A stretch of DNA of 64,000 bases, taken from the NCBI RefSeq assembly GCF_000826685.1, contig NZ_JROO01000023.1, positions 1-64,000 of the forward strand. Direction: 5' to 3'. This DNA is from Streptomonospora alba. GTDB lineage: Bacteria; Actinomycetota; Actinomycetes; Streptosporangiales; Streptosporangiaceae. Position 1 is the first letter of the stretch; every line of letters starts with the position of its first letter. The notes under the pieces are model-generated. The model saw nothing but the letters and a program-made list of their open reading frames with translations. It was not told where the DNA came from and did not search any database. A program made the position numbers and the translations under genes. Shown piece by piece: positions 1 through 64,000 of this stretch.

Positions 1-9
1 CCGGCGGCG

Positions 10-1308
10 TCAGCGCGGCGGTGCCGGCGAGACCGTCTCGGTTCGGTCCTCGTCCCCCTCCGCCTGCGCAGCACGGGGCGGCGGCGACGGATCGCCCGAG
101 CCCTTCCGGGCGGCGCTGCCGCCCGCGCGGCCCGACCCGACGCGCTGCTTGTTGTAGATGTCGAACGCCACAGCGGCCAGCAGCACCAGGCCCTTGATGG
201 CCTGCTGCCAGTCGACGCCCAGGCCGATGATGGACATGCCGTTGTTCATGACGCCCATGACCAGAGCGCCCACGACGGCACCGATCACGGTTCCCACACC
301 GCCGGAGGCCGAGGCCCCGCCGATGAAGGCCGCGGCGATGGCGTCGAGCTCGAACATCTCACCCGCGCCCGGGGTGGCCGCGTTGAGCCGCGCGGCGAAG
401 ACCAGGCCGGCCAGCGCCGAGAGCACGCCCATGTTGACGAACACCCAGAACGTGGTGCGCCGGGTCTTCACCCCGGAGAGGCGGGCGGCCTTCTCGCTGC
501 CGCCCACGGCGTAGATGCGCCGACCCGCGGTGGTCGACTTCATCAGGAAGGCGTAACCCACGATCAGGGCGAGCAGCAGCAGCCCCACGATCGGGATCCC
601 GTTGTAGTCGGCCAGCGCGTAGGCGAACAGCATCACCACGGCCGCGGTCGCCGCCGACTTGGCCGCGGTCATCTTCGCGGAGAGGGCCGGCAGACCGTAG
701 TGCAGGTTGCGGGCGCGCACCCGCCACTGGATCCACACCAGGGCGACCGACCCGGCGGCGCCCAGCGCGAGCGTCAGCAGGTGGGGCCCCTCGGTGAAGC
801 CGGGGATGAACCCGCTGGCCCACATGCGCACCGACTGCGGCAGCGGGCCGATCGAGCGCCCGCCCAGCACGATCAGGGTGGCGCCGCGGAAGATGAGCAT
901 CCCGGCGAGGGTGACGATGAACGCCGGAATGCGCACGTAGGCGATCCAGAATCCCTGCCAGGCGCCGATGAGACCGCCCATGACCAGGGCCAGCGGCACC
1001 ACCACCAGCGGCGGCAGCCCCCAACTGGTCATCAGCACGGTCGAGGCCGCGCCGGTGAACGCGACCACCGAGCCCACCGAGAGGTCGATGTGCCCGGTGA
1101 TGATCACCAGCATCATCCCTACGGCCAGGATCAGCACGTAGGAGTTCTGCATGATCACGTTGGTGATGTTCAGCGGCCGCAGGAGCAGGCCGCCGGTGAG
1201 GATCTGGAACAGCACGACGATGACCGCCAGCGCGATCACCATGCCGTACTGCCGCGCGTTGTTGCGCACCAGGTCGCGCAGTGTGCGCACGAGTGGTGTT
1301 GATTGCAT
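10..1308 (-). CDS. ChvE/GguAB-type sugar ABC transporter permease
   Basis: Inner-membrane permease of a CUT2 monosaccharide importer, 432 residues. The N-terminal half carries several hydrophobic segments and the family motif GHIDLSVGSVVAF, which is diagnostic of the RbsC/XylH/GguB family. The C-terminal ~45 residues are hydrophilic and Gly/Ser/Pro-rich, longer than usual. It starts 6 bases after the stop of the ATPase gene, so it is the last gene of binding protein-ATPase-permease. The substrate is inferred from the arabinose neighbours; GguB-like proteins move arabinose, xylose, galactose or glucose. The stop codon is inside the window, so the gene is complete. Confidence 0.93.
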   Translation of the reverse strand: MQSTPLVRTLRDLVRNNARQYGMVIALAVIVVLFQILTGGLLLRPLNITNVIMQNSYVLILAVGMMLVIITGHIDLSVGSVVAFTGAASTVLMTSWGLPPLVVVPLALVMGGLIGAWQGFWIAYVRIPAFIVTLAGMLIFRGATLIVLGGRSIGPLPQSVRMWASGFIPGFTEGPHLLTLALGAAGSVALVWIQWRVRARNLHYGLPALSAKMTAAKSAATAAVVMLFAYALADYNGIPIVGLLLLALIVGYAFLMKSTTAGRRIYAVGGSEKAARLSGVKTRRTTFWVFVNMGVLSALAGLVFAARLNAATPGAGEMFELDAIAAAFIGGASASGGVGTVIGAVVGALVMGVMNNGMSIIGLGVDWQQAIKGLVLLAAVAFDIYNKQRVGSGRAGGSAARKGSGDPSPPPRAAQAEGDEDRTETVSPAPPR

Positions 1309-1314
1309 GGCCCG

Positions 1315-2847
<1,533 letters not shown>

Positions 2848-2860
2848 GTCCGGCACCGCC

Positions 2861-3955
2861 TCACGACAGCTCCGATTCGTCGTAGTAGCCGCTGTCGACG
2901 AGGGCCTCTTCGTAGTTGTCCTCGTCGACCGAGACCGGCTCCAGCAGGTAGGCGGGCACGACCTTCTCTCCGTTGTCGTAGCTCTCGGTGTCGTTGACCT
3001 CGGGCTCCTTGCCGTCCAGCACCGATTCGGTCATGTTCACGGCCACCTCGGCGAGCTCGCGGGTGTCCTTGAAGACCGTCTGGGTCTGCTCGCCGGCGAT
3101 GATCGACTTGACCGAGGCGAGCTCGGCGTCCTGACCGGTGATCACCGGAAGCGGGCGGTCGTCGCTGCCGTAGCCCACGGCCTTGAGCGAGGAGATGACG
3201 CCGATGCTGATGCCGTCGTAGGGCGAGAGGACCGCGTCGAGCTGCTCGTTGGAGTAGTGGGAGCTGAGCAGGTTGTCCATGCGCGACTGGGCCTCGGCGC
3301 CGCTCCAGCGCATGGTGGCGATCTGGTCCATCTCGGTCTGGCCGCTGAGGACCTCCAGCTTGCCTTCGTCGATGTAGGGCTGCAGGACCGACATGGCGCC
3401 GTCGTAGAAGAAGTAGGCGTTGTTGTCGTCGGGCGAGCCGCCGAACAGCTCGATGGTGAAGGGGCCTTCCTCGTTCTCCAGGTCCAGGGACTCCTCGATG
3501 TAGGAGGCCTGCAGCACGCCCACCTGGAAGTTGTCGAAGGTGGCGTAGTAGTCGACGTGCTCGCTGCCGTTGATCAGGCGGTCGTAGGAGATGACGGGGA
3601 TGTCGCTGTCGGCTGCCATCTGCAGCACGTCGGTGAGCGCCTCGCCGTCGATCGCCGCGATGACCAGGGCGTCGACGTCGCGGGTGATCATGTTCTCGAT
3701 CTGGGCGACCTGGTCCTCGACCACGTCCTCGGCGTACTGCAGATCGGTGGCGTAGCCGGCTTCCTTGAACATCTTGACCATGTTCTTGCCGTCGGCGACC
3801 CAGCGGTCGGACGACTTGGTCGGCATCGCGATGCCGACGGTGCCGTTCTCGCCGCCCTGCTGGGCGGCGTCGCCGACGCCGCCGCAGGCGCTCAGCGCGA
3901 ACACCATGACCGCGGCGAGGGCCGCGGAGAGGATGGCGGAGGGAGTCCGCTTCAT
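2861..3955 (-). CDS. ChvE-like multiple-sugar-binding lipoprotein
   Basis: Extracellular lipid-anchored receptor of the CUT2 importer, 364 residues. The start at 3955 is set by an AAGGAG Shine-Dalgarno 6 bases upstream and gives a Lys/Arg start, a hydrophobic segment and the lipobox LSAC with Cys24. A longer reading frame exists upstream but overlaps the arabinofuranosidase terminus and has no signal peptide. The mature part is a periplasmic-binding fold of the XylF/ChvE type ([37 protein letters not shown]). It follows the GH51 gene by 50 bases, so arabinose released in the cell and free arabinose outside are both served by this locus. Confidence 0.92.
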
Positions 3956-4005
3956 CGTGTGCTCCTTGGGGTGGGTTTCCATGGGGGGATCGGGGGCGGT
4001 GCCGC

Positions 4006-5520
4006 TCAGGCGAGCGAGAGGGCGAGCTTGAGCACCGTCCACGAGACCGGCGGGAGTACGGCCGTCAGGCGGCCGCCCTCCAGCCGGACGTCTGTGTTCT
4101 CACGCGGTACGACGCGGTCGGGCCGCTCGCGGGTGTTGGCGGCGTAGACGTCCTCGTCGTGCAGGGTCAGGCAGGAGGCGACGCGGTCGGCGCGCAGGCC
4201 GCGCAGGTCCACGTCGACGGTGACCGGCTCGTCGGTGGCGCGGTTGACCAGGAAGAGCGCGGCCTCGCCGTTTTCGGGGTCATGGGTGGCGACCGCGTCG
4301 ACGAGGGGCACCTCCCCGTAGCGGGCGGTCTCGCGCACCGGGCTCTGCGGCTCCACCCGAAGCACGGTGCCCTTGGCGTTGGCGGAGGTCAGCGCGAAGG
4401 GGTGGAAGGTGGTCTGGCGCCAGGCGGGACCGCCGGGCTCGGTCATGATCGGCGCGATGACGTTGACGAGCTGAGCGAGGCTGGCGGCGGTCACGCGGTC
4501 GCTGTGCCGCAGCAGCGAGATGAGCAGGCTGCCGAAGACCACGGCGTCGGCGACGTGGTACCGGTCCTCGATGACGCGCGGCGCCACCGGCCACTCGGTG
4601 CTGGGCTCCTCGGCCTCGAAGCGCATCCGGTACCACACGTTCCACTCGTCGAAGGAGAGCCGGATGCGTTTCGTGGCGCCCAGCTTGGCGCGCACGGCGT
4701 CGGCGGTGGCGACCACGGACTCGATGAAGGCGTCCATCTCGGCGCCGGAGGCCAGGAAGCTGGCCAGGTCGCCGTTGTGCTCCTCGTAGTAGGAGTGCAG
4801 GGAGATGTAGTCGACGTGGTCGTAGGTCTGCTCCAGCACCTCGGCCTCCCAGGCGCCGAAGGTCGCCATCTCCGGGCCCGAGGAGCCGCAGGCGACCAGC
4901 TCCAGGCCCGGGTCGCTCATCCGCATGGCCCGCGCGACCTCGGCGGCCAGCCGACCGTACTCGTGGGCGGTCTTGTGGCCGATCTGCCAGGGGCCGTCCA
5001 TCTCGTTGCCCAGGCACCACATGCCGATGCCGTGCGGCTGCGGGCTGCCGTTGGCGATACGCAGGTCCGACATCCGGGTGCCGCCGGAGTGGTTGGCGTA
5101 CTCGAGCAGGTCGATGGCCTCCTGCAGGCCCCGGGTGCCCAGGTTGAGCGCCATCATCGGCTCGATGCCGAGCTTGCGGGTCCAGGCCGCGAACTCGTCC
5201 AGCCCGAACTGGTTGGTCTCGGTGGAGTGCCAGGCCAGCTCGCGCCGCACCGGGCGCTGGTCCTTGGGCCCCACGCCGTCCTCCCACCGGTAGCCGGAGA
5301 CGAAGTTGCCGCCGGGATAGCGCACGGTGGTGACGCCCAACTCGCGGACGAGGTCGGCCACGTCGGTGCGGAACCCGTCGGCGTCGGCGGCGGGGTGCTC
5401 GGGCTCGTAGATCCCGGTGTAGACGCAGCGCCCCATGTGCTCGACGAACGAACCGAAGGTACGGCGGTTCACGGGAGCGACGCGGAAGGCGGGATCGATG
5501 GTCATCGACGCGTGGAGCAT
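4006..5520 (-). CDS. Intracellular alpha-L-arabinofuranosidase, GH51
   Basis: Hydrolyses terminal non-reducing arabinofuranosyl residues from arabino-oligosaccharides. 504 residues, normal for bacterial GH51. There is no signal peptide, so it acts in the cytoplasm after import. The catalytic pair is visible: acid/base Glu173 in [10 protein letters not shown] and nucleophile Glu292 in [10 protein letters not shown]. The N-terminal motif [20 protein letters not shown] and the [14 protein letters not shown] segment are also GH51 hallmarks. A second ATG five codons in (5505) is an alternative start; neither has a strong Shine-Dalgarno. It lies between the two transporters of the arabinose locus. 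Confidence 0.96.
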
Positions 5521-5619
5521 GGGCGGGGTTCCCCCAAGGGCTGGTCGTGCTGTGTGTCGGGTCGTGCGCGGGGCCGGCGGCGGGCGCCGGCCCTGCGGGG
5601 CGTGCGGATCGCGGTCGGG

Positions 5620-5712
5620 TCAGGGCTTCAGGCGGGGCCGGCCGTCGGGGCCCCAGTGCACCTTGTCGATTCCGAAGACGAAGTTGCCGGGCCAGGTGGT
5701 CGTCGTCGGCAT
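5620..5712 (-). CDS. Unrecognised 30-residue ORF between importer and GH51
   Basis: A 30-residue reading frame starting MPTTTTWPGNFVFGIDKVHW and ending RPRLKP, preceded by an AAGAGGA Shine-Dalgarno with a spacing of about 6 bases. It sits in the only sizeable gap between the distal permease and the arabinofuranosidase, on the same strand. I do not recognise a family. The stretch HWGPDGRP superficially resembles the C-terminal Trp-x-Pro-Asp-Gly-x-Pro segment of GH43 arabinan-active enzymes, so it may be the remnant of a deleted glycosidase gene. It may equally be a genuine small protein or chance. Confidence 0.45.
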   Translation of the reverse strand: MPTTTTWPGNFVFGIDKVHWGPDGRPRLKP

Positions 5713-5769
5713 GGGGGTTCCTCTTTCTCGCGAACGGGGGCACCGATAAAGGCGGGGGGCATCACGCCG

Positions 5770-6666
5770 TCACTTCAGACCGGCGTCGGTGACGCCCCGC
5801 ACGACTTGGCGCTGGAAGAGCATGAAGACGACGATCAGCGGGACCGCGCCCAGGACCGAGGCGGCCATCTGCTGGGCGTAGAGGATCCCGTAGGCGCTCT
5901 GGACAGTGCCCAGGCCCACGGGCACCGTCATCAGCGCCGGATCGGTGGTCGCCACGAACGGCCACAGGAAGTTGTTCCACGCCTGGACGAAGGTGAAGAT
6001 GCCCACGGCGGCGAGGATCGGTACGGACATCGGCAGCACCACGTTCCACAGCACACGCAGGTGCCCGGCGCCGTCGATCCTCGCGGCCTCCTCGTAATCG
6101 CGCGGGATCGCGTCGAAGAACCGTTTGAGGATGAAGATCATCACCGGGGCGACGACCTGGGGAAGTGCGACGCCCCAGTAGGTGTCGACCAGGCCGAGGA
6201 ACGTCATCTCGTCGAACAGCGGCACGATCAGCACCTGAGGCGGCACCAGGATGCCGGCGATGAACAGCACGAACAGCCACTTGCGCCCCCAGAACTCGGT
6301 CTTGGAGAAGGCGTAGGCTGCCATCACGCACGTGACCAGGGTCAAAACGGTGACCATGACGGAGACGATCACGCTGTTCATCAGCCACTGCATCAGCTCG
6401 CCGCGCGCGATGACCGTGCGGTAGGCCTCGAAGGTGGGCTCCAGCGGAAGCCAGCGCACCGGCACGGCCGTCGTCTCGGGCTCGGGCTTGAGGGAGGTCA
6501 GGATCGCCCAGACCAGCGGCAGGAGCCAGACCACGGCGAGGAACAGCGCCAGGACGGCGATCGCGGCGCCGCCGGGGGTGACCTTGAAGCGGCGGCGGGG
6601 CCGCGCCGAGGCGGGGCCGGCAGGGGTGCCGGGCCGCTCAGCGATGGTGAGGGTTGCGGAGGTCAT
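5770..6666 (-). CDS. Oligosaccharide ABC transporter permease (MalG/MsmG type)
   Basis: 298-residue CUT1 inner-membrane permease. The N-terminus is cytoplasmic and Arg/Pro-rich, followed by about six hydrophobic segments. The permease EAA loop reads YEEAARIDGAGHLRVLWNVVLP. The start at 6666 overlaps the stop of the preceding permease by 4 bases (ATGA), which argues for translational coupling. A longer frame upstream of this ATG lies antisense to nothing but overlaps the partner permease and is not used. With the binding protein and the other permease it should import arabino-oligosaccharides, an inference from context. Confidence 0.93.
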   Translation of the reverse strand: MTSATLTIAERPGTPAGPASARPRRRFKVTPGGAAIAVLALFLAVVWLLPLVWAILTSLKPEPETTAVPVRWLPLEPTFEAYRTVIARGELMQWLMNSVIVSVMVTVLTLVTCVMAAYAFSKTEFWGRKWLFVLFIAGILVPPQVLIVPLFDEMTFLGLVDTYWGVALPQVVAPVMIFILKRFFDAIPRDYEEAARIDGAGHLRVLWNVVLPMSVPILAAVGIFTFVQAWNNFLWPFVATTDPALMTVPVGLGTVQSAYGILYAQQMAASVLGAVPLIVVFMLFQRQVVRGVTDAGLK

Positions 6667-7622
6667 GCCGCGTCCTCCTTCCGGGAGAACAGGCGGAGCT
6701 GCAGGACGGATACGACGATGATCACGGCGAAGAACAGATACGAGATCGCCGATGCGTAGCCGATGCGCAATCCGGTGAACCCGCTCTCGAAGATGTAGCC
6801 GATGATGGGCCGGGCCGCGTAGTTGGGACCGCCCGATCCGTTGGTCATGAGGTAGGCCTGGTCGAACAGCTTGAGCGAGGCGACCATCTGCAGCAGCACG
6901 ATCAGCGTGGTGGTGCGGCGCAGCAGCGGCACGGTGATCGAGGTGAACCGCCGCCAGGCGCCGGCGCCGTCGAGGGCGGCGGCCTCGTAGAGGTAAGCGG
7001 GGATGCCCTGCAGCGCCGCCAGGTAGAGCAGGTAGTTGAACCCGACGGTCCACCACACGGTCGTGAGGGCGATGGCCGGAAGCACGGTGTCCTCGCCGGT
7101 GAGCCAGGACACCCCGGGGATTCCAACGGTGGCCAGGAGGTCGTTGATCATGCCGAATTCGGGCTGGTACATCCACTCCCAGATCAGCGTCACCACGGCC
7201 ACCGGCATCAGGAACGGCGCGAAGTAGGAGAACCGCAGGAACCAGCCGATGCGGGCGGTCGCGCGATGGGTCAGCAGCGCCATCGCCAGCGCGATCGCCA
7301 CCAGCGGCGGCACGGTGATCAGGGTGAACAGCAGTGTCACCCACAGCGACTGCCACACCGCGGGGTCGCCGAACATCTCGACCCAGTTGGACAACCCGAC
7401 GAAGGAGGAGTCCTCCTTGGCGAGGCTGCGGTCGGTGAAGCTGGCCCACAGTCCGGCGATCAGCGGCCAGATCAGGAAGACGGCGAACAGGACGGTGAAG
7501 GGCAGGACGAACCAGATACCGGCCGCGGACCGCCGTGCGGTTCCGCTCACGGCAGGGGGGGATGAGGACCGGGGCGCCGGCGCGGCGTCCGGCGTCTCCG
7601 TGGGATTGGCGTGCACGGTCAT
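6663..7622 (-). CDS. Oligosaccharide ABC transporter permease (MalF/MsmF type)
   Basis: 319-residue CUT1 permease with six predicted hydrophobic segments and the EAA loop YLYEAAALDGAGAWRRFTSI. The start at 7622 has a GGAG Shine-Dalgarno with 6-base spacing. It forms a heterodimer with the following permease, with which it overlaps by 4 bases. No ATPase gene of the MsmK/MsiK kind is present in this operon. In streptomycetes a single unlinked MsiK serves many CUT1 importers, so the same is likely here. Confidence 0.93.
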   Translation of the reverse strand: MTVHANPTETPDAAPAPRSSSPPAVSGTARRSAAGIWFVLPFTVLFAVFLIWPLIAGLWASFTDRSLAKEDSSFVGLSNWVEMFGDPAVWQSLWVTLLFTLITVPPLVAIALAMALLTHRATARIGWFLRFSYFAPFLMPVAVVTLIWEWMYQPEFGMINDLLATVGIPGVSWLTGEDTVLPAIALTTVWWTVGFNYLLYLAALQGIPAYLYEAAALDGAGAWRRFTSITVPLLRRTTTLIVLLQMVASLKLFDQAYLMTNGSGGPNYAARPIIGYIFESGFTGLRIGYASAISYLFFAVIIVVSVLQLRLFSRKEDAA

Positions 7623-7657
7623 TTCACGCTCCGGAGAAGGGGGGGGCGGCGCACGGC

Positions 7658-8974
7658 TTACACCGGCGAAGTGGTGTCGATGAGGTTCTGGGCGGCGCGC
7701 TTGAACCGGTTTAGGGCGGCCTGGGGGGTTACCGCGCCGGTGTGCACTCCGGTGAAGATCGCGCCAGCGTCCGCTTGCAGCTGGGCCGCCGATCCGCTGA
7801 ACCAGGCCGAGGGGTCGAACTGCACGTTCTCGGCGGCGTGCCGGTAGTTCGCCTGCGGCTGCAGATCGGCGTATTCCCGGCCTTCGGTGACCGGCGTATA
7901 CGCGGGGACATGGCCTCCGCCGGCCCAGGTGACACTGTTCTTGAGCATCCAGGCCGCGTACTCGACGGCGGCGGCGACGGCGTCCTCGTCGGGTTCGCGG
8001 CGCACCGGAAGGACGAAGCAGTGGGAGTCGCCCTGCCCCAGTTCCTCGCCGTAGATGCCGGGGAAGGGCCGCATGCCGAAGTCCATCCCGGCGTCCTTGA
8101 GCGTGGGCAGCTCCCAGTTGCCGGAGAGCATCAGTCCGGCGATCCCGTTCTGGAAGTTGGCGGGGGTGGCCGCCCCGTCGGACGACTTGGGCGCCAGTCC
8201 GTCCTGGGAGAGGCGGCGCAGGAAGTCCAGGGCCCGCAGCGCCTTGTCGTCGTCGATGCCCAGTTCGCCCTCCAGCGTGAGCTCACCGCCGAGCTGGCGG
8301 TAGAGCGACCAGAACGGGCGCCAGGCGTGCGTCGTGTCCGTCACGACGCCGTACTGGCCGGTCACCTCCTTGACGGCCGCGCACACCTCGAAGAACTCGT
8401 CCTCGTCGCTGACGGCTACGAGGTTGCCGTCGGAGTCCAGGACCCCGGCCTCCTCGCAGACGGGCCGGTTGAAGTAGTTCACCATCAAGTGGGTGTCCAG
8501 CGGGATGGCGAAGAGCTCGCCGTCGATCGTGCACTTGTCCCAGATGTTGGGCGTGATGGTGTCGCGGGTGATGCCGTGCTGGGCGAGCAGGTCGGTGGGC
8601 ACAGGGGAGAGGAGGGTGCCGGCGCCCAGGCCGCGGATGCGGGAGACGTGCAGGGTGGCGATGTCGAAGGCGCGACCGCCCGCGGCGCCCATCGCGAACT
8701 TGGTGTAGTAGGGGTTTCCCCACTGGAATGTGGAGGGTTGGAAATCGATGCCGGGGTGCTGCTTGCGGTAGGCCTCGTGCATTTCCACCATGCGGGCGCC
8801 GTCGCCGCCGGTGAAGAGGTTCCACTGGCGCAGCCGCTGTTTGCCGCTGAGCACCGTGTCGGCCGGGCCGCAGCCGGCCAGGGCCGTCCCGGCCGCGGCC
8901 ATGCCGGCGGCCAGGAACGCGCGCCGTCCCAGGACGGGGGCCGACCGGGAGCCGGTGGTCTCTTGTTTGCGCAT
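7658..8974 (-). CDS. Extracellular oligosaccharide-binding lipoprotein (CUT1)
   Basis: 438-residue solute-binding protein of the SBP_bac_1 type. The start at 8974 is set by AGAGGAG seven bases upstream. The N-terminus has a twin-arginine-like GRRAFLAAG (Arg17-Arg18) and the lipobox LAGC with Cys35, so export as a lipoprotein, possibly by Tat, is likely. The mature part has the family pattern (MHEAYRKQHPGIDF, GNWELPTLKDAGMDFGMRPFPG). It is 36 bases upstream of the first permease gene. The ligand is inferred to be arabino-oligosaccharides from the GH51 and ara genes around it. Confidence 0.92.
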   Translation of the reverse strand: MRKQETTGSRSAPVLGRRAFLAAGMAAAGTALAGCGPADTVLSGKQRLRQWNLFTGGDGARMVEMHEAYRKQHPGIDFQPSTFQWGNPYYTKFAMGAAGGRAFDIATLHVSRIRGLGAGTLLSPVPTDLLAQHGITRDTITPNIWDKCTIDGELFAIPLDTHLMVNYFNRPVCEEAGVLDSDGNLVAVSDEDEFFEVCAAVKEVTGQYGVVTDTTHAWRPFWSLYRQLGGELTLEGELGIDDDKALRALDFLRRLSQDGLAPKSSDGAATPANFQNGIAGLMLSGNWELPTLKDAGMDFGMRPFPGIYGEELGQGDSHCFVLPVRREPDEDAVAAAVEYAAWMLKNSVTWAGGGHVPAYTPVTEGREYADLQPQANYRHAAENVQFDPSAWFSGSAAQLQADAGAIFTGVHTGAVTPQAALNRFKRAAQNLIDTTSPV

Positions 8975-9260
8975 GGCGACTCCTCTGCTCTCGCTGCGCT
9001 GGTGCGGCCGCCCCCCAAAGGCCGCTGGATGGAGGCGCGTCTGCGGCGCCCCTGCGGGCCGGCCGGAGGCGAATGGGGCGCCTCGGCCGGCCTTCACGCG
9101 AAGGTCGCGCGCTGGGTGCGTGTGCTGTGCGTGCCGGTCGGTGTACGTGCTGTCGGCGGATGCGGGTGCAGGTGTCGCCCCCACCGGCGACCGCCCGGCG
9201 GGGGCGCCGGTGTCGGCGGGGTGCGGCCGCAGGGGTCGGACCCGCGGCCGCATTCGCGTG
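8975..9260. other. Gap between araA and the oligosaccharide importer
   Basis: No convincing gene. It holds the long GC-rich hairpin described separately and no copy of the TTAGCGCTAA operator. If the importer genes are controlled by AraR they must be reached by read-through from araBDA, or by a promoter I cannot see here. Confidence 0.6.
9057..9092 (-). terminator. GC-rich hairpin downstream of araA
   Basis: Arms of 15 and 14 bases (GGCCGGCCGGAGGCG against CGCCTCGGCCGGCC, one bulged G) around a 7-base loop, about 170 bases after the araA stop. There is no T run, so it may slow rather than stop transcription or stabilise the upstream mRNA end. Such a structure could set araBDA expression apart from the importer genes. 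Confidence 0.45.
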
Positions 9261-10658
9261 TCAGACCTGGACGAAGTCGATGTCGGCCATGTCGCAGAAG
9301 ACCTTCCAGTCGGCGGCGGTGCGACCGAGGTTCATCACCATGTGGTGGGTGCCGCCGGCGCGCAGCCAGGCGTCCATGCAGGCCCGCACGCCCGAGGCGG
9401 GGCGGAACTGGCCGTAGGGCATCTCCAGGGCCGGCAGCTTCTGGGAGTCCAGGACCTCGCCCTCGGCCACCACCAGCCGGAAGCGCTCGCCGCCCAAGGC
9501 GACCAGCGAGGCAAGCGTCGCCGGGCCGGGCTGGATGCGGAACAGCAGTGTGGGCGGGTCGTCCAGGCCGCCGATGCCCAGCGGGCGCTTGATCAGCCGC
9601 ACCGGCTCGTCGTCGCGGGCGACCTTCCAGTTGCCCTCCCCCATGTGGCTCATCAGGATCGAGTCGGTGGGGAAGTCCATCGCATACATCTCGGTGAAGT
9701 GCCCGTCGCCGGCGAGCTGGTGGCCGGCGTAGACGACGGAGGCGGCCAGCGCGTCGCCTTCGCCGGCGAAGCCGTAGCCCTGGGCCATCAGGCTGGAGGC
9801 CGATGCCATCGGCAGCCGCGTGAACCTGCCGTCCTCGGCGATGGCGTCGAAGTGCGTGGAGTAGGCGCCGCACGCGCGGTCGACGAGCAGCCGCTCCAGG
9901 GCCAGTTGCATGCGCGCGTGGTCGTCGCGCTCCTGCTTGGACAGGCGTTCGTCGACCTCGAAGCGCTCGTCCTCCTCGGCCATCAGCGCCTCGACCGCCG
10001 AGGAGGGCAGCTCGGCCATGGTGCGGTGCAGTTCGCCGGGGGCGATGTACTCGATCTCCGGGCCGAGCTTGCGCATCCAGGCGGTCTCGTCGACACGGGC
10101 GTCGCCCATGCCGTTCATGGCGTAGCCGAAGATGCCGATCTTGAGGCGCTTCCAGGCGGTGACGGCGCGGGCGGCGCGGGCCCAGCGGCCGACGCGCTCG
10201 CGGAAGGCGTCGCCGGGCCACTCCTCGGTGATGACGTCGAAGGCGCGGCCGGCGCGCACCATGGCGTTGGCGGTGTCCTGCGCACCGTGGATGCCCTGGT
10301 TGTAGGTCATGTCGTCCATGTCCCACTCCGGTGTCACCACCGGGTCGGGCTGGATGTTGGCCAGGCACAGCGGAAGCCGCGCCTCGTGCAGCACCCGCGT
10401 GACGCGCAGGGAGGGGCCGTAGGTGAGCATGACGACGAGGACGCCGTCCAGGTCGTCGTTCTCGAAGCCCTGCATCGCCCGCTCGGCGTCGGCGCGCCCG
10501 CGTACCGGGTCGGCGACGACGCAGTCGGCCACGTCGGCCAGGCTGTCGGCGATCCGGCGCGCGTAGCCGGCTTGCCGGTCGGTGATGCCCGGGATCATGT
10601 CGTCGTAGAGGGGCTGCATGATGCCGAGGATCCCGATGGTGGGAAGGCGTTCGCTCAC
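9261..10658 (-). CDS. araA: L-arabinose isomerase, actinobacterial type
   Basis: Converts L-arabinose to L-ribulose. 465 residues from a GTG start that overlaps the araD stop as GTGA. It is shorter than the ~500-residue E. coli AraA and lacks the classical N-terminal VGGSQHLYG motif. It belongs to the L-fucose/L-arabinose isomerase-related family: Rossmann-like N-terminal part (IGILGIMQPLYDDM), then SHMGEGNWKVA and a C-terminal THHMVMNLG segment that supply probable metal-binding Glu and His. The assignment as arabinose isomerase rests on its position directly after araB-araD. Confidence 0.85.
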   Translation of the reverse strand: MSERLPTIGILGIMQPLYDDMIPGITDRQAGYARRIADSLADVADCVVADPVRGRADAERAMQGFENDDLDGVLVVMLTYGPSLRVTRVLHEARLPLCLANIQPDPVVTPEWDMDDMTYNQGIHGAQDTANAMVRAGRAFDVITEEWPGDAFRERVGRWARAARAVTAWKRLKIGIFGYAMNGMGDARVDETAWMRKLGPEIEYIAPGELHRTMAELPSSAVEALMAEEDERFEVDERLSKQERDDHARMQLALERLLVDRACGAYSTHFDAIAEDGRFTRLPMASASSLMAQGYGFAGEGDALAASVVYAGHQLAGDGHFTEMYAMDFPTDSILMSHMGEGNWKVARDDEPVRLIKRPLGIGGLDDPPTLLFRIQPGPATLASLVALGGERFRLVVAEGEVLDSQKLPALEMPYGQFRPASGVRACMDAWLRAGGTHHMVMNLGRTAADWKVFCDMADIDFVQV

Positions 10659-11359
10659 GAGTCGGTCCCTTTTCTCTGGCCGTAGACGTTCTGGTAGCGG
10701 TCGTAGAGGGCGTCGATGTGCTCCTGGGCGAGCCGGTGGACGGGCCCGTGCTGGCGGGCCAGGTGCACGGTGCGAGCGACGTCTTCGCACATCACAGCCG
10801 CCTTGACGGCGGACTTGGCGTCCTTGCCGATGGTGAAGACCCCGTGCTGGGCCATCAGCACCGCCGGCGACCGGTGGCCGGTGAGGGTGGCGACGATGCC
10901 GCGGCCGATGTCGTCGCCGCCGATGAGGGCGAAGGGCCCCACGGGGATGTCGTCGCCGAACTCGTCGGCCATCGCCGTGATGGCACACGGGACGGCTTCG
11001 CCCCGGGCCGCCCAGGCCGTGGCGTAGGTGCTGTGGGTGTGCACCACCGCACCGACCTCGGGCATGTGGCGGTAGACGTAGGCGTGGGCGTCGGTGTCGC
11101 TGGAGGGGGAGCAGCCGTCCTCGATCGGGGCGCCGTGCAGGTCGCAGACGACCATCGAGGCCGGGGTCAGATCCTCGTAGGTGACTCCGCTGGGCTTGAT
11201 GACGATCAGGTCGGTGCCGGGTACCCGCTCGGAGATGTTTCCGCTGGTCCAGGTGACCAGGTTCCAGCGGGTCAGCTCGGCGTGCAGGGCGCACACCTTC
11301 TCGCGCGTGGCGTGCAGCGCTTCGGCGGTCTCCGGGGGGAGTGTGGACAGTGCTGTCAT
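10655..11359 (-). CDS. araD: L-ribulose-5-phosphate 4-epimerase
   Basis: Class II aldolase-family epimerase producing D-xylulose 5-phosphate, 234 residues. Motifs are TSGNISER, KPSGVTYEDL, SSDTDAHAYVYRH, the zinc-binding VHTHSTYATAW and AQHGVFTIG. I chose the ATG at 11359: a GAAGGA Shine-Dalgarno lies 4 bases upstream, and the 234-residue product is close to E. coli AraD (231). A TTG at 11371 overlapping the araB stop as TTGA would add four residues. Coupled to araB upstream and araA downstream. Confidence 0.93.
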   Translation of the reverse strand: MTALSTLPPETAEALHATREKVCALHAELTRWNLVTWTSGNISERVPGTDLIVIKPSGVTYEDLTPASMVVCDLHGAPIEDGCSPSSDTDAHAYVYRHMPEVGAVVHTHSTYATAWAARGEAVPCAITAMADEFGDDIPVGPFALIGGDDIGRGIVATLTGHRSPAVLMAQHGVFTIGKDAKSAVKAAVMCEDVARTVHLARQHGPVHRLAQEHIDALYDRYQNVYGQRKGTDS

Positions 11360-11367
11360 GGCGTCCT

Positions 11368-13056
11368 TCAACGGGTGAGGCTCTCGTTGCGGACGGCGCG
11401 CAGGCGGTGCAGCGCGTCGCTGCCGCCGCGGCCGAAGTGGTCGTGCAGCTCGGTGTAGACGGCGTAGAGCCGGTCATAGGCTGCGGCGCGCTCGGGGTCG
11501 GGCAGGACGGCGTCGCGGGTGGCGCCGCCCATGGCCGCCGAGGCGGTCCGGATGTCGGCGTAGGCGCCGGCCGCCACGGCGGCGTGGATGGCCGAGCCCA
11601 CCGCCGGGCCCTGGTCGGAGTCGGCGACGTGCAGGGGGCGGTTGAGCACGTCGGCGTAGATCTGCATGACGTAGGCGTTGCGCTTGAGGCCGCCGGCGAC
11701 GGTGACCTCCTCGACGGGCACGCCGGAGCCGGTGAACGCGTCGAAGATGGTGCGGGTGCCGAAGGCGGTGGACTCCACCAGCGCGCGGTAGACCTCCTCG
11801 GGCCGGGTGGCCAGGGTCAGCCCGCAGATCACGCCGGAGAGGCTGTGGTCGACCAGCACCGATCGGTTGCCGCTGTGCCAGTCCAGGGCGACGAGGCCGT
11901 GGCCGCCGACGGGCTGGTCGGCGGACTTGCGCGAGAGCAGGTCGTGCGCGGAGACGCCCAGCTCGTCGGCCTCGCGCTGGTACTCGGCCGGCATGTGGCT
12001 CTGGGCGAACCAGGCGAAGATGTCGCCGACGCCGCTCTGGCCGGCCTCGTAGCCCCAGTAGCCGGGGGCGATGCCGTCGCGCACCGCGCCGCACATGCCC
12101 GGGACCTCGGCCAGGGACTCGCCGTTCATCACGTGGCACGTGCTGGTGCCCATGACGGCGAGCATCCTGCCGGGTTCGACGGTCTGCGCCGCGGCGGCCG
12201 TGACGTGGGCGTCGACGTTGCCGACGGCCACCGCGATCCCCTCGGGCAGCCCGGTGAGGGCTGCGGCGGAGGCGGAGAGGCCCCCGGCGCGCTCGCCCAA
12301 CTGCATGAGCGGATGGGCGAGTTTCTCCTCGGCGAAGCCGGCGAAGTCGGGGTGCAGCGCGGCCAGGTAGTCGCGGTCGGGCCAGGCGCCGTCCTGGTAG
12401 ATGCCCTTGTAGCCGGCGGTGCAGACGTTGCGGGTCTCGGCGCCGCACAGCACCCACACGATCCAGTCGGCGGCCTCGATCCAGCGGTCGCTGCGCCGGT
12501 AGACCTCGGGGTCCTCGCGCAGGACCTGGAGGCCCTTGGCGAACTGCCACTCGGAGCTGATCTTGCCGCCGTAGCGGGCCAACCAGTCCTCGCCGCGTTC
12601 GGCGGCCAGGGCGTTGATGTCGTCGGCCTCGCGCTGGGCGGCGTGGTGCTTCCACAGCTTGGCGTATGCGTGGGGGCGGTCGGCGAACTCGGGCAGTTCG
12701 CACAGCGGGGTGCCGTCGGCGGTGGTGGGCAGCACGGTGCAGGCGGTGAAGTCGGTGCCGATGCCGACGACGCGCTGGGGCGACACGCCCGCGGCGGCCA
12801 GTGCCTTGGGCACGGTGTGGCGCAGCACCGCCCGATAGTCCTCGGGCACCTGCAGTGCGGTGTCGGGGGCGAGCGGAGTGCCGGAGCCGGGCAGGGTCTG
12901 CGAGACGACACCGTGCTCGAACTCGTGCACGGCGCTGGCCAGTTCGGCGCCGTCGGCGACCCGGACGACGACCGCGCGCCCCGAAAGGGTTCCGAAGTCG
13001 ACGCCGATGACGACGTCGTCGTTGTGAGCGCTCACATTCTCGTCCTTCTCGTCCAT
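11368..13056 (-). CDS. araB: L-ribulokinase
   Basis: FGGY-family kinase phosphorylating L-ribulose. 562 residues, normal length. The N-terminal phosphate-binding segment reads GVDFGTLSGRAVVV; residues around YEAGQSGVGDIFAWF and the C-terminal GGLKRNAYVMQIYADVLNRP are typical ribulokinase signatures. The ATG at 13056 has a GGAGGA Shine-Dalgarno with 5-base spacing. It follows the regulator gene by 25 bases and shares its promoter. Confidence 0.95.
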   Translation of the reverse strand: MDEKDENVSAHNDDVVIGVDFGTLSGRAVVVRVADGAELASAVHEFEHGVVSQTLPGSGTPLAPDTALQVPEDYRAVLRHTVPKALAAAGVSPQRVVGIGTDFTACTVLPTTADGTPLCELPEFADRPHAYAKLWKHHAAQREADDINALAAERGEDWLARYGGKISSEWQFAKGLQVLREDPEVYRRSDRWIEAADWIVWVLCGAETRNVCTAGYKGIYQDGAWPDRDYLAALHPDFAGFAEEKLAHPLMQLGERAGGLSASAAALTGLPEGIAVAVGNVDAHVTAAAAQTVEPGRMLAVMGTSTCHVMNGESLAEVPGMCGAVRDGIAPGYWGYEAGQSGVGDIFAWFAQSHMPAEYQREADELGVSAHDLLSRKSADQPVGGHGLVALDWHSGNRSVLVDHSLSGVICGLTLATRPEEVYRALVESTAFGTRTIFDAFTGSGVPVEEVTVAGGLKRNAYVMQIYADVLNRPLHVADSDQGPAVGSAIHAAVAAGAYADIRTASAAMGGATRDAVLPDPERAAAYDRLYAVYTELHDHFGRGGSDALHRLRAVRNESLTR

Positions 13057-13081
13057 GGGGATCCTCCGAGGGGCGGTCGGC

Positions 13082-14110
13082 TCAGGCGCGGGCGGGGGCG
13101 GTACTGACTCGGGCGACCAAGCGGGCGGGCACCACGCTGCGCGCCGGGTGCAGGGAGGTGGATTCGGCGGGGGCCTCCAGCATGTCGATGAGCAGTTCTA
13201 TGCCGCGGCGGCCCACTTCGCTGAAGTCCTGGGCCACCGTGGTCAGCGGCGGGGTGAAGAACTCGGACTCGGGGATGTCGTCGAAGCCGATGACACTGAC
13301 GTCGTCGGGCACCCGCACCCCGGCCTCGCCCAGCGCCCGCAGCGCACCCAGCGCCATCTGGTCGTTGGCCACGAACAGGGCGGAGACGTCGGGGTCGCCG
13401 GCCAGCTGCGCGCCGATCCGGTAGCCCGAGCGGGGCCGCCAGTCGCCGTAGAGCGGCTCCGGCACCGGAGCCCCCGCCTCCGCCAGCGCCCGGCGCCAGC
13501 CGGCGATACGGCCCTCGGACTCCAGCCAGTCGTCGGGCCCGGCGATGTGGTGGACCGTGCGGTGGCCCTGGTCGAGCAGGTGGCGCGTGGCGAGGTAGCC
13601 GCCGCCTTCCTGGTCGACGCAGGCCACGGGCAGGTCCGGAGCCTCGCCGCCCTCGACCGCCACAACCGGGCGATCGGCGGGCTGTCCGGCCAGTCCTTCG
13701 ACGACCGCGCGTTTGGGCGCGATGACGATGTAGCCCTCGACCGACTGCTGGGCGAGGTAGTCCATCGCCTCGCTGACGGCTTGGCGGGTGACCGTCTGCA
13801 GCGTCACCACACTGAGGAAGTAGCCGTCGGCGCGGGCGGCGTGCTCGATGCCCGACAAAGTCTGAGCGGGGCCGTAGTGGGTGGTGTCGAAGGCGACGAC
13901 GCCGATCACGCCGGTGCGCCGGGTGACCAGCGCCCGCGCCGAGGAGTTGCGGCGGTAGCCCAGTTCCTCGATCGCGGCCTGGACCCGGGCCTGGGTCTCG
14001 GTGCGGACGTTGGGGTGTCCGTTGAGCACGCGCGAGACGGTCTGATGGGACACTCCGGCCAGCCGCGCTACGTCGGCCATGACCGGACTGCGCCCAACGG
14101 GTACCGACAT
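13082..14110 (-). CDS. araR: LacI-family regulator of the arabinose locus
   Basis: 342-residue repressor. N-terminal LacI helix-turn-helix MADVARLAGVSHQTVSRVLNG at about 11-31, with the hinge helix further on (YRRNSSARALVTRRTGVIGV), then a periplasmic-binding-type effector domain. The start at 14110 is fixed by AGGAG five bases upstream; the longer frame to 14188 would run across the operator. It is the first gene of the araBDA transcript and is probably autoregulated. The name follows function by context; it is not related to the GntR-fused AraR of Bacillus. Confidence 0.9.
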   Translation of the reverse strand: MSVPVGRSPVMADVARLAGVSHQTVSRVLNGHPNVRTETQARVQAAIEELGYRRNSSARALVTRRTGVIGVVAFDTTHYGPAQTLSGIEHAARADGYFLSVVTLQTVTRQAVSEAMDYLAQQSVEGYIVIAPKRAVVEGLAGQPADRPVVAVEGGEAPDLPVACVDQEGGGYLATRHLLDQGHRTVHHIAGPDDWLESEGRIAGWRRALAEAGAPVPEPLYGDWRPRSGYRIGAQLAGDPDVSALFVANDQMALGALRALGEAGVRVPDDVSVIGFDDIPESEFFTPPLTTVAQDFSEVGRRGIELLIDMLEAPAESTSLHPARSVVPARLVARVSTAPARA

Positions 14111-14172
14111 GCGTACTCCTGCTGCATCGACGTGCGAAACGCGCTGTTTGCGCGCTGGTGACGTGGGCAACA

Positions 14173-14201
14173 TTGTTAGCGCTAACATTCGTCCCCGTCA
14201 A
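14173..14201 (-). promoter_or_regulatory. Promoter of araR-araBDA
   Basis: On the minus strand a -35 TTGACG (14196-14201) and a -10 TAACAA (14173-14178) are separated by exactly 17 bases. Transcription would start about 55 bases upstream of the araR ATG. The operator lies over the spacer and -10. Confidence 0.7.
14174..14187. promoter_or_regulatory. LacI-type operator TGTTAGCGCTAACA
   Basis: A perfect 14-bp palindrome with the central CG of LacI-family operators, overlapping the -10 and spacer of the araR promoter. A bound AraR would block polymerase. It is the only exact copy I find in the arabinose locus. Confidence 0.85.
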
Positions 14202-14431
14202 GAGGTGCACGTAACCCGGCTCACAACAGGTCGGCAAACACGGCCCGGCGGAACCCGCGGTGATGCGCCCGACACGCGCGGCGGTCGCCGTCGGCACGCC
14301 GGGGCGCGGCGGGGAGAGCGGGAGGTGAGGCGGCCAGGCGGCCGGCCAGCGGCGAGTCCGGCGCGGGCCGAGGCGGCCGGCGCGGGCCGAGGCGGCCGGC
14401 GCGCAGTCGGTCGCTCGGCGTCCCCGGCGGG
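14202..14431. repeat. Intergenic region with a 19-bp tandem repeat
   Basis: The gap between the araR promoter and the methyltransferase gene has no gene that I can support. At 14358-14395 it carries two exact copies of CCGGCGCGGGCCGAGGCGG, with a 7-base start of a third copy to 14402. It looks like local slippage in very GC-rich sequence. Confidence 0.7.
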
Positions 14432-15226
14432 TCAGCCCTCAGGGGCCGTCGCGACGACCACCGTGGCGCCCGCGTCCTCGTCGGCGGCCACGCGCGCGGC
14501 GAGCCCGTCGGCCGCGGCGATCGCCGCGGCTGCGGGCGCCTGGCGCTCGCTGACCTCGAAGAGCAGGCACCCGCCCGGCGCGAGCCAGTCCGGCGCCGCT
14601 GCGCTCACCCGGCGCAGCGCCGCCAGCCCGTCGCGGCCGCCGTCGAGCGCCGCACGCGCCTCGTGATCGCGGGCCTCGCCGGGCAGCAGCGCGATCTCGC
14701 CGGTGGGCACGTAGGGCACGTTGGCCAGCAGCACGTCGACGCGCCCGTGCAGGCTGCGCGGCAGCGGATCGTAGAGGTCGCCTGCGTAGACCCGCCCGCC
14801 GACGTCGGCGAGGTTGCGCTGCGCGCACCGCACGGCCGCCGGGTCGAGGTCTGCGGCGTGCAGTTCGGTCCCGGGGCGGGCTGCGGCCAGCGCCGCACCG
14901 AGGGCACCCGACCCGCAGCACAGGTCCACCGCCACCGGCCGCTCGGGCGCCAGGTCCACCGCCCGGCCCACGAGGAACTCGGTCCGCCTGCGCGGGACGA
15001 ACACCCCGGGCTCGACGGACATGCGCCGTCCGCAGAACTCCGCCCAGCCCACGACGTACTCCAGCGGTTCCCCCGCCTCCCGCCGCTCGACCATCGCCTC
15101 CAGGCCGTCGCAGCCGCGGGTGCAGGAAAGCAGGATCTCGGCCTCGTCCTCGGCGAATACGCATCCGGCCCGGCGCAGCCGGGCGACGACGGAGGAGAAG
15201 GAAAGGGATGGCGTCGAAATCGGCAT
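14432..15226 (-). CDS. PrmC-related protein-glutamine N5-methyltransferase, target unknown
   Basis: 264-residue SAM-dependent methyltransferase of the HemK/PrmC type. The SAM-binding motif I is AVDLCCGSGALGAAL and the acidic motif is ELHAADLDP. The catalytic motif reads LANVPYVP: the usual NPPY of release-factor methyltransferases is NVPY here. A separate actinobacterial PrmC-related family with unknown substrate shows this change, so I do not call it prmC. The ATG at 15226 has GAGAGG 4 bases upstream. No functional link with neighbours is visible. Confidence 0.85.
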   Translation of the reverse strand: MPISTPSLSFSSVVARLRRAGCVFAEDEAEILLSCTRGCDGLEAMVERREAGEPLEYVVGWAEFCGRRMSVEPGVFVPRRRTEFLVGRAVDLAPERPVAVDLCCGSGALGAALAAARPGTELHAADLDPAAVRCAQRNLADVGGRVYAGDLYDPLPRSLHGRVDVLLANVPYVPTGEIALLPGEARDHEARAALDGGRDGLAALRRVSAAAPDWLAPGGCLLFEVSERQAPAAAAIAAADGLAARVAADEDAGATVVVATAPEG

Positions 15227-15759
15227 GTAGCCTCTCGGGGTGCCTCTGCGGGCCTCCCCGGCGGCCGCCTAGAGCGAGTCGGTGAAGCGACCACAGGCGG
15301 GAAGCGCCCTGCCTACCACAGCGGGGATCGGGCTCACCTCCTCGGTCCGGCGCCCGGTACGACGGGCACGGCGGCACGGCCGCCCGAAGGCGCGGCGACT
15401 CCGGCTCCGGGTGTGCGCCACGCTAGCACGGTGCCGGGCTGAGCCCGGCGGCCATCGCACCGGGCGCCCGCCGGTCGCGTTCACGGCGGAGGGCGGCGAA
15501 GGCGGTGGGTTGTGCCCGCGCCCGCCGCAGCCGACGTCCGCCGGTCACCCACCCGACGCGGCGGCCGGCCCGGTCCCGGCTCTTCGCATCAGCGTTGATC
15601 TTGTACCTACGGTCATTGTGAGCGATCACATGTGACCGTAAGTACAAGATCAACGGGGGAAAGCCCGGTCGCCTAGGTCGCGCAGCCGGCCGCGGTAGGC
15701 CCGCCGGTCGGCGCTGCTTCCCGCGCCGACCACGCTCTCCCCTCCCCGCGAACACGCGG
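15227..15759. other. Gene-free interval upstream of the methyltransferase
   Basis: About 530 bases without a gene I can support. A 117-codon plus-strand frame (15282-15635) is Arg/Pro-rich low-complexity sequence typical of GC-rich non-coding DNA. The one notable element is the 61-bp inverted repeat near the dgt end. Confidence 0.6.
15594..15654. repeat. 61-bp inverted repeat
   Basis: Arms of 22 bases at 15594-15615 and 15633-15654 match at 21 of 22 positions (left arm starts GTTGATCTTGTAC, right arm ends GTACAAGATCAAC). The 17-base centre itself contains TGTGA-GCGA-TCACA, so the element folds almost end to end. It is markedly AT-richer than its surroundings. It lies 106 bases beyond the 3' end of dgt. 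It has no T run. A dispersed palindromic element, a miniature transposable element or a binding site are possible; the sequence cannot decide. Confidence 0.85.
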
Positions 15760-17061
15760 TCATCCGGCGAGCCGCTCGTACCAGGCGCGGGCCGAGGTGT
15801 CGGTGAGGGACGCGATCTGGTCGATGACCACGCGCAGGGCGGCGGTGTCGTCCGGCGCCTGCTCGTAGGCGGCGCGGAAGGGGCCGTCGAGGGTGGCGGG
15901 GGCTCCCCGGTGGACCGCGTCGACGAGTCCGGTCACGATCTCGCGCTCGCGGGCCTGGTAGGCCGCGGCCTCCGTGCGACCCATGACGTAGTGGGCGGTC
16001 AGCGCCTTGAGCAGGGCGCATTCGAGCAGGCTGCGGCGCGGGAGGACCAGGTCGGCGGTGTAGCGGGTGATGGGCTCGGGGCCGCAGGACGCGCGGGTGG
16101 CCTGCACGGCCGACCGGGACAGGCGGCCGATCAGTTCGCTGGTGAGGTTCTTCAGCGCCGCCAGCGACCCCAGGTCGCCGGAGAACTCCTTGGGCCAGAA
16201 GGGCTCGGCCATCAGCTCGGCGAAGACCTCTTCGAGTTCGCCCCGCCCGGCGTCGGCGTAGAGCGCGGCGGCCACCGCGCACACCTCGGCGCGCTCGGCG
16301 CTGCTGTGCAGCGCGGGAAGCCGGATCATACCGGCGTAGAGCGCGTCCTCCAGGTCGTGCACGGAGTAGGCGACGTCGTCGGCCCAGTCCATGACCTGGG
16401 CCTCGAAGCACAGCGGCGGCAGACCGCCGCCGGCGTCCGCGGCGCCCGCGCGGATCCATTCGAAGACCGCCAGGTCGTCGGGGTAGCAGTTGAACTTCTG
16501 CCCGTCTCCGCTGCCGCGCGGCCAAGGGTATTTCAGTGTGGCGTCCAGCGTCGCGCGGGTGAGGTTCAGGCCAGCGCTCGCCGACTCCGCGGACGGACCG
16601 ATGCCTGCGGCGCCGGCGAGTGCGCCGCCGTCGACGACGACCTTGCCCTCAAGCCGGGTGAGCAGCCGCAGGCTCTGCGCGTTGCCCTCGAAACCGCCGC
16701 AGGCCGCCGCTGCGGCGTCCAGGGCCTTCTCCCCGTTGTGGCCGAAGGGCGGATGTCCCAGGTCGTGGGCCAGGCACGCGGCCTCGACGAGGTCGGGGTC
16801 GCACCCCAGCGCCCCGCCGAGCTCGCGGCCGATCTGGGCGCACTCCAGCGAGTGGGTCAGCCGGGTGCGCGGGAAGTCGCTGGCGCCCGGCTGCACCACC
16901 TGGGTCTTGGCGGCCAGGCGGCGCAGGGCGAAGCTGTGCAGCACCCGCGCCCTGTCGCGTTCGAACGGGCTGCGGGAGCGGCTCTTCGCGGATTCGGGGG
17001 CCCAGCGCTGCCGGTCGCCGGCGCTGTATCCGGGCGGTGGGGTCTCGTCGATCGCTGCCAT
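15760..17061 (-). CDS. dgt: Deoxyguanosinetriphosphate triphosphohydrolase-like protein
   Basis: HD-domain dNTP triphosphohydrolase, 433 residues. The metal-binding residues are visible in RLTHSLECAQIGRE, ACLAHDLGHPPFGHNGE and the later MDWADDVAYSVHDLED. Cleaves dNTPs to deoxynucleosides and triphosphate and so controls dNTP pools. I place the start at ATG 17061; a GTG two codons upstream (17067) is possible and lies 5 bases after a TAGAGT -10-like hexamer (17073-17078), so a leaderless transcript may exist. The frame extends further upstream but with Arg-rich non-conserved sequence. In actinomycetes dgt usually lies near glyS and dnaG. Confidence 0.92.
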   Translation of the reverse strand: MAAIDETPPPGYSAGDRQRWAPESAKSRSRSPFERDRARVLHSFALRRLAAKTQVVQPGASDFPRTRLTHSLECAQIGRELGGALGCDPDLVEAACLAHDLGHPPFGHNGEKALDAAAAACGGFEGNAQSLRLLTRLEGKVVVDGGALAGAAGIGPSAESASAGLNLTRATLDATLKYPWPRGSGDGQKFNCYPDDLAVFEWIRAGAADAGGGLPPLCFEAQVMDWADDVAYSVHDLEDALYAGMIRLPALHSSAERAEVCAVAAALYADAGRGELEEVFAELMAEPFWPKEFSGDLGSLAALKNLTSELIGRLSRSAVQATRASCGPEPITRYTADLVLPRRSLLECALLKALTAHYVMGRTEAAAYQAREREIVTGLVDAVHRGAPATLDGPFRAAYEQAPDDTAALRVVIDQIASLTDTSARAWYERLAG

Positions 17062-17152
17062 GGTCACAGTCGACTCTATGCAACGCCACCGACAGCGGCG
17101 CCGCCGCAACCCCGTACGCTGCGGCGACCTTCCGCTGCGGGCGCCGACGGGA

Positions 17153-18208
17153 TCAGGCCGCGTCGACCTCGATGTCGGTGCTGTCACCGAAGAGCCAGTA
17201 GTACCAGAGCGACGCGGTCTCCCTGGTGATGTACCACATCTGGGTCTCCCGCTCGATCACAGCGGGTCCCGAGCGCGACGGCGAAGTGGCCGCCTCCATA
17301 CCGTGGTCCTCGGCCATCTGGCGCGAGCGCAGGCTGTGCCACGGGTCGCTGACGATGACCACGCTGGACCAGTCCCGCTCCTCGAAGACGCCGGCGACCG
17401 CCGTGATGCTCTGCAGGGTGTCGCCGCCCTCCTCGACGGCGACGACGTCGTCGGCGGGCACGCCCTGCTCGACCAGCCAGTCGCGCCCGGAGCCGCCCTC
17501 GGTGTAGTTGTCGCCGGGCTGGTTCCCGCCCACGGTGACGAGGACGGGGGCGACGCCCTCGCGGTAGAGCTCCTCGGCGTGGGCGAGCCGCGCCTCGAAG
17601 ATCGGCGAAGGACGGCCGTTGTACTGGCTGGCGCCCAGCACGAGGATCGCGTCGGAGGCGGGGCGCTCGTCGGCGCGCGCGGTGTACCACACCCACGCCC
17701 ACGTGGCGGGCGGGGCCGCGAGCACGAGCAGCAGCACCAGCGCCACGAACCAGCGCAGCCGGAAGCGGCGCCGCCGGGGCGGCCGGGGCGGCGACCCGCC
17801 CGGCCCACCGCCGCGCCGGTACGGCGCGCGGGGCTCGGGCCCGGCGGGGTCGGGCTCCCGCTGGGACCCGGGGACCGTGCCGGGCGATGGGCCGGTGCGC
17901 CGCAGGACTCTGGTCCGCTCCTCGCCGCCGGCACCGACCGGATCGGCGCCGGCACCCGGATCACCGCCGCCGTAGGGGGCGGCGCGGTCGGCCGGTCCGG
18001 AGGACGCGGTGGGGCCGTAGGCGTCCGCCGCCCGCTCCCCCGGTGCCTCGGCCCCCGGGTAATCCTCGCGGGAGAGCGGCTGCGTGCGGTCTTGAGGGGA
18101 ATCCGGCACGCCGGATCCCGGCCGGGAGAAGACCCGGGTCGCGCCCGGTTCGTGTCCGGCCGGCTCGTTCGGCACGCCGGCGCCGCGATCGTCGCCCCCA
18201 GCTGGCAC
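17153..18208 (-). CDS. DUF218 (YdcF/SanA-like) membrane protein with disordered N-terminus
   Basis: 351 residues from a GTG start preceded by GGTGAG. Residues 1-145 are Pro/Gly/Glu-rich and probably disordered, followed by an Arg-rich stop and one transmembrane helix (FVALVLLLVLAAPPATW, about 150-170). The extracytoplasmic part is a DUF218 domain with DAILVLGASQYNG, LVTVGG, EEGGDTLQSI and VSDPWHSLR. E. coli relatives SanA and ElyC affect envelope integrity and vancomycin or cell-wall phenotypes. The exact reaction is unknown. Transcribed in the direction of dgt, 91 bases upstream of its start. Confidence 0.85.
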   Translation of the reverse strand: MPAGGDDRGAGVPNEPAGHEPGATRVFSRPGSGVPDSPQDRTQPLSREDYPGAEAPGERAADAYGPTASSGPADRAAPYGGGDPGAGADPVGAGGEERTRVLRRTGPSPGTVPGSQREPDPAGPEPRAPYRRGGGPGGSPPRPPRRRRFRLRWFVALVLLLVLAAPPATWAWVWYTARADERPASDAILVLGASQYNGRPSPIFEARLAHAEELYREGVAPVLVTVGGNQPGDNYTEGGSGRDWLVEQGVPADDVVAVEEGGDTLQSITAVAGVFEERDWSSVVIVSDPWHSLRSRQMAEDHGMEAATSPSRSGPAVIERETQMWYITRETASLWYYWLFGDSTDIEVDAA

Positions 18209-18342
18209 CGCTCACCCCCCGGTTCGCTCGTCGGATACCTGACGATAACCGACACCGCGGGCGTTGCTGCGCCGGGCGGCATCCGCCTGCGGGGCGCCGC
18301 CCGGCGCCGACGGGGCCGCGCCGGCCCGGGCCCCGCGCCGGC

Positions 18343-21021
<2,679 letters not shown>

Positions 21022-21462
21022 GGTGGCTCCCTGCTGTCGGAAGGACCGGAAACGGCCGCTCGTCCTGGAATGCGCGCGACTCTACCCAGCTGACGCGTTT
21101 CCACCTCTCACCCCACCCTAATACCGATGTTTTCGCAGGCCGAAGCATTTCTACAGGTCTATACCAATGGTCTCTTCTTCAAGCACCTCCACCCCGGCCG
21201 CACAGACCGCTGGATGAGACCGGGGACACACCGATGCGCAGGTGGGTGCGGGTGGGACCCGTGGTGATCCCCGTGCGGCGGCGACCTCCGAGAGACCTCT
21301 CCCCCACTGGTCCACTACGCCGGCGCGGCCGCCCGGGAAGGCGGCGGTGCCGCCCGCCGGCGGTGGTGCACCCATCGCCCTGCGCACCGGATGCGCGAAC
21401 AACCCGCGCGACCCGCGCGCGAGCGGCTGCACGGCACCGCGGGACGCTGCGAAGATGCGGAC
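21022..21462. other. Divergent control region of ppdK and the DUF2252 gene
   Basis: About 440 bases between divergent genes, without a supported ORF. It includes an AT-richer stretch (21110-21180) that holds the GGTCTATACC palindrome. I see no clear -35/-10 pair for either gene. Confidence 0.6.
21153..21168. promoter_or_regulatory. DasR-box-like site upstream of ppdK
   Basis: ACAGGTCTATACCAAT matches the known streptomycete dre consensus ACTGGTCTAGACCACT at 13 of 16 positions and keeps the GGTCTANACC core. DasR is a GntR-type regulator of aminosugar and central carbon genes. Whether this genome has DasR is not visible here. Confidence 0.5.
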
Positions 21463-22824
21463 ATGTCCGAATTCAGTGCTCTTGACACCACCGCCTCCGA
21501 CACCGAGCGCCAGGAGCAGATCGTCGCGACCCTCGTCGACGCCTTCTCCGACCTCATGACGGCCGCCCCCGACGCCTTCCGCACGAAGTTCCGCAAGATG
21601 GCCGCCGACCCCTTCGCCTTCTACCGGGGCAGCGCCTGCCTGTTCTACGCCGACGTCGCCGGCGTGGAGGACCCCTGGATCGACGAGCGCACCTCGCGGG
21701 TGTGGATCCAGGGCGACCTGCACGCCGCGAACTTCGGCACCTACATGGACGCCCAGGGTGCGCTCATCTTCGACGTCAACGACTTCGACGAGGCCTACCT
21801 GGGCCACTTCACCTGGGACATCCAGCGGTTCGTGGCCAGCGTGTCCCTGCTGTGCTGGCGCAAGGCGTTCTCCGACGAGGACATCGAGGCGCTCGTGGGG
21901 ACCTATGTACGCTCCTACGTCGAGCAGGTGCGCTGGTTCGCCGAACACAGCCGCGACGAGTCGTTCTCGCTGCGGCTCGACACCACCGAGGGCCGCATCC
22001 GCGAGGTGCTCCAGCGCAGCCGGCTGAACAGCCGCGTGTCCCTGCTGGACTCGATGACACGGGTGCAGGACTACGACCGCCGCTTCCGCGAGGGCGACGG
22101 CGTGCGGAGGCTGGCCGCCGAGGAGCGCGACGCGGTCTGCGCGGCCTTCGAGGCCTACCGGGCCACCATCCCCGACGACAAGCGGTACTCGTCGATCGCC
22201 TACCGGGTGAAGGACGTGGTGGGCAAGTCGGGCTTCGGTATCGGCAGCGCCGGACTGCCCGCCTTCAACGTCCTCATCGAGGGCTTCAGCGAGGCCTTGG
22301 ACAACGACATCGTGCTGTCGATGAAGCAGGGCAATGTGGCGGCGCCCTCCCGCGTGGTCACCGACACCGGCATCAGCGACTACTTCCTCCACCACGGCCA
22401 CCGCACCGCCCTCTCCCAGCGCGCGCTCCAGGCCCACGCGGACCCGCTCCTGGGCCACACCACCTACGGCGGCACCGGCTTCGTCGTCTCCGAACTCTCG
22501 CCCTACACCGCCGACCTGGACTGGAGCGACCTGACCGAGCCCGACGAGATCGGCGCGGTGGTGGACTACCTCGGACGGGCCACGGCCAAGGCCCACTGCG
22601 TCTCCGACCGGGACTCCGATCAGTCCCTGGTGCCCTTCCAGACCGAAGACGCGATCATCGAGGCGCTCGACGGCCGCGAGGAGGAGTTCGTCGCGTGGAA
22701 CACCGACTTCGCCCGCCGCTACTCGGAGCAGGCCCGCAGGGACCGCTCCCTGTTCGTCGACGCGTTCCGCAACAACGCCGTCCCGGGCGTCCGCTCCACC
22801 GGCGTCTCCCGTACACACGCCTGA
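21463..22824 (+). CDS. DUF2252 family kinase-like protein
   Basis: 453 residues, cytoplasmic. The sequence IQGDLHAANFGTYMD followed by LIFDVNDFDEAYLG resembles the catalytic loop and metal-binding segment of aminoglycoside-phosphotransferase-like kinases, so a small-molecule or protein kinase activity is plausible but unproven. A lysine in AYRVKDVVGKSGFGIGSAG fits a nucleotide-binding strand. The start at 21463 gives the conserved-looking MSEFSALDTT; upstream in-frame codons to 21391 are Arg/Pro-rich. The Shine-Dalgarno (GAAG) is weak. It is divergent from ppdK. Confidence 0.8.
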   Translation: MSEFSALDTTASDTERQEQIVATLVDAFSDLMTAAPDAFRTKFRKMAADPFAFYRGSACLFYADVAGVEDPWIDERTSRVWIQGDLHAANFGTYMDAQGALIFDVNDFDEAYLGHFTWDIQRFVASVSLLCWRKAFSDEDIEALVGTYVRSYVEQVRWFAEHSRDESFSLRLDTTEGRIREVLQRSRLNSRVSLLDSMTRVQDYDRRFREGDGVRRLAAEERDAVCAAFEAYRATIPDDKRYSSIAYRVKDVVGKSGFGIGSAGLPAFNVLIEGFSEALDNDIVLSMKQGNVAAPSRVVTDTGISDYFLHHGHRTALSQRALQAHADPLLGHTTYGGTGFVVSELSPYTADLDWSDLTEPDEIGAVVDYLGRATAKAHCVSDRDSDQSLVPFQTEDAIIEALDGREEEFVAWNTDFARRYSEQARRDRSLFVDAFRNNAVPGVRSTGVSRTHA

Positions 22825-22869
22825 TCCGGGTAGTCGACCTGTGCCGAGCGACACAGGATTACTCATCGG

Positions 22870-22895
22870 TAACCTACGGCTCCGTAGGTTATAGT
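22870..22895 (+). promoter_or_regulatory. Palindrome over the -10 of the hemolysin III gene
   Basis: A perfect 10-base-arm palindrome, TAACCTACGG-CT-CCGTAGGTTA (22870-22891), runs into a good -10 TATAGT (22890-22895). Transcription would begin near 22901. The layout is that of a TetR-type repressor operator; no regulator gene is adjacent. A -35 is not evident. Confidence 0.65.
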
Positions 22896-22993
22896 CGACA
22901 GTGACAACGCCTCCGCCGCGGCGCGGGGCGGCGGGGTCCGCGCGGCCCCGCACCCGCGCCTTGGCGGACCCGCAGGAGGACGGAGGATCAGGT

Positions 22994-23731
22994 GTGCGCC
23001 CCAAGCGAACCGAGGACATGGTGACGCCCTCGGCCCCCCGGCCCCCGAACCAGCAGCACGAGGGCGCGTGGGGCATCGCAGCCGACCTCGTCGAGGCGGT
23101 CAAGCCGCGCCTGCGCGGCTGGCTGCACCTGGGCACCGCGCCCCTGGCGCTCGCGGCCGGAATCGTCTTGATCAGCCTGGCCCCCACCACGGCGGCCCGC
23201 GTCGCCGCGTCCGTCTACGCGGCCTCGGCGGTACTGCTGTTCACGACGTCGGCCGTCTACCACGTCGGCCGCTGGTCCCGCCGCCCCTTCGCCGTGCTGC
23301 GCCGGATGGACCACGCGAACATCTACCTGATCATCGCCGGGACCTACACGCCGTTCGTGGTGCTGGTGCTCGACGGCGGGCTGCGCACGGCGATGCTCAC
23401 GCTGATCTGGACGGGCGCCGTCGCCGGCGTGCTGTTCAAGATGTTCTGGCTCAACGCGCCCCGCTGGCTGTCGACCGCCCTGTACCTGGCGATCGGCTGG
23501 GTGGCCGTGCTGTTCATTCCCCAGCTGGTCAGCGGAACCCACCCCGCGGCCTGGATCCTGGTACTGGCCGGCGGGCTGCTCTACAGCGCCGGCGCCGTCG
23601 TCTACGCCATGAAGCGGCCCGACCCCGCCCCGCGCTGGTTCGGATTCCACGAGGTCTTCCACTCACTGACCGTGGCCGCCTACGTCTGCCACTACATCGC
23701 CGTGTCGTTCGTCGTCTACACGGCCGGGTGA
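22994..23731 (+). CDS. Hemolysin III family membrane protein (YqfA/TrhA-like)
   Basis: About 245 residues with seven hydrophobic segments of the PAQR/hemolysin III superfamily. Characteristic parts are TTSAVYHVGRW, RRMDHANIYLIIAGTYTPF and the C-terminal GFHEVFHSLTVAAYVCHYIAV, which supply the conserved Ser, Asp and His metal-site residues. I chose the GTG at 22994 because AGGAGGACGGAGGA lies just upstream. An in-frame GTG at 22901 coincides with the expected transcription start and would add 31 Arg/Pro-rich residues, a leaderless alternative. The family affects membrane lipid homeostasis in E. coli; the haemolysin name is historical. Confidence 0.9.
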   Translation: MRPKRTEDMVTPSAPRPPNQQHEGAWGIAADLVEAVKPRLRGWLHLGTAPLALAAGIVLISLAPTTAARVAASVYAASAVLLFTTSAVYHVGRWSRRPFAVLRRMDHANIYLIIAGTYTPFVVLVLDGGLRTAMLTLIWTGAVAGVLFKMFWLNAPRWLSTALYLAIGWVAVLFIPQLVSGTHPAAWILVLAGGLLYSAGAVVYAMKRPDPAPRWFGFHEVFHSLTVAAYVCHYIAVSFVVYTAG

Positions 23732-24062
23732 GCCCGTCGGGCGCCGGACACGGCACCGGGCTCGCCGGCCGGAGGCCGCCGGTGCGGTGCGGCGAGTGGA
23801 ACATGTTCCGCGTGCGTGGCCGCGCCCCCGGCGTCCCGGCGCGTCCCCGGCGAATGATCAGTCACGATTCGCTTACACATAGGGGCGAGCGGCCCGCGCC
23901 TCGGGACGTGCGGCCGTCGTGAAGATACCGTGAGAACCGGTTCCGCCGGATGTGTGCATCCGGCAGACCGAAGGAGGCGACCGGAAACCACATCCCCCCG
24001 GGTCCGGTCGCCTCTTTCGCTTGTTCGGCCCCGCCCCTGTCGGCGCCCTGCTTCCGGCCGCC
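23732..24062. other. Convergent intergenic region with two hairpins
   Basis: About 330 bases between the ends of the hemolysin III and glyS genes. It holds the hairpin pair listed separately and no gene I can support. Confidence 0.6.
23945..24017 (+). terminator. Tandem hairpins, probable terminator
   Basis: First stem GCCGGATG-TGTG-CATCCGGC (23945-23964). Second stem GAGGCGACCGGA (23974-23985) pairs with TCCGGTCGCCTC (24003-24014) and is followed by TTTCGCTTGTT. The second is a good intrinsic terminator for the plus strand and, as an inverted repeat, could also serve glyS from the other side. Confidence 0.7.
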
Positions 24063-25454
<1,392 letters not shown>

Positions 25455-25649
25455 TAGCTTCTCGATTCTCCATCCGGCTGGCGGTCGGCGGATCGCGCAA
25501 CGCGATGTACTGACGGTGAGTGCCCAGCTTAAGGGACCGGGGAGGGCGGACGCGCACCGACGACGATACGCACCGAAACGGTGCCGCTTCGACGGGTTTT
25601 CCGCCCTGTGCCCGGTTCGCGGCCCGGCGCCCGGACCGCGCACACGGCT

Positions 25650-25985
25650 TCAGGCTGTTGCCCCGCCCCCGGAGCCGGGGTCGGCGTCGTAGCCCTCGGG
25701 TACGCGGCGCGAGACCACCTCGAAGGCGCTGGGCTCGTTGAAGGCCGTCGACAGCAGCGGGACCGCCGCTATACGCACGTCGAAGTCCGACAGCGCCCGC
25801 CGGTAGGCACCCGGGCCGTCCCACTCGGTCACCACCGTCCACAGCTGCGGATCGTCGGCGGCTCGGCCGACGCGGGATCCGCGGAAACCGGGGCGCCGCG
25901 ACATCGCCTCGACGGCGGCCTCGGCGCGGGCGACGAACGCGTCCTCCTCGCCGGCGGGGACTGTGTGGCGGGTGATCACGAACAC
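25650..25985 (-). CDS. ABM-domain monooxygenase-like protein
   Basis: 111 residues from a GTG start. Single antibiotic-biosynthesis-monooxygenase (ABM) ferredoxin-like domain: FVITRHTVPAGEEDAFVARAE, RRPGFRGSRVGR, WTVVTEWDGPGAYRRAL. Relatives include cofactor-free monooxygenases and haem-degrading HmoA/IsdG proteins. The haem-binding residues of IsdG are not clearly present, so the substrate is unknown. Confidence 0.8.
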   Translation of the reverse strand: MFVITRHTVPAGEEDAFVARAEAAVEAMSRRPGFRGSRVGRAADDPQLWTVVTEWDGPGAYRRALSDFDVRIAAVPLLSTAFNEPSAFEVVSRRVPEGYDADPGSGGGATA

Positions 25986-26051
25986 GGGCCCATCCTCTCA
26001 CCGGGCCGCCGCCCGCCGGACCCGATCGCGCGGGCCCGCCGGGCGCATCGC

Positions 26052-29000
26052 TCAGCCCGCACCGAAGACCCGGTCCGCGATCCGCGCCGCCGCGTTGCCG
26101 TCGTCCAGCGGGCAGAAGCGGTCGGTGAAGGCCTTGTACTTGTCGCCGTAGGCCGCACCGACCTCGTCGACGTTCAGCAGCGCGTCGATGACGTCGTCGG
26201 AGTGGTGCAGCAGCGGTCCCGGCGCCGTCTCCTCGAAGTCGAAGTAGAAGCCGCGCAGGTTGTCGCGGTAGCTCTCGATGTCGTAGGTGAAGAACAGCAT
26301 CGGGCGGCCGGTGTTGGCGAAGTCGAACATCATCGACGAGTAGTCGGTGATCAGCACGTCGGTGATCAGGAACAACTCCATGATCTCGGGGTACAGCGAC
26401 ACGTCGTAGACGAAGTCGCGCCCGACGATCGGCACGCTGTCGACGACCCGCGGGTGGCGGCGCACCAGCAGCACGTGGTCGTCGCCGAGCTTCTCGTACA
26501 TCCGCCGCAGGTCCAGGTGCAGATCGAGCTTGTGCTTGCCGCGGGTGTAGTACTTGTCGTCGCGCCAGGTGGGCGCATACAGCACCACCTTCTTGCCTTC
26601 GGGAATGCCCAGCCGGCGCCGTGTGCGCTCGGCGATCGCTTCGCGCCCCGGCGAGAAGAAGATGTCGTTGCGCGGGTAGCCGGTTTCGAGGATCTCGCCC
26701 TCGAAGCGGAACGCGCGCCGCAGGATGGGGGTGGCCCACGGGCTCGGCGAGACCAGGTAGTCCCACTGCCGGGTCTCCCAGGCCAGTTGCTCGTGGTAGT
26801 CGCGGGACTTGCCGCGGATGTTCTCAATGTCGAACCCGATGCGCTTGAGCATCGATCCGTGCCAGGTCTGCACGACGACCTGGCCGGGGCGGCGGGTGAA
26901 CCACGCAGGCTGGCGGGAGTTGGTCACCAGGTAGGAGCTGCGCGCCAGCGCCTCGTAGTAGTCGCGGCCGTTGTGGCGCACAGGGGCAAGATCGTCGGGC
27001 AGGGTCACCTGGCCGTCCTTGACCAGCCACGACATCGGGTAGTCGGCCCAACCCTCACGCGAGCGCAGTTCGGCGTAGATGCTGTGCGGACTGTCGGAGA
27101 ACTGGCGCCCGGTGTAGCTGTCGAAGAGGATGCCGGGCTCCAGCGGCTCCGCGCGCAGCGCCGGGTAGACCTTGTCGCGCAGGCGCTGCTGGGCGTAGGT
27201 GCCCTTCTCCTCCGCCCGCAGGTCGCTGCCCACGCGAAGCACGGGCATCTCGCTTCCGGTGTCCTCGAAGGTGTAGGCGCGCTCGGGGGTCTCCATGCGC
27301 AGCGGCAGGCGGCGCAGCAGCTCGGCGTCGATCTCGGCGCCGATGTCGGTGGCGGGGCCGTCGTCGCGGCGCACCCGCGCCCACAGCTGGTAGCTGCCGG
27401 CCGGAAGCGGCAGCGTACCCGAGAGGGTGGGGATGTCGGCGGGGGTGAACACCGCGCGGAAGGAGTCGCCGTCGCGCGTCAGCGAGACCGCGTGCTCCTC
27501 GTCGCGGCCCAGGGCCTTGAACACCAGCTCGGCGCGCGCCTGGGCGGAGTAGTAGCCCTCCAGCACCAGGTTGCGCCCGGACCAGGACACCTCGCGGACC
27601 ACCGGGTGCGCCCAGCCCCCGCGCAGGCGCATGTAGCCGGTGCTGGTGCGCTGCACGGCGACCTCGTGGTATCCGTCCACGGCCGCGTAGGCGGCGGACT
27701 CCACGTCGTCGGGCATGACCACCGCGGCGGTGCGGCCGTCGGGCGCCGCCAGCTCGGCCCGCCACATCTCCTGGCGCAGCATGCGGGTGCCCTCGTCGAC
27801 CGCCTTGTCGACCAGGTCGCCGACGGGCACCCGCGCGCAGAAGCGCGCCCCGTCGACTTCGAGGGGGTACTCCAGGTGCGCGGTGCCCGGCGAACGGGCC
27901 AGCCGCAGGCAGCGGGTCTCGGCCGCGGGCGGGCCGACGAACTCGCCGCTCAGCACCAGCTCCGGACGGGCGCCGGCGCGGCTGATGCGGTGCCCGGACA
28001 GCCGGGCCTGCACCGGTGCGACCGATATGGACAGCCGGCGCCCGCTGTCCCACGTGGGCCGCACCCACACGTCCTCGGCGACCTCGCGGTAGGGCGGGCG
28101 CTCCGGCGGCCCGCTGACGGGGTTGCCCACGATCCGGCGGCGGACCAGGCCGCGGTTGATCACCACCAGCTCCAACTGCCAGCGGGCCTCCTGCCGCGCC
28201 TTCGAGGTGCGCAACCGGGCCGGGTCGACGGTGATCTCGAAGCCGCCGTAGTCGTGCCGGGCGGCCGTGGGCACGTCGGGCAGCCGGTACTCCGCGGCGC
28301 GGCGCACCTTGACGGCCACGGCGATGCGCCGCCCGGTGTCGGCGTTGACGGCGAACGCGAAAACCTGCTGCTGCCAGCGGCGGGCGGCGCGCAGATGCAC
28401 GATGCCCACCCGGCCCGAGACCACCAGCCGCCCGTCGCGCCACTCGACGGACTCGGTCTTCTGGCGGACCTTGAGCTCGCTGTCGGCACGGTAGAGGTCG
28501 CGGGGCACACCGGCGGCGGCGTCCTCGAAGAAGGGGTACCGGAGGTAGTAGTGCAGGCCGCGGCGGACGACCGGCGCCTTCTTGAGCTCGACGCTCTTCT
28601 GGAAGATGACGGTCTCCAGCAGGCGCTCCTCCTGGCGCTTGCGCACCAGGAAGTAGTTCAGCCGGTGCAGCGGCGCGAGGGCGTCCAGGACATCGCGCGA
28701 GACGGTGCCCAGGTAGGCGTTGGCCAGGTCGAGGAAGCGCCTGCGCGCGGCGTCGTCGGCGTCGTCCAGGCGCAGCAGGATCGACCGCATGTCGCTGCGC
28801 AGCGCGCGGCTGTCCCACAGGTCGCGGTCGGACCCGGTGAGCACGGCGGAGAGCTCGGCGAGCGCGGTGAGCCGGCGGGAGACGGCGGGCGCGGCGCTGT
28901 AGTCGTCGCTGTCGGCGCGGTCGCGCGCCAGGTGCACGGGGGCCACGAGCACGTCCACGGCGCGGGCGGCGAAGTGCGCCCGCACCACGTCCAGGTCGGT

Positions 29001-29750
29001 GTCGCGGTCGGGGTCGTGGCCGGAGCCCGCTGCGGGGGCGAAGCTGCCGGCGGGCAGGCGGTCCCAGAACGTCCGGCGCCACAGCTTGTTGCCGTGGCGG
29101 CGGTCGAGGAGCAGGGCGGGCAGTGCGTGCACGTCCGTTGCGATGCGGGTCTCGGTGAAGACGCTGCGCTGGGCGGAGGAGGGACGCGAGCCCAACTCGT
29201 TGAAGCGGTAGATGTCGCCGGTGGCGAACTCGGAGCCGGAGGCGTCGAGGCTGGCGCCCAGGTAGGAGAGCGCGTAGCTGCTCAGCATGTCCCCGCCGCC
29301 CAGGAACATCAGGTACTCGCCCGAGGACGCGGCGGCGCCGACCGACCGGGCCGCGCGGTGGGACTCGGCGGTCTCCGCCGACAGCGACACCGCGAGCCCT
29401 CCGGGCGGATCGGCCGTGAACTCGCGGGCCGTGGCCAGGCCCTCGGAGCGGACGGTGTCGACAGCCTCGTCGCTCTCCTCGTCGGGCGACTCCTGCAGCT
29501 CTTCGGCGCCGGCCCGGGTGTCGCCTTCGGCCTCGTCGGCCTCGTCGGGGTCGATGTCGACGCCCGCCGAAGCGGGATCAGCGCCGCCGGTCTCCGTGCC
29601 GCCGTCGGCCGGGCCGGTGCGAGGCGCCACGGGCACGAGGACGGCTTCGACGTCGTCGCGGCGCTGGTCCTGGCGCGCCAGGGAGTCGAGGCTGTCCTGC
29701 AGATGCGGCTCGGTGACGTCGAAAGTCACGATCACACTGAACTTCGGCAC
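26052..29750 (-). CDS. Large teichoic-acid-type polymerase, CDP-glycerol:glycerophosphotransferase family
   Basis: 1232 residues, membrane-associated cell-envelope polymer synthesis. The N-terminus (KFSVIVTFDV, then YLMFLGGGDMLSSYAL) is a GT2-like domain. The middle ~600 residues resemble the linker repeats of large actinobacterial TagF-like proteins. The C-terminal ~400 residues are a glycerophosphotransferase domain with VQTWHGSMLKRIG, LYAPTWRDDKYY, LLVRRHPRVVD and LITDYSSMMFDFANTGRP. I chose the GTG at 29750 (VPKFSVIV) with GGGAG 11 bases upstream; a GTG at 29825 is possible. No tag genes adjoin it. The polymer (poly-glycerol phosphate or another polyol phosphate) cannot be told from sequence. 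Confidence 0.88.
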   Translation of the reverse strand: MPKFSVIVTFDVTEPHLQDSLDSLARQDQRRDDVEAVLVPVAPRTGPADGGTETGGADPASAGVDIDPDEADEAEGDTRAGAEELQESPDEESDEAVDTVRSEGLATAREFTADPPGGLAVSLSAETAESHRAARSVGAAASSGEYLMFLGGGDMLSSYALSYLGASLDASGSEFATGDIYRFNELGSRPSSAQRSVFTETRIATDVHALPALLLDRRHGNKLWRRTFWDRLPAGSFAPAAGSGHDPDRDTDLDVVRAHFAARAVDVLVAPVHLARDRADSDDYSAAPAVSRRLTALAELSAVLTGSDRDLWDSRALRSDMRSILLRLDDADDAARRRFLDLANAYLGTVSRDVLDALAPLHRLNYFLVRKRQEERLLETVIFQKSVELKKAPVVRRGLHYYLRYPFFEDAAAGVPRDLYRADSELKVRQKTESVEWRDGRLVVSGRVGIVHLRAARRWQQQVFAFAVNADTGRRIAVAVKVRRAAEYRLPDVPTAARHDYGGFEITVDPARLRTSKARQEARWQLELVVINRGLVRRRIVGNPVSGPPERPPYREVAEDVWVRPTWDSGRRLSISVAPVQARLSGHRISRAGARPELVLSGEFVGPPAAETRCLRLARSPGTAHLEYPLEVDGARFCARVPVGDLVDKAVDEGTRMLRQEMWRAELAAPDGRTAAVVMPDDVESAAYAAVDGYHEVAVQRTSTGYMRLRGGWAHPVVREVSWSGRNLVLEGYYSAQARAELVFKALGRDEEHAVSLTRDGDSFRAVFTPADIPTLSGTLPLPAGSYQLWARVRRDDGPATDIGAEIDAELLRRLPLRMETPERAYTFEDTGSEMPVLRVGSDLRAEEKGTYAQQRLRDKVYPALRAEPLEPGILFDSYTGRQFSDSPHSIYAELRSREGWADYPMSWLVKDGQVTLPDDLAPVRHNGRDYYEALARSSYLVTNSRQPAWFTRRPGQVVVQTWHGSMLKRIGFDIENIRGKSRDYHEQLAWETRQWDYLVSPSPWATPILRRAFRFEGEILETGYPRNDIFFSPGREAIAERTRRRLGIPEGKKVVLYAPTWRDDKYYTRGKHKLDLHLDLRRMYEKLGDDHVLLVRRHPRVVDSVPIVGRDFVYDVSLYPEIMELFLITDVLITDYSSMMFDFANTGRPMLFFTYDIESYRDNLRGFYFDFEETAPGPLLHHSDDVIDALLNVDEVGAAYGDKYKAFTDRFCPLDDGNAAARIADRVFGAG

Positions 29751-30330
29751 GGAAAAGATATCTCCCGACGTGTCTGCTACGGAGCACGAAGATCGGACGG
29801 CGGGGGATCGCGGTGGCGTCGGCACGTCAACCTAGGTCACCGCGTGTAAGTGGTCGGTAAACCTCCGACACCGCCACAGGCGCCCGCACGGCCCGCACGA
29901 GTCGGTCGCCTCCCCTCGCGACCGGGGACGGAGCCGCTGCGTCCGCCCACCGCCTTCTCCGCGGGCCTCCAGGGTCTCCGCCGCCCTGGCTATGCACCAC
30001 CGTGTCTATCGTCGGCAGCTTGGATTTCGCTGTGAACGCACTACCGTCCACGTGGCACAGGCGCGCGGCGCGCAGCGAGGCGCCTCCCCGCTCGACGGCG
30101 GAAGGCTCCACCCCGGCGAACAGAATAGCGCCATCGGGCGGGGCCGCCGCACGACCGCGCCCACGGCACCGCTCGTGGTCGTCCGCTCAGCGGGGGAATC
30201 CGTGCGGTGGTAGGCGTGTGACGCGATTCCCGTCTCCGGCTGGTGGGGGCGGCTCGCTCGCTGCGCGCCATGCCGAAGCCTTCCGGGGCAGCGGCTTGTG
30301 CGTGGTCCCGCCGGGGCGCCTTCCCCGCCG
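29751..30330. other. Gene-free divergent region
   Basis: About 580 bases between the polymerase gene and the small membrane protein gene. I see no tRNA, no credible ORF and no clear operator. Confidence 0.55.
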
Positions 30331-30359
30331 TTGAGGGTGGCGCGTCCCGGGCCTAAGCT
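30331..30359 (+). promoter_or_regulatory. Promoter of the small membrane protein gene
   Basis: -35 TTGAGG (30331-30336) and -10 TAAGCT (30354-30359) with a 17-base spacer, 55 bases upstream of the GTG start. Confidence 0.55.
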
Positions 30360-30414
30360 TCCGGAGCAGGAGTCGCCGCAGCGGAGCGCGGGGGCGGTAA
30401 GGGCGGAGGAGACG

Positions 30415-30807
30415 GTGTCGGCCAAACGCAACAAGCGCGGAGCGAGCCGGTCCACCGGCCGCGACGGAGCGGCAGGGGCTTCGCGGCCACTGCCTCCCGG
30501 GGACACGCTCTACACACCCGGCGCCGGCCCGCTGCGCCGAGACATCGAGCGGCGCAGCGCGGTTCCGCTGGTGTGGCTGCACAACGCGCCGAACCTGCTG
30601 CTGCCCGCGGTGGTGGGCGCGGTCCTCATCGCGGGCCTGGTGGTGGCGGGGGTCGTCGGCGCCGTCCTGCTGGCGCTGCTCGCGGCGTTCTTCGGGTGGC
30701 TGGCGTTCCTGGCCTGGCCGCGCCTGCGCGGCGGTGAGCGGGCGATGCGCGTCGTGGCGGTGGGGGTGCTGCTCGGTCTGGGGCTACTGCAGAGCGGCCA
30801 GTTCTGA
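30415..30807 (+). CDS. Small membrane protein, DUF6703-like
   Basis: 130 residues from a GTG start that has GGAGGAG 3 bases upstream. The N-terminal ~60 residues are basic and hydrophilic; LLLPAVVGAVLIAGLVVAGVV and the following Leu/Ala-rich stretch form two hydrophobic segments, and a third lies at the C-terminus (AMRVVAVGVLLGLGLLQSG). Small proteins of this kind are conserved next to znu/zur genes in actinomycetes. No function is known to me. Confidence 0.75.
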   Translation: MSAKRNKRGASRSTGRDGAAGASRPLPPGDTLYTPGAGPLRRDIERRSAVPLVWLHNAPNLLLPAVVGAVLIAGLVVAGVVGAVLLALLAAFFGWLAFLAWPRLRGGERAMRVVAVGVLLGLGLLQSGQF

Positions 30808-30872
30808 GGAGGCGCTGAGACCGGCCGCGCCGACGGCGTCCCCCGCTCCCAGGGAGACCGCATTCCGCAATT

Positions 30873-30901
30873 TTGACAATCGTTTTCGTTTTCGTGATAA
30901 T
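30873..30901 (+). promoter_or_regulatory. znuC promoter with embedded Zur box
   Basis: A near-consensus promoter: -35 TTGACA (30873-30878), 17-base spacer, -10 GATAAT (30896-30901). Positions 30874-30888 read, on the minus strand, CGAAAACGATTGTCA, which differs at two of 15 positions from the actinobacterial Zur box TGAAAACGATTATCA. The GTG of znuC lies 6 bases after the -10, so the mRNA is probably leaderless. Zinc-bound Zur would block the -35 and spacer. Confidence 0.85.
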
Positions 30902-30907
30902 CGAAGA

Positions 30908-31741
30908 GTGTCCACCGTTACCACCGGCGTCCCCGCGCAGGATCGCACCTCTGCGGGCGCGGCCCCGGCCGTGCGCGTGGCCGACGCCGCGGTCGCCTAC
31001 GACAGCACGACCGTCCTCAGCGGAGTGAGCCTCGAGGTCCCCGCCGGCGAGATCCTGGCCGTCCTCGGCTCCAACGGTTCGGGCAAGTCCACGCTGGTTC
31101 GCGCGATGCTGGGGCTGGTGCCGCTGTCGTCCGGAAGCGTCGAGCTGCACGGCACGCCGCTGCGCCGCTTCCGCGAGTGGGGCAGGATCGGCTACGTGCC
31201 CCAGCGCCTGTCGGCCGGGGGCGGCGTCCCTGCCACTGTGCGCGAGGTCGTGGCCTCCGGACAGGTCGTCCGGCGGCGCCGGCTGCACCGCGCCACCGCC
31301 GCCGAGCGCGCCGCTGTGGGCGAGGCGCTCGAAGCCGTCGACCTCGCCGACCGCGCCCGCGACTCCGTGCACGAGCTCTCCGGGGGCCAGCAGCAGCGGG
31401 TGCTCATCGCCCGCGCGCTGGCGGCGCGCCCCGACACCTTCTTCTTGGACGAGCCCATGGCCGGCGTCGACGCCGCCAGCCAGCGCGCGCTCGCCCGCAC
31501 CGTCACCCGGCTCAGCGCGCAGGGCGCCACCGTCGTGCTGGTGCTGCACGAACCCGGCCCGCTGGAGCCGCTGATCGGCCGCAGCATCGTCCTCTCCGGC
31601 GGGGGCATCGTGCACGACGGCGCTCCGCCCCGTCCCGAGGGCGACTGCGCGCGCCCCGGGCACGAGCACGTGCACCCCCACGCCGATCCCGACCCCGCCT
31701 CGGCCGCCCTGCCCGACATCGAGGTGCCACGCCGTGGCTGA
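30908..31741 (+). CDS. znuC: Zinc ABC transporter ATP-binding protein
   Basis: 277 residues. Walker A GSNGSGKST, signature ELSGGQQQRVLIARALA, Walker B TFFLDEPMAGVD and switch His in VLVLHEPG. The GTG start at 30908 is implied by the promoter position; no Shine-Dalgarno is present, fitting a leaderless message. The C-terminal tail is His/Asp-rich (GHEHVHPHADPD), a likely metal-binding stretch. It overlaps znuB by 8 bases. No znuA gene is present in the cluster, unlike streptomycetes, so the binding protein must be elsewhere. Confidence 0.93.
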   Translation: MSTVTTGVPAQDRTSAGAAPAVRVADAAVAYDSTTVLSGVSLEVPAGEILAVLGSNGSGKSTLVRAMLGLVPLSSGSVELHGTPLRRFREWGRIGYVPQRLSAGGGVPATVREVVASGQVVRRRRLHRATAAERAAVGEALEAVDLADRARDSVHELSGGQQQRVLIARALAARPDTFFLDEPMAGVDAASQRALARTVTRLSAQGATVVLVLHEPGPLEPLIGRSIVLSGGGIVHDGAPPRPEGDCARPGHEHVHPHADPDPASAALPDIEVPRRG

Positions 31742-32636
31742 GATGCTCCAGCTGGACTTCATGCGCCGGGCGCTGCTGGCCGCCGTGCTGGTGGGCATGG
31801 TGGCGCCGGTGATCGGCACGTTCCTGGTGCAGCGCCGCCTGGCGCTGCTGGGCGACGGCATCGGCCACGTCGCGCTCACGGGCGTGGCGCTGGGCTTTCT
31901 GACCGGCACCTCCCCGGTCGTCGCCGCGGCGATCGTCGCCGCGATCGGCGCGGGACTGATCGAGCTCGTCCGAGTGCGCGCGCGCACCAGCGGGGACGTC
32001 GCGCTGGCGCTGCTGTTCTACGGCGGCATCGCCGGCGGCGTGCTGCTGATCGGACTGGCCCCGGGCACCACGACCGCCACCCTGACCGCCTACCTGTTCG
32101 GCTCCGTCAGCACGGTCACCAGCGGCGACATCGTGATGGTGGCGGTGCTGGCGGTGCTGGTGCTGGCTACCGTGGGCTACTTCGGCCGCGAGCTGTTCGT
32201 CCTCTGCCAGGACGAGGAGGCGGCCCGCGCCCACGGATTGCCGGTGCGCATGCTGAGTCTGGTCATCGCGGTCACGGCCGCGCTCACCGTCGTCCTGGCG
32301 ATGCGGGTGGTGGGTGTGCTGCTGGTGAGCGCGCTGATGGTGGTGCCCGTGGCCGCCGCGCAGCAGCTCAGCCGCAGTTTCCGGGTAACCCTGGCACTGG
32401 CTGTGGCCATCGGCGTCGCCTCGGCTCTGGGCGGACTCTCCACCGCCTTCTACGCCGACGTCGCGCCCGGAGCGGCCATCGTCTTGCTGGCCCTGGGCGT
32501 CTTCGCGGCGGCGGTGGCGGCCGGCTACCTGGTACGCAGCGCGCGGGGCATGGCACGCAGCACCCGCGACGCCGCAGGGGCACCGGCTGAGGGTACGATG
32601 CCCCAGACCGAGCAGGGGGGCGTAGCATCATCATGA
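31734..32636 (+). CDS. znuB: Zinc ABC transporter permease
   Basis: 300-residue integral membrane permease of the ABC-3 family, with about eight hydrophobic segments. Typical family segments are MLQLDFMRRALLAAVLVGMVAPVIGTFLVQRR at the start (given here only as its first and last parts: MLQLDFMRRAL and GTFLVQRRLALLGDGIGHVA) and VGVLLVSALMVVPVAAAQ. The last ~35 residues are hydrophilic. Translationally coupled to znuC and to zur, with which it overlaps by 4 bases. Confidence 0.93.
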   Translation: MAEMLQLDFMRRALLAAVLVGMVAPVIGTFLVQRRLALLGDGIGHVALTGVALGFLTGTSPVVAAAIVAAIGAGLIELVRVRARTSGDVALALLFYGGIAGGVLLIGLAPGTTTATLTAYLFGSVSTVTSGDIVMVAVLAVLVLATVGYFGRELFVLCQDEEAARAHGLPVRMLSLVIAVTAALTVVLAMRVVGVLLVSALMVVPVAAAQQLSRSFRVTLALAVAIGVASALGGLSTAFYADVAPGAAIVLLALGVFAAAVAAGYLVRSARGMARSTRDAAGAPAEGTMPQTEQGGVASS

Positions 32637-33010
32637 GCACACGACGCGAGACCGTTCGCCAGGCCCTCAACGAGAGCACCGGGTTCCGCAGCGCCCAGGA
32701 CCTGTACGCGAACCTGCGGTCGGAGGGCTCCAAGATCGGCCTGACCACCGTCTACCGGGCGCTGCAGGCGCTCAGCGACTCCGGCGAGATCGACGTCCTG
32801 CGCACCGACGACGGCGAGGCCGTCTACCGCGCATGCATCACCGACACCCACCATCACCACCTGGTCTGCCGCGACTGCGGAAAGGCCGTCGAGGTCGAAG
32901 GCCCGCAGGTGGAGCGCTGGGCCGAGGCGATGGGTACGCAGCACGGCTTCACCGACGTCACGCACACCGTGGAAGTGTTCGGCACCTGCGCCGCCTGCGC
33001 CGCGGCCTGA
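32633..33010 (+). CDS. zur: Fur-family zinc uptake regulator
   Basis: 125 residues. N-terminal winged helix (FRSAQDLYANLRSEGSKIGLTTVYRALQALSDSG) is divided between recognition helix and wing. The metal-sensing part has ITDTHHHHLVCRDCGKAVEV and the structural zinc Cys pair FGTCAAC. Represses znuCB-zur, and usually zinc-free ribosomal protein paralogues, when zinc is plentiful. As last gene of the operon behind the Zur box it is autoregulated. Confidence 0.95.
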   Translation: MSTRRETVRQALNESTGFRSAQDLYANLRSEGSKIGLTTVYRALQALSDSGEIDVLRTDDGEAVYRACITDTHHHHLVCRDCGKAVEVEGPQVERWAEAMGTQHGFTDVTHTVEVFGTCAACAAA

Positions 33011-33020
33011 CGTCGGCGAG

Positions 33021-33066
33021 CGCCGGAGCGCGCCGCGGGTTCCCTCCCGAGCGGCGCGCTCCGGCG
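33021..33066. terminator. Bidirectional hairpin between zur and an SGNH gene
   Basis: Perfect 15-bp arms CGCCGGAGCGCGCCG and CGGCGCGCTCCGGCG around a 16-base loop that can itself fold (CGGG/CCCG). The genes on both sides converge on it. No T run on either strand. Confidence 0.65.
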
Positions 33067-33072
33067 TCCGTG

Positions 33073-33888
33073 TCAGTTCCCGGGGCCCGCCGGTTGCAGC
33101 GGCTCCAGCTCGGGGCGCTTGGGTGCGAGCCCGTCGCCGGAGGAGCGTCCGGTCAGCCGCCGCCCGATCCAGGGCACCAGGTGTTCCCGTGCCCACACCA
33201 GGTCCTCCTGGCGGGCGGAACGCCACGGCCGCGGGCGCTCGGCGGGCCAGGGTTCGCGCCAGTCGGCGGGCGGGCAGGCGTCGAGGACCTCGCAGACCCG
33301 GAGCGCGATGCGCCGGTGGCCCTCGGCCGAGAGGTGCAACCGGTCACTGCTCCAGGCCCGGTGGTCCCTCAGCACGCGCATGCCCCACAGGTCCACCACG
33401 TCGCAGCCGTAGTCGTCGGCGATCGCCCGCACGTGCATGTTGTAGGTGGCGATCCTGCCGCGCAGGTGGCGCATGACCGGTTGGAACCCGGTATCCATGC
33501 CGGTGAAGACCACGATGCGCGCGCCGGTGGCGGCCAGCCTGCGGATCGCGGCCTCGAAGATCCGCGCCGTGACGTCGGGGTCGGCGCCCGGGCGGATGAT
33601 GTCGTTGCCGCCGGCGCAGAGGGTGACCAGGTCCGGCTGCAGCTCGACGGCCCGCGGCACCTGGTGCTCGGCGATCTGGCGGATGAGCCTGCCGCGCACG
33701 GCCAGGTTGGCGTAGCGGACCTCGCCGCGGCTCGCGGCGAGGTGCTCGGCCAGCCGGTCGGCCCAGCCCCGATACCGCGCCGATCCGGTTCCTTCGCTCT
33801 CGGGATAGGGGTCGTCCAGACCCTCGGTGAAGCTGTCGCCCAAGGCGACGTAGGAGATGATGTCGCTCCCGCTGGCAAACCCGCTCAT
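33073..33888 (-). CDS. SGNH/GDSL hydrolase, copy 1
   Basis: 271 residues, no signal peptide, probably cytoplasmic esterase or lipase-like. Block I is [16 protein letters not shown] (catalytic Ser), block III CAGGNDIIRPG, block V WSSDRLHLSAEGHRRIA (catalytic Asp-x-x-His). The C-terminus contains [20 protein letters not shown], shared almost word for word with the neighbouring copy. Substrate unknown. It lies 126 bases after copy 2 with a hairpin between, so it has its own promoter or depends on read-through. Confidence 0.9.
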   Translation of the reverse strand: MSGFASGSDIISYVALGDSFTEGLDDPYPESEGTGSARYRGWADRLAEHLAASRGEVRYANLAVRGRLIRQIAEHQVPRAVELQPDLVTLCAGGNDIIRPGADPDVTARIFEAAIRRLAATGARIVVFTGMDTGFQPVMRHLRGRIATYNMHVRAIADDYGCDVVDLWGMRVLRDHRAWSSDRLHLSAEGHRRIALRVCEVLDACPPADWREPWPAERPRPWRSARQEDLVWAREHLVPWIGRRLTGRSSGDGLAPKRPELEPLQPAGPGN

Positions 33889-33964
33889 GATTCCCGATGA
33901 TGCACCTACGACCTCGGGTTACGCGACAGTAGGTTCGAGCCTGGGGTGCTCTGTAACAACCGTC

Positions 33965-34005
33965 ACCCCTCCCGGGCCGGGGCGAGGCCGGTGGGCGGGA
34001 GGGGT
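33965..34005 (-). terminator. Hairpin after SGNH copy 2
   Basis: Arms ACCCCTCCCG and CGGGAGGGGT lie just downstream of the copy 2 stop. On the minus strand the hairpin is followed by GACGGTTGTT. A likely end for the recO-uppS-SGNH transcript. Confidence 0.6.
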
Positions 34006-34014
34006 ACTCGGCGG

Positions 34015-34836
34015 CTACTCGGGCCGGTGGGCGCGCTCGCGTGCGTCGAGGTGCTGCAGGTCCGGACGCTTGGCTGTGACGTGGTCGCCGGAGGAGCGCC
34101 CGGTCAGCCGCCTGCCGATCCAGGGTGCCAGGTGCTCGCGGGCCCAGTGCGCGTCGGCGCGGCGCGCGGCGCGGCGGTCCAGCGGCGGCAGCGGCGGCCA
34201 GGCGTCGTCGCCGCTGCCCTCTGCCGGCACGCCCAGCGTCTCGCAGACCTTCAGCGCGAGCCTGCGGTGGCCCGCGGAGGACATGTGCAGCCGGTCGGCG
34301 TCCCAGGCACGCGCATCGCTCAGGGTGTCCATGGACCACTGGTCGACCAGGTAGCAGCCGTGGCGGTCGGCGATGGACCGCACGTTCAGGTAGTAACGGG
34401 CGAACATGCCGATGCGCAGCCGCATGAAGCCGCCGCTGAAGTTGACGCCGGTGAACAGCACGACATCGGATCCCGCGTCCCGCAGGCGGCGCACCGCCAG
34501 CTCCAGTACGCGGGCGAGCCGGTCGGGATCGGCGCCGGGCCGCAGCAGGTCGTTGCCGCCCGCGGAGAGTGTCACCAGGTCGGGGGCCATTTCGAGGGCG
34601 CGGGGCAGCTGGTCGGTGATGATCTGGCTCATCAGCTTGCCGCGCACGGCAAGGTTGGCGTAGCGCAGTCCCGGCACGGGCTCGGCCAGGTACTCGGCGA
34701 CGCGGTCGGCCCAACCGCGGTAGAGGGTTTCACCGCCGGTCTGCTCGGGCGGATACGGGTCTCCCACCCCTTCGGTGAAGCTGTCGCCCAGCGCCACGAA
34801 GTCGAGTGCGCGGCGGTCCAGGTCCAGCGGGCTCAC
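34015..34836 (-). CDS. SGNH/GDSL hydrolase, copy 2
   Basis: 273 residues from a GTG start overlapping the uppS stop as GTGA. Block [17 protein letters not shown], block [18 protein letters not shown], block [18 protein letters not shown]. Very similar along its length to the following copy, so the pair arose by tandem duplication. Coupling to uppS hints at a role on a lipid or cell-wall substrate, but that is only context. Confidence 0.9.
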
Positions 34837-35681
34837 CGCGCCTCCTCGGTGTTCTGCTCGCCGGTCGCGGGCCCGGGTTCGACCGGGTTGGGCACGGCCC
34901 CGCCGTAGCGGCGGTCGCGGCTGGCGTAGATCTCGCAGGCGTGCCAGAAGTGCCGCCGGTCGAAGTCGGGCCAGAGGGTGTCCAGGAAGACCATCTCGGC
35001 ATAGGCCGACTGCCACAGCAGGAAGTTCGAGGTGCGCTGCTCGCCGGAGGAGCGCAGGAACAGGTCGACGTCGGGCAGCTCGGGCTCGTCGAGGTATTGG
35101 GCCAGCGTGGCCTCGGTGATGCGGTCGGGGTTGAGCCGGCCTTCGGCGGCCTTGCGCGCCAGGGCCGCGGCCGCGTCGGCGATCTCGGCCCGGCCGCCGT
35201 AGTTGACGCAGAACTGCAGCGTCAACGCGGTGTTGTCCTTGGTCATCTCCTCGGCGTCCTCCAACTCGGAGATGACGCTCTTCCACAGCCGCCCGCGCTT
35301 GCCGGCCCAGCGCACCCGCACCCCCATGGCGTGCAGCTCGTCGCGGCGGCGGCGGATCACCTCGCGGTTGAAGCCCATGAGGAAGCGGACCTCGTCGGGC
35401 GAGCGCTTCCAGTTCTCGGTGGAGAAGGCGTAGGCCGACAGGCAGTCCACGCCCATCTCCAGGGCTCCCTCGACGACGTCGAACAGGGAGGACTCGCCCG
35501 CCCGGTGGCCCTCGGTGCGGGCCAGGCCGCGCTCCTTGGCCCAGCGGCCGTTGCCGTCCATCACGATCGCCACGTGGCGCGGGACCAGCTCCTTGGGCAG
35601 CTCCGGCGGCCGGACCCCGCTGGGATGGGGATTGGGCGGGCGGTAGGCCCGGCGGGAGGAGGAGGTGTTGAACAGGCTCAA
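34833..35681 (-). CDS. uppS: Isoprenyl diphosphate synthase (cis-prenyltransferase)
   Basis: Makes the polyprenyl diphosphate carrier for cell-wall synthesis. 282 residues from a TTG start at 35681, chosen because GGAG lies 5 bases upstream, the TTG overlaps the recO stop as TTGA, and the product starts [15 protein letters not shown] as in related proteins. Catalytic Asp42 is in [14 protein letters not shown]; other conserved parts are [14 protein letters not shown] and [22 protein letters not shown]. Part of recO-uppS-SGNH. Confidence 0.95.
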
Positions 35682-36409
35682 GAGCGCTCCACAAGACGCA
35701 GCGATCGGATTCCGTTTTCCAGGTGCCACTGGAGGTAGGCGGCCACCAGTCCGCTGCACTCGTTGCGGTGGCGGTCCTCACTGGCGTCGGCCGTGGGCCA
35801 GTCGCCGCCGAGCAGGGCCAGCATCAGCTGCAGGGTTTGTGCAGCGGGGTGGGTGGCGCCGTGGGGGCGGCACACCGAGCACACCGACCCCCCGGCGTGC
35901 ACGGCGAAGGAGCGGTGGTCCCCGCGCGAGCCGCAGCGGGCGCACTCCTGCAGTGCGGGCGCGTAGCCGGCCACGGCCAGCGAGCGCAGCAGGTAGGCGT
36001 CCAGCACCAGGCGGGAGTCGTGGGTGCCTTCGCCCAGGGTACGCAGCGCGCCGATGAGCAGCAGGAACTGCCGCAACTGGGGGTCGTTCTCGACCGCGAC
36101 GACCTTTTCGGCGGTCTCCAGCATGGCGGTGGCCGCGGTGTAGCGGGAGTAGTCGTCGACGATGGACTCGCCGTAGGCGCGCAGGGTCTCGGCCTGGGTG
36201 ATCACATCGAGCGTGCGGCCCGTGTAGAGCTGCAGGTCGACGTGGCTGAAGGGCTCCAGCCGGGCGCCGAAGCGCGACTTGGTGCGCCGGACGCCCTTGC
36301 CCACCGCGCGAACCAGCCCGGTGCGCCTGGTCAGCAGGGTGACGATGCGGTCGGCCTCGCCCAGCTTCTGGGTGCGGAGGACGACTCCCTCGTCACGGTA
36401 AAGGCTCAC
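35678..36409 (-). CDS. recO: DNA repair protein RecO
   Basis: Recombination mediator in the RecFOR pathway, 243 residues. N-terminal OB fold ([23 protein letters not shown] is the start region), then a helical domain and a zinc site CARCG...CSVC. The GTG at 36409 is the family start, although its Shine-Dalgarno (GGGGG) is almost adjacent. The reading frame stays open upstream through a vapC-like ORF for another ~160 codons, so a fusion product is theoretically possible. Confidence 0.93.
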
Positions 36410-36886
36410 TCCCCCATTGTCGCGGATCAGTACCGCCGACGCGCACGCGGAGCCGCGGGTCTCGTCTTCGTCGCCGCATCGTTCCCGGGGGTGATGCAGG
36501 ACCCGTGCCCGGTGCCCGGACGCCTTGGCGATCTTCGCGTCGTCAGTGAGGAGCGGAAGATCCGACGCCTCTGCGAGAACGACGTACATGGCGTCGGAGG
36601 AGGTGAGGTTGCCGCGTAGTTCGTGGCAGCGGAACCGCAGGTCCAGCATGGGATACCGCGTGATGCCAAGTTCACCGAAGCGCGCCAGCATCGTCCGCGC
36701 CCGCTGATCAGAGATCCGGACATCGGGTTTGGAAGTGATGGAGAGCCCGCGGATCACGCCGGCGACTCCGGCGTCGATGAGCGCCGGCGCATGCGCCCGG
36801 CGCTTGAGCCGACGACGCAGGAGGGCGTCCTCTTTGCGCGCCGCGAGCAGGCGGACGACGGTCGAGCAGTCTGGAAGCGTTCGCAT
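36410..36886 (-). pseudogene. Decayed vapC-like PIN-domain toxin reading into recO
   Basis: About 159 codons from the ATG at 36886, with recognisable VapC layout: RTLPDCSTVVRLLAARK (first Asp), APALIDAGVAGVIRG, LTSSDAMYVVLAEASDLPLL (third acidic) and TDDAKIAKA (fourth). The second catalytic acidic residue, normally Glu in IDxEV, is Gly here. There is no stop codon after the domain; the frame continues into recO. No vapB antitoxin gene is found upstream. I read it as an inactivated remnant, but an expressed PIN-RecO fusion is not excluded. Confidence 0.65.
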
Positions 36887-36990
36887 GGGCAAATCGGGCA
36901 AACCACTCCCAACACTCCCCTTTTATCTCGATTTGCTCTACGATCACGCGCGAGTAACGACAGATCCCTAGCGAACGGGGGCTCGACGCC

Positions 36991-37872
36991 ATGGCACGTG
37001 GACGGCGCGGACAGCAGAGGAGGAGTGGGCGCCGAGAGCGCGAACGGTCCTCACGAGCGCGGCCGGCGAGGCGCAGCGGGCCGAAGCGGATGCTCCTGGG
37101 AGTGCTCACGGCGGTCCCGGTGGGCCTGGGGCTGGCCGCGGTGCTGCTCGTGGCCGCGGGCCCGCCCTCGGCCAACCCCCTCACTCAGGGCTCCCAGGCC
37201 GGTACGGCCCCGCCGGGAGCCGACGAGGCGCTGCCTCCGGCCGCCGACGACTTCTTCGACGACCAGCAGACCGGCTCCGCCGGGCAGGGCTCCCCGGGCA
37301 CCGCCGACGGCGGCGACGCGGGGGCCGACCAGGGCGGGGACGCTCCGGGGCCCGATGCGGTGGTCGAGGACGACACCACACTGGCCCCCTCCGAGCAGCC
37401 CGAGGAGGACGGACAGGACGGGCAGGGCGCCGACTCCGGCGACGGTTCGCAGGACGGCGGATCCGGCGACGGCTCCGGCGGCTCCTCGGGCGGCGGTTCG
37501 CAGGGCTCGGCGCTCGCCCAGCAGGTCGTGGAACTGGCCAACGAGGAGCGCGCCGAGGCCGGATGCGACCCGCTGAGCACGGACTCCCGCCTCACCGCGG
37601 CCTCGGAGGCCCATACCCGGGACATGGCCGAGCGCGACTACATGGCCCACGAGAGCCCCGAAGGCGAGGGCCCCGCCGAGCGCGCGCAGGAGGCCGGCTA
37701 CGGCGCCTGGTCCGGCGAGAACGTCGCCGCGGGCTACACCTCGGCCGCGGACGTGGTGGAGGGTTGGATGAACAGCCCCGGCCACCGCAGGAACATCCTC
37801 GACTGCGGCAACACCGAGGTCGGTGTCGCCGAGACCGACACCAAGTGGGCGCAGAACTTCGGCACCGGGTGA
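36991..37872 (+). CDS. CAP-domain (SCP/PR1) membrane-anchored or secreted protein
   Basis: 293 residues. Arg-rich N-terminus, one hydrophobic segment (MLLGVLTAVPVGLGLAAVLL, about 35-54), a long Asp/Gly/Gln/Ser-rich linker (60-175), then a CAP domain with VVELANEERAEAGCDPL, SEAHTRDMAERDYMAHESP, YGAWSGENVAAGY and WMNSPGHRRNIL. The conserved His and Glu of the CAP cavity are present. Likely cell-surface; CAP proteins bind lipids or act in wall biology, but the role is unknown. Confidence 0.88.
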   Translation: MARGRRGQQRRSGRRERERSSRARPARRSGPKRMLLGVLTAVPVGLGLAAVLLVAAGPPSANPLTQGSQAGTAPPGADEALPPAADDFFDDQQTGSAGQGSPGTADGGDAGADQGGDAPGPDAVVEDDTTLAPSEQPEEDGQDGQGADSGDGSQDGGSGDGSGGSSGGGSQGSALAQQVVELANEERAEAGCDPLSTDSRLTAASEAHTRDMAERDYMAHESPEGEGPAERAQEAGYGAWSGENVAAGYTSAADVVEGWMNSPGHRRNILDCGNTEVGVAETDTKWAQNFGTG

Positions 37873-37896
37873 GGCGGCCAAGCCGCCCTGGACACG

Positions 37897-37936
37897 CCGC
37901 GGCGGCGCCGGCGGAGATCCGCCGGCGCCGCCGCGG
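37897..37936. terminator. Strong hairpin between the CAP gene and leuA
   Basis: Perfect 18-bp arms (CCGCGGCGGCGCCGGCGG and its complement) with the 4-base loop AGAT, between convergent genes. No T run. A bidirectional stop or RNA-end stabiliser. Confidence 0.7.
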
Positions 37937-37971
37937 GGCGCCGATCGAGGGCGCGGGACCCGACTAGCGGG

Positions 37972-39833
<1,862 letters not shown>

Positions 39834-39881
39834 TTAGCGACCCCCGCCGCGGCCGCTAAGGAGGAGCAGCTCGCGCAGCAT
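39834..39881 (-). CDS. leuA leader peptide
   Basis: A 15-codon ORF, MLRELLLLSGRGGGR, with five Leu codons among the first eight residues, four of them consecutive (CTG CTC CTC CTT). Leucine-rich leaders before leuA are known in actinobacteria. It has no Shine-Dalgarno; TACGGT or TAGCAC just upstream could be a -10, so the leader may be read from a leaderless message. Ribosome stalling at the Leu run when charged tRNA-Leu is scarce would favour antitermination. Confidence 0.75.
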   Translation of the reverse strand: MLRELLLLSGRGGGR

Positions 39882-40067
39882 AGTGCTAGCCACCGTAGCA
39901 GAAGCTTCGTCGCCGGCACGGCATCGCAGGCTCGGCACGACGCCGCCGCGGCCGTCCTCCCGGCTTCTTCGAACCCGGAAACCGACCCTCTGAGCAGGAA
40001 CTATGCACGATTTCCGGGTCTCGGGACCCGGCGGCGAAATCTCCCGCCGCCGGCTGCGGCCGCCCGC

Positions 40068-41207
40068 TCAACCGCGCACGGCCGCGGCCAGCGGCTCGGG
40101 CAGGTCGGCGGCCGTGCCCACCGGGCGGCGCCGCAGCAGGGACTCGGTCTGGCGGTGTGACAGCCCCAGCCCCGCCAGCGCCGCACGGGCCTGGTCCTCC
40201 GGCAGCGCGTCGAGCCAGCGCACCCACAGCGCGGCCCGTCCCGCTGCCGTGAGCGGCCCGTGCGCGCGGAAACGGGCGACGCCCCCGTCGGGGTAGACGT
40301 CCAGCCGCAGCCGCTCGGCCGGGCGCGGCGCCGCCACGACGAACATGTGGGGGGTGTCGGGCAGCAGCGGGGTGCGCTCCAGGAGCGGGAACCACTCCCC
40401 CGTGCCGTCGGCCTCCGCGTTGCCGCTGACGGCGGCCTCGGCGGGGGCGTTGTGCAGGAAGTAGGAGGTGTCCACCTCCAGCAGCCGCGGCTCGCCGGCG
40501 GCGGCCAAGCCGATCTCCAGGTGGTCGTTGCCCGCACCGCGGCGACGCGCGTTCTCCCATCCCTCGCCCATATGGCGGGCCCGGCCCGGCGCGATGGCGT
40601 TCTCCGGCGCACCGTAGAAGCCGTTGCTGCAGGCCAGCACGCGCCCGCCGACGACCAGGGCGGCCAGGTCCATCGACTCGGTGACCAGCAGCCGCGGGTC
40701 CGGCAGGGCCTCGCCGTGGACCCGCAGCCGGGCGACGCCCCCATCGGGGTGGATGTTCAGCCGCACGTGGGTGTAGCGGTGCGGGTCCTCGACGGCGAAG
40801 GCGTTGGCCGTGTCGCCGGCGACGGCGGTGCGGGGCACGAGGGTCGTCCACTCGGCGGCACCCAGTTCGCCGGTGGAGGGGTGGCCCTCGAACCCGGCGC
40901 CCTCCACCGACACCTCGGGCGGGTGGTTGCCGGTGAAGTGGGCGGTGTCGACGACGACGCCGTGCACGACACCGGGCACGGCCAGCCGCACGACAGCGTG
41001 GTCGTGGCCCTGATCGCGACGGCGCCGCGTCTCCCAGCCGTCGTAGATCTTGCCCTTGTGTCCGAATGCGGCGGGGTCGAATCCTGCCGCGCCGGGCTTG
41101 ATCAGGTTCTCGCGCTCGGCGAACGACTCGTCGCTGGCGTGCACGACGGCTCCGCCGCGACTGCGCAGGGCGAGGTCGGGCAGGAGCTGGAACGCGGGGC
41201 CGCTCAC
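40068..41207 (-). CDS. alc: Allantoicase
   Basis: Hydrolyses allantoate to ureidoglycolate and urea. 379 residues from a GTG start. Two tandem jelly-roll repeats are visible by the repeated signatures GKIYDGWETRRRRDQGHDHAVVR and MGEGWENARRRGAGNDHLEIGL (each cut below at 20 residues in comparison), and RLNIHPDGGVARLRVHG versus RLDVYPDGGVARFRAHG. The C-terminal ~45 residues are an extra helical tail. Last gene of hyi-glxR-gcl-alc. Confidence 0.93.
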   Translation of the reverse strand: MSGPAFQLLPDLALRSRGGAVVHASDESFAERENLIKPGAAGFDPAAFGHKGKIYDGWETRRRRDQGHDHAVVRLAVPGVVHGVVVDTAHFTGNHPPEVSVEGAGFEGHPSTGELGAAEWTTLVPRTAVAGDTANAFAVEDPHRYTHVRLNIHPDGGVARLRVHGEALPDPRLLVTESMDLAALVVGGRVLACSNGFYGAPENAIAPGRARHMGEGWENARRRGAGNDHLEIGLAAAGEPRLLEVDTSYFLHNAPAEAAVSGNAEADGTGEWFPLLERTPLLPDTPHMFVVAAPRPAERLRLDVYPDGGVARFRAHGPLTAAGRAALWVRWLDALPEDQARAALAGLGLSHRQTESLLRRRPVGTAADLPEPLAAAVRG

Positions 41208-41273
41208 CGGCGGTCACCTCCTCGTCGGATGCGGTGCGGTGCCGTCCGCCCGTCCCGGCACCGCACCGCCGAC

Positions 41274-42995
41274 TCAGGCGGTCGCGCCGGGCAGCGGCTC
41301 GAACTCCTTGACGGCGTCGAGGGCCGGTCCGTGGGGCGTGTTGGCCTCACGTTCGATCATGACCTCTACGAGCACAGGACGCGAGGTCCGCTGGGCCTCC
41401 TTGCGCGCCCAGTCGATGGCGGAGCGGACGTCGCCGGGCTCGGTGACGCGGCGCCCGGTGCAGCCGTAGGCCTCCATGATCTTGACGTTGTCGGTGCCGT
41501 AGTCGTCGTAGTGGATGTCGACCTGGTAGTTCATGCCGTAGGGGATCTCGGCCTGGCGGATGAGTCCGAGGTACTCGTTGTTGAGCATGATCAGCACGAA
41601 CGGCACGTCGTACTGGGCGGCGACCGCCAGCTCCTCGACCGTGTACTGGAAGCTGTAGTCGCCGACGACGCCGACCACCTCGGCCTCGGGCTCGGTGCGC
41701 TTGAGCGCCTTCTTCACGCCGATGGCCGCGGGGATCTCCCAGCCCAGCGGCCCCGCCTGGCCGCAGACCTGGTAGTGGCGGGGCAGGTGGGCCTTCTGGT
41801 GCTGTCCGCCCCAGATCTGATACAGCCCGATCGCGGTGACGAAGTAGGCCTCGGACCCGAAGGCCTCGTTGATCTCCTTGTAGACCCGCGGCGCTTTGAT
41901 CGGGGTGGAGTCGAAGTCCTCGCGCCGGCCCAGCTCGGACTTGAGCTCCTCGACCCGCCTCGCCCATGCGCCGGGGTCGCGGGCGGGCCCGCGCCGGGCG
42001 GCGCGCTCGGCCAGCGACTTGAGGAACAGCCCGGCGTCGGAGACCACGCCCAGGTCGGGCTCGAAGACCTTGCCGAGCTGGGTGGGCTCGATGTCGACGT
42101 GGATGAAGCGCCGGTCGCCGCGGTAGACGTCGAGCTTTCCGGTGTGGCGGTCTCCGAAGCGCGCGCCCACCGCCAGCACCAGGTCGGATTCGAGGAAGGA
42201 GGCGTTGCCGTAGCGCTGCGAGGTCTGCACTCCGGCCATGCCGGCATAGAGCGGGCTGTCCTCGTCGAAGGCGCCCTTGCCCATCAACGTGGTCTGCACG
42301 GGCACGTTGAGAATCTGGGCGACCTCGCGCAGCGCGTCGGCGGCCTCGGCGATCACGACGCCGCCCCCGGCCAGGATCAGCGGCCTGTCGGCCTCCAGCA
42401 GCATGTCCAGAGCCCGCTCGACGCGCGGCGGGTGCGGCCATACGGGGTGGATCGGCAGCGGCGCGTCGATGGTGGGGTCGTACTCGACGAACTCCTGGGC
42501 GATGTCCATGGGAAGGTCCACCAGGACCGGTCCGGGCCGCCCTTCGCGGGCCACCCGGAAGGCCTCGCGGAAGATCCACGGCGCCTGGCCGGCCTCCTTG
42601 AGCTGGACGGCCCACTTGGTCACCGGCGCGGCGATCTCGACGATGTCGACAGCCTGGAAAGCCTCCTGGTGCAGCTTGGTCGAGACGTTCTGGCCGGTGA
42701 TGCAGACCATCGGGATGGAATCGGCCATGGCGGTGTAGAGGCCGGTGATCATGTTGGTGCCGGCAGGGCCGGACGTGCCGATGGCCACGCCGACGCCGCC
42801 GTTGGTGCGCGCCCAGCCGTCGGCCATGTGAGTGGCGCCCTCTTCGTGGCGGACGGTCAGGTGCTCGATCCCGCCCACCTCCTCCATCGCCTTGTAGAGC
42901 GGCAGGATGGCCGCTCCCGGGCAGCCGAACGCCGTGTCGACGCCCTCGGACTTGAGGACCTCGACCACGGCGTTCATCGCGGGCATCTGTACCAT
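41274..42995 (-). CDS. gcl: Glyoxylate carboligase-like ThDP enzyme
   Basis: 573 residues, expected to join two glyoxylates to tartronate semialdehyde and CO2. Domain order is that of acetolactate synthase-like enzymes; NCGQAGPLGW-type segment appears as VCGQAGPLGWEIPAA and the ThDP/Mg site as GDYSFQ...NNEYLG. Similarity to E. coli Gcl runs through the chain (TSGPAGTNMITGLY, DIEPTQLGKVFEPDLGVVSDA). One oddity: residue 51 is Glu (RHEEGA), whereas E. coli Gcl has Val51 (RHVEGA) and is known for lacking that Glu. The neighbours glxR and hyi support the Gcl role. Confidence 0.88.
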   Translation of the reverse strand: MVQMPAMNAVVEVLKSEGVDTAFGCPGAAILPLYKAMEEVGGIEHLTVRHEEGATHMADGWARTNGGVGVAIGTSGPAGTNMITGLYTAMADSIPMVCITGQNVSTKLHQEAFQAVDIVEIAAPVTKWAVQLKEAGQAPWIFREAFRVAREGRPGPVLVDLPMDIAQEFVEYDPTIDAPLPIHPVWPHPPRVERALDMLLEADRPLILAGGGVVIAEAADALREVAQILNVPVQTTLMGKGAFDEDSPLYAGMAGVQTSQRYGNASFLESDLVLAVGARFGDRHTGKLDVYRGDRRFIHVDIEPTQLGKVFEPDLGVVSDAGLFLKSLAERAARRGPARDPGAWARRVEELKSELGRREDFDSTPIKAPRVYKEINEAFGSEAYFVTAIGLYQIWGGQHQKAHLPRHYQVCGQAGPLGWEIPAAIGVKKALKRTEPEAEVVGVVGDYSFQYTVEELAVAAQYDVPFVLIMLNNEYLGLIRQAEIPYGMNYQVDIHYDDYGTDNVKIMEAYGCTGRRVTEPGDVRSAIDWARKEAQRTSRPVLVEVMIEREANTPHGPALDAVKEFEPLPGATA

Positions 42996-43127
42996 GTTCG
43001 CTGAACCCTTCAGTGCTGGTTGGGTTTTCCGAGGCCGCCGGCGGAAGTGCCGGGTGCGGCCAACACCCGGGCGCCCCGTCGCGGTCGCACCGCGAGGTGG
43101 GCGGCGCCTTCCGCCGGCGGCACCGTG

Positions 43128-44015
43128 TCACTTCTGCTCGGCGCCGAGCTGGTCGACGAGCTTGAGCAGCGCGGAGTGGTCGAGGCCGCCGTGGCCCTGG
43201 GCCTTGAGAGCGCCGACGAACTGCGCCACCAGGGCGCCCATCGGGACGGGCACGCCGGCCTCGCGGGCGGCGGCGGTGACGATGCCCATGTCCTTGTCGT
43301 GCAGCTCGATGCGGAACCCCGGTTCGAAGCGGCGGTGGCGCATGGCCTCGCCCTTGCGGGTGAGCACGGTGCTGCCGGCCAGGCCGCCGTTGAGGACGCG
43401 CAGACCCGCCTCGGTCTCGACGCCGTGGGCCTCCAGGAACACCAGCGCCTCGGCCACCAGCTGGATGTTGCCGGCGACGATGAGCTGGTTGGCGGCCTTG
43501 ACGGTCTGCCCCGCCCCGGAGGGGCCCACCAGCACGGCGGTGCCCAGCGGGGCGAACACGTCGGCGGCGGCGTCGAAGTCGGCGGAGTCCCCGCCGACCA
43601 TGATGGACAGCACGCCCTCGACCGCACCGGCCTCGCCGCCGCTGACGGGGGCGTCGAGCACCCGCAGGCCGTGCTTGGCGCCCTCCTCGGCGACGGCGCG
43701 CGCGGTGTCGGGGCGGATCGTGCTCATGTCGATCACCAGGGTTCCGGACGACGCGCTGTCGAACACGCCGCCGGTGGAGAACATGGCCTCTTCGACGTCG
43801 GGCGAGTCGGGGACCATCGTGATGACGACGTCGGCGCCCGCCACGGCCTCGGCGGGCGAGGACGCGGCGGTGCCGCCCTTCTCGGCGAAGCGGTCGGTCT
43901 GCTTGGGGCTGCGGTCGTAGCCGCGCACGGCGAAGCCGGCGGAGATCAGGTTGGCGGCCATGGGCAGGCCCATGATGCCGAGCCCGACGAACGCGATCGT
44001 GCGGGGTTGGGACAT
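43128..44015 (-). CDS. glxR: Tartronate semialdehyde reductase (2-hydroxy-3-oxopropionate reductase)
   Basis: 295 residues. Reduces tartronate semialdehyde to D-glycerate with NAD(P)H. N-terminal Rossmann motif FVGLGIMGLPMAANL, family signature VLDAPVSGGEAGAVEG and the catalytic Lys in GQTVKAANQLIV. The ATG at 44015 has AAGGAGG 8 bases upstream; the longer frame to 44033 would run over this site. Name used for the E. coli GlxR/GarR enzyme, not the corynebacterial CRP-like regulator GlxR. Confidence 0.93.
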   Translation of the reverse strand: MSQPRTIAFVGLGIMGLPMAANLISAGFAVRGYDRSPKQTDRFAEKGGTAASSPAEAVAGADVVITMVPDSPDVEEAMFSTGGVFDSASSGTLVIDMSTIRPDTARAVAEEGAKHGLRVLDAPVSGGEAGAVEGVLSIMVGGDSADFDAAADVFAPLGTAVLVGPSGAGQTVKAANQLIVAGNIQLVAEALVFLEAHGVETEAGLRVLNGGLAGSTVLTRKGEAMRHRRFEPGFRIELHDKDMGIVTAAAREAGVPVPMGALVAQFVGALKAQGHGGLDHSALLKLVDQLGAEQK

Positions 44016-44254
44016 GGCGGTTCCCTCCTTCAAGGGCGGTGCGGACGGTGCGGGAGCAAGGGCGGCGCGACAGGACGGGCGCGCCTCGGCCGGCGCTTCG
44101 GCGGAGCAGGGCCGGGCCCGACCGCGCGGGCGCGGACTCCGGGCCTGAGCGGCGGGAGGCGGGCCGGAACGGCGGGCGGCCCGGGCGGTCCAGGCGCCCG
44201 GTGCGGCCGGTATCGGAAGCGGAGGAAGGTCGAGGAAGAAGGAGTCGGCCGCGG
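44016..44254. other. Spacer between hyi and the reductase gene
   Basis: About 240 GC-rich bases inside the presumed operon. No ORF, operator or hairpin of note beyond generic GC pairing. Confidence 0.5.
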
Positions 44255-45055
44255 TCAGCTACGCAGCCGGCCGAAACTGTCGGCGGTGGCGACGGTGGGC
44301 TTGTACTCCAGCCCCACGTGGCCGTGGTAGCCGCCCTCCTGGGCGGCGGCGAGCAGGTCCATCAGGGGCAGCTGCCCGGTGCCGGGCTCGCCGCGGCCGG
44401 GCGCGTCGGCGATCTGGATGTGGCCGAACTCGGCGGCGTGGTCGCGCACGACGGCCGCCACATCGTCTCCATTCACCGCCAGGTGGTAGAGGTCGGCCAA
44501 GAGCGCGACGTTGGCGGCGCCCGCCTTCGCGGCGGCGGAGACGAAGGCGCGGCCGTCGGCGGCGGTGATCAGCGGGTAGTCCGCGGAACCGCTGATCGGC
44601 TCGATGAGCACGGTGCCGCCGACCGGCTCCAGGGCCTTGGCGGCGGCCAGGACGTTCTGCATGGCCGTCTCGTCGTGCTCGGCGGGGTCGACGCCTTCCT
44701 GGCGCAGGCCGTAGAGCGCGTTGAACGCCGTGGTGCCGGTGCGTTCGGCGATTCCGGCGACGACGTCGAGGTTGTCGCGGACCTCCTGGACCCGGTCGGG
44801 GTGGGAGAGGACGCCGCGATCGGGTCCGGGCAGCCGCCCGGCGAAGAGGTTCAGGCCGGTGAGGCGGACGCCGGCGTTCTCGACGGAGGCGACGAACGCG
44901 TCGACCTCGGCGTCGCCGGGCGCGGCGCTCTCGAAGGGCCACCAGAACTCGACGGCGTCGAATCCGGATTCGCGCGCGGCGGCGGGGCGCTGGTGCAGCG
45001 GAAGCTCGGTGAATAGCAGCGAGCAGTTGACGGTGTAGGGCAGCGAGTGGCTCAT
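44255..45055 (-). CDS. hyi: Hydroxypyruvate isomerase
   Basis: 266-residue TIM-barrel protein of the Hyi family, interconverting hydroxypyruvate and tartronate semialdehyde. Signatures: TVNCSLLFTELPL, GFDAVEFWWPF, LIEPISGSADYPL, ALLADLYHLAVNGDD, HIQIADAPGRGEPGTGQ and VGLEYKP. The acidic metal and catalytic residues fall in these segments. GGAGGAGG lies 6 bases upstream of the ATG. First gene of the minus-strand ureide/glyoxylate operon, about 197 bases after the predicted transcription start. Confidence 0.93.
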   Translation of the reverse strand: MSHSLPYTVNCSLLFTELPLHQRPAAARESGFDAVEFWWPFESAAPGDAEVDAFVASVENAGVRLTGLNLFAGRLPGPDRGVLSHPDRVQEVRDNLDVVAGIAERTGTTAFNALYGLRQEGVDPAEHDETAMQNVLAAAKALEPVGGTVLIEPISGSADYPLITAADGRAFVSAAAKAGAANVALLADLYHLAVNGDDVAAVVRDHAAEFGHIQIADAPGRGEPGTGQLPLMDLLAAAQEGGYHGHVGLEYKPTVATADSFGRLRS

Positions 45056-45635
45056 GGCTCGCCTCCTCCAAGAGGACGGACGGGGTCGGGCGGTTCGGGG
45101 ACGCGCTGCACCGGTCCGGGCGGAACCGGACCGGTTCGCACGGGCGGTGGGGGTGAGGGCCGGGGGACGGGACGCGGTCGGCGCGGCTGGAGGAGGGGCC
45201 GACCGGAGTGGCTGGACGGAGTCCGTGTGCGCTCCGCTCGCTCGGGTGAAGAGATTCCGTTATGTGGAATTGCTCTTTCACTTCAAGGAATTGATGTGAG
45301 TTTGCGCCACACTGCGGGGGTTGTCAACCACCCTTCGCGGCATTCCCGTGCGCCCGACTCGCCCTGACAGGGCTCCACACCCTGCGCCGTCATCACTCCC
45401 ACGACCGACCGACTCCACGCTCTCCCCCCTCCGAACCGCAATCCGGGATGCAGTACCGAGATTCCGAAGTGTGAAAACCTGATCCGCGACGGGCGTCGCG
45501 GCACCCTCCGGCCCGCAGGAGGGGCGCCGAACGGGCACCGGGAGATTGAATCCGACGGGGCCGAGACGGGAAGGTGTCCTCAGTCGGACAGGGCCTGGAC
45601 CACGGTCGGCCGCCGGGCCCGGCGAAGGAGGCACG
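45056..45635. other. Divergent control region of the ureide island
   Basis: 580 bases between hyi (minus) and uraD (plus). It contains the hyi promoter/operator described separately and a second, weaker relative, TTCCGAAGTGTGAAA (45462-45476), which matches the first site at 11 of 15 positions and could serve the uraD side. No gene is supported. Confidence 0.55.
45255..45286 (-). promoter_or_regulatory. hyi operon promoter with IclR-type operator
   Basis: Minus-strand -35 TTGAAG (45281-45286), 16-base spacer, -10 CATAAC (45259-45264). The palindrome ATTCC-GTTATGT-GGAAT (45254-45270) covers the -10. Its TTCC-N7-GGAA shape is usual for IclR-family operators, and an IclR gene closes this island. 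Confidence 0.7.
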
Positions 45636-46169
45636 ATGCCGGACAGCGCCGCTGCGAGCGCCCCCGATCCCGGTCTCGCACGCGTGAACGCCCTCTCCCC
45701 CGAGGAGTTCGCCACCGAGTTCGGCTCCTGCCTCGACGTGCGGCGCTGGATCGGCGAACTGCGCGACCGGCGCCCCTTCGCTTCGCGTTCGGCGCTCCTG
45801 GAGGCCGCCGACGAACTCGCGCGCACACTCACCGACGACGAGGTGGCCGCCGCCCTGGCCCGGCACCCCCGCATCGGCGAGCGCGCTGCCGGCACCGGCG
45901 CCGAAAGCACGTGGTCACGCGGTGAGCAGGAGGGGTTCTCCGCCGGCGAGGCCGAGGTGCGCGGGCGTTTCGCGGCCGCCCAGGCCGACTACGAACGGCG
46001 CTTCGGCCGGATCTACCTCGTCTGCGCAGAGGGCCGTCCGGCCGGCGAACTGCTGGCCGACCTCACCCGGCGCATGGCCAACGACCCGGCGACCGAGGCG
46101 CGCGTCGTCGCCGACGAACTCCGCAAGATCGCCCTGCAGCGTGTCGGAAAGGTACTCGATCGCCGATGA
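45636..46169 (+). CDS. uraD: 2-oxo-4-hydroxy-4-carboxy-5-ureidoimidazoline (OHCU) decarboxylase
   Basis: 177 residues; third step from urate to S-allantoin. Conserved helical family with FATEFGSCLDVRRW, the catalytic His in ARHPRIGERA, and a later E-Q segment (WSRGEQEGFS). The C-terminal RRMANDPATEARVVADELRKIALQRV is split here as RRMANDPATEARVVADEL and KIALQRVGK. The ATG has GAAGGAGG 5 bases upstream. It overlaps the next gene by 4 bases. Confidence 0.93.
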   Translation: MPDSAAASAPDPGLARVNALSPEEFATEFGSCLDVRRWIGELRDRRPFASRSALLEAADELARTLTDDEVAAALARHPRIGERAAGTGAESTWSRGEQEGFSAGEAEVRGRFAAAQADYERRFGRIYLVCAEGRPAGELLADLTRRMANDPATEARVVADELRKIALQRVGKVLDRR

Positions 46170-46528
46170 GCCACGTCACCACGCACGTGTTGGACACCGC
46201 CCTCGGCCGCCCCGCCGCCGGTGTACCGGTGCGGCTGGAACGCCCGGCCTCCCACAACGCCGGCGCCGACGGACACACCGGCAGCAGGACGGTGATCGCC
46301 TCCGGCGCCACCGACGACGACGGGCGCGCCCGCGACCTGGGCCCCGACCGCCTGGCGGAGGGCTCCTACCGGCTGGTCTTCGACACGGCCCACTACTTCG
46401 CCCGCACCGGGCAGCAGGGCTTCTATCCGGAGGTGGCGGTAGCCTTCGAACTCGCCGACGAGGAGGCCCACTACCACGTTCCGCTACTGCTCAGCCCGTT
46501 CGGCTACGCCACCTACCGCGGCAGCTGA
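46166..46528 (+). CDS. 5-hydroxyisourate hydrolase (transthyretin-like)
   Basis: 120 residues; second step of urate degradation. Family signatures: N-terminal SHVTTHVLDTALGRPAAGV with the conserved His7, a conserved region around TDDDGRARDL, YFARTGQQGFYPEV, HYHVPLLLSPFGYATYRGS with the terminal YRGS tetrapeptide that defines HIU hydrolases against true transthyretin. Coupled to uraD (ATGA). Confidence 0.95.
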   Translation: MSHVTTHVLDTALGRPAAGVPVRLERPASHNAGADGHTGSRTVIASGATDDDGRARDLGPDRLAEGSYRLVFDTAHYFARTGQQGFYPEVAVAFELADEEAHYHVPLLLSPFGYATYRGS

Positions 46529-46607
46529 GTGCTCCTTCGGGCACTTCGCCGCGCAGCCGGGCGACCGGCGTCTGGACATCGACCCCCACCCGACCAAGGA
46601 GCCGGAC

Positions 46608-47516
46608 ATGGCGATCCGCCTCGGGCGCAACGAGTACGGCAAGGCCGAGGTGCGCCTGGTGCACGTCGACCGCTCCGCGGCCGCCCACCGCATCACCGAC
46701 CTCAACGTCAGCACCCGGCTGCGCGGCGACATGGTGGCGGTGCACACCCGCGGCGACAACGCCCACTGCCTGACCACCGACACCCAGAAGAACGCGGTCT
46801 ATGCGCTGGCCCGCGAGCACGGCGTCGGCGCCGCCGAGGACTTCGGCCTGCTGCTGGCCCGCCACTTCACCACCGAGCACGACTACATCGACGGCGCCGG
46901 TGTGGAGCTTGAGCAGTACGCCTGGCAGCGCATCCCCACCGCCGAGGGGCCCCACGACCACGCCTTCGCCCGCAGCGGAGCCGAGACCCGCACCGCCGTC
47001 GTCACCAGGGACGGCGACCGCGAGTGGGTGGTCGCCGGGTTCGACGGGCTGACCGTGCTCAAGTCCGCCGAGTCGGAGTTCCGCGACTTCCCCAAGACCC
47101 GGTTCACCACCCTGGCCGAGACCGACGACAGGCTCCTGGCCACCGACATCACGGCCCGCTGGCGCTACACCGGCGGCCGGTGGGAGGCGGGCGCCACCGA
47201 CTGGGACGCGGTCTACGAGCAGGTGAAGGCGGTCATGCTGGAGACGTTCGCGACCACCCGCAGTCTCGCCCTGCAGCAGACCCTGTACACCATGGGCGAG
47301 GCCGTCCTGCGCGAGCACTCCGAGATCGCCGAGGTCCGCTTCTCCATGCCCAACATCCACCACATCGCGGTGGACCTGTCCCCCTTCGGCATGGACAACC
47401 CCAACGAGGTCTTCCACGCCGCCGATCGCCCCTACGGCCGCATCGAGGCCGCGGTCGAGCGCGACGACGCCGCCGGTCCAGGCCGGGCCTGGGACGCGAT
47501 CCCCGGCTTCGTATAA
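46608..47516 (+). CDS. Urate oxidase (uricase, cofactor-free)
   Basis: 302 residues; oxidises urate to 5-hydroxyisourate. Tandem T-fold. Visible active-site parts: NEYGKAEVRL (Lys12), the Thr57-Asp58 segment in CLTTDTQKNAVYAL, VLKSAESEFRDFPKTRFTTL and MPNIHHIAVDLSPF (His). The ATG has AAGGAG 6 bases upstream. With uraD and the HIU hydrolase it forms a complete urate-to-allantoin operon. Confidence 0.96.
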   Translation: MAIRLGRNEYGKAEVRLVHVDRSAAAHRITDLNVSTRLRGDMVAVHTRGDNAHCLTTDTQKNAVYALAREHGVGAAEDFGLLLARHFTTEHDYIDGAGVELEQYAWQRIPTAEGPHDHAFARSGAETRTAVVTRDGDREWVVAGFDGLTVLKSAESEFRDFPKTRFTTLAETDDRLLATDITARWRYTGGRWEAGATDWDAVYEQVKAVMLETFATTRSLALQQTLYTMGEAVLREHSEIAEVRFSMPNIHHIAVDLSPFGMDNPNEVFHAADRPYGRIEAAVERDDAAGPGRAWDAIPGFV

Positions 47517-47519
47517 GAG

Positions 47520-47549
47520 GAGGCGCGGGCGCCGCGGGCCGCGCGCCTC
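47520..47549. terminator. Hairpin between uricase and allantoinase genes
   Basis: Arms GAGGCGCG and CGCGCCTC with a 14-base GC-rich loop, placed between convergent genes and touching the allantoinase stop. Confidence 0.5.
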
Positions 47550-48954
47550 ACCCCCGTGTCAGCAGGCGGCCGCGCGGGGGCCGCCGTCCGTCCGGGTCGA
47601 TCGGGTCTCCGCGCAGCCAGGCGGAGCGGACCCGCCCGACGAGGTCGCGGCCGTCGTAGGGGGTCAGCGGGTGCCGGTGGTGCAGCGACGCGGCGTCGAC
47701 GCGGACCGGGTCCTCGGGGGCGACGACGGCGAAGTCCGCGTCGCGGCCCGGTTCCAGGACGCCTTTCGTGCTGAGCCCGGCGATCTCGGCGGGGGCGCGT
47801 GACATCCAGGCGGCGACGTCGGCGAGGCGGTGGCCGCGCGCGGCCGCCGCCGTCCACACGGCCGAGAAGCCCACCTGCAATCCGGAGATCCCGCCCCACG
47901 CTGTCGCGAAGTCGCCGGTGGCGGTGTTCTTGAGTGCGGGTGGACTGGGCGAGTGGTCGCTGACGACGCAGTCGATCACGCCCTCGGCCAGGCCCTGCCA
48001 CAGGGCGTCGCGCTCGGCGGCGCCGCGGATGGGCGGGCAGCACTTGTACTGAGTGGCGCCGGGCGGGACGTCCTCGGCGGCCAGGGTCAGGTAGTGCGGG
48101 CAGGTCTCGGCGGTCACGGGCACGCCCTCGGCGCGGGCCCGTGCGATCTCCGGCAGCGCCGCCGACGACGACAGGTGCAGGATGTGCGTACGGGCTCCGG
48201 TCGCCCGCGCGGCCTCGACGACCGCGCGCACCGCCGCGGCCTCGGCCTGCTCGGGACGCGACGCGGCGAAGGCCGCGTAGTCGCGCCCGTGGGCCGCCGG
48301 CGCCGCCGCGAGCACCGCGGGATCCTCGGCGTGCACGATCAGCAGCCCGCCGAACGCCCCGATCGCCTCCGCGGCGGTGCGCAGCTCGGCCGGGCCCAGG
48401 TGGCCGAACTCCTCGACACCCGACGGCGCGAGGAACGCCTTGAATCCGCAGACGCCCGCCTCGTGCAGCCGGCGCAGCTCCCCCGCGGTCTCGGGGCTGC
48501 TGTTCTCGGGAACCGCGCCGCCCCAGAACGCGACGTCGACGGCGACCGCCCCGTCGGCCGCCGCGCGCTTCTCCTCCAGCGCGTCGAGCGTCGTGGTGGG
48601 CGGGACGCTGTTGAGCGGCATGTCGACCAGCGTGGTGACGCCGCCGGCCGCGGCGGCGCGGGTGGCGGTGGCGAAGCCCTCCCACTCGGTGCGCCCCGGC
48701 TCGTTGATGTGCACGTGGCTGTCCACGAGGCCGGGCAGCAGCACCTCGTCGCCTGCGGTCTCGACCGTGCGGGCGGCCCGGGCACTGTGCCCGTACTCGC
48801 CGACCCAGGCGATGCGCCCGTCGCGCACGCCCACCGAGACCGCCCGCTCCCCCTCGGGGGTGACGGCGCGCAGCGCCCGCACGATCAGATCGCAGTCGTC
48901 TCCGCCGCCGGCGGGGGCGCCCTCCCCCCGGTACTCGCCGCCTCCGATGCTCAT
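47548..48954 (-). CDS. allB: Allantoinase
   Basis: Opens the hydantoin ring of allantoin to allantoate. 468-residue amidohydrolase. Metal ligands in GLVDSHVHINEPG (His80, His82), carboxylated Lys172 in CGFKAFLAPSG, His in THILHLSSS, and Asp in CVVSDHSPSP. Lies 9 bases after the DUF6986 gene on the same strand, so the two are co-transcribed. Confidence 0.95.
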   Translation of the reverse strand: MSIGGGEYRGEGAPAGGGDDCDLIVRALRAVTPEGERAVSVGVRDGRIAWVGEYGHSARAARTVETAGDEVLLPGLVDSHVHINEPGRTEWEGFATATRAAAAGGVTTLVDMPLNSVPPTTTLDALEEKRAAADGAVAVDVAFWGGAVPENSSPETAGELRRLHEAGVCGFKAFLAPSGVEEFGHLGPAELRTAAEAIGAFGGLLIVHAEDPAVLAAAPAAHGRDYAAFAASRPEQAEAAAVRAVVEAARATGARTHILHLSSSAALPEIARARAEGVPVTAETCPHYLTLAAEDVPPGATQYKCCPPIRGAAERDALWQGLAEGVIDCVVSDHSPSPPALKNTATGDFATAWGGISGLQVGFSAVWTAAAARGHRLADVAAWMSRAPAEIAGLSTKGVLEPGRDADFAVVAPEDPVRVDAASLHHRHPLTPYDGRDLVGRVRSAWLRGDPIDPDGRRPPRGRLLTRG

Positions 48955-48963
48955 GGAGACCCC

Positions 48964-50301
48964 CTACCCCACGCGGCGGGCCGCCAGCGCGGCCAGGTCG
49001 CCGGCGGTCGCGCCGCAGGCCGCGGTCACCTCGGACTCGTCGAGGGCGCCGCACTGCAGGCCGCGGGTCAGCACGGAGGCGAGCGCTTGTGCGGTGGCGG
49101 GCTCGTCGAGGACGGCGCCGCCGGCCGAGCCGAGGTAGTCGGCCAGCCGGGCGGCCGCGGGGGCCAAGGCGCGGCGGTAGAAGACGTAGGTGGCCAGGTA
49201 GCGGGTGGGCAGCTGGTGCGGGTGCATGTCCCACCCCTGGTAGAAGGCCCGCTCCAGAGAGCGCCCTACCAGCCGCGCGTGCAGCCGCCAGGCCGCGTGC
49301 ACCTGCTCGGCCGGGCCCACCGGCAGCACGTTGGTGGAGCCGTCCGACAGCCACACGCCCGTTCCCGCTGCGGCCACCTGCATGACGGCCTTGGCGTAGT
49401 CGGCGGCGGGGTGGTCCATCGCCTGGTGGGCGGCCGTCACTCCGCAGGCGGCGGTGTAGTCGTAGGTGCCGAAGTGCAGGGCGCTGACGCGGCCCTCGCC
49501 CGCGCGCACCATGGGCGCCAGCTCGGCGGTGCCGCCGGGGCCCATGACGCACTGCGGGGTCTCCACCTGCAGCTCGAACCGCAGCCGCCCCTCGTCGAGG
49601 CCGAGCATGCCCTCGATCCGGGCGCAGGCCGCGGCAGCCGCCGCCACCTGCTCCACCGAGGTGATCTTGGGCAGAGTGATGCGCACGCCCTCCGGCAGGT
49701 CCCCGGCCGCGTCCCGCAGCGCGCTCAGGAACAGCGCGAGGCTCCGTGCGCCGCGGTGCCGCTCCGCGGCCTCCATCCCCTTCATCCGGATTCCGATCCA
49801 GGGCGGGGCAGCACCGTCGCGGACGTCGGCGCCCAGCGCGGTGGCGGCGGCGGCGACGTGGGCGTCCTCCTCGGCGCCGGGCCGAGCACCGTAGCCGTCC
49901 TCGGCGTCGACGCGCAGGTCCTCGACGGGTTCGCGCTCCAGTTTGGCCAGCACGCGGGGCAGCGCCGCGGCGACGTCCCCCTCCTCCAGGCCGGTCGCCG
50001 ATGCCAGCTCCGCCGCAGAGGGGGCGTACTCGCGCAGCGCGGCGGCGGCCCGCGCACCCCAGTCGGCGGCCGCTCCGCGCCCGATCCGGTCGGCGGGCAC
50101 GTAGACGGTGTGCACCGGCTGCCGCCCGCCGCCGGTGCCGGGGTAGTCCCGCAGCAGCCGCGCGTCGGCGCCGGCAAGGCGGGCGTCGAGCTCGGCGTTC
50201 AGCTCCTCCAGCGACCGCTCCAGGAGCGGTCCCGGGGCGCCGGAACCGGCTTCCGGGCCGTTTCGCGCGCTCCCGGCGCCCTCGTCTCCGACTGCATCCA
50301 C
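48964..50301 (-). CDS. DUF6986 / CitE-HpcH-like aldolase-lyase family protein
   Basis: About 445 residues. The core is a TIM barrel of the HpcH/HpaI and citrate-lyase-beta kind: ITLPKITSVEQVAAAA, FELQVETPQCVMGPGG (metal-binding Glu), ALHFGTYDYTAACGV (metal-binding Asp). The N-terminal ~60 residues are helical and specific to this family. A metal-dependent C-C lyase or condensing reaction on glyoxylate or a 2-oxo acid is plausible; the true substrate is unknown. Start uncertain: I chose GTG 50301; the frame remains open to 50502. Co-directional with allB and behind an IclR-type site. Confidence 0.75.
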   Translation of the reverse strand: MDAVGDEGAGSARNGPEAGSGAPGPLLERSLEELNAELDARLAGADARLLRDYPGTGGGRQPVHTVYVPADRIGRGAAADWGARAAAALREYAPSAAELASATGLEEGDVAAALPRVLAKLEREPVEDLRVDAEDGYGARPGAEEDAHVAAAATALGADVRDGAAPPWIGIRMKGMEAAERHRGARSLALFLSALRDAAGDLPEGVRITLPKITSVEQVAAAAAACARIEGMLGLDEGRLRFELQVETPQCVMGPGGTAELAPMVRAGEGRVSALHFGTYDYTAACGVTAAHQAMDHPAADYAKAVMQVAAAGTGVWLSDGSTNVLPVGPAEQVHAAWRLHARLVGRSLERAFYQGWDMHPHQLPTRYLATYVFYRRALAPAAARLADYLGSAGGAVLDEPATAQALASVLTRGLQCGALDESEVTAACGATAGDLAALAARRVG

Positions 50302-50412
50302 TTCTCGGCCACCGCCTCGTCTCCAGCGGGTACGGTCACGACCGACCTCGGTTCCGCATACTCCCGCGGTCCCGGGGCGGGCATCAGCATGGCCTCGCGT
50401 CCCGCATCCGAC

Positions 50413-50442
50413 TTCTGTATAGCGGACATTAACTTTTACAAT
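50413..50442 (+). promoter_or_regulatory. iclR promoter with IclR-type operator
   Basis: The site TTCTGTATAGCGGAC (50413-50427; complementary strand GTCCGCTATACAGAA) resembles TTCC-N7-GGAA operators and lies where the -35 of a promoter with -10 TACAAT (50437-50442) should be. It also sits upstream of the divergent DUF6986-allB genes. One regulator could control both directions. Confidence 0.6.
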
Positions 50443-50519
50443 TCGAAAACGACAAGAGTCGGCGGGCGCCGGCGCACCCGGCGCCGCGATCGCCGGGCAC
50501 AAGGATGGGAGCAGCTGAC

Positions 50520-51314
50520 GTGGCTACCTCGCAGGCGGCGGCCGACGCCGACCCCGGACCCCGCACGCGCTCGGGCGGCGTGCAATCGCTGGACCGCGCG
50601 TTCTCCCTGCTGGAGATCATGGCCGAGGCCGGCGGCGAGGTCTCGCTGAGCCAGCTCGCCGACTCCTCGGGACTTCCGCTGCCCACCATCCACCGCATCA
50701 TCCGCACCCTGCTGGCCAACGGCTACGTCCGCCAGCTGCCGTCGCGGCGATACGCTCTGGGCCCGCGGCTGATCGGCCTGGGCGACAGCGCCTCGCGGAT
50801 GCTGGGCACCTGGGCGCGGCCCCACCTGAGCCACCTCGTCGACGAACTTGGCGAGACCGCCAACCTGGCGATGCTCGACGGTGACAAGGTGGTCTACGTC
50901 GCGCAGGTGCCCTCCCAGCACGCGATGCGGATGTTCACCGAGGTCGGCCGGCGGGTGCTGGCGCACTCGGCGGGGGTGGGCAAGGCGCTGCTGGCCCAGC
51001 TGCCGGAGAAGGAGGCGCTGGCGGCACTGCGCAGAACCGGCATGCCCGCCGCCACCGACCGCACCATCACCGGAACCGAGACGTTCCTGGCCGAGATGAA
51101 CCGCATCCGCGAGCGGGGCTATGCCATCGACGACGGCGAGCAGGAGGTCGGTGTGCGCTGCCTGGCGGTGCCGGTCCTGGGCGGCCCGGCGATGATGGCG
51201 GTGTCGATCTCAGGCCCGGAGGCCCGGGTGAGCTGGGACTTCGTCGCCCGCGCCGCCCCGATCGTGCGCCGGACGGCTCTGCAGTTGGCCGGGGACCTGG
51301 AGCACCGCGACTAG
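50520..51314 (+). CDS. IclR-family regulator of the ureide island
   Basis: 264 residues. N-terminal winged helix (SLDRAFSLLEIMAEAGGEV and LADSSGLPLPTIHRIIRTLL), then the IclR effector domain (LAHSAGVGKALLAQLP, GYAIDDGEQEVGVRCLAVPV). The GTG at 50520 has GGGAG 8 bases upstream; an ATG at 50505 has no usable Shine-Dalgarno. Comparable to the allantoin/glyoxylate-responsive AllR repressors of enterobacteria and streptomycetes, by family and position. Expected ligand: glyoxylate or allantoin-derived. Confidence 0.9.
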   Translation: MATSQAAADADPGPRTRSGGVQSLDRAFSLLEIMAEAGGEVSLSQLADSSGLPLPTIHRIIRTLLANGYVRQLPSRRYALGPRLIGLGDSASRMLGTWARPHLSHLVDELGETANLAMLDGDKVVYVAQVPSQHAMRMFTEVGRRVLAHSAGVGKALLAQLPEKEALAALRRTGMPAATDRTITGTETFLAEMNRIRERGYAIDDGEQEVGVRCLAVPVLGGPAMMAVSISGPEARVSWDFVARAAPIVRRTALQLAGDLEHRD

Positions 51315-51343
51315 CGGGCCGCCGAACGGGACCCGCCCAGCAG

Positions 51344-51376
51344 GAGCCGGGCCCGGGCCGCGCCCGGCCCGGGCTC
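51344..51376. terminator. Hairpin between iclR and era
   Basis: Near-perfect inverted repeat (GAGCCGGGCCCGGGC against GCCCGGCCCGGGCTC) between convergent genes. It overlaps the era stop codon. No T run. Confidence 0.5.
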
Positions 51377-52343
51377 AGGTCTGCTGGTCGAACCCGAGCC
51401 GGCGCAGCTGCTTGGGGTCGCGCTGCCAATCCTTGGCGACCCGAACCCGCAGGTCCAGGTAGACCTTGGTGCCCAGCAGCGCCTCGATGTGGCGGCGTGC
51501 GACCGATCCCACCTCGCGCAGCCGCGCTCCCTTGGCCCCGATCACGATCGCCTTCTGGCTGGGCCGCTCGACGTAGAGCGAGGCGTAGATGTCGAGCATC
51601 TCGCGGCCGGGGCGGGTGTCCTCGCGCGGCAGCATCTCCTCGACCGTGACCGCGATCGAGTGCGGCAGCTCGTCGCGGACCCCCTCCAGGGAGGCCTCGC
51701 GGATGAGCTCGGCCACCATCATCTCTTCGGGCTCGTCGGTGAGGTCTTCGACGGGGTAGAGCGGGGGCCCCTCCAGCAGGTGCCCGCAGAGGACGCCGGT
51801 GGCGGTGTCGACCTGGAACCCGGACTCGGCCGAGACGGGCACGACGTCGGCCCACTCCCCCAGCTGCTCCACCGCGACGAGCTGCTTGGCCACGCCGGCC
51901 CTGTCGGTGCGGTCGGTCTTGGTCACGAACGCGACCACCGGGGTATCGCGCTGCGCGGCCAGCTCGCGGGCGATGTAGGTGTCGCCGCGCCCGATCGGCT
52001 CGTCGGCGGGGACGCAGAAGCCGATCACGTCGACCTCGACCAGGGTCGAGCGCACCAGGCTGTCCAGCCGCTCCCCCAGCAGGGTGCGCGGCTTGTGCAG
52101 CCCGGGGGTGTCCACGATGATCAACTGCGAGTCTTCGCGGTGCACGATCCCGCGTACGGTGCGCCGGGTGGTCTGGGGCTGGGTGCTGGTGATGGCCACC
52201 TTCTGGCCGACCAGCGCGTTCATCAAGGTCGACTTGCCCACGTTGGGGCGGCCGACGAAGCAGGCGAAGCCGCTGCGGAAGCCCTCCGGGTAAGAGGGCA
52301 TCGCCAGCGGGGTCCGCAGCTTCTCCAGGTCGAGGTCGTCCAT
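51375..52343 (-). CDS. era: GTPase Era
   Basis: Ribosome-assembly GTPase that binds 16S rRNA near its 3' end. 322 residues from ATG 52343 (MDDLDLEKLR). G1 GRPNVGKST (31-39), effector Thr region STQPQTTRRTVRG, G3 DTPGLHKP, G4 TKTD, and a C-terminal KH domain with AIVIGAKGARLREVG. A GTG at 52379 could add 12 residues; neither start has a clear Shine-Dalgarno. Belongs to the conserved cdd-era neighbourhood. Confidence 0.96.
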   Translation of the reverse strand: MDDLDLEKLRTPLAMPSYPEGFRSGFACFVGRPNVGKSTLMNALVGQKVAITSTQPQTTRRTVRGIVHREDSQLIIVDTPGLHKPRTLLGERLDSLVRSTLVEVDVIGFCVPADEPIGRGDTYIARELAAQRDTPVVAFVTKTDRTDRAGVAKQLVAVEQLGEWADVVPVSAESGFQVDTATGVLCGHLLEGPPLYPVEDLTDEPEEMMVAELIREASLEGVRDELPHSIAVTVEEMLPREDTRPGREMLDIYASLYVERPSQKAIVIGAKGARLREVGSVARRHIEALLGTKVYLDLRVRVAKDWQRDPKQLRRLGFDQQT

Positions 52344-52405
52344 CTCTCCAGTCTCGTCTGCTCCCGCGGCGGACGCCACCGCCGCGGTATCGGGCGCTCG
52401 CGCGC

Positions 52406-52759
52406 TCAGGCGTGCAGGGCTGCGGTGGGGGTGCCGTCCGGGCCGGCCAGCACCACCAGCGGTGTCTTCATGTCGGCCGCCACCGCCCGGTCGGCCTCGG
52501 CGGCCTCCGAGGCTGCGGTGACCACAGCCGCGGCCTCCAAGGCCCCGGCCTCGCTGGAGACCGCAGCGGCGACGGCGGCCTGCAGCGCCGTCAGCTTCAG
52601 CGACGGCAGCTCCACCGTCGCGGCCGTGTAGGTGCGGCCGGTCTCATCACGTACTGCCGCGCCCTCGGCGGCCTGGGTACGGGCGCGCGTGGCGCGCGCC
52701 AGGGTGATCAGCTTCTCGTCCTCGGGGTCGAGCTGGTCAGGCGTGGAGCTCTCGGTCAC
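52406..52759 (-). CDS. Cytidine deaminase homologue lacking the zinc site
   Basis: 117 residues with the start of a cytidine-deaminase-like fold (DEKLITLARATRARTQAAEGAAVRD, of which the family core is TYTAATVELPSLKLTALQAAV). The catalytic H/CAE and PCxxC motifs are absent: the position of the first reads LTALQAAVAAAVSS. It cannot be an ordinary zinc-dependent deaminase. Proteins like this recur beside era in actinomycetes and are often annotated cytidine deaminase. Role unknown. Confidence 0.8.
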   Translation of the reverse strand: MTESSTPDQLDPEDEKLITLARATRARTQAAEGAAVRDETGRTYTAATVELPSLKLTALQAAVAAAVSSEAGALEAAAVVTAASEAAEADRAVAADMKTPLVVLAGPDGTPTAALHA

Positions 52760-52867
52760 TCTCGCCCTCCTCCCATCGGGGTCGTCTCTCGGCGCGGCCG
52801 CGGCCGCGCCCGGGCGCGTGGCGGGCCTGGAGGCCGCGCTCGGCGGCCTCAGCGCGGTCGCGCGAAC

Positions 52868-54253
52868 TCACTCTTCGCCCGCCTCGGCCGGTTCCAGCGC
52901 CTCGACCAGGACCGTGGCGGTCTGGTTGCGGCGGCCCACCGTGTCCTCGGCGGTCAGCCGCAACCCAGCGTATTCGGCCTGGGAGCCGGTGATGGGCACG
53001 CGCCCCAACGCATAGGCGAGCAGCCCGCCGACCGTCTCCACGTCGGCGACGTCCAGCTCGGTGCCGAACAGCTCCGCCAGCTCGCCCAGAGGCAGGCGGG
53101 CGGTGACGCGTGCGCGGCGCTCGTCCAGGCGCTCGATGGGCGGAACCTCGTCGTCGTACTCGTCGGTGATCTCGCCGACGATCTCCTCGACGATGTCCTC
53201 GATGGTGACCAGCCCGGCCGTCCCGCCGTACTCGTCGATCACCACCGCCACGTGGATGCGCCGCTGCTGCATGTCGCGCAGCAGCTCGTCGATGGGCTTG
53301 GAGTCGGGCACGTAGGAGGCGGCGCGCATCACGTCGCCTACCGTCTGGCCCTTCTGCGCGCCGCGCTCCGGCGCCCCGCCTCCGTTCGTCCACTCCTGGT
53401 GCGCCCGGGCGACGACGTCCTTGAGGTAGACGATGCCGATGACGTCGTCCTCGTCCTCACCCAGGACCGGGATGCGGGAGAATCCGCTGCGCAGCGCCAG
53501 GGAGAGCCCGTCGTCCAGGGAGGCGTCGCGCTCGACGAAGACGATGTCGGTGCGCGGCACCATGACCTCGCGCACCGAGGTGTCGTCGAGCTTGAACACC
53601 GAGTGGATCATCTCCCGCTCCTCCGCGTCGATCACGTGGCCGCGTTCGGCGAGATCGACCAGGCGCCGCAGCTCGCTCTCGCTGGTGAAAGGGCCGCTGC
53701 GGTCACCGAGGTTGCGCGGGGTGAGTGAGCGGCCCAGCCGGACCAGGACGCGCGAAACGGGTCCCATGAGCCACGCCAGCGGCACCACCGCGTTGACTCC
53801 GGCCGCGGCCACCGAAGGCGCGAACTGGCGACCCAGGATGCGCGGCGTGACGCCGACGAACACGTAGTCGACGACGATCATCACGCCGACGGAGCAGGCG
53901 ATGGCGGCCCAGCCGGTGCCCAGCCAGCCGATGAAGCCCACCGCCAGCGACACGGTCGCCAGCACCTCGCAGGCCACGCGCAGCAGCAGCACCGTGTTGA
54001 GGTGCTCGGCCGGCTCGGCCAGGACCCGGCGCAGGCGCCGGACCGCCGGGCTGTCGTCGCCCGCCTCGGTCTCCATGCCTCCGCTGCGGGTGACCGCCAC
54101 CTCGGCGCTCACGAAGAACGCCGCGGCCAGCACGAACACGGCCGCGAGGGGGAACGCGTAGGCAGGATCGAAGGGCGCGCCGGCCGCAGCCGCCGCCAGA
54201 TGTCCCCCGTCTGCCACCGCCGTCGGCGCCGGGCTCGAAGAGCCGGCGCTCAT
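52868..54253 (-). CDS. CNNM/CBS-domain transport-associated protein (HlyC/CorC family)
   Basis: 461 residues. N-terminal CNNM transmembrane domain with about four hydrophobic segments (PLAAVFVLAAAFFVSAEVAV; IACSVGVMIVVDYVFVGVTP), then a CBS pair (EVMVPRTDIVFVERDASLDD; VGDVMRAASYVPDSKPIDEL; VVIDEYGGTAGLVTIEDIVEE) and a C-terminal CorC/HlyC domain. Family members act in magnesium or cobalt homeostasis; the haemolysin label is historical. The start overlaps the ybeY stop by 4 bases. Confidence 0.92.
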   Translation of the reverse strand: MSAGSSSPAPTAVADGGHLAAAAAGAPFDPAYAFPLAAVFVLAAAFFVSAEVAVTRSGGMETEAGDDSPAVRRLRRVLAEPAEHLNTVLLLRVACEVLATVSLAVGFIGWLGTGWAAIACSVGVMIVVDYVFVGVTPRILGRQFAPSVAAAGVNAVVPLAWLMGPVSRVLVRLGRSLTPRNLGDRSGPFTSESELRRLVDLAERGHVIDAEEREMIHSVFKLDDTSVREVMVPRTDIVFVERDASLDDGLSLALRSGFSRIPVLGEDEDDVIGIVYLKDVVARAHQEWTNGGGAPERGAQKGQTVGDVMRAASYVPDSKPIDELLRDMQQRRIHVAVVIDEYGGTAGLVTIEDIVEEIVGEITDEYDDEVPPIERLDERRARVTARLPLGELAELFGTELDVADVETVGGLLAYALGRVPITGSQAEYAGLRLTAEDTVGRRNQTATVLVEALEPAEAGEE

Positions 54254-54750
54254 CGGGCGGTGTCTTCTCTCTCGTGCGGACGGCCGCCGGCCGCACCCTC
54301 ATCGGCCCGCCAGCCCGAGAGCAGTTCGCCCTGCAGGCCGAACATCTCCTTGTGCTCGTCGGGCTCGGCGTGGTCGTAGCCCAGCAGGTGCAGGATGCCG
54401 TGCGTGCACAGCATGTCGGTCTCCTCCTGGGCGCTGTGGCCGGCCTTCTCGGCCTGGCGCGCCGCGACCTGCGGGCAGATGATCACGTCGCCCAGCACGC
54501 CCGGTTCGGAAGGGCGGTCCTCCTGGCCTCCGGGACGCAGTTCGTCCATCGGGAACGAGAGCACGTCGGTGGGGCCGGGTTCGTCCATCCACCGCACGTG
54601 CAGCTCGGTCATCGGCTCCTCGTCGACGAGGACGATGGACAGTTCGGCCAGCGGGTGGATCCGCATGGCGTCCAGGACGTAGCGGGCCAGTCGGGACAGT
54701 CGTTCCTCATCGGCGGGAACGCCCGACTCGTTGGCGACGTCAATACTCAT
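54250..54750 (-). CDS. ybeY: Endoribonuclease YbeY
   Basis: 166 residues; rRNA maturation and ribosome quality control. The zinc site is in CTHGILHLLGYDHAEPDEH, with the GPTDVLSFPMDE segment ahead of it. The C-terminal ~20 residues are a hydrophilic tail. In the conserved phoH-ybeY-CNNM order, translationally coupled to the CNNM gene. Confidence 0.95.
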   Translation of the reverse strand: MSIDVANESGVPADEERLSRLARYVLDAMRIHPLAELSIVLVDEEPMTELHVRWMDEPGPTDVLSFPMDELRPGGQEDRPSEPGVLGDVIICPQVAARQAEKAGHSAQEETDMLCTHGILHLLGYDHAEPDEHKEMFGLQGELLSGWRADEGAAGGRPHEREDTAR

Positions 54751-54858
54751 TGCTCAGCGCGCCTTCGTCTCGTGCTCGGTGTCGGGGGCGGCGGCACGCC
54801 GGCGCCGACCGCACCGCGCCGTGCGCGAAGGGCGGTCGGGCCGCGGCCGCGTCATCCT

Positions 54859-55908
<1,050 letters not shown>

Positions 55909-56091
55909 GATGTGGCCTTGCGGCCGTCTCGCCCCTGCCTCTCGCGGTCCGAAGGTCGGGTTCGCCTGTCGCGCGGCCCCGCTCGGGAGGACGTGATCAC
56001 CGTGGCCGCAGTGATCGAAGCGAACTCTGTCGTGCGTTTTCAGTCTACCAACGGCGCTGCGCCGCTCTCCTGCATTATCCGGGGGCACCGC

Positions 56092-56448
56092 TCATCCGGG
56101 GGGCCACTCCATGCCCCGCCCGCCCAGCAGGTGGCAGTGCAGGTGGAAGACCGTCTGCCCGGCACCCGAGCCGGTGTTGAACACCAACCGGTACCCGGTG
56201 CCGGCGATCCCCTCGTCTTCGGCGATGGCGTGGGCCTCGCTCACGATCGCGTCGACCAGACCGCTTCCGGCCTTGGCGGCCGAGGCGGCGTCGGGGTGGT
56301 GCTCACGCGGGATGACCAGCACGTGCGTGGGAGCCTGCGGGTTGATGTCGCGGAAGGCCAGCACGCGCTCGCCGTCGCGGACGATCTCAGCGGGCACCTG
56401 GCCGGCGGCGATCTTGCAGAACAGGCAGTCGGGCTCGGTCGTGGTCAC
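56092..56448 (-). CDS. HIT-family nucleotide hydrolase
   Basis: 118 residues from a GTG start with GGAGAGG 6 bases upstream. Zinc-ligand CLFCKIAAGQVPAEIV, DINPQAPTHVLVIPREHH and the histidine triad FHLHCHLLGGR near the C-terminus. HINT-type purine nucleoside phosphoramidase is the likely activity. Conserved neighbour of phoH and rsmE in actinomycetes. Confidence 0.93.
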   Translation of the reverse strand: MTTTEPDCLFCKIAAGQVPAEIVRDGERVLAFRDINPQAPTHVLVIPREHHPDAASAAKAGSGLVDAIVSEAHAIAEDEGIAGTGYRLVFNTGSGAGQTVFHLHCHLLGGRGMEWPPG

Positions 56449-56987
56449 CGTAGGGCCTCTCCGTCTCCGTGGTCCGATGCGGCCGCCCGCGGCGGCCGGA
56501 TCGCCGGTCGCGCGGGCGTCCTCCATGATGCCTGAGCTCGACGCCTGAGCGGAGCGCACCGCCGCGGGCGCCGGACGGGGCGGTGCCGCCGAATCCCTCT
56601 CCGCCGCCCGCCACCCGCCGCCCCTCGGGCGGTCCGGCTGCCGAACCCGCGCCCGATCTTCTACGGTTGCGTCATACCGTGCACGTGCGGTGTGTGTCAT
56701 ATCCCCGCTCGCTCAGCCAACCGTCCCCTCAGCAAGTGGTGCTCCCGTGAGGTCTCCCCACCCGTCCGCCCGCGCGGACGCTTCCCGCCCGCTGCGCCCT
56801 GCCCCATGCGCCGCGGGCCCTTCTTGCGCACCGCGCAATGTGGGCCGCGCCGTCCTGTACTGTCAGCACACCGCCGAAGCGGCGGCGCCTGCGAGGCACC
56901 GGGGCGGCCCGGGCTCGCGAGGCGACACGGCGATCGGCCAGCGCTGCTTGATCCCGGCGACGACGACGCGGAACGAGAAGTACAGGT

Positions 56988-57575
56988 ATGCCCTTTCGTA
57001 AACCCGACGAGAAGGGCGCGCGTCAAACGGATGTGACTGAAACGATGGTCGCAGGGGCCACAGCGGCACCGTCCGCTGTCGACTGGGACGCCGACCAAGC
57101 CGTCACCCAGCTCTACACGACGCAGTACCGTCCACTGGTCCGACTGGCCACCCTGCTCGTTCGCGACTCCGCCACCGCCGAAGAGGTCGTACAGGACGCC
57201 TTCGTCGCGATGCACGGCGCCTGGCGCCGGCTGCGCGACCCCAACAAGGCACTGTCCTACCTCCGCCAATCCGTGGTCAACCGGGCCCGGTCGGTCCTAC
57301 GGCACCGCGCCGTGGTAGAAAAGCACGCGCCCAAGGCCCTACCCGACGCACCCAGCGCCGAGCAGGGGGCGATGAGCGAGCTCGAGCGAGCGGCGGTCAT
57401 CGAGGCCCTGCGCCATCTGCCCTCCCGACAGCGGGAGGCGGTCGTACTGCGCTACTACGGCGACTTCTCCGAGGCGCAGATCGCCGACGCGATGGGCATC
57501 AGCCGCGGCGCAGTCAAGAGTCACACCGCACGGGGTATAGCCGCGCTCCGCTCGGCTCTGGAGCAGACGACATGA
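56988..57575 (+). CDS. ECF RNA polymerase sigma factor, SigE-like family
   Basis: 195 residues. Region 2 (VRLATLLVRDSATAEEVVQD and FVAMHGAWRRLRDP) and region 4 (LPSRQREAVVLRYYGDFSEA, then IADAMGISRGAVKSHTARG) are complete. The N-terminal ~35 residues are an unstructured extension; a downstream ATG (57045) would remove most of it. Coupled by ATGA overlap to a membrane protein that probably regulates it. The signal is unknown. Confidence 0.92.
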   Translation: MPFRKPDEKGARQTDVTETMVAGATAAPSAVDWDADQAVTQLYTTQYRPLVRLATLLVRDSATAEEVVQDAFVAMHGAWRRLRDPNKALSYLRQSVVNRARSVLRHRAVVEKHAPKALPDAPSAEQGAMSELERAAVIEALRHLPSRQREAVVLRYYGDFSEAQIADAMGISRGAVKSHTARGIAALRSALEQTT

Positions 57576-58306
57576 CCGAACCACCCCACGACCCCATCGA
57601 GGAGCGGCTGCGCGCCATCCTGCGCGCCGAAGCCGACTCCGTCGATCCCTCTCCCGAGGCGCTGAACGCCATCCGGTCCCGCACCCAGCGCACGAGCTGG
57701 GCTACGGTCCTGCTCAACGCCTCGTGGCTGCGGCCCTCGTTGGCGGTGGGAGCCGCGGCGCTGATCGTCGGTTCGGTGCTGCTGGGAACCCCGCAGGTGC
57801 GCGATCAGATCCTGCCGCAGTCGCTGACCACCCCGGCCTCGGAGTCCGGGACCAGTCCCCGGGACGACCCCTCCGGTGACGGAGCCCCCAGCGAGGCCCC
57901 GTCCACACCCGGACCCGCCGAGCTCCCGAGCGAGGGCGCGGTCCCCCCGCCGGGGAGCCCCTCCCCGGGTCCGACCGAGGGCGATTCCACGCCCCTCGGC
58001 ACCGACGACCCCTGCACCGCCGGCTCCCCGGCCCCGCGGCCCAGCGCCTCGCCCGACGGAACGGGGGACTCCGCGGACGGCACGTCGGGCACCGGCTGCG
58101 GCTCCACCGAGGAGCCCTCCGACCCCACCCAGGAGCCTCCGCCCGACGATCCCGGCGACGGCTCGGAAGGCGACTCCAGCTCGCCGCCCGACGACGGCGC
58201 GGGCGGCGGCGACGGCGGGGTGGACGACGGCACGTCGACCACCCCCCCGGATGACACGACCTCGGGCAGCGGAGAGGGAGACACCGCGATGGCCGGGGTC
58301 GCCTGA
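57572..58306 (+). CDS. Membrane partner of the ECF sigma factor, putative anti-sigma factor
   Basis: 244 residues. A short cytoplasmic N-terminus (IEERLRAILRAEADSVDPSP), one transmembrane helix (PSLAVGAAALIVGSVLLG, about 54-71) and an extracytoplasmic part of ~165 residues made of Pro/Ser/Gly/Asp-rich low-complexity sequence with a few Cys. No zinc-binding HxxxCxxC motif is present. The anti-sigma role is inferred only from coupling to the sigma gene and topology. Confidence 0.75.
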   Translation: MTEPPHDPIEERLRAILRAEADSVDPSPEALNAIRSRTQRTSWATVLLNASWLRPSLAVGAAALIVGSVLLGTPQVRDQILPQSLTTPASESGTSPRDDPSGDGAPSEAPSTPGPAELPSEGAVPPPGSPSPGPTEGDSTPLGTDDPCTAGSPAPRPSASPDGTGDSADGTSGTGCGSTEEPSDPTQEPPPDDPGDGSEGDSSSPPDDGAGGGDGGVDDGTSTTPPDDTTSGSGEGDTAMAGVA

Positions 58307-58418
58307 CGGCCGGCGAGCGGTGCGGGGCCGGGCCCCTCGACGCCGGTCCCGCCCCGGATCGGCCACCGCGGCGATTCGTCGTCGAGCCGGTGGACGATCC
58401 GGCGGTCGCGGGCCGGGC

Positions 58419-59198
58419 TCACCACCGTCCGCAGCGCGCCTGCAGCACGGCCAGGGCGGCCACGCCCGCCGTGGACGTGCGCAGCACCGTGGGCCCCAGC
58501 AGGGCACGCACCGCGCCCGCGGTCTCCAGCGCCCGCAACTCGCCGTCGGCGAACCCGCCCTCGGGTCCGACCACGACGACGATCCCGCCGGTATCCTCTG
58601 CCTCCTCACCTGCGCCGGGGGCATCCCCCGACAGCAGCGGCCCGGGCAGCGGAAGCGACGACAACCGCGAGTCGGCGTCCTCGTGCAGGAGGATCCCCGC
58701 GCCGGCGGCCGCCACCCGCGCGCACACGTCGCCGATGCCGGCGAGCTCGGCCACTTCGGGGATCCGGCTGCGCCGCGACTGCTTCGCGGCCTCGCGGGCG
58801 GTGGAGCGCCACTTGGCCAGCGACTTGGCCGCCCGCTCGGGCCGCCAGCGCGTGATGCAGCGCTCGGCCGCCCACGGCACGATGCGGTCGACTCCCGCCT
58901 CGGTCATCACCTCGACCGCCAGCTCGCCGCGGTCGCCCTTGGGCAGCGCCTGGACCACGGTCAGCCGCGGGCGCGGCGCCGCTTCGGCGACGCGCTCCTC
59001 GACCGCGCAGACGACACGGTCCTTGCCGACCTCGGCCACCCGGCAGCGCGCCCGGGTACCGGCGCCGTCCACCAGATGGACGGTCTCGCCGACGGCGATT
59101 CGCCGCACCGCGGCGGCGTGGCGGCCCTCGGCTCCGGAGAGCACGGCGGTGTCGCCGTCCAGTTCACCCGGCTCGCTGAGGAAGACCGGAGCTGTCAC
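58419..59198 (-). CDS. rsmE: 16S rRNA (uracil(1498)-N(3))-methyltransferase
   Basis: 259 residues. N-terminal PUA-like domain (APVFLSEPGEL, GAEGRHAAAVRRIAVGE), C-terminal SPOUT domain with LTVVQALPKGDRGELAVE, WAAERCITRW, VVVVGPEGGFADGEL and the terminal GPTVLRTSTAGVAAL knot. I prefer the GTG at 59198 (VTAPVF), preceded by GGGGGCAGG; an ATG four codons earlier (59210) is possible. Between about 180 and 200 there is a Gly/Glu-rich insertion. Conserved order with dnaJ and hrcA. Confidence 0.94.
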   Translation of the reverse strand: MTAPVFLSEPGELDGDTAVLSGAEGRHAAAVRRIAVGETVHLVDGAGTRARCRVAEVGKDRVVCAVEERVAEAAPRPRLTVVQALPKGDRGELAVEVMTEAGVDRIVPWAAERCITRWRPERAAKSLAKWRSTAREAAKQSRRSRIPEVAELAGIGDVCARVAAAGAGILLHEDADSRLSSLPLPGPLLSGDAPGAGEEAEDTGGIVVVVGPEGGFADGELRALETAGAVRALLGPTVLRTSTAGVAALAVLQARCGRW

Positions 59199-59339
59199 AC
59201 CTGCCCCCATCCCACGGCCGGGCCCCTCCGCCCGGCATGACGACCCGGCACACACGCGGGCCGGCACCACGCCGTGCGCGGTGCCGGCCCGTCGCGCCGG
59301 AGTTTCCGGCACACCTTCCGCATGGCGGCCCCGGAGGCG

Positions 59340-60491
59340 TCAGCGCGCGCCGAAGGCGTCACGCAGCCGGGAGAACAGGCCGCCGTGGCCCGGGCTGAAC
59401 TTGCCCGGAGGCTGGTCCTCGCCGCGCAGCTCGGCGAACTTGCGAAGCAGCGCCTCCTGCTCCTCGTCCAGCTTGGCGGGGGTCTCGACGTCGACCTGGA
59501 TCATCAGGTCGCCGCGCCCCGCGCCGTCGAGGTGGCGGGTGCCGCGGCCGGACAGGGTGATGACGTGCCCGGAGCTGGTACCGGGACGCAGGTCGATCTC
59601 CTCGGTGCCGTCGAGCGTGTCGAAGGTGAACGAGGCGCCCAGCGCGGCGGCGGTCATCGGCACCGTTATGGTGCAGTGCAGATCGTCTCCCCGCCGTTCG
59701 AAGGTCGGGTGGGGGCGCTGCACGATCTCCAGGAAGATGTCGCCGCGCGGCCCGCCGTTGGGTCCGACCTCACCCTCGCCGGCCAGCTGGATCTGGGTGC
59801 CGTCCTCGACACCGGCGGGGATCTGCACCTTGCGGGTGACCTTTTCGCGCACCCGGCCCTCGCCGGCGCAGTCGGCGCAGGGGTCGGTGATGATCGTGCC
59901 CTGCCCCGAGCACTGCGGGCACGGGCGCGTGGTCATGACCTGCCCCAGGAAGGAGCGCGCGACCTGCGAGACCTCGCCGCGCCCCTGGCACATGTCACAG
60001 GTGTGGCGGTGGGAGCCCTTGGCCGTGCCCTCGCCCTGGCAGGTGTTGCACAGCACCGCCGTGGGGAAGGTGACGTCCCTGGTGACGCCGAAGGCGGTCT
60101 CGGCCAGGTCCAGGTCGATGCGGACCTTGATGCTGCGCCCGCGGCGCGCCCGCTCGCGCGTGCTGCGCCCGCCGCCGGCCTGGCCGCCGCCGAAGAACGC
60201 GTTCATGATGTCGTCGAAGGGGAATCCGCCTCCGCCGAAGCCCCCGGCTCCTGCTCCGCCGCCGCCACCGGAGGGCGCGAACGGGTCGCCGCCCATGTCG
60301 TGCATCCGGCGCTTGCTGTCGTCGGAGAGGACCTCGTAGGCCTGGGTCACTTCCTTGAAGCGATCCTGCGTGGCCGGGTCCGGGTTGACGTCCGGGTGGA
60401 GTTCGCGGGCGAGCCGCCGATACGCCTTCTTGATCTCATCCTGGGATGCGTCACGCCGCACCCCGAGGATCTCGTAGTAGTCTCTCGCCAC
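59340..60491 (-). CDS. dnaJ: Chaperone DnaJ, second actinobacterial type
   Basis: 383 residues. J domain with the HPD tripeptide at 32-34, a Gly/Phe-rich linker ([20 protein letters not shown]), four CxxCxGxG zinc repeats ([32 protein letters not shown]), then the substrate-binding C-terminal domains. Directly follows hrcA with no spacer, so it is under HrcA/CIRCE control rather than linked to dnaK. Confidence 0.96.
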
Positions 60492-61505
60492 TTACTGCCC
60501 CGCAAGTATCTGTCCGAGGTACCGAGCCACTGCGCGTACCGCTCCCATCGTTCCTGGATAGTCCATTCGGGTCGGACCGACCACACCGATCTTGGCAAGC
60601 GGCTGGTCGCCGATGCCGTAACCGGCGGAGACGATCGACGTGGATCTCAGACCCTCGTGAGAGTTCTCGGCGCCGATGCGTACCGTCAGCATGGAAGGGT
60701 CGCTCATCTCCCCCAGCAAACGGAGCAGGACGACGTTTTCTTCCAATGCCTCCAGTACCTCCCGCAGGCTAGCCGAGAAATCCATCGCGGCGAGATTCGC
60801 CGTACCACCGAGGACGATCTTCTCGTCGTGGCGTTCGACCAGACTCTCCAGCAGCACCGACAGCACGGCCGCCGCCATGGCGCGCTCGTCCGGCGGAAGC
60901 TGGCTGGGCAGATCCTCCACGGCGTTGGGGACCTCGGTGAGCCACGTACCCACCAAGGCCCGGTTGAGCATCTGGCGGAGGCTGTCGACAGCGTCCTCGC
61001 TGACCGCCCCCAGGTTGTCGATGACCCGCTGCTCGACGCGGCCGGTGTCGGTGATGAGCACCATCATCACGCGCTGCTGGCCCAGCGGGACCAGTTCCAC
61101 GTGCTGCACCGAGGAGCGGGTGAGCGACGGGTATTGGACCACCGCGACCTGCCGGGTGAGCTGGGCCAGCAGACGCACCGTCCGCCCCACGATCTCATCG
61201 AGGTCGACGGCGCCGCCGAGGAAACTCTCGATTGCGCGCCGCTCGGCTGCGGAGAGCGGTTTCACCGTCGACAGCCGGTCCACGAAGAGCCGGTACCCCT
61301 TGTCGGTGGGGACACGGCCGGCACTCGTGTGCGGCTGTGTGATGTAGCCCTCCTCCTCCAGCGACACCATGTCGTTGCGGACGGTGGCTGGAGACACGCC
61401 GAGGGCGTGGCGGTCGGCGAGCGCCTTGGACCCCACGGGCTCGTTCGTGGACACGTAATCCTCGACGATCGCCCGCAGCACCGCAAGCTTCCGGTCGTCG
61501 AGCAC
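60492..61505 (-). CDS. hrcA: Heat-inducible transcription repressor HrcA
   Basis: 337 residues from a GTG start at 61505 that has a perfect AGGAGGTGAG Shine-Dalgarno. N-terminal winged helix ([59 protein letters not shown]), a GAF-like domain and the dimerisation insert. Represses CIRCE-controlled heat-shock genes. A CIRCE element overlaps the 5' region, so hrcA-dnaJ is autoregulated. Confidence 0.96.
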
Positions 61506-61516
61506 GTGCTCACCTC

Positions 61517-61543
61517 CTGGCACTCCATGGTTCTAAGTGCTAA
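61517..61543. promoter_or_regulatory. CIRCE element
   Basis: CTGGCACTC-N9-AAGTGCTAA, against the consensus TTAGCACTC-N9-GAGTGCTAA: 7 of 9 and 8 of 9 matches with the exact 9-base spacer. It begins 12 bases upstream of the hrcA start codon. Confidence 0.88.
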
Positions 61544-61660
61544 TTCTAAGCCGTACCGCAAGAACGGATCGATCACGGGCCGTCCGATCGCACCTGCGCG
61601 CCGTCTCGCCGGCCCCCCGCAGGCGCGCACGCCGCCCGGCGCCGGCCGCGGGGCTACCGG

Positions 61661-61666
61661 TACAAT
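61661..61666 (+). promoter_or_regulatory. -10 element of the DUF3097 gene
   Basis: TACAAT lies 6 bases before the GTG start, with no Shine-Dalgarno between, which implies a leaderless mRNA. No good -35 is visible 17 bases upstream. Confidence 0.6.
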
Positions 61667-61672
61667 CCCGCC

Positions 61673-62524
61673 GTGCACACGAGCCGGGGACCGAACGAGA
61701 ACACGAGGTACGGCGAGGACGTGTTGTCCGGGGACTGGCGCCGCCCGCGCAAGGGCGCCGTCGCCGAAGTCGCCCTGGAGCACGGCCTCGTGCTGGAGTC
61801 GGCCGACGAGGGTTTCTGCGGCGCCGTCGTCGGCTGGGACAAGCGGACGGTGACCCTGGAGGACCGCGACGGCCGCCACCGTGTCTTCGACCTGGAGCCC
61901 GCGGCGTTCCTCGTCGACGGCCGGCCGGTCACCGCGGTACGCCCGGCCGCGGAAGCCTCGGGCCCCGCCCGCAGCGCCTCCGGGTCGATCGCGGTGCAGG
62001 GGGCGCGCTCGCGTGTGGCTCGGGAGAGCCGGATCTACGTCGAGGGTGTGCACGACGCCGAACTCGTCGAAAAGGTCTGGGGCCACGACCTGCGCGTGGA
62101 GGGCGTGGTCGTCGAGTACCTGGAAGGCGTCGACCACCTGCCCGCGATCGTGGCCGAGTTCGGCCCGGGTCCGCAGCGCCGCCTGGGCGTCCTCGTCGAC
62201 CACCTGGTCCCGGGCTCCAAGGAGAGCCGGATCGCCGAACAGGTCTCCTCGCCCGGCGTGCTGGTGACGGGCCACCCCTTCGTCGACATCTGGCAGGCGG
62301 TCAAGCCGTCGGTGCTGGGAATCTCCGCGTGGCCGGAAGTACCCCGCGGCATACCGTGGAAAGAGGGCGTTCTGCGGGCGCTGGGCAGCAGCGAGGAGCC
62401 CGGCGAAGCGTGGCGTCGCATCCTGGGGTCGGTACGGACCTACGCCGACCTCGAACCCGAACTGCTGGGGCGCGTCGAGGAGCTCATCGACTTCGTCACC
62501 GCGGCACAGGGGGTGCCAGACTAG
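61673..62524 (+). CDS. DUF3097 family protein
   Basis: 283 residues from a GTG start. A small N-terminal beta-rich region ([20 protein letters not shown]) is followed by a segment reading [20 protein letters not shown] and [20 protein letters not shown], which resembles a Toprim-type acidic fold (Glu, then Asp-x-Leu). The family is confined largely to actinobacteria and has no known function to my knowledge. Divergent from hrcA. Confidence 0.85.
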
Positions 62525-62622
62525 ACGAGGCCGGAGCCCCGCGCGCCGCGAGCGCGCGGTGGCCTGCCGGGACACCGGATGGCACTATCGGCCCAACGCA
62601 ATCGGCACAGCCAAGGGACAAG

Positions 62623-63729
62623 ATGAGCGAGACCCCGCCCAACCGACCACAGCCCCAGGAGGGGCCCTCCGGTGACCACCCGGCACCAGGCCGCGCTCCC
62701 TCTGACGGGCAGCCCGGCCAGGGACAGGCGGGCACCGGCGACCAGCAGCCCGACTACCAGCAGCAGGAGTACGGCTACCCGAGCGGGGGCCAGCCTGCCT
62801 ACGGCCAGCCGAGCGGGGGCCAGCCCGGCTACGGCCAGCCGAGCGGGGGCCAGCCCGGCTACGGCCAGCCGGGATACGGCGAGCAGCCCTACCAGCAGCC
62901 CCAGCCCGGCTACGGCTACCCCGGCGGCGGGCAGCCCGGATACCCCCAGCCCGGCTATGAGCAGCCGAGCGGCGACCAGCCGGGGTGGGCCCCGCCCGGC
63001 TACGGCCAGCCGAGCGGGGGCCAACCGGGATACGGCTATCCGAGTGGCGGCCAACCCGGCTACGCCCAGCCCGGCTACGGCTATCCGAGCGGGGGCCAGC
63101 CCGCTTACGGCCAGCCCGGCTACGGCGAGCAGCCCTACCAGCAGCCCCAGCCCGGCTACGCGCCCGATCAGGGCCAGGGCGGGTACCCCCAACCGGGCCA
63201 GCCGCCTTATCAGCAGCCGGCGCCCGGCTACCAGCAGTACCCCCAGCCGGGCTACGGACCCCAGCCGCCTCAGGGGTACGAGCAGCAGCCCGGGGCCTTC
63301 CCCGGCGCCCCGCATGCGCCCGGCCATCCCCAGCAGCCCGGATACCCCCAGCAGGGGTACGCTCCCCAGCAGGGCGCCTCCGACGACGCCACCTGGGCGA
63401 TGATCGCCCACCTCTCCGGCGTCATCCTCGCCTGCTTCGGCTGGCTGCCCGCCCTTGTCATCTACATGGTCAAGCGCGACGACTCCCCGTTCGTGCGCCA
63501 TCAGGCCAGCGAGGCGCTGAACTTCCAGCTCACGCTGCTGATCCCCTACCTCGTCGCCTGGGTCGTCTACATCGGGCTCGGCGTGTTCGCGCCGCCGATC
63601 TCCTGGATCGGCTCCGTGCTCGTCGCGGTGATCTGGGTGGCCTCGATCACTCTGGGCGTGCTCGCCGCGCTCAGCGCGAACCGCGGCAACCGGTACCGCT
63701 ACCCGGTTTCGATCCGCATGGTGAAATGA
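62623..63729 (+). CDS. DUF4870 membrane protein with Gly/Tyr/Gln/Pro-repeat N-terminus
   Basis: 368 residues. Residues 1-245 are low-complexity repeats built on [20 protein letters not shown] and [12 protein letters not shown]. The C-terminal ~110 residues form the DUF4870 domain: [40 protein letters not shown] and two more hydrophobic segments. The ATG at 62623 has AAGGGA 5 bases upstream; the open frame before it is spurious. Function unknown; such proteins often occur in pairs, and a second begins at 63953. Confidence 0.88.
62770..63162 (+). repeat. In-frame repeats of about 30-42 bases
   Basis: Successive near-identical copies of the DNA for [15 protein letters not shown]-type units, including the 20-base core CGGCCAGCCGAGCGGGGGCC. 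They encode the disordered N-terminus of the DUF4870 protein and are likely to vary in number between strains. Confidence 0.85.
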
Positions 63730-63952
63730 CCGGGCGCGGGCGGAGGCGACGCACAGCAATACGCCTCCGCCCCGGCGGGAACCCCGCGCTCCGCGCCGGA
63801 GTCTGACCCACAGGGAGCTTTCCGCGGCCGGGCGTTCGGCCGGGACACCGGTCCACCGCCCTGCTTCCCCGCCCGTGCGCCGCCGCACACGGTGCACGCG
63901 CAGCGCCTCCGGAGCCAGCCGGGGGCGATCCGACAGAGGAGACCAGAGCACC
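63730..63952. other. Spacer between two Pro/Gln/Tyr-rich protein genes
   Basis: 220 bases without a supported gene. AGAGGAG at 63935-63941 is the only ribosome-binding-like element and serves the following start. Confidence 0.5.
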
Positions 63953-64000
63953 ATGAGCTACCCACCCCAGCCCGACCAGCCCTACGGCGGCCAGCCCGAC
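63953..64000 (+). CDS. Start of a Pro/Gln/Tyr-rich protein (partial)
   Basis: Only 16 codons lie in the window: MSYPPQPDQPYGGQPD. The composition matches the low-complexity N-terminus of the upstream DUF4870 protein, so a second DUF4870 paralogue is likely. The rest is beyond the window edge. Confidence 0.6.
   Translation, partial: MSYPPQPDQPYGGQPD

What the first reader, a model, noticed from the sequence alone, without database searches (positions are those of the whole stretch)
48964..50301. DUF6986 lyase-like protein may fill a missing step in the ureide pathway
Seen: a CitE/HpcH-like barrel protein with metal-binding Glu (QVETPQ) and Asp (GTYDYT) is co-transcribed with allantoinase inside a complete urate-to-ureidoglycolate gene set. 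No ureidoglycolate lyase (AllA) or amidohydrolase (UAH/UraH) is recognisable, nor malate synthase. Known: the HpcH/CitE superfamily makes or breaks C-C bonds next to carboxylates, often with glyoxylate or pyruvate. Inference: it either acts on ureidoglycolate or consumes glyoxylate by a condensation. This is the best candidate here for an undescribed activity.
Basis: partly seen in the sequence, partly recalled or inferred. Interest (0 to 1): 0.72.

Follow-up and report, generated by a model that had tools for sequence, protein, structure and literature searches.

The report
Likely missing ureidoglycolate-splitting enzyme, DUF6986
An uncharacterised protein of many actinobacteria keeps company with the genes that break down uric acid, and is probably the unrecognised enzyme that splits a late intermediate, ureidoglycolate, into glyoxylate and urea, although no assay has been done.

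Summary
Confirmed: 48964-50301 (minus strand) encodes a DUF6986 protein, 9 bp upstream of allantoinase, in a urate-to-ureidoglycolate gene set. In 188 actinobacterial genomes 22 carry true DUF6986; all 22 also have an enzyme that makes ureidoglycolate (allantoicase 20, ureidoglycine aminohydrolase 2), against 3 of the 166 others. The classical lyase AllA occurs in 2 of 188, neither with DUF6986, but in 1 of 22 further DUF6986 genomes. Malic enzyme-aceB-DUF6986-ureidoglycine aminohydrolase operons place the protein between ureidoglycolate and glyoxylate, beside a true malate synthase. In Streptomyces the gene is unlinked yet carries the allantoin-gene palindrome (40 of 52 upstreams, 4 of 832 controls). 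Model and profiles give a malyl-CoA lyase/malate synthase barrel with its Mg, Arg and Asp-Glu-Asp residues invariant. Best reading: a metal-dependent ureidoglycolate urea-lyase unrelated to AllA (0.55). The glyoxylate-condensing alternative is less likely; this genome has malate synthase A and gcl. Nothing was assayed; ureidoglycolate also decays spontaneously, so the gap alone proves nothing.

The parts
48964..50301 (-). DUF6986 gene, 445 aa, CitE/malyl-CoA lyase/malate synthase-like barrel; proposed ureidoglycolate urea-lyase
   Evidence: PF22484 E 1.1e-169; AlphaFold2 model pLDDT 91.4, pTM 0.87; Foldseek best 4l9y malyl-CoA lyase E 5.3e-10
47548..48954 (-). allB, allantoinase, 9 bp downstream of DUF6986
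   Evidence: TIGR03178 562.8 bits, cut-off 357.9
50505..51314 (+). IclR-family regulator (AllR/BhcR-like), divergent from DUF6986
   Evidence: PF01614 and PF09339 over cut-off; best NCBIfam match BhcR 198 bits, below its cut-off
40068..41207 (-). allantoicase, makes ureidoglycolate + urea
   Evidence: TIGR02961 352 bits, cut-off 278
41274..42995 (-). gcl, glyoxylate carboligase
   Evidence: NF008431 873 bits, cut-off 791; TIGR01504 661, below its cut-off 711
43128..44033 (-). glxR, tartronate semialdehyde reductase
   Evidence: TIGR01505 347 bits, cut-off 341
44255..45055 (-). hyi, hydroxypyruvate isomerase-like
   Evidence: TIGR03234 239 bits, below its cut-off 353
45546..46169 (+). uraD, OHCU decarboxylase (start uncertain)
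   Evidence: TIGR03180 148 bits, cut-off 139
46166..46528 (+). uraH, hydroxyisourate hydrolase
   Evidence: TIGR02962 127 bits, cut-off 87
46608..47516 (+). uox, urate oxidase
   Evidence: TIGR03383 334 bits, cut-off 168
50413..50427 (-). operator-like site GTCCGCTATACAGAA between DUF6986 and the iclR gene
   Evidence: Seen, listed; two mismatches to TTCCRYNNNRYGGAA; one of the ten training sites of the matrix
45255..45269 (.). operator-like site TTCCGTTATGTGGAA between hyi and uraD (divergent)
   Evidence: Exact match to TTCCRYNNNRYGGAA; the same scan with up to 3 mismatches gave 25 matches in 12 kb, so weaker matches mean little

Best explanation
DUF6986 is a metal-dependent (S)-ureidoglycolate urea-lyase (reaction of EC 4.3.2.3: ureidoglycolate -> glyoxylate + urea), a non-homologous counterpart of AllA built on the CitE/malyl-CoA lyase/malate synthase barrel. 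Proposed mechanism (inferred): Mg held by Glu247 and Asp281 chelates the alpha-hydroxy-carboxylate of ureidoglycolate, as it chelates that of malyl-CoA in the relatives; Arg172, held by Asp132, takes the hydroxyl proton; the bond to the leaving group breaks, and a proton is given to the leaving urea nitrogen where malyl-CoA lyase gives it to the leaving enolate carbon. Glyoxylate then goes to gcl-glxR-hyi or to aceB-malic enzyme, urea to urease. Shown here: family, fold, invariant residues, genome association, operons, shared operator-like sites. Inferred: substrate, reaction, stereochemistry and the proton donor.
For: (1) Co-occurrence: true DUF6986 (E < 1e-100; next best match 2.6e-13) in 22 of 188 genomes; allantoicase in 20 of them, ureidoglycine aminohydrolase over cut-off in exactly the other two, G008 and G075; 3 of the 166 other genomes have either. 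Fisher p 9e-26; by genus 12 of 13 shared, p 4e-16, uncorrected for kinship. (2) The usual enzymes are lacking: AllA in 0 of 22; AllD over cut-off in 0 of 22 (25 searched); AllC/UAH-type TIGR01879 over cut-off absent in 8 of 22. (3) Operons: malic-aceB-DUF6986-ureidoglycine aminohydrolase in L040 (G008), L104 Arthrobacter mangrovi and L112 Microlunatus; aceB-DUF6986-ureidoglycine aminohydrolase in L139; overlapping DUF6986/ureidoglycine aminohydrolase genes on a Tsukamurella plasmid; allB-alc-DUF6986 in L142 and DUF6986-allB-alc in L143; urease directly beside DUF6986 in G161, G167 and Gordonia p174. (4) Shared operator: matrix trained on other promoters scores >= 14 in 40 of 52 Streptomyces-group DUF6986 upstreams against 4 of 832 other upstreams; exact palindrome about 90-100 bp before the match in 6 of 8 genomes, 73 sites in all, reversed-pattern control 5. 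(5) Active site: D132, E134, D135, R172, E247, D281, H360 invariant in 50 of 50 and aligned by hhalign with D42, E44, D45, R76, E141, D168, H252 of malyl-CoA lyase (roles from passages of PMC3832036). (6) Arthrobacter sp. Rue61a grows on allantoin as carbon and nitrogen source though genes for allantoate to glyoxylate 'were not obvious' (passages of PMC3534580).
Against: No activity data. Co-occurrence and co-regulation do not tell ureidoglycolate from glyoxylate as substrate. Ureidoglycolate decays spontaneously to glyoxylate and urea (passages of PMC3793230), so a lyase is not strictly needed. One of 22 further DUF6986 genomes, Nocardiopsis sp. JB363 (L067), also has an AllA homologue. G034, G065 and G076 have allantoicase without DUF6986 or AllA. 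14 of 22 DUF6986 genomes have a TIGR01879 member; NCBIfam names the own one allantoate amidohydrolase, though it sits among hutH, hutU, hutF, hutI. The residue before the Mg Asp is Tyr/Phe in 50 of 50, bulky as in malate synthases. G039, G126, G161 and G167 have neither malate synthase nor gcl over cut-off, so a glyoxylate-consuming role is not excluded there. In Gordonia p174 a thioesterase gene overlaps DUF6986, which would suit a CoA-ester product. The match of Asp399 with the lid Asp299 of malyl-CoA lyase failed in my alignments.
Confidence: 0.55

Rival explanations
1. DUF6986 consumes the glyoxylate: a further malate synthase or malyl-CoA lyase, glyoxylate + acetyl-CoA -> malate or malyl-CoA.
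For: Closest solved folds are malyl-CoA lyases, with malate synthases and CitE-like proteins following; the glyoxylate/Mg residues are invariant and the residue before the Mg Asp is bulky as in malate synthases (PMC3832036 passages). Malic enzyme directly beside DUF6986 without aceB between them in L044, L078 and L133. Four of 22 genomes have no PF01274 malate synthase. Thioesterase next door in Gordonia p174.
Against: aceB directly beside DUF6986 in 6 of 26 loci examined (L040, L084, L104, L112, L135, L139), and PF01274 in 18 of 22 DUF6986 genomes, the own one included. Of the 5 genomes with isocitrate lyase but no PF01274, 0 have DUF6986, all 5 being of one family. DUF6986 tracks ureide genes (22 of 22) and not isocitrate lyase (9 of 22, Fisher p 0.21).
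Confidence: 0.15
2. DUF6986 is an aldolase that joins glyoxylate to another acceptor (a 2-oxo acid or glycine), without CoA.
For: The superfamily includes C-C lyases and aldolases (PF03328 match E 1.4e-5); glyoxylate is a product of the pathway.
Against: The neighbouring genes already give complete routes for glyoxylate (gcl-glxR-hyi; aceB-malic enzyme) and no gene for a further product recurs in the clusters read.
Confidence: 0.13
3. DUF6986 acts one step earlier or beside the path: on allantoate or ureidoglycine (urea elimination), or as an accessory such as an epimerase of ureidoglycolate.
For: G008 has ureidoglycine aminohydrolase but neither allantoicase nor a TIGR01879 enzyme over cut-off, so its allantoate step is unassigned; allantoate is itself a urea adduct of glyoxylate.
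Against: 20 of 22 DUF6986 genomes have an allantoicase that does the allantoate step; NCBIfam calls the aminohydrolase of G008 bifunctional with allantoicase; ureidoglycolate is the first intermediate shared by both kinds of cluster.
Confidence: 0.09

Closest known systems
Malyl-CoA lyase (Rhodobacter sphaeroides 4L9Y, Methylobacterium 5UGR)
   Same: Fold (Foldseek E 5.3e-10, TM 0.69 by target), profile match (96.7% hhalign probability over residues 115-365), and Mg/Arg/Asp-Glu-Asp residues
   Different: About 16% identity; roughly 55 extra residues with helices between the first two strands (model); bulky Tyr/Phe where malyl-CoA lyases have Ala; ureide gene context; lid Asp not aligned
Malate synthase A and haloarchaeal malate synthase
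   Same: Same barrel superfamily (3cuz, 3oyx); bulky residue before the Mg Asp
   Different: A separate family: PF01274 match only 0.014; found side by side with real aceB
AllA / DAL3 ureidoglycolate lyase (PF04115)
   Same: Proposed reaction, ureidoglycolate -> glyoxylate + urea (EC 4.3.2.3; PMC3793230 passages)
   Different: No PF04115 match in the protein; AllA is a different fold (recalled) and Ni-dependent (PMC3793230 passages)
CitE-like proteins Bxe_B2899 (3R4I) and Reut_B4148 (3QQW)
   Same: Fold hits with 17-21% identity; profile hit 3R4I E 0.0017, 3QQW 0.13
   Different: Shorter, proteobacterial, function not stated in the entries seen; their gene context was not studied

Membership tests
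DUF6986 (PF22484) | Profile match over the curated cut-off along nearly the whole model | tested here: met
   565 bits against cut-off 27, model positions 2-407 of 408
CitE-like / malyl-CoA lyase superfamily | TIM barrel with Mg-binding Glu and Asp, Arg, and D-x-E-D motif | tested here: met
   Fold search, hhalign, invariance 50 of 50
CitE-like / malyl-CoA lyase superfamily | Catalytic Asp in the C-terminal lid (Asp299 of R. sphaeroides malyl-CoA lyase) | tested here: inconclusive
   Asp399 is invariant but neither hhalign (ends at 365) nor pairwise alignment places it on Asp299
Malyl-CoA lyase (NCBIfam NF041626 equivalog) | Score over the curated cut-off | tested here: not met
   29 bits against 500
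Malate synthase (PF01274) | Score over the curated cut-off | tested here: not met
   14.9 bits against 26.4
HpcH/HpaI aldolase (PF03328) | Score over the curated cut-off | tested here: inconclusive
   25 bits at a cut-off of 25 for the window protein; of 9 other members 6 match at E <= 0.001, one of them over the cut-off (29.0), and 3 not at all
AllA ureidoglycolate lyase (PF04115) | Homology to AllA/DAL3 | tested here: not met
   No PF04115 match listed at E <= 1
Ureidoglycolate lyase activity (EC 4.3.2.3) | Release of urea and glyoxylate from ureidoglycolate by the protein | not testable with these tools
   Needs an enzyme assay
CoA-ester lyase activity | Binding of CoA in the barrel mouth | not tested
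   Model coordinates could not be examined; the lid residues for pantetheine were not mapped

The most novel reading that the evidence does not exclude
A carbon-nitrogen lyase has evolved on the malate synthase/malyl-CoA lyase barrel: the same Mg-glyoxylate chemistry is used, but urea instead of an acetyl-CoA enolate is the partner that leaves. DUF6986 would be the general actinobacterial ureidoglycolate urea-lyase, controlled by an AllR-like regulator even where, as in Streptomyces, its gene is far from the allantoin genes.
Probability: 0.5. Interest if true: 0.75.

Novelty: new variant of a known kind. Interest (0 to 1): 0.62.

Why it matters
If true, it names a function for a domain of unknown function present in many soil actinobacteria, closes a step that genome annotators have reported missing (PMC3534580 passages), and shows a C-C bond barrel used for C-N cleavage. 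It makes nitrogen release from purines in Streptomyces, Arthrobacter, Nocardiopsis and relatives directly testable with one enzyme assay, and gives a case of two unrelated protein families for one reaction.

Tried and rejected
Malate synthase replacement was my first idea, from the weak PF01274 match. It was dropped as the leading reading after searches showed aceB in most DUF6986 genomes and beside the gene in 6 of 26 loci. Counting every PF22484 match over the curated cut-off (67 of 188 genomes) was rejected: 45 of these are short, weak matches (E 2.6e-13 or worse) that look like generic CitE-like proteins; only the 22 with E < 1e-100 were counted. For the 188-genome comparison, weak matches were likewise left out: 2 of 70 for PF01274 (G039, which is DUF6986 itself, and G052), 14 of 67 for isocitrate lyase (E > 1e-40), and 45 of 47 below the cut-off for TIGR03214.

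An own-genome amidohydrolase (G000:C13, TIGR01879) was considered as a ureidoglycolate amidohydrolase; its neighbours are hutH, hutU, hutF and hutI. Whether the TIGR01879 members of the other 13 DUF6986 genomes are hut genes was not checked. Genes beside allantoicase in the two mycobacterial-type genomes without DUF6986 (G034, G065) were scanned for another lyase: seven proteins from L055-L057 gave racemase, permease, metallo-beta-lactamase and polysaccharide deacetylase matches and one no match; nothing obvious.

Sequence search of solved structures with the single protein gave nothing useful. The viral fold library gave no match at E <= 0.001. Placing Asp399 on the lid Asp of malyl-CoA lyase failed. 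The second palindrome TCAAC-N5-GTTGA (37 of 52 against 2 of 832, one mismatch allowed) was noticed only after reading the Streptomyces upstreams and is post hoc; one or other site occurs in 51 of 52. The context of 3R4I relatives was searched for but not followed.

Literature: no paper in the held open library contains DUF6986, and no paper that assigns this protein a function was seen in the listings; subscription papers and preprints are not held. The Streptomyces coelicolor AllR regulon work is recalled, not seen.

Full report
The thing itself. The ORF at 48964-50301 on the minus strand codes for 445 residues. Pfam gives DUF6986 at 565 bits; HpcH/HpaI and malate synthase barrels match only weakly, and the only NCBIfam match is haloarchaeal malyl-CoA lyase at 29 bits with a cut-off of 500. 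Allantoinase follows 9 bp downstream on the same strand. An IclR-type regulator diverges upstream. The window also holds urate oxidase, hydroxyisourate hydrolase, OHCU decarboxylase, allantoicase, glyoxylate carboligase, tartronate semialdehyde reductase and a hydroxypyruvate isomerase-like gene. So the path from urate to ureidoglycolate, and from glyoxylate onward, is present; only ureidoglycolate to glyoxylate has no known gene. Malate synthase A lies on the same contig outside the window.

Co-occurrence. The same 188 genomes of the phylum were searched with five families relevant here, plus AllA. DUF6986 at E < 1e-100 occurs in 22, from 12 genera and 11 families of the sample. Allantoicase occurs in 23, of which 20 have DUF6986. 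The two DUF6986 genomes without allantoicase, G008 and G075, are exactly the two genomes with ureidoglycine aminohydrolase over its cut-off. Thus 22 of 22 DUF6986 genomes, and 3 of 166 others, have an enzyme that makes ureidoglycolate (p 9e-26; 12 of 13 genera shared, p 4e-16). These p values ignore kinship, and 8 of the 22 belong to one genus. Of the three exceptions, G076 has its allantoicase on a contig of 4485 bases whose end lies where its congeners G179 and G184 carry DUF6986, so the gene may be unassembled; G034 and G065 are of one genus.

What else could do the step. AllA is in 2 of 188 genomes, neither with DUF6986 nor with a ureidoglycolate maker. In 22 further genomes reached through named DUF6986 loci it was found once, in Nocardiopsis sp. 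JB363, so the two families can coexist. Ureidoglycolate dehydrogenase AllD reached its cut-off in 0 of 25 genomes (22 with DUF6986 and the three exceptions). The family that includes allantoate and ureidoglycolate amidohydrolases (TIGR01879) is over its cut-off in 14 of the 22 and in G076. In the own genome that gene, which NCBIfam calls allantoate amidohydrolase, lies between hutU and hutF. Eight of the 22 have none over cut-off. Ureidoglycolate also falls apart by itself (passages of PMC3793230).

Neighbourhoods. In 13 of the 22 sample genomes DUF6986 lies within about 10 kb of purine or ureide genes; in one (G167) it is at a contig edge beside urease; in the 8 Streptomyces-like genomes it is not near them. 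Of 26 loci of other genera read more closely, 23 hold at least one of uox, uraH, uraD, allB, alc or ureidoglycine aminohydrolase. The most telling order is malic enzyme, aceB, DUF6986, ureidoglycine aminohydrolase, tightly packed in G008 (L040), Arthrobacter mangrovi (L104) and Microlunatus kandeliicorticis (L112); L139 has the last three. Read as a path it runs ureidoglycine -> ureidoglycolate -> (DUF6986) -> glyoxylate -> malate -> pyruvate. aceB stands directly beside DUF6986 in six loci (L040, L084, L104, L112, L135, L139). On a Tsukamurella plasmid DUF6986 overlaps the aminohydrolase gene. Urease is directly beside DUF6986 in G161, G167 and on Gordonia p174, and in the same cluster in L142; among the 80 named loci it was seen only in L142. 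Since allantoicase also yields urea, urease is weak evidence except on p174, where no other ureide gene is annotated within 9 kb and malate synthase G lies at the edge of that stretch. There, however, a thioesterase gene overlaps DUF6986, seen in no other locus searched.

Regulation. Reading the promoters of the window, of Nocardiopsis and Kribbella DUF6986 genes and of Streptomyces allB and aceB genes suggested a 15-base palindrome near TTCCRYNNNRYGGAA. A matrix made from ten such sites, none from a Streptomyces DUF6986 promoter, was run on the 200 bases before the DUF6986 match in 52 of the 80 named loci, those of Streptomyces and its nearest genera (the other 28 were left out). It scores 14 or more in 40 of 52, against 4 of 832 upstreams of other predicted genes of the same loci. 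The exact palindrome occurs 73 times in 8 whole Streptomyces-like genomes, 5 times for the reversed pattern, and stands about 90-100 bases before the DUF6986 match in 6 of the 8 (none exact in G092 and G139). In G153, with 7 sites in 8.2 Mb, one is before DUF6986, one before gcl and one between iclR and allB. A second palindrome, noticed afterwards, is in 37 of 52 and 2 of 832 and also before allB and aceB. Hence DUF6986 appears to belong to the allantoin regulon even where it is unlinked. That the IclR-type protein binds there is inferred.

Fold and active site. AlphaFold2 with 50 homologues gives pLDDT 91.4 and pTM 0.87. The best PDB match is R. sphaeroides malyl-CoA lyase (E 5.3e-10, 16% identity), with CitE-like proteins and malate synthases next. 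A profile search of PDB sequences also puts malyl-CoA lyases first (E 2e-5 and 1.6e-4). Profile alignment with four malyl-CoA lyase-like sequences places D132, E134, D135, R172, E247, D281 and H360 on D42, E44, D45, R76, E141, D168 and H252; all are invariant in 50 of 50. In malyl-CoA lyase, E141 and D168 hold Mg, R76 is proposed to take the hydroxyl proton and lid residue D299 to protonate the leaving carbon (passages of PMC3832036). Asp399 is invariant but could not be placed on D299. The residue before the Mg Asp is Tyr or Phe in all 50, where malyl-CoA lyases have Ala and malate synthases Leu or Trp.

Why a urea-lyase. The substrate of malyl-CoA lyase and ureidoglycolate share the same half, an alpha-hydroxy-carboxylate that becomes glyoxylate; they differ in the group that leaves. 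The retained residues are those that handle the glyoxylate half. A glyoxylate-consuming role would also fit the residues, but it is redundant in the aceB and gcl clusters, and DUF6986 follows ureide genes, not isocitrate lyase (9 of 22, p 0.21; none in the 5 genomes with isocitrate lyase but no PF01274). It remains open for G039, G126, G161 and G167, which have neither malate synthase nor gcl over cut-off.

Distribution and novelty. Hits in 72,556 plasmid records are 5, all actinobacterial, annotated, where annotated, only as aldolase/citrate lyase family protein. None of 14 control genomes matches. No paper in the held library mentions DUF6986. In Arthrobacter sp. Rue61a growth on allantoin was observed although genes from allantoate to glyoxylate were not obvious (passages of PMC3534580). 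The reaction and the superfamily are known; their combination, if right, would be a new variant.

Noticed in passing
G000:C13, L145:8267-9553: An M20 enzyme that NCBIfam names allantoate amidohydrolase (634 bits, cut-off 372) lies between hutU and hutF in a histidine-degradation cluster, so the name is probably wrong for it.
   Followed up: partly
G039, G126, G161, G167: Genomes with ureide clusters and DUF6986 but neither PF01274 malate synthase nor glyoxylate carboligase over cut-off; the fate of glyoxylate there is unknown.
   Followed up: no
L040, G008: Ureidoglycine aminohydrolase present, but neither allantoicase nor a TIGR01879 enzyme over cut-off in the genome; NCBIfam calls the aminohydrolase bifunctional with allantoicase.
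   Followed up: no
L148:8471-10158 (Gordonia polyisoprenivorans p174): A hotdog thioesterase gene overlaps DUF6986, followed by a whole urease operon.
   Followed up: partly
L077:11522-11896, L133:11306-12011, L135:11344-11811, L044:12151-12723: A small protein with HTH_22, in some with a thiamine-binding-like domain, stands close downstream of DUF6986 in Kribbella, Leekyejoonella and Nocardioides and near it in G075; possibly a second regulator or sensor.
   Followed up: no
L055, L056, L057 (G034, G065): Allantoicase genomes without DUF6986 or AllA, with hydantoin racemase and allantoin-type permease nearby; how they treat ureidoglycolate is unknown.
   Followed up: partly
L067 genome (Nocardiopsis sp. 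JB363, G189:C75:91763-92188): An AllA homologue coexists with DUF6986 in this genome.
   Followed up: no
Upstream of Streptomyces DUF6986, allB and aceB genes: A second palindrome, TCAAC-N5-GTTGA, in 37 of 52 DUF6986 upstreams and before allB and aceB; not found near DUF6986 in the window.
   Followed up: partly
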